From NCBI GenBank assembly GCA_028714615.1, contig JAQTMA010000118.1, forward strand, positions 1 through 12,500: 12,500 bases of DNA, written 5' to 3'. Below are positions 1 to 12,500 of this stretch, piece after piece. The DNA comes from Anaerolineaceae bacterium (GTDB taxonomy: Bacteria > Chloroflexota > Anaerolineae > Anaerolineales > Anaerolineaceae). Numbering within the stretch: the stretch's first letter is position 1; the number at the start of each line of letters is the position of its first letter. The notes beneath the pieces were generated by a model. That model was given only the letters and a program-made list of their open reading frames with translations. It made no database searches and was not told where the DNA came from. A program made the position numbers and the translations under genes.

Positions 1-1043
1 CCCATGGGATAAGCGCCCAGCTCACCCGGGGAGACCCAGGCTAGAGCACTGGCCTCAAGAGGTTGAGGGTTGCCTTCAACCAGCCGGCAGCAAAACGCGT
101 GCAGCGTCACTTTGAAATGGGTATAGGCATGCCGGTAGACTCCGATTGGCTCACCCACCTCGATCTGCACCCCCAGTTCTTCGAGGATCTCGCGGCGCAG
201 GCAAGCAGGAAGGTCCTCACCCTCCTGTTGTTTGCCACCCGGGAATTCCCACATGCCGCCGAGCAGTCCCTCCGCAGGCCGTCGCGTGATGAGAAATGGG
301 CCGGTGCGGCAACCCAGATGCTCAGCATCCGCGCGCTGCAGAATGGCTGCTGTAACGGTGTAATGGGGAATGGCGGGTTTGGCTGCTAACACCGGGCGTT
401 GCTCCTGGATGCCCAGCTCGCGCGCCTGGCACACCTCCATCACCGGGCAGATCAGACACGCCGGGGCATGCGGGGTACAGATGGCCGAACCCAGGTCCAT
501 GATAGCCTGGTTGTAATCCCCGGCCCGCCCAGGTGGCAGATTCTCGCGCGCCAGTCCCCATAGGCGCGCCTCTCCATTGGGAGAGCGGGCAGGCAAATCT
601 ACGTTAAATACGCGAGCCAGCACCCGGCGGATATTCCCATCCAGGGCTGGCTCGTCCTGGCCAAATACGATGGACGCGATAGCGCCGGCCGAATAACGCC
701 CGATCCCGGGTAATGCTTGCAGAGCATCCCTTTGCGAGGGTATCTGACCGGCGTATTTCTGCTCCACTTCCTGGGCGGCCCGCCACAGGTTGCGGGCCCG
801 ACTGTAGTAGCCCAATCCCTCCCAGGTCCGCAAGACCTCCTGCAGGGGAGCCTTCGCAAGATCGCGAATGGTGGGAAAGCGTTCCATCCAGCGGTGGAAA
901 TACGGGATGACCGTCTCCACTCGCGTCTGTTGGAGCATGATTTCCGACACCCATACCGCATAGGGGTCTGGATGGCCGCGCCAGGGCAAGCTGCGGGCGC
1001 TGCGCGCATACCAGGCCAGCAACCGCCGTGTAAATTCACCCAT
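1..1043 (-). CDS. mutY: A/G-specific adenine DNA glycosylase MutY (3' end cut off by window edge)
   Basis: MutY removes adenine mispaired with 8-oxoguanine in base-excision repair. The frame is open from the ATG at 1043 to the left edge (347 codons), with no stop. The N-terminal HhH-GPD part contains LPWRGHPDPY and SEIMLQQTRVETVIPYF, with catalytic Glu34. LPGIGRYSAGA (111-121) is the helix-hairpin-helix, and LDGNIRRVLAR carries catalytic Asp135. Cys189, 196, 199 and 205 form a perfect C-X6-C-X2-C-X5-C [4Fe-4S] loop. The C-terminal MutT-like domain (about 225 onward) has a complete Nudix box, G270-X5-E276-X7-R284-E285-ILEE-LG, which is usually degenerate in MutY. The gene starts 8 bases after the stop of the 100-aa gene, so it is probably the last known member of a three-gene operon. 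No clear Shine-Dalgarno precedes the ATG, so translation may be coupled to the upstream gene. Family assignment is near certain; only the extreme C-terminus is missing. Confidence 0.96.
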   Translation of the reverse strand, partial: MGEFTRRLLAWYARSARSLPWRGHPDPYAVWVSEIMLQQTRVETVIPYFHRWMERFPTIRDLAKAPLQEVLRTWEGLGYYSRARNLWRAAQEVEQKYAGQIPSQRDALQALPGIGRYSAGAIASIVFGQDEPALDGNIRRVLARVFNVDLPARSPNGEARLWGLARENLPPGRAGDYNQAIMDLGSAICTPHAPACLICPVMEVCQARELGIQEQRPVLAAKPAIPHYTVTAAILQRADAEHLGCRTGPFLITRRPAEGLLGGMWEFPGGKQQEGEDLPACLRREILEELGVQIEVGEPIGVYRHAYTHFKVTLHAFCCRLVEGNPQPLEASALAWVSPGELGAYPM

Positions 1044-1051
1044 CTGGAATG

Positions 1052-1354
1052 CTAGAACTGAAAGCCACCCTTAGCGCTGACGACTTTGGAGTGGAAATTC
1101 TTCACGTAATCGAGCAGTTGGTTGTTCAGGCTCTTCCATTCGGAAGAACGGAGGACCTGGCGGATCTTTCCGGCGGTGGCATGCGTGGCTCCCACCAGGA
1201 TCTGCGGCTGGTTGCCATAAACCGTTGCCCAGGCATCCGAGACATCGAAGCCCATGCGCTGCACCCCGGGGATAAACTCGCGCACAACGAACTCGAAATA
1301 CTCTTGTTCGCGCTCCGGGGCGATGTCCCACGTCATGATGAGTTTCGCCGGCAT
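1052..1354 (-). CDS. Conserved-looking 100-aa protein of unknown function
   Basis: I do not recognise this protein with confidence. It is 100 residues, begins MPAKLIMTWDIAPEREQEYF and ends KGGFQF. It has no signal peptide, membrane segment or cysteine. The pattern of a short beta strand (KLIMTWDI), a helix with many acidic residues, a second strand (DAWATVYG, QILVGAT) and a helix containing SSEWKSLNNQLLDYV resembles small dimeric alpha-beta barrel (ferredoxin-like) proteins of the NIPSNAP/ABM type; that is inference from pattern only. The start at 1354 is preferred over an in-frame ATG at 1372. AAGGAG lies 6 bases before 1354, whereas the 1372 ATG would overlap the end of the upstream gene and lacks a ribosome site. 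It sits between the MBL-fold gene and mutY in a tight cluster. Confidence 0.8.
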   Translation of the reverse strand: MPAKLIMTWDIAPEREQEYFEFVVREFIPGVQRMGFDVSDAWATVYGNQPQILVGATHATAGKIRQVLRSSEWKSLNNQLLDYVKNFHSKVVSAKGGFQF

Positions 1355-1360
1355 GGCTCG

Positions 1361-1366
1361 CTCCTT
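1361..1366 (-). promoter_or_regulatory. Shine-Dalgarno AAGGAG deciding the start of the 100-aa gene
   Basis: AAGGAG on the minus strand ends 6 bases before the ATG at 1354 and overlaps the TAA stop (1367-1365) of the upstream MBL-fold gene. This fits translational coupling and argues against the longer start at 1372. Confidence 0.75.
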
Positions 1367-2018
1367 ATCCATGATTCTGGTAGTCCAGCAAGACCACCCG
1401 AGTCTCCTCGGGGAGCGATTTCGGGTTGGCGACTTTCAAGGAAGGGATGGTCTCGATTTCAGAGAGCCCCATTTCCTTTAGGAACTTGCTCAACGGTTCC
1501 AGGGTAACGGAAGAGTCCGGGGTGGCATAATGCATGGGAATGACGATGTTCGGTTCGAGCAGGCTGACCACTTCGGCTGCCTTGGATGCATTCAATCCGC
1601 CCCCCGCTCCGACCGGGACAAGGGCGATTTTTACCGACCCGAGGGCTTCAACTTCAGCCTGGGTGGGGACGCGAGACATATCGCCCAGGTGGGCCACGGT
1701 CAGGCCGTTGTAATCAAACACGTACAGCGTGTTGCGCAGCTCTTCATTCTCGCGCTTGACCCGCCCGGCCGTTTGTACAGCCGTGATAAAAACACTGCCG
1801 ATTTCATACTCCCCCGGCCCGGTGATCACGCGAGGGTCTCCTTTGACGGCAGAGGCAAAGTTGTGGCCCGGCGAGTCATGACTGATGGTAACAATATCGG
1901 CCTTGAGCTTGAGGGGTTCGTAGCCAATTTCGCGGGAATCGAACGGATCCGTAACGACAGTGGCAAGGCCGCGTTCAGCAAGGCGAAAGCAAGAATGTCC
2001 GTACCAGGTAATCTCCAT
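1365..2018 (-). CDS. Metallo-beta-lactamase-fold protein (COG2220/UlaG-like) with altered metal motif
   Basis: This 217-residue protein starts MEITWYGHSCFRL, the typical opening of the UlaG-like branch of MBL-fold hydrolases (WxGHSxF). Other family landmarks are TDPF (23-26), the metal-motif position SHDSPGH (46-52), TGPGEYEIG (66-74), VAHLGD with His110 and Asp113, and PMHY with His163. The canonical HxHxDH motif here reads H47-D-S-P-G-H52: the second His is Ser49 and the Asp is Gly51, so binding of a full dinuclear metal centre is doubtful. There is no signal peptide, so it should be cytoplasmic. I chose the ATG at 2018 because GGGAGG lies 4 bases upstream and the alternative ATG at 2048 lies upstream of a TATAAT hexamer. 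It is the first gene of the probable MBL, 100-aa, mutY operon. The substrate cannot be told. Confidence 0.88.
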   Translation of the reverse strand: MEITWYGHSCFRLAERGLATVVTDPFDSREIGYEPLKLKADIVTISHDSPGHNFASAVKGDPRVITGPGEYEIGSVFITAVQTAGRVKRENEELRNTLYVFDYNGLTVAHLGDMSRVPTQAEVEALGSVKIALVPVGAGGGLNASKAAEVVSLLEPNIVIPMHYATPDSSVTLEPLSKFLKEMGLSEIETIPSLKVANPKSLPEETRVVLLDYQNHG

Positions 2019-2022
2019 GTAA

Positions 2023-2028
2023 CCTCCC
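2023..2028 (-). promoter_or_regulatory. Shine-Dalgarno GGGAGG of the MBL-fold gene
   Basis: GGGAGG on the minus strand lies 4 bases before the ATG at 2018. It selects this start over the ATG at 2048, which has no ribosome site. Confidence 0.7.
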
Positions 2029-2039
2029 AAGATGCCATG

Positions 2040-2045
2040 ATTATA
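2040..2045 (-). promoter_or_regulatory. Candidate -10 element (TATAAT) for the MBL-fold/mutY operon
   Basis: A perfect TATAAT on the minus strand predicts transcription starting near 2033, about 15 bases before the ATG at 2018. No good -35 is seen; the place where it should be (about 2063-2068) is occupied by 7-bp tandem repeats and reads TAATCA. The call is moderate because it rests on the -10 and spacing alone. Confidence 0.5.
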
Positions 2046-2050
2046 CATTG

Positions 2051-2077
2051 GTTAGTGGTTAGTGATTAGTGATTGGT
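2051..2077. repeat. Degenerate 7-bp tandem repeats, unit (G/A)TTAGTG
   Basis: Three consecutive heptamers (GTTAGTG, GTTAGTG, ATTAGTG) and a partial fourth (ATTGGT) are visible. They lie in the spacer and -35 region of the candidate minus-strand promoter of the MBL-fold operon. Similar heptamer arrays are known in cyanobacteria as STRR sequences; I do not claim homology. Confidence 0.8.
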
Positions 2078-2138
2078 CTTTAGTAAAGTAGTAGTGTGGT
2101 TGAGTAGTTGAATAGTATTCTCGTGCTTTCACTCAATA

Positions 2139-2178
2139 TCTCGTTGCCTCGTTACCTCATTGCCTCGTTGCCTTGTTG
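2139..2178. repeat. Degenerate 8-bp tandem repeats, unit CCTCGTTG, five copies
   Basis: Five consecutive octamers read TCTCGTTG, CCTCGTTA, CCTCATTG, CCTCGTTG and CCTTGTTG. Between this array and the 7-bp array are two further 8-bp units, TGAGTAGT and TGAATAGT (2101-2116), and a perfect 11-bp palindrome, GAATAGTATTC (2110-2120). The stretch from 2046 to 2204 holds no gene that I can support. Confidence 0.8.
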
Positions 2179-2204
2179 ACAGCATCTTTCCTCTACTTCT
2201 TTCC

Positions 2205-2232
2205 TTGACACCCATCCCTCGTGGGGTATAAT
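2205..2232 (+). promoter_or_regulatory. Consensus sigma-70-type promoter of the tRNA-Asn gene
   Basis: TTGACA (2205-2210) and TATAAT (2227-2232) are both perfect and separated by 16 bases. The start of transcription should fall near 2239, only about 4 bases before the tRNA. The GC-rich stretch CGGCGCG after the -10 is typical of stable-RNA promoters sensitive to ppGpp. Confidence 0.88.
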
Positions 2233-2242
2233 AACGGCGCGT

Positions 2243-2316
2243 TCCTCGATAGCTCAATTCGGCAGAGCGGGCGGCTGTTAACCGCTAGGTTCCAGGTTCG
2301 AGTCCTGGTCGAGGAG
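2243..2316 (+). tRNA. tRNA-Asn (anticodon GTT)
   Basis: A complete cloverleaf can be drawn by eye. The acceptor stem pairs TCCTCGA (2243-2249) with TCGAGGA (2309-2315), with G2316 as discriminator. The D stem pairs GCTC with GAGC around a loop containing GG. The anticodon stem (2270-2274 with 2282-2286, one G-U pair) closes the loop CTGTTAA, so the anticodon is GTT (2277-2279) and the charge is asparagine. The variable loop is AGGTT, and the T arm is CCAGG, TTCGAGT, CCTGG. The 3' CCA is not encoded (CCT follows), so it must be added after transcription. The gene stands alone, with its own promoter and a hairpin behind it. Confidence 0.97.
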
Positions 2317-2329
2317 CCTATCTATCCTG

Positions 2330-2360
2330 ATCCCCTGGAGACGCCGTCCAGGGGATTATT
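2330..2360 (+). terminator. Hairpin terminator after tRNA-Asn
   Basis: A perfect 10-bp inverted repeat, ATCCCCTGGA (2330-2339) and TCCAGGGGAT (2347-2356), closes a 7-base loop. It begins 13 bases after the tRNA and is followed by TATTGATTT, a weak T-tract. A rho-independent terminator is the simplest reading, though the tail is poor. Confidence 0.7.
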
Positions 2361-2431
2361 GATTTCGGATAGGTTTGGAGCTCATTGAGATTAGCCATGG
2401 TTCGGATAAGGTTTATGCCCCCCCGTGCAGT

Positions 2432-2457
2432 GGTCTGACCTGGCTCACCTCCAGACC
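2432..2457. promoter_or_regulatory. Inverted repeat GGTCTG-N14-CAGACC upstream of the kinase gene
   Basis: Six-base arms (2432-2437 and 2452-2457) are separated by 14 bases, so their centres are about two helical turns apart. It could be an operator or chance. It lies 70-96 bases before the kinase ATG. Confidence 0.3.
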
Positions 2458-2463
2458 TTACAC

Positions 2464-2485
2464 CCGTCATCCCGTCTCATGACGG
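2464..2485. promoter_or_regulatory. Inverted repeat CCGTCAT-N8-ATGACGG, candidate operator of the kinase/regulator operon
   Basis: Perfect 7-base arms (2464-2470 and 2479-2485) flank an 8-base centre. If transcription starts at 2528, this spans about -64 to -43. That is where an activator of the NarL/LuxR family, such as the regulator encoded by this operon, could bind. The function is inferred from symmetry and position only. Confidence 0.4.
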
Positions 2486-2515
2486 CGGTCACAGCGCCGC
2501 AGCGCGACGAAGTGC

Positions 2516-2521
2516 TACAAT
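2516..2521 (+). promoter_or_regulatory. Candidate -10 element TACAAT for a leaderless kinase message
   Basis: TACAAT lies exactly at -12 to -7 relative to the A of the kinase ATG, so transcription may begin at the start codon. No Shine-Dalgarno is present before this ATG, which supports a leaderless message. No good -35 is visible, which would fit activator dependence. Confidence 0.45.
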
Positions 2522-2527
2522 ATCTTC

Positions 2528-3796
2528 ATGCAGAAAAATCAATTGGATGCCAGCTTGCTTTCGGTGTTCCGCTTGTTCGTCGGCATCCGCCTGGCTTTTA
2601 CCGCGCTGACGCTACTGGCTTCTAGCTGGTTCGGGCCGCGTTTTACCCGATTTGAAGCGGTGCCCGTGCTGAGTGTGCTCGATGCTGCCTTTCTGTTGGC
2701 TTACCTTTCCTGGCCATGGCTGCGACGGAAATTCGGACCAGCCTACTTGCCGGTTGCCTTGTTGATCGCAACAGTCGGTCCGATCCTCGAGAATTTCTAT
2801 ATCCTGGACCTTCAGGTGAACACAGCCGAGATCATCCAGGTGCGCGCGCTGGCCGGACAGTGGCAGGTGATCATCCTGCTGTTGGTGCCGGTTATTTTGA
2901 TCGCCTGGCAGTACTCGTTTCGTACGGTGGTGGTCTCTCTGCTCAGTCTGGCTGCTGTGGACATGACCCTCATCGCCTCGATCGGCAGCTCGTCCGAGAT
3001 GCGCTTGGGGCCCGGACTGAGCATCGTCTTCTTCCGCACACTGATCTTTCTGTTGATCGGATACACTATCAACCGCCTGGCGGCTGAACTGAGGATGCAA
3101 AACAGCCGGCTGGCGCAAGCCAATCAGCAGCTCGCCAGCAACGCCAATACCGTAGAACAATTGACCATTAGCCGCGAGCGCAACCGCATGGCCCGCGAGC
3201 TGCACGATACCCTGGCGCACTCCCTCAGCGCGGTAGCCGTCCAATTGGAGGCTGCCAGCGCGCTGTGGGAATCCGACGGGCAACAGGCGCGCGCGATGGT
3301 GGATCGATCCCTGCACCTGACCCGGGATGGATTGAATGAGGCGCGCCGGGCCATCCAGGCGCTGCGCACGGCTCCCCTCGAAGACCTTGGGCTCAATCTG
3401 GCATTGCGCACTCTGGCCCTGTCCGAGGCTGAAAGGGGAGGTTACGCGGTCCAACTGGATCTTCCCGACGAAATGCCTCGCATCGATCCCGGGGCTGAAC
3501 ACAGCCTGTACCGCATCGCCGAAGAAGCCCTGCGGAACGCGGCCTGGCATTCCTCGGCCGCCCATGTAAGCCTGCGTATGGCTCTTACCGCCGGACTCCT
3601 CGAGATGACCATTGAGGACGACGGCTGCGGATTTGTGGACGGCGCGGTGCTGCAGGCTGAACATTATGGCTTACGCGGGATGCGCGAGCGGGCCGAAGCT
3701 CTGGGAGCAGAATTCAAAATTATCACCAAACCGGACCAGGGAACGTCTATCCACCTGGTGATGGAGGCCAACTATGGTCAAAGTCCTGATATGTGA
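2528..3796 (+). CDS. Membrane sensor histidine kinase, HisKA_3 (NarL/LiaS/DesK-like) type
   Basis: This 422-residue kinase pairs with the regulator that follows. The N-terminal half holds about six hydrophobic segments (roughly 12-32, 46-62, 73-93, 112-128, 131-152 and 163-182) with little outside the membrane, as in intramembrane-sensing kinases. A short helical linker (184-218) leads to the dimerisation/phosphoacceptor motif ERNRMARELHDTLAHSLSAV, with His226 as the phosphorylated residue. The ATPase domain follows: N-box EEALRNAAWH (332-341), G1 box DDGCGF (364-369), then YGLRGMRERAEALG (380-393) and GTS (405-407). The length is ordinary for the class. There is no Shine-Dalgarno at the ATG; see the leaderless promoter call. 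Its end overlaps the regulator gene by 23 bases. The signal sensed is unknown; membrane or cell-envelope stress is a guess from the architecture. Confidence 0.94.
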   Translation: MQKNQLDASLLSVFRLFVGIRLAFTALTLLASSWFGPRFTRFEAVPVLSVLDAAFLLAYLSWPWLRRKFGPAYLPVALLIATVGPILENFYILDLQVNTAEIIQVRALAGQWQVIILLLVPVILIAWQYSFRTVVVSLLSLAAVDMTLIASIGSSSEMRLGPGLSIVFFRTLIFLLIGYTINRLAAELRMQNSRLAQANQQLASNANTVEQLTISRERNRMARELHDTLAHSLSAVAVQLEAASALWESDGQQARAMVDRSLHLTRDGLNEARRAIQALRTAPLEDLGLNLALRTLALSEAERGGYAVQLDLPDEMPRIDPGAEHSLYRIAEEALRNAAWHSSAAHVSLRMALTAGLLEMTIEDDGCGFVDGAVLQAEHYGLRGMRERAEALGAEFKIITKPDQGTSIHLVMEANYGQSPDM

Positions 3797-4421
3797 TGAC
3801 CAGGCCGTGGTGTGTGAAGGGTTGAAAGCTATCCTGGGGACTTCTCCCGGGATCGAAGTGGTTGGGATCGCCAATGACGGAGCCCAGGCCGTCGACTTGA
3901 TCGGCCAATTCCACCCGGATGTGGTATTAATGGACTTGAAGATGCCGGTGATGAATGGCATTCAGGCTACGCGCACGATACGGACGCTGCACCCGCAGGT
4001 GCGCGTGCTGGTCTTGACCACCTATGATTTTGACGATTGGGTTTTCGATGCGATCCATTCGGGAGCCGCCGGGTACCTGCTCAAGGACACACCACGGGAT
4101 GCCTTGATCGCCGCCATCCAGGGTACCGCCAGCGGGAAAACCTACGTGGACCCGGGGGTGGCTGGAAAACTGTTCGAACGCATCAGCGGGGGTAACATCC
4201 CGGAGGATACCGAGCTTATCAGCCGGCTGAGCGAGCGGGAAATCGCCGTCCTGCGCCTTCTCTCCCAGGGAATGAGCAATACTGAGATCTCTCAGCAATT
4301 ATACTTGTCAGAAGGAACCGTGCGGAATTACGTGAGCGCTATCCTGACCAAGTTGGACGTCCCCGACCGTACCCGGGCGGCGCTCATCGCGCTCCATGCT
4401 GGTCTGGCAAAAAGTAACTGA
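3774..4421 (+). CDS. Two-component response regulator, NarL/FixJ (LuxR-type HTH) family
   Basis: This 215-residue protein is a DNA-binding transcription regulator phosphorylated by the kinase encoded just upstream. The receiver domain (1-118) has the acidic pair Asp8-Asp9, phospho-acceptor Asp54 in LMDLKMP, Thr82/Thr83 and Lys104 in LLKD, so all switch residues are present. The LuxR-type helix-turn-helix occupies about 150-210: LSEREIAVLRLLSQGMSN, then EISQQLYLSEGTVRNYVSAI. GGAGG lies 6 bases before the ATG, inside the kinase gene, and the two genes overlap by 23 bases, so translation is likely coupled. The target genes are unknown. Autoregulation through the palindrome at 2464-2485 is possible but unproven. 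Only 25 bases separate its stop from the convergent sixA stop, and no terminator hairpin is seen there. Confidence 0.95.
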   Translation: MVKVLICDDQAVVCEGLKAILGTSPGIEVVGIANDGAQAVDLIGQFHPDVVLMDLKMPVMNGIQATRTIRTLHPQVRVLVLTTYDFDDWVFDAIHSGAAGYLLKDTPRDALIAAIQGTASGKTYVDPGVAGKLFERISGGNIPEDTELISRLSEREIAVLRLLSQGMSNTEISQQLYLSEGTVRNYVSAILTKLDVPDRTRAALIALHAGLAKSN

Positions 4422-4446
4422 CCCGTGAATGATTCAATTTGAGGAT

Positions 4447-4944
4447 CTACTCTTCTTCCATTTCCTTCGGACTCCACAGCTCGATCAGTTCGGCGTGGGT
4501 TTTCTTGTGGATATCTTTCCAGGAATCGACCGGTACCGCCAGGTACGCGATGGCGGCCGTAGGTAATGCGGCTACACGTTTGGTCAACATGGGGAGCAGG
4601 CTCTCCAATCCCGGATTATGCCCGATCACCATGACACGCTCCAGGTCGTCCGGCAGCGGTGCGAGCACGGCGAGGATTTCATCGGCTTCGGCCATGTAAA
4701 GCTCATCCAGGTAGCGCACTTCACCCTGGTACCCGAGCGCCTGGCAGAATAACTCGGTGGTCTCTTTTGCGCGGACTGCGGAGGAGGAAAGGATCAACTG
4801 GGGGATCAATTCCTTCTCGTGCACCAACTTGCCCATTTGGGGAGCGTTGCGTTTACCCCGTTTGCTCAGCGGTCGCTTGCGATCCTTGAGATCTTGTTCT
4901 TTCCAACTCGATTTTGCATGTCGCATGAGTAACAATGTTTTCAC
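4447..4944 (-). CDS. sixA: Phosphohistidine phosphatase SixA-like protein (histidine phosphatase family)
   Basis: This 165-residue protein belongs to the branch of the RHG/histidine-phosphatase superfamily that removes phosphate from histidine residues of signalling proteins; E. coli SixA acts on the HPt domain of ArcB. It opens MKTLLLMRHAKSSW, the SixA form of the RHG motif, with Arg8 and nucleophile His9. SSSAVRAKET supplies Arg58, and VIGHNPGLE supplies the second catalytic His109. It has no signal peptide and is probably cytoplasmic. I start it at the GTG at 4944: AGAGG lies 7 bases upstream and the length matches SixA. An in-frame ATG at 5016 would add 24 residues unlike the family, lacks a ribosome site, and lies upstream of a TATAAT. 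It converges with the two-component pair; a role in damping that system is only a guess, since no HPt domain is encoded nearby. Confidence 0.9.
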   Translation of the reverse strand: MKTLLLMRHAKSSWKEQDLKDRKRPLSKRGKRNAPQMGKLVHEKELIPQLILSSSAVRAKETTELFCQALGYQGEVRYLDELYMAEADEILAVLAPLPDDLERVMVIGHNPGLESLLPMLTKRVAALPTAAIAYLAVPVDSWKDIHKKTHAELIELWSPKEMEEE

Positions 4945-5007
4945 GGTGAGGCCTCTTTCCTGTCCCCAATCATCTGGCAGATGCGCCAGACAATCCTTTA
5001 TCTCCAA

Positions 5008-5013
5008 ATTATA
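5008..5013 (-). promoter_or_regulatory. Candidate -10 element (TATAAT) for sixA
   Basis: A perfect TATAAT on the minus strand predicts a start near 5001, giving a leader of about 57 bases before the GTG at 4944. No good -35 is visible. The upstream ATG at 5016 would be excluded from this transcript. Confidence 0.5.
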
Positions 5014-5069
5014 CATTAAGTCAGGGAGGAATTCGATAATTGACGCAGGTTTTCCAGAAAAACTTGGTT

Positions 5070-5075
5070 TATAAT
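5070..5075 (+). promoter_or_regulatory. Candidate -10 element (TATAAT) for the ABC-F leader transcript
   Basis: A perfect TATAAT sits 38 bases before the upstream ORF and predicts a start near 5082. The nearest good -35-like hexamer, TTGACG (5040-5045), is 24 bases away. That is too far for a normal sigma-70 spacing, so the -35 is unassigned. Confidence 0.55.
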
Positions 5076-5107
5076 AATCTGGTCGTCTTTCAGATTAAGG
5101 ATATCAG

Positions 5108-5128
5108 ATGCGCACGAGCAACCTGTAA
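5108..5128 (+). CDS. Six-codon upstream ORF (MRTSNL), candidate leader peptide of the ABC-F gene
   Basis: ATG CGC ACG AGC AAC CTG TAA encodes MRTSNL. AAGGA (5097-5101) lies 6 bases before the ATG, a textbook Shine-Dalgarno and better than that of the ABC-F gene itself. It lies between a TATAAT and an intrinsic terminator that precedes the ABC-F start. Short upstream ORFs of this kind control ABC-F resistance genes by ribosome stalling in Firmicutes. Its first codons (5106-5111) are complementary to 5151-5156, so ribosome occupancy could change the folding of the leader. The peptide is probably regulatory through its translation, not as a product. It has no detectable family. Confidence 0.6.
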   Translation: MRTSNL

Positions 5129-5154
5129 ATCATCTCACTTGTTAGGGTAAGCAT

Positions 5155-5200
5155 CTCGGGCCGGCGGTTACCTGCTGGCTGCCAACATAATTGCACCGAG
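5155..5200 (+). promoter_or_regulatory. Possible antiterminator fold in the ABC-F leader
   Basis: CTCGG (5155-5159) can pair with CCGAG (5196-5200), the 5' arm of the terminator, and would enclose a hairpin of GCCGGC (5160-5165) with GCTGGC (5174-5179). This excludes the terminator. A rival pairing, AGATGC (5106-5111) with GCATCT (5151-5156), overlaps it by two bases. Pairings were found by eye; energies were not computed. Confidence 0.4.
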
Positions 5201-5226
5201 GGCTTGGGCCTTCGGTTTTCCTTTTT
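5196..5226 (+). terminator. Intrinsic terminator in the leader of the ABC-F gene (attenuator)
   Basis: An 8-bp stem pairs 5196-5203 with 5208-5215 (one G-U pair) around the tetraloop TTGG. The tail TTTTCCTTTTT follows directly. It lies about 115 bases into the predicted leader and 17 bases before the ABC-F ATG. No gene that would need terminating precedes it on this strand, so it most likely acts as a conditional attenuator. Confidence 0.8.
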
Positions 5227-5242
5227 AATCAACAGGTTGCAT

Positions 5243-6895
5243 ATGTTATCCGTTTCTCAACTTTCCAAATCTTTTGGAATCGAAACCATCCTCGATGGGG
5301 TGAGCTTTCAGCTCAATCCCGGAGACCGCTTCGGGCTGGTAGGCCCCAACGGTTGCGGGAAGACCACCCTGCTGCGCATTCTGGCCGGAGAGGAACGACC
5401 CGATTCAGGTAGCTTTCACTTCAACCCGCCCAACCTCCGGTGGGGATACCTGCCCCAGGGTCTTCCCTTCCACGAAGAGGAAACCGTGGCAATGTTCCTC
5501 AACCGCATAGCAGGCGACCTGGACGGCTTGACCCGGCGCCTGGAAGAGCTGGCCACTCGGCTGGCGGCCAACCCGAACCAGGCGGACGATCATGGCGAGT
5601 ACGATCAGATCCTCAGTCGCCTGTCATTGGCCTCGGAGAATTCCGGGCGCGGGCCTGCCGTCCTGTCCGGCCTGGGGCTGGGCCAGGTGGCGTTCGATTC
5701 TCCGGTCGCTCACCTGAGCGGCGGCCAAAAAACCCGCCTGGGACTGGCCGGGGTGCTGTTAGCTGCTCCCCAGCTATTGCTCTTGGATGAGCCGACCAAC
5801 CACCTCGATCTGGAAATGCTCACCTGGCTGGAGGATTGGCTCGTCCACATGCCGGTGCGCACTCCGATAGGGGTATTGCTCGTCTCCCACGACCGGGCCT
5901 TCCTGGACCAGGTGGTAAACGGCATCCTGGAGATTGACCCGCGCAGTCACCACTTAAGGGCTTACTCCGGTAACTACACAGACTATCTGGAACAAAAACT
6001 GGCCGAAAAGGATAAACAATGGCAAGCCTACAGCGACCAACAGGTCGAGGTCGAACGCCTGAAAACCGCCGCCCGCCACTTGCGCGGCATCGCCCAGTTC
6101 CGCAAGGGCGGGAAAGCCGACAGCGGGGATAAATATGCCAGGGGTTTCTTTGCTAACCGCGCGTTGGCCACGGTCGGACGAGCCAAGCACATCGAGGCTC
6201 GCCTCGAAAAACTATTGGAGGAAGAACGCGTAGATAAACCTCGGGATGATTGGCAGATGAAGTTGGAATTCAGCGGGGCCCCTCAAACGGGGCGCGACGT
6301 GGTGGTGCTGGAGGAACTCGCCATCGGTTATGGAGAAAACCGCCTGTTATCCGGGCTGAACCAGACCATGCGAGCCGGCGCCCGGGTGGTGCTGGTGGGG
6401 CCGAACGGGGCCGGGAAGACCACCTTGCTGCGCACCATCGCTGGGCTGATCCCGCCGCTGGCCGGACGCGCCCGATTGGGTCCTAGCGTGCGCGCCGGCT
6501 ACATGATGCAAGAACAAGAAGACCTCGACTCCGGTTTGAATGCCTTGCAGACCATCCAGCGCATCCTCACCCAGTCTGAGACAGAGGCGCGCAACTTCCT
6601 GCACTACTTCTTGTTTTCCGGCGACGATGTGTTTACACCGGTGGGCAGTCTATCGTACGGGGAGCGCGCACGCCTGTCTTTAGCTTGTTTGGTGGCTCAG
6701 GGATGCAATCTCTTGCTGCTGGACGAGCCACTCAACCACCTGGACATCCCTTCGCGAGCGCGCTTCGAGCAAGCCTTGGCAAAGTACCCGGGGAGCGTAC
6801 TGGCAGTGGTCCACGACCGCTATTTCATCCAGGGGTTTGCGTCAGAAATTTGGGAGGTAAAGGGGAAGGGAATCGGGCAGTACGAGGTGAATTAA
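5243..6895 (+). CDS. ABC-F family ATPase (ribosome-associated, dual ATP-binding cassette)
   Basis: ABC-F proteins have two ATP-binding cassettes and no membrane part. They bind the ribosomal E site to assist translation or displace antibiotics. This one has 550 residues. Cassette 1: Walker A GPNGCGKTT (34-42), signature LSGGQ (158-162), Walker B LLLDEP (Glu183) and SHD (215-217). The charged inter-domain linker (about 240-335) is where the P-site tRNA interaction motif lies. Cassette 2: Walker A GPNGAGKTT (386-394), signature LSYGE (470-474), Walker B LLLDEP (Glu495) and VHD (523-525). I start at the ATG at 5243, giving MLSVSQLSKSF; an in-frame TTG at 5204 falls inside the terminator hairpin and lacks a ribosome site. 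The Shine-Dalgarno is weak (CAGG, 5233-5236). The leader with upstream ORF and terminator suggests induction by ribosome-targeting drugs. I cannot assign the subfamily, so antibiotic resistance versus a housekeeping translation role remains open. Confidence 0.93.
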   Translation: MLSVSQLSKSFGIETILDGVSFQLNPGDRFGLVGPNGCGKTTLLRILAGEERPDSGSFHFNPPNLRWGYLPQGLPFHEEETVAMFLNRIAGDLDGLTRRLEELATRLAANPNQADDHGEYDQILSRLSLASENSGRGPAVLSGLGLGQVAFDSPVAHLSGGQKTRLGLAGVLLAAPQLLLLDEPTNHLDLEMLTWLEDWLVHMPVRTPIGVLLVSHDRAFLDQVVNGILEIDPRSHHLRAYSGNYTDYLEQKLAEKDKQWQAYSDQQVEVERLKTAARHLRGIAQFRKGGKADSGDKYARGFFANRALATVGRAKHIEARLEKLLEEERVDKPRDDWQMKLEFSGAPQTGRDVVVLEELAIGYGENRLLSGLNQTMRAGARVVLVGPNGAGKTTLLRTIAGLIPPLAGRARLGPSVRAGYMMQEQEDLDSGLNALQTIQRILTQSETEARNFLHYFLFSGDDVFTPVGSLSYGERARLSLACLVAQGCNLLLLDEPLNHLDIPSRARFEQALAKYPGSVLAVVHDRYFIQGFASEIWEVKGKGIGQYEVN

Positions 6896-6903
6896 CAATG
6901 ACG

Positions 6904-6933
6904 GGTAGAGGCGAGGCGTGCCTTGCCTCTACC
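6904..6933. terminator. 13-bp palindromic hairpin between convergent genes, likely bidirectional terminator or REP-like element
   Basis: GGTAGAGGCGAGG (6904-6916) pairs with CCTTGCCTCTACC (6921-6933), with one G-U pair and a 4-base loop. It lies 8 bases after the ABC-F stop and 5 bases beyond the convergent exporter stop. T-tracts are weak on both strands, so it could also be a dispersed palindromic repeat doing terminator duty. Confidence 0.7.
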
Positions 6934-6938
6934 GGTGT

Positions 6939-8900
6939 TTATGCTTCCAACGCAGGCGGCACGTCTGCCGGGAACTCGTTATGCTTGAATTGTGTGTGAT
7001 AGAGGTGGGCGTACAATCCGTCCTGCCTCATCAATTCGGCGTGCGTGCCGCGCTCGACCACTTTGCCGCGGTCCATGACCAGGATCAAGTCAGCCGCCAG
7101 GATGGTGCTCAGGCGATGGGCAATCACGATGCTGGTACGCCCTGCCATCACCCGCTTGAGGGCGTCCTGGATCAAGGCTTCCGATTCGCTATCCAGGTGG
7201 CTGGTAGCTTCATCCAATACCAGGATGCGCGGGTTCTTCAGGATCACGCGGGCCAGGGCCATGCGCTGCTTTTCGCCGCCGCTGAGGCGGTAGCCCCGTT
7301 CGCCGACCACCGTGTCGTAGCGGTCAGGCAGCCCCATGATGAAATCGTGGATGTTGGCAGCCTTCGCGGCGCCTTCCAGCTCAGTTTGGGTGCCATCCAG
7401 GCGCGCATATAACAGGTTGGTGCGGATGGTATCGTGGAACAGGTGGGTTTCCTGGGTGACCATCCCGATCTGGGCGGAGAGCGAATCGAGATTTAGGTTG
7501 CGCAAATCATGCCCATCGATGCAAATGCTGCCCTCGGTGGGGTCGTATAGACGCGGGATTAGGTAGGTGAGGGTGGTCTTGCCGGCGCCGCTGGGACCAA
7601 CCAGCGCAACCAACTGTCCGGGGGTTACCTTGAAAGTTACATCCTCCAGGGCTTGCAGGCGCGCCTGCGTATATGGCGTCGCTTCTGCGGGGGTCTCCTC
7701 CTTCTCTCCATCCTGCCCGCCAGATAACGCCGCGGTGACGTTCTCCATGTGTCCGTAGCGATGCACCCCACTTAACAAGCCTTTGGATTGCGTATCGTAG
7801 CGAAAGCCAACGTGCTCGAATTGCAGCTCTCCACGAGCTTCTCTCAAGATCACCGCGCCTGGTGAGTCGGCAATCTCCTGCGGCAGATCGATGACCTCGA
7901 AAACGCGCTCAAAACTAACCAGGGAGGTGGCGAAATCCACGGGGGCGTTGGCGAGGCCTTGCAAAGAACCATACAGGCTGGAAAGGTACGCCCCAAATGC
8001 AACGATCATGCCGACCGAGAATACTTTTTGGATAGCCAGGTAACCGCCCAAGCCATAGATCAGAGCCGTCCCAACGGCCGAGAGCAGGCCGATGATGACG
8101 AAGAAAACCGAGCCGACCAACGCTCTCCGAATGCCCAAATCACGTACCTGGGAAGCCCGCTTTTCGAACCTGCTCACTTCGACCGGCCGGCGGCCGAAGA
8201 GCTTGACCAGCAACGCCCCGCTGATATTGAGGGTTTCGTTCATCATCGCATTCATCTGGGCGTTGGCTTCCATCTGATCGCGGGCAATATCGCGCAACTG
8301 GTTGCCCAGGCGGCGGGCAACAATGATGAAAAGCGGCAGAATGACCACACTGATCAGGGTCAGGCGCCATTCCAGGGTGAGCATGACGATCAGCACGGCG
8401 GTCGCCTGCACGATATTGGTGATAATGCTGACGATGGTATTGCTGATGGCATTTTGCGCCCCGACCACGTCGTTGTTCAAGCGGCTCATTAACTCGCCGA
8501 CCTTGGTATTCGTGAAGAAGCGCAGCGACATGCGCTCCAGGTGGGCATATAGCGCTACGCGCAGGTCGTAGATCACGCCTTCTCCCACCCCGGCGTTCAA
8601 CCGGCGCTGGACGACATTAATCAGGCCGCCCACGATCGGGACCAATAGCAGCGCCAGGGCCAGGAATCCCAGGCGACGCAAATCGCCCGAGGGGATGGTG
8701 CGGTCGATCAGATCGCGCAGGATGAGGGGGGTCAGCAGAGTCAGGCCTGTACTCGCCAGGATGAGCACCAGCATGGCGACGATCTGCCTCCGATAAGGCA
8801 GCGAATAGGTCATTACGCGCCGGAGCAGCTCACGCGTAACCTTCGGTTTTTCATCTGGGGAGCTGATATAGCCCCACCAACCACCACCGTGAAAGCCCAT
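6939..8900 (-). CDS. ABC exporter half-transporter (fused membrane and ATP-binding domains)
   Basis: This 653-residue type IV exporter half (MsbA/LmrA-like) should work as a dimer in the cytoplasmic membrane, exporting lipids or drugs; the substrate is unknown. The membrane domain covers about 22-335, with hydrophobic segments near 40-62, 78-97, 155-176, 178-197, 262-285 and 294-312. The ATP-binding domain has A-loop FRY (Tyr368), Walker A GPSGAGKTT (435-443), Q-loop Gln483, signature LSGGEKQR (539-546), Walker B VLDEATS with catalytic Glu564, and H-loop His595; all key residues are present. Unusual is a hydrophilic spacer of about 46 residues (370-416) between the first two strands of this domain. 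The start at 8900 follows AGGAGGT with tight spacing. The N-terminus MGFHGGGWWG is glycine-rich. Its stop is 5 bases from the palindrome it shares with the convergent ABC-F gene. A TATAAT at 8931-8936 suggests its own promoter. Confidence 0.95.
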   Translation of the reverse strand: MGFHGGGWWGYISSPDEKPKVTRELLRRVMTYSLPYRRQIVAMLVLILASTGLTLLTPLILRDLIDRTIPSGDLRRLGFLALALLLVPIVGGLINVVQRRLNAGVGEGVIYDLRVALYAHLERMSLRFFTNTKVGELMSRLNNDVVGAQNAISNTIVSIITNIVQATAVLIVMLTLEWRLTLISVVILPLFIIVARRLGNQLRDIARDQMEANAQMNAMMNETLNISGALLVKLFGRRPVEVSRFEKRASQVRDLGIRRALVGSVFFVIIGLLSAVGTALIYGLGGYLAIQKVFSVGMIVAFGAYLSSLYGSLQGLANAPVDFATSLVSFERVFEVIDLPQEIADSPGAVILREARGELQFEHVGFRYDTQSKGLLSGVHRYGHMENVTAALSGGQDGEKEETPAEATPYTQARLQALEDVTFKVTPGQLVALVGPSGAGKTTLTYLIPRLYDPTEGSICIDGHDLRNLNLDSLSAQIGMVTQETHLFHDTIRTNLLYARLDGTQTELEGAAKAANIHDFIMGLPDRYDTVVGERGYRLSGGEKQRMALARVILKNPRILVLDEATSHLDSESEALIQDALKRVMAGRTSIVIAHRLSTILAADLILVMDRGKVVERGTHAELMRQDGLYAHLYHTQFKHNEFPADVPPALEA

Positions 8901-8930
8901 AGACCTCCTAATATGGATTATTTTGGTAGA

Positions 8931-8936
8931 ATTATA
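8931..8936 (-). promoter_or_regulatory. Candidate -10 element (TATAAT) for the exporter gene
   Basis: A perfect TATAAT on the minus strand predicts a start near 8924, about 24 bases before the ATG at 8900. No recognisable -35 is seen. The rest of the 154-base gap (8901-9054) shows no convincing terminator after the upstream HD-GYP gene. Confidence 0.5.
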
Positions 8937-9054
8937 CCCCTATTGCGCCCAGGTCTCCCCCTGTTTCTTGGCTTTGGTGTATCAAAACGAACTGATCCGA
9001 GCCATTCCCGCTCAGACCAGATACTCAGCCGTTAACGACCGGAGCCCGGCATGC

Positions 9055-12000
9055 CTAGCAGAATTCCCACTGCTTCAAGCGGAAAAAAGCTTCGACCACC
9101 TTGGGATCAAAATGCTTTCCGGATTGTTCGAGCAAGAAAGCGCATACTTTTTCTTCTGGCCAGGCTTTACGGTAAGGGCGATCTGAAGAGAGCGCATCCC
9201 ATACATCCACCAAGGCGAAGATGCGCGCGGTTAGCGGGATTTCATCACGTTTCAACCCGTGTGGATAACCGGACCCATCCCATTTCTCGTGGTGGTAGTT
9301 GGGAATATCCAGGGCAGGGCGCAGGAATCCGATCGGGGAAAGCAGCGAGTAGGCATGTTCGGGGTGCTTTCGCATGATCACCCATTCTTCGGGGGTGAGC
9401 GGGCCGGGCTTTTGCAGAATCTCATCCGGAATGGCCATCTTTCCAATGTCGTGCAGCAGAGCGCCGCGGCGGATATGGACGATTTGGCTTTCGTTGATTC
9501 CCATTTGGCGGGCCAGCTCCAGGGTCATTTCGGTGACCCGCAAGGTATGATACTCGGTGTCACGATCGCGCAAATCGAGCGCCCGCGACCAACCCTCGAT
9601 GGTGGCATCGTATGCCTGCGATAGTTCGAAGTTCGACCGCTCTAAGTTATTGAACATCTCCACATTGTCCAGGGCGATGGCGGCCTGACCGGCCAGTGAT
9701 TCGAGGAAATCCATCCATTCACGGTCGAGACGGAGCGGTGAGCGGTGGAAGACTTCCATGACCCCTTTCACCTGGCCCTTGGCCACAAATGGCAGCGACA
9801 CGGAGGTGAGAAAACCCTCCTGAGCCAGCAGTCGTGAGCGGTCGTCGTCCAGCACACGCAAATCGGTAACGGTATACGTGCGCCGTTCCAAAACGGCGTT
9901 GATCAGCGCAGTGCGGTGGCCGGCGTTGCCAAAACCAGATATGGACAGCCGCATCTGCGTCAGGGCTGGGTTGCGGAACCCACGTCCGGCGCCCCATTCC
10001 AGGATGCGCGAAGTGGGATTGAACAACCAGATATCCGCCGCGTCGATTTTTAGGGTGGAAATCGTCTCATCTACGAGAATACTCAATGTGAGCTTGGCAT
10101 CGATGGAGGCAGTAATGGCCATGTCGATCGTGCGCAGTGTGCTCAAACGCTGCAAGCGTTCTTCAGTCTGCTCGTGCAAGCGCGCCCGGTGGATGGCGCT
10201 GGCAGCAATCTCCCCGATGGCCGTTAATAACCGGGTATCCTCATTCCGAATGACGCTCTGCCGGCCCATGCACAGAACCCCGATGAGTTGGTCCTGGGTC
10301 AACAGGGGAACGCACAACAGGGCTTGCACGCCTTGCTTAAAGGGAACGGATTGCAACTCGGGATCGTCGAGGACATGGTTATTCAGATAAGGCTGGCCGC
10401 CGGCAACCATCTTGCCGCATGCGGTTTGGCCTAAGCTAATCGAAGTCCCGCTCAATCGCTCCCACTCTCCCTGTGCCACCTCAACCAACAGGTTTTCTTC
10501 AGCACCGGTTTGCAAGATCAGGGCCGTCCCATCCGCCTGCAATAAGTCACGCACCTGGTCCAGGATGATCGGCAACATCTCAGTAGAGGATTGGGCTACT
10601 CGCAAAGCCGAGGTAACTTTTTCTAACACGGCCAATTCATGGCTGCGCTGCAGCTCTGCCTCGAACAAGCGCAATTTTTCTATTGCGATTCCGACCTCTC
10701 CGGCCACGACGGACAACAAGCGTTCGTCCGCCTCCGTAAATTTACCGACCTGGGTGCTTTCCGCATTCAAGACACCCAACACCCGTTCCCCTACCATGAT
10801 CGGCACACTAATCTCCGAGCGGGTCAATGGGTCAGCAGCCACGTAGTCTGATTCCTCGCATGTGTCCGTCACCAGGCGAGATTTCTTGTGTTGGGCTACC
10901 CAGCCGATAATTCCTTCGCCCGGTTGGAGAGCCGGTTGGACCATCCCTGCCCGGATGCGGTAAGAATCATGGAATCGAAACACTCCGGTGGTTTCATCCA
11001 AGAAAGCCAAACCGAAATCATCGGAGTAGATCATATCGCCGATCAATCGGGTCACCCGTTCGATCAGCTCATCCAAACTGGTCGCCTCGTTTCCGGCCAT
11101 AGCCACGGCGTGCAGTGCGGTCATATCGTTCAAGAGACGCGCCTGGGCCTGTTCGGCTTTACGCCGTTCGGCGATATCGCGGGCAACGACCTGGCAGGCC
11201 GGTTTGCCCTCATACGTGAAGGGGCTGGCTGTCACTTCAGCATCAACCGTAGAGCCATCCAGCCGGAGATAGGTTTCGTAAATCGGCTGGACACTGACTT
11301 TTTCTACCTGGACGGTTTGCACCCGCTGCCGAACAATCTCGCGATCCTCTGGAGAGACACGTTCCATCACATCCGTCCCGATCAACTCGTCCGGGGTATT
11401 GGCTCCAAACAGCTTCAGGCAAGCAGGATTGACATAAACCAGCTTGCCTTCACAGTGGATGTAGATGGCATCCGGCGACAGTTCCACCAGGTTGCGATAA
11501 TGCTCGGCGCTCTGGCGCAACTCTTCGTTAGCTTTTCGGGCCTCCAGGTTCTTCTTCTCGAGAGCTGTCCCCATTTCATTAAACGAGCGCGATAATTCGC
11601 CCAGGTCGCTCATTCCATACGGAGAACTGGCGCGGACACTAAAGTCCCCTCCCGCCATGCGCCGGGTAGCCAGAACCAATTCTGAAATACGGCGGAGGAG
11701 AAAAAAGTAGGCTCCAACCCAGGCTGCGGCCAACACCAGGAGAGTGATGATCCCAAACACGGTCAGATCTGCAGCAAGAGCCCGATCAGCCTCTGCATAA
11801 GCAACGCTGGTGGGAATGCTGATGCTTACCAGGATGCCCTTGACGGTAGCATCGTTCATCAGGTGGATGTATCCAACCAGGCGTGGTACGCCGTCCAGCC
11901 CCACCCCCTGGGTCGTTCCCTCGACATTCGCCTGCATCTTTCGAAATAGGTCGGTCTCTGCAGTACCTTTTCCAATGTATTGATCCGGGTCTGGGTAGCG

Positions 12001-12500
12001 GGCCAGGATCACACCCTCCGGATCGTACAATGTAAAAGTTGACCCCGCGGGGAGCTTCACATCGATGACCAGTTGGGTCAGCCAATTCAGATCTACGGCG
12101 GCATATACCACGGATTTGATTAGTCCGGACGGAAGGGTAGTCGGGTAGCCAAAGTTAATCTGGGGTTGGTGGGTAATCCGTCCAATCTGGAAATCACCGT
12201 GCGCAAAGGTGTGCGTAGCCATCGTGCGCTGAAACCAGGGCCGGTCCATGACGTTGACTGGACTGGTCATAGGAAGCGCGGAGCAAAGGATATCTCCGTT
12301 TGCATTTGCCACGCCCAGGTTCGAATATTGCCTGAATTGTTTCAAAACACCAGCCAGGAATGCGGAACACGCATGTGCATCGGAGCCACGCACAGCCTCG
12401 ACCTGCGCCAATCCCGTCAGCAATTGGCGAGTTCCTTCTTCCTGCCGGTTGAATTCAGCAGAGACGAGGCGAGTAAGGCGTAACGCCTCCTCCTGAATAC
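9055..12500 (-). CDS. Cache-HAMP-PAS-GAF(x3)-HD-GYP protein, probable cyclic-di-GMP phosphodiesterase (5' end beyond window)
   Basis: The frame is open from the right edge to the stop at 9055: 1147 residues in the window, with the true start outside. Positions below count from the codon at 12423. An extracytoplasmic Cache sensor (1 to about 205, with VMDRPWFQRT and NFGYP) is followed by a membrane helix (219-243), a HAMP domain (about 243-297), PAS (about 308-420), GAF domains near 435-585, 595-750 and 760-922, and a C-terminal HD-GYP domain (940-1122). The catalytic set is complete: H959, HDIGK (991-995), H1020, HHEKWDGSGYP (1044-1054) and D1073 in VDVWDAL. HD-GYP enzymes hydrolyse c-di-GMP to pGpG or GMP, so this should link an external ligand and cytoplasmic signals to c-di-GMP removal. 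No GGDEF or EAL domain is present. A first membrane helix is expected just beyond the edge. The ligands are unknown. Confidence 0.94.
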   Translation of the reverse strand, partial: IQEEALRLTRLVSAEFNRQEEGTRQLLTGLAQVEAVRGSDAHACSAFLAGVLKQFRQYSNLGVANANGDILCSALPMTSPVNVMDRPWFQRTMATHTFAHGDFQIGRITHQPQINFGYPTTLPSGLIKSVVYAAVDLNWLTQLVIDVKLPAGSTFTLYDPEGVILARYPDPDQYIGKGTAETDLFRKMQANVEGTTQGVGLDGVPRLVGYIHLMNDATVKGILVSISIPTSVAYAEADRALAADLTVFGIITLLVLAAAWVGAYFFLLRRISELVLATRRMAGGDFSVRASSPYGMSDLGELSRSFNEMGTALEKKNLEARKANEELRQSAEHYRNLVELSPDAIYIHCEGKLVYVNPACLKLFGANTPDELIGTDVMERVSPEDREIVRQRVQTVQVEKVSVQPIYETYLRLDGSTVDAEVTASPFTYEGKPACQVVARDIAERRKAEQAQARLLNDMTALHAVAMAGNEATSLDELIERVTRLIGDMIYSDDFGLAFLDETTGVFRFHDSYRIRAGMVQPALQPGEGIIGWVAQHKKSRLVTDTCEESDYVAADPLTRSEISVPIMVGERVLGVLNAESTQVGKFTEADERLLSVVAGEVGIAIEKLRLFEAELQRSHELAVLEKVTSALRVAQSSTEMLPIILDQVRDLLQADGTALILQTGAEENLLVEVAQGEWERLSGTSISLGQTACGKMVAGGQPYLNNHVLDDPELQSVPFKQGVQALLCVPLLTQDQLIGVLCMGRQSVIRNEDTRLLTAIGEIAASAIHRARLHEQTEERLQRLSTLRTIDMAITASIDAKLTLSILVDETISTLKIDAADIWLFNPTSRILEWGAGRGFRNPALTQMRLSISGFGNAGHRTALINAVLERRTYTVTDLRVLDDDRSRLLAQEGFLTSVSLPFVAKGQVKGVMEVFHRSPLRLDREWMDFLESLAGQAAIALDNVEMFNNLERSNFELSQAYDATIEGWSRALDLRDRDTEYHTLRVTEMTLELARQMGINESQIVHIRRGALLHDIGKMAIPDEILQKPGPLTPEEWVIMRKHPEHAYSLLSPIGFLRPALDIPNYHHEKWDGSGYPHGLKRDEIPLTARIFALVDVWDALSSDRPYRKAWPEEKVCAFLLEQSGKHFDPKVVEAFFRLKQWEFC

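Follow-up and report, generated by a model that had tools for sequence, protein, structure and literature searches.

The question raised by this locus is whether the bases that precede an ABC-F gene in a 12,500-nucleotide stretch of Anaerolineaceae DNA (the window) act as a switch that is read by the ribosome. An earlier note on this DNA had listed a TATAAT, a Shine-Dalgarno sequence (SD), a six-codon upstream open reading frame (uORF) and a terminator ahead of the ABC-F ATG, and direct reading found each of these elements at the positions given for it. On the whole, we consider it somewhat probable that the leader at 5082-5243 controls the ABC-F gene by ribosome-mediated transcription attenuation.

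The gene itself (5243-6895, + strand) encodes 550 amino acids, and its product belongs to the ABC-F ATPases; PF00005 matched in two stretches together with PF12848, giving two ABC domains and a two-helix linker with no membrane part. The NF000355 model (ribosomal protection-like ABC-F) scored 414.8 bits against a cut-off of 380, this being a broad model whose threshold is also passed in 8 of the 14 control genomes. The structure model (pLDDT 86) places the linker helices at residues 245-284 and 297-325, and its PDB matches were varied ABC-F proteins, with EttA first and PoxtA, VmlR2, Uup, YbiT, YheS and VmlR within the top 18. The description of the genome as Chloroflexota-like fits, the three organism-named entries among the 120 homologues listed being from Anaerolineaceae or Anaerolineae, and the source is probably an Anaerolineae bacterium. 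Relatives of this ABC-F include a protein at 73% (P0002) and others at 65-68%. In extracts of PMC6723617, the ARE4 subfamily (TlrC, CarA, OleB, SrmB) is listed for Actinobacteria and Chloroflexi. The protein did not reach the ARE4 cut-off (NF000171, 315.5 bits against 800), and a match to NF000171 is not discriminating, because all of the A1 members (32 of 32) show one and match the EttA, Uup, Vga and further ABC-F models just as well. An unrooted tree that includes 52 locus rows separated the Chloroflexota clade at 100/100 and set this clade and a 14-row group apart from the remaining 38 (92/97); the 14-row group, whose own support is 83/62, holds nine NF000171-type rows. NCBIfam labels, sought for 20 of the rows at E 1e-130, consisted of EttA, YheS, YbiT-type or NF000355 matches, or none (8 of the 20). 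Vga, Lsa, Msr, Sal and OptrA had no match among these 20 rows at that threshold, and the tree is therefore uninformative on those families.

The transcription stop signal before the ABC-F gene is solid. The SL-3 stem (5195-5216, + strand; letters ACCGAGGGC-TTGG-GCCTTCGGT, then TTTCCTTTTT at 5217-5226) closes a UUGG loop at -14.6 kcal/mol, an energy matched by 1 of 500 shuffles of the 22-base stem. The earlier note had counted an 8-bp stem; the terminator stands, while its length is corrected by direct reading to nine pairs, one of them G-U. Eight of the ten bases in the U-rich tail (UUUCCUUUUU, 5217-5226) are U, and 16 bases separate the tail end from the ABC-F ATG. The terminator is also picked up by a consensus scan, and a stricter scan, which asked for 8 or more stem pairs, 5 or more G-C and no fewer than 6 T in 10, returned it along with two other sites across both strands of the whole window. 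The frequency of such terminators was counted in the 75 bases before each ORF of loci from other phyla, a span that very long stems can escape. In the non-redundant set, a terminator of this kind lay 5-60 bases before the start of 1 of 37 ABC-F ORFs, against 3 of 361 for the remaining ORFs, so that directly upstream terminators are not clearly commoner before ABC-F genes. The redundant count gave 7 of 488 ORFs with an upstream terminator, four of which are ABC-F genes of one family (L014, L016, L020, L021).

The promoter is the weak element of the leader. The candidate -10, TATAAT (5070-5075, + strand), lacks a fitting -35 16-18 bases away, and the transcription start near 5082 is for this reason an assumption. 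The nearest promoter-scan match was TTTCCA-16-AATAAT (9 of 12). Across the whole window the scan counted 4 promoter-like sites against 5.8 expected from shuffles, which is no excess. The same scan found no + strand promoter-like site between 5079 and 5243; the ABC-F mRNA must therefore traverse the terminator, which makes the leader an attenuator in effect. Judged from the sequence, the claim that the terminator stands in the path of ABC-F transcription appears to hold. The single-gene ABC-F unit probably ends at a 13-pair hairpin with a T-poor tail, which the scan placed just 3' of the ABC-F stop (6904-6933, + strand). It had further been claimed that no other + strand gene needs the terminator, which is probably right; yet from 4421 to 5195 the scan shows no other terminator-like site on the + strand, and none is visible in the 25-base convergent gap. 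The terminator might then close read-through from a histidine kinase/response regulator pair upstream of the leader (2528-4421, + strand), with an ABC-F promoter that overlaps it or lies unrecognised at the very start, and a -10-like TTTAAT at 5224-5229 would suit such an arrangement. However, the terminator lies about 770 bases beyond the response regulator and antisense to a SixA-like gene, the TTTAAT lacks a fitting -35, no + strand promoter-like site follows 5078, and a start near 5236 would exclude the AGG (5234-5236) from the mRNA. We regard this explanation as improbable.

The element through which a ribosome could act on the leader is the uORF MRTSNL (ATG CGC ACG AGC AAC CTG TAA, 5108-5128, + strand), whose AAGGA (5097-5101, + strand) is spaced six bases from the ATG. 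Among 5000 shuffled leaders, 114 (about 1 in 44) contained an ATG uORF 2-30 codons long whose SD matched at 5 or more bases; the count rose to 550 of 5000 at an SD match of at least 4, and to 1195 of 5000 when any start codon was allowed. As read from the letters, the leader carries a short uORF with a properly spaced SD, as proposed. In the growing transcript, assuming a start at 5082, the predicted probability that this SD is unpaired is 0.10-0.38, meaning that it is mostly paired. A search of Rfam with the leader region 5017-5300 gave no match at E up to 5. At gathering score, the sole Rfam match was a tRNA.

The free leader is predicted to fold into SL-1, SL-2 and SL-3, of which SL-1 and SL-2, like the antiterminator described below, are additions to the earlier note. 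SL-1 (5106-5156, + strand) is the candidate anti-antiterminator, and its base, AGAUGC:GCAUCU, includes the uORF start codon; its predicted stability of -8.4 kcal/mol is no better than that of shuffles (248 of 500 reach it). SL-2 (5159-5180, + strand) is a stable middle hairpin at -14.1 kcal/mol, reached by 4 of 500 shuffles, and the stability of the whole-leader fold is unremarkable (81 of 500). The predicted antiterminator joins a 5' strand, UAAGC.UCUCGG (5148-5159, + strand), which overlaps the SL-1 3' arm, to a 3' strand (5196-5206, + strand) that includes most of the terminator 5' arm. The inner part of SL-2 (5160-5179) forms its apex, and the antiterminator is predicted to exclude both SL-1 and the terminator. 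On prediction, the leader has alternative pairings open to it. The proposal of an ABC-F leader attenuator gains from the terminator, from the uORF with its SD and from an exclusive antiterminator predicted in the layout of vmlR, and loses at SL-1, whose stability equals that of shuffles.

Analysis of growing transcripts indicates when a ribosome could matter. Antiterminator probability is 0.97 in transcripts ending at 5206-5212, and up to length 5212 a ribosome makes no difference to it. At length 5214 the probability stands at 0.37 for the transcript alone against 0.86-0.96 under a ribosome (seven masks), while at 5226 the completed terminator wins at equilibrium despite the ribosome, leaving the antiterminator at 0.01-0.07 (seven masks). 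Because the ribosome has no effect to 5212 and the completed terminator prevails at equilibrium, the switch must be kinetic. The switch shuffles kept the terminator, and either the whole leader was shuffled or its halves were shuffled apart. An antiterminator gain with ribosome at least as large as that observed arose in 138 of 3000 whole-leader and 129 of 3000 half-leader shuffles; gain and ribosome effect arose jointly in 26 and 18 of 3000, respectively, or in 46 and 28 of 3000 by the cost measure. Taken alone, the ribosome effect was matched by 223 and 140 of 3000, which is not rare. At length 5208 the measure shows no switch, with 394 of 1000 shuffles giving an equally large value; the antiterminator probability under the ribosome mask at that length was reached by 20 of 1000. 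Since the antiterminator forms either way at 5208, the full-length cost and the lengths 5213-5215 were used next, and the length-based measure gave 12 of 1500 shuffles for gain and ribosome effect jointly and 98 of 1500 for the ribosome effect alone. Against shuffled leaders, then, the antiterminator stands at 1 in 20 to 1 in 50, and at 1 in 65-170 once the ribosome switch is added; several measures were tried, so that single values near 1% are weaker than they appear, and the sensitivity of the tests is uncalibrated against a known drug-inducible leader. The shuffle statistics give moderate support to the antiterminator, the ribosome switch and the uORF, and ribosome sensing by the leader is plausible.

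These same numbers bear on whether the ribosome need be involved. The locus could hold a true ABC-F attenuator whose choice between terminator and antiterminator depends on the speed of transcription, on a protein or ligand, or on default read-through, and in which MRTSNL is a chance ORF. Terminator and antiterminator are better supported than SL-1, shuffled leaders carry an ATG uORF with an SD match of at least 4 as often as given above, and the antiterminator forms irrespective of the ribosome until 5212. We nevertheless find such an attenuator rather unlikely: the SD and spacing of the uORF are good, its start and last codons exactly pair with the antiterminator strand and the ABC-F ribosome-binding site (RBS), the leader matches no Rfam family, and the ABC-F attenuators described in extracts of PMC9226507, PMC10201436 and PMC8546547 use uORFs.

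The pairing with the RBS involves the last uORF codons, GCAACCUGU (5118-5126, + strand), a candidate anti-SD that is perfectly complementary over 9 bp to the ABC-F ribosome-binding region, ACAGGUUGC (5232-5240, + strand), with its AGG at 5234-5236. A complement of this kind was found in 9 of 1500 leader shuffles and 15 of 3000 shuffles of the uORF segment, and the predicted pairing probability falls from 0.92 in the free leader to 0.02 once a ribosome occupies the uORF. Opening the RBS costs 6.6 kcal/mol in the free leader against 4.5 with a ribosome at the start codon, and 2.6-4.3 with the ribosome further along. Neither the cost (as high in 129 of 1000 shuffles) nor the ribosome effect on it (91 of 1000) is unusual. 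Besides both arms, the 9-mer is found once more, inside a MutY-like gene (785-793, minus strand); a transposon or a DNA loop was considered, and rejected, as a reading of the inverted repeat. The perfect complement and its opening by a ribosome would suit a leader in which translation attenuation is the main device, the 3' half of the uORF masking the RBS of the ABC-F gene in the manner of erm leaders, with the terminator left to trim basal transcription. The unexceptional opening cost argues against this, and most transcripts would stop before the RBS is made, which leaves it a slim prospect. Slimmer still is a chance assembly with no part of the leader under selection, even though most single RNA measures lie at 0.5-10% or are not unusual and the finding was chosen from the whole window; few of the other ORFs counted have a strong terminator right before their start, and independent weak signals coincide here in a published layout.

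In the attenuator model that we favour, the promoter, translation of the uORF, the switching, the signal and the resistance are all inferred parts. By default the uORF would be translated and released, or left untranslated; SL-1 would form and sequester 5151-5156, the SL-3 terminator would follow, and RNA polymerase would halt at about 5222-5226. A ribosome held on the start or early codons of the uORF (footprint about 5093-5123) would block the SL-1 base, and the freed 5148-5159 could pair with 5196-5206 once these had emerged, delaying SL-3 and letting transcription enter the ABC-F gene. A weaker second layer is possible, in which the last uORF codons cover the ABC-F RBS and the same stalled ribosome uncovers it. 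The start codon of the uORF would then block the antiterminator strand and the final codons would serve as the ABC-F anti-SD, giving the uORF a dual role. The natural signal would most likely be an antibiotic, one that stalls ribosomes early in translation and is cleared by the ABC-F protein.

Related loci were sought in several collections. A genome-contig search with the single ABC-F protein gave two distant matches at 24-29% identity; among viral contigs, searched with an alignment query, the best 80 of 171 relatives were kept and were at best 37% identical. At E up to 1e-40, plasmids gave 308 records, every one below 60% identity, and no match to the leader DNA. The 21 genomes around that of Streptomonospora alba, which belongs to another phylum, reached at most 39% identity; a search of 198 genomes around it gave none at E 1e-95, an empty result that is uninformative as it had no positive control. 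None of the open-licence papers listed by our searches dealt with such a leader in Chloroflexi, Chloroflexota or Anaerolineae, which is weak evidence of absence; extracts of PMC2965389 and PMC10219788 yielded no Chloroflexi case, and those of PMC4833913 mention Chloroflexi solely as a group with too few genomes. If the attenuator is real, inducible ribosome protection under uORF attenuation extends into Chloroflexota, beyond the Firmicutes and Actinobacteria of the papers cited, and the locus offers a concrete leader that is testable by reporter in a laboratory strain.

Three features of vmlR- and cplR-type attenuators are present here, namely a terminator before the ABC-F start, a uORF with an SD and an antiterminator predicted to exclude the terminator, together with a putative promoter. 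The fullest version of the proposal, a vmlR-like three-hairpin drug-sensing attenuator in Anaerolineae/Chloroflexota that serves its own ABC-F clade and in which one uORF opens transcription and translation together, is a tentative possibility that we would not rate as probable; if true, it would mean that the Firmicutes layout was invented here independently, by convergence, and would be evidence that these Chloroflexota encounter ribosome-targeting antibiotics. As extracts of PMC8546547 describe it, lmrC of the actinobacterium Streptomyces lincolnensis likewise has a premature terminator and an alternative antiterminator before an ABC-F gene. In lmrC, termination requires the translation of uORF2, which overlaps the terminator, whereas the Anaerolineaceae uORF stops 66 bases upstream of the terminator. 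The vmlR leader of Bacillus subtilis, according to extracts of PMC9226507, comprises three hairpins, SL-1 to SL-3, and an antiterminator whose apex is SL-2. Both leaders place a uORF SD ahead of SL-1 and a short uORF inside SL-1 as the anti-antiterminator (here a candidate), use SL-2 as antiterminator apex and SL-3 as terminator, have a further layer hiding the main SD (again a candidate here), and precede an ABC-F gene. They differ in the uORF (MIN, three codons, in vmlR; MRTSNL, six, here), in length (219 nt against about 161) and in what hides the main SD, which is the downstream hairpin SL-4 in vmlR and possibly the uORF codons here. The likeness is a one-to-one correspondence in the layout of the folds, which are predicted ones here, and the mapped pause sites are those of vmlR. 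In cplR of Clostridioides difficile (extracts of PMC10201436), a uORF likewise lies in a 5' hairpin, followed by an antiterminator and a terminator at the ABC-F start. Its main SD lies inside the terminator hairpin, whereas that of the Anaerolineaceae leader follows the terminator, and its uORF has three codons; the cplR leader is experimentally tested. The cplR leader combines transcription and translation attenuation, as the Anaerolineaceae leader may do, and its uORF consensus is MR[I/M]; the Anaerolineaceae uORF also opens with Met-Arg.

All of the elements that the earlier note had placed upstream of the ABC-F gene are present by direct reading of the plus strand: a candidate -10 sequence TATAAT (5070-5075), a Shine-Dalgarno AAGGA (5097-5101), the upstream ORF (uORF) MRTSNL from ATG to TAA (5108-5128), an intrinsic terminator and the ABC-F ATG (5243). 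The terminator stem, SL-3 (5195-5216), was recovered by sequence, fold and strict scan, and comprises nine pairs including one G-U rather than the 8 bp originally counted; the tail UUUCCUUUUU follows it directly and ends at 5226. The stem energy of -14.6 kcal/mol was equalled by 1 of 500 shuffles, and the strict scan of both strands of the window matched this site (5195) and two others. Few ORFs have a terminator 5-60 bases ahead of their start: in the comparison loci from other phyla, 3/361 non-ABC-F and 1/37 ABC-F ORFs (non-redundant). An 8-base direct repeat, GGTTTTCC, occurs on the same strand in the promoter region (5048-5055) and across the terminator end (5214-5221), probably by chance.

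None of the four promoter-like sites from a consensus scan of the window lies on the plus strand between 5079 and 5243. Therefore, polymerase making the ABC-F mRNA must pass the terminator, and it is mainly for this reason that the leader is called an attenuator. We consider the terminator and its attenuating role on ABC-F likely. The gene seems to stand alone, with a 13-pair hairpin after its stop and the next gene along, encoding an MsbA-like ABC exporter, in the opposite (minus) orientation. Upstream are a histidine kinase (2528-3796, plus), a response regulator (3774-4421, plus) and a SixA-like histidine phosphatase (4447-5016, minus) that scores above the PF00300 cut-off and below that of the SixA model. 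Since its profile match begins just past an internal GTG at 4944 with GAGG upstream, the true start may be 4944, leaving a divergent intergenic region of about 298 bases. The minus-strand gene at 9055-12498, extending past the window edge, encodes a large sensor with HAMP, PAS, three GAF stretches, a C-terminal HD-type domain (HD_5) and a below-cut-off dCache match. A perfect-consensus promoter (TTGACA-16-TATAAT) precedes tRNA-Asn (2243-2318), which a strong terminator-like hairpin (2328-2358) follows; this plus-strand unit (2205-2358) exemplifies a strong promoter and terminator in the source genome, and the ABC-F promoter is clearly weaker.

With transcription assumed to start at 5082, the leader to 5226 was predicted to fold into SL-1 (5106-5156), a candidate anti-antiterminator, SL-2 (5159-5180) and SL-3. 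Before the SL-3 3' arm exists, the best fold is an antiterminator (5148-5152/5202-5206 and 5154-5159/5196-5201) with SL-2 at its apex; the isolated 59-base piece (-25.4 kcal/mol) was equalled by 4/500 shuffles. The antiterminator 5' strand overlaps the SL-1 3' arm, while the uORF start codon lies within the SL-1 5' arm AGAUGC. At length 5214, masking 5095-5125 to mimic a ribosome on the start codon gave an antiterminator probability of 0.955 versus 0.367 free, and at 5216 of 0.07 versus 0.00, indicating that the ribosome shifts the balance only across a few-base window or by kinetics. At 5208 no ribosome switch was found, an effect as large arising in 394/1000 shuffles.

Shuffles keeping the terminator (in brackets, with halves shuffled apart) matched the antiterminator gain seen with the ribosome mask applied in 138/3000 (129/3000), the ribosome effect by itself in 223/3000 (140/3000), gain and effect jointly in 26/3000 (18/3000), and cost and effect jointly in 46/3000 (28/3000). 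A length-based measure gave 47/1500 for the antiterminator, 98/1500 for the switch and 12/1500 for both. The whole-leader fold was ordinary (81/500). A uORF with a Shine-Dalgarno of at least 5 appeared in 114/5000 shuffled leaders; given the 5082 start, that of MRTSNL is predicted to be mostly paired (P(unpaired) 0.10-0.38). The proposal that a stalled ribosome on MRTSNL prevents termination is partly supported, by the obligatory terminator and by a predicted antiterminator exclusive of both the terminator and SL-1; SL-1 stability by itself is ordinary (248/500 shuffles). Ribosome sensing through MRTSNL is judged somewhat more likely than not.

In addition, GCAACCUGU (5118-5126), in the last uORF codons, is a perfect complement of ACAGGUUGC (5232-5240) at the ABC-F ribosome-binding site, as in 9/1500 leader and 15/3000 uORF-segment shuffles. 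When a ribosome was placed on the uORF, their pairing probability fell to 0.02, from 0.92 in the free RNA; however, the overall opening cost of the ABC-F site was not unusual (129/1000 shuffles). The modelled masking is suggestive of a second layer.

With the model NF000355, 'ribosomal protection-like ABC-F', the 550-aa ABC-F protein reaches 414.8 bits where the cut-off is 380; this family is broad, exceeding its cut-off in 8/14 control genomes. The protein falls far below the cut-offs of named resistance families. A structure model from 32 sequences (pLDDT 86.3, pTM 0.78) has two ABC domains and a two-helix linker. Its Foldseek PDB matches spanned diverse ABC-F proteins, with EttA at the top and PoxtA, VmlR2, Uup, YbiT, YheS and VmlR within the top 18; thus the fold does not separate resistance from housekeeping. 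In a 67-row tree, flagged for uneven composition and long branches, 15 of the protein's listed homologues (here the Chloroflexota rows) formed a clade (100/100) among 52 non-redundant rows from the comparison loci. An unrooted split (92/97) set them and a 14-row group, itself at only 83/62, apart from the other 38; all nine rows of NF000171 (TlrC/CarA) type are in that group, and four of these exceed the cut-off of the family. Murina et al. place ARE4a in phyla including Chloroflexi (PMC6723617). A resistance protein is possible; the at least 120 listed homologues, all at least 61% identical and three named Anaerolineaceae or Anaerolineae, would also suit a widespread housekeeping factor. An antibiotic signal would be plausible by analogy with the family.

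Four other loci (L014, L016, L020, L021; ~5918-5994), on IMG/VR contigs, carry related ABC-F genes, each with a long self-complementary leader; they share a 9-pair terminator stem, positioned ~31-34 bases upstream of the first start codon, and may represent another leader attenuator. MRTSNL contains no run of one amino acid. Among known leaders, lmrC of Streptomyces differs in uORF logic (PMC8546547), and cplR, whose uORF is Met-Arg-Ile, is attenuated at the levels of both transcription and translation (PMC10201436). In vmlR, the uORF-bearing SL-1 is the anti-antiterminator, SL-2 sits at the antiterminator apex, SL-3 is the terminator and SL-4 partly hides the vmlR Shine-Dalgarno (PMC9226507); its SL-1, SL-2 and SL-3 are each matched one to one by the predicted folds of the present leader.
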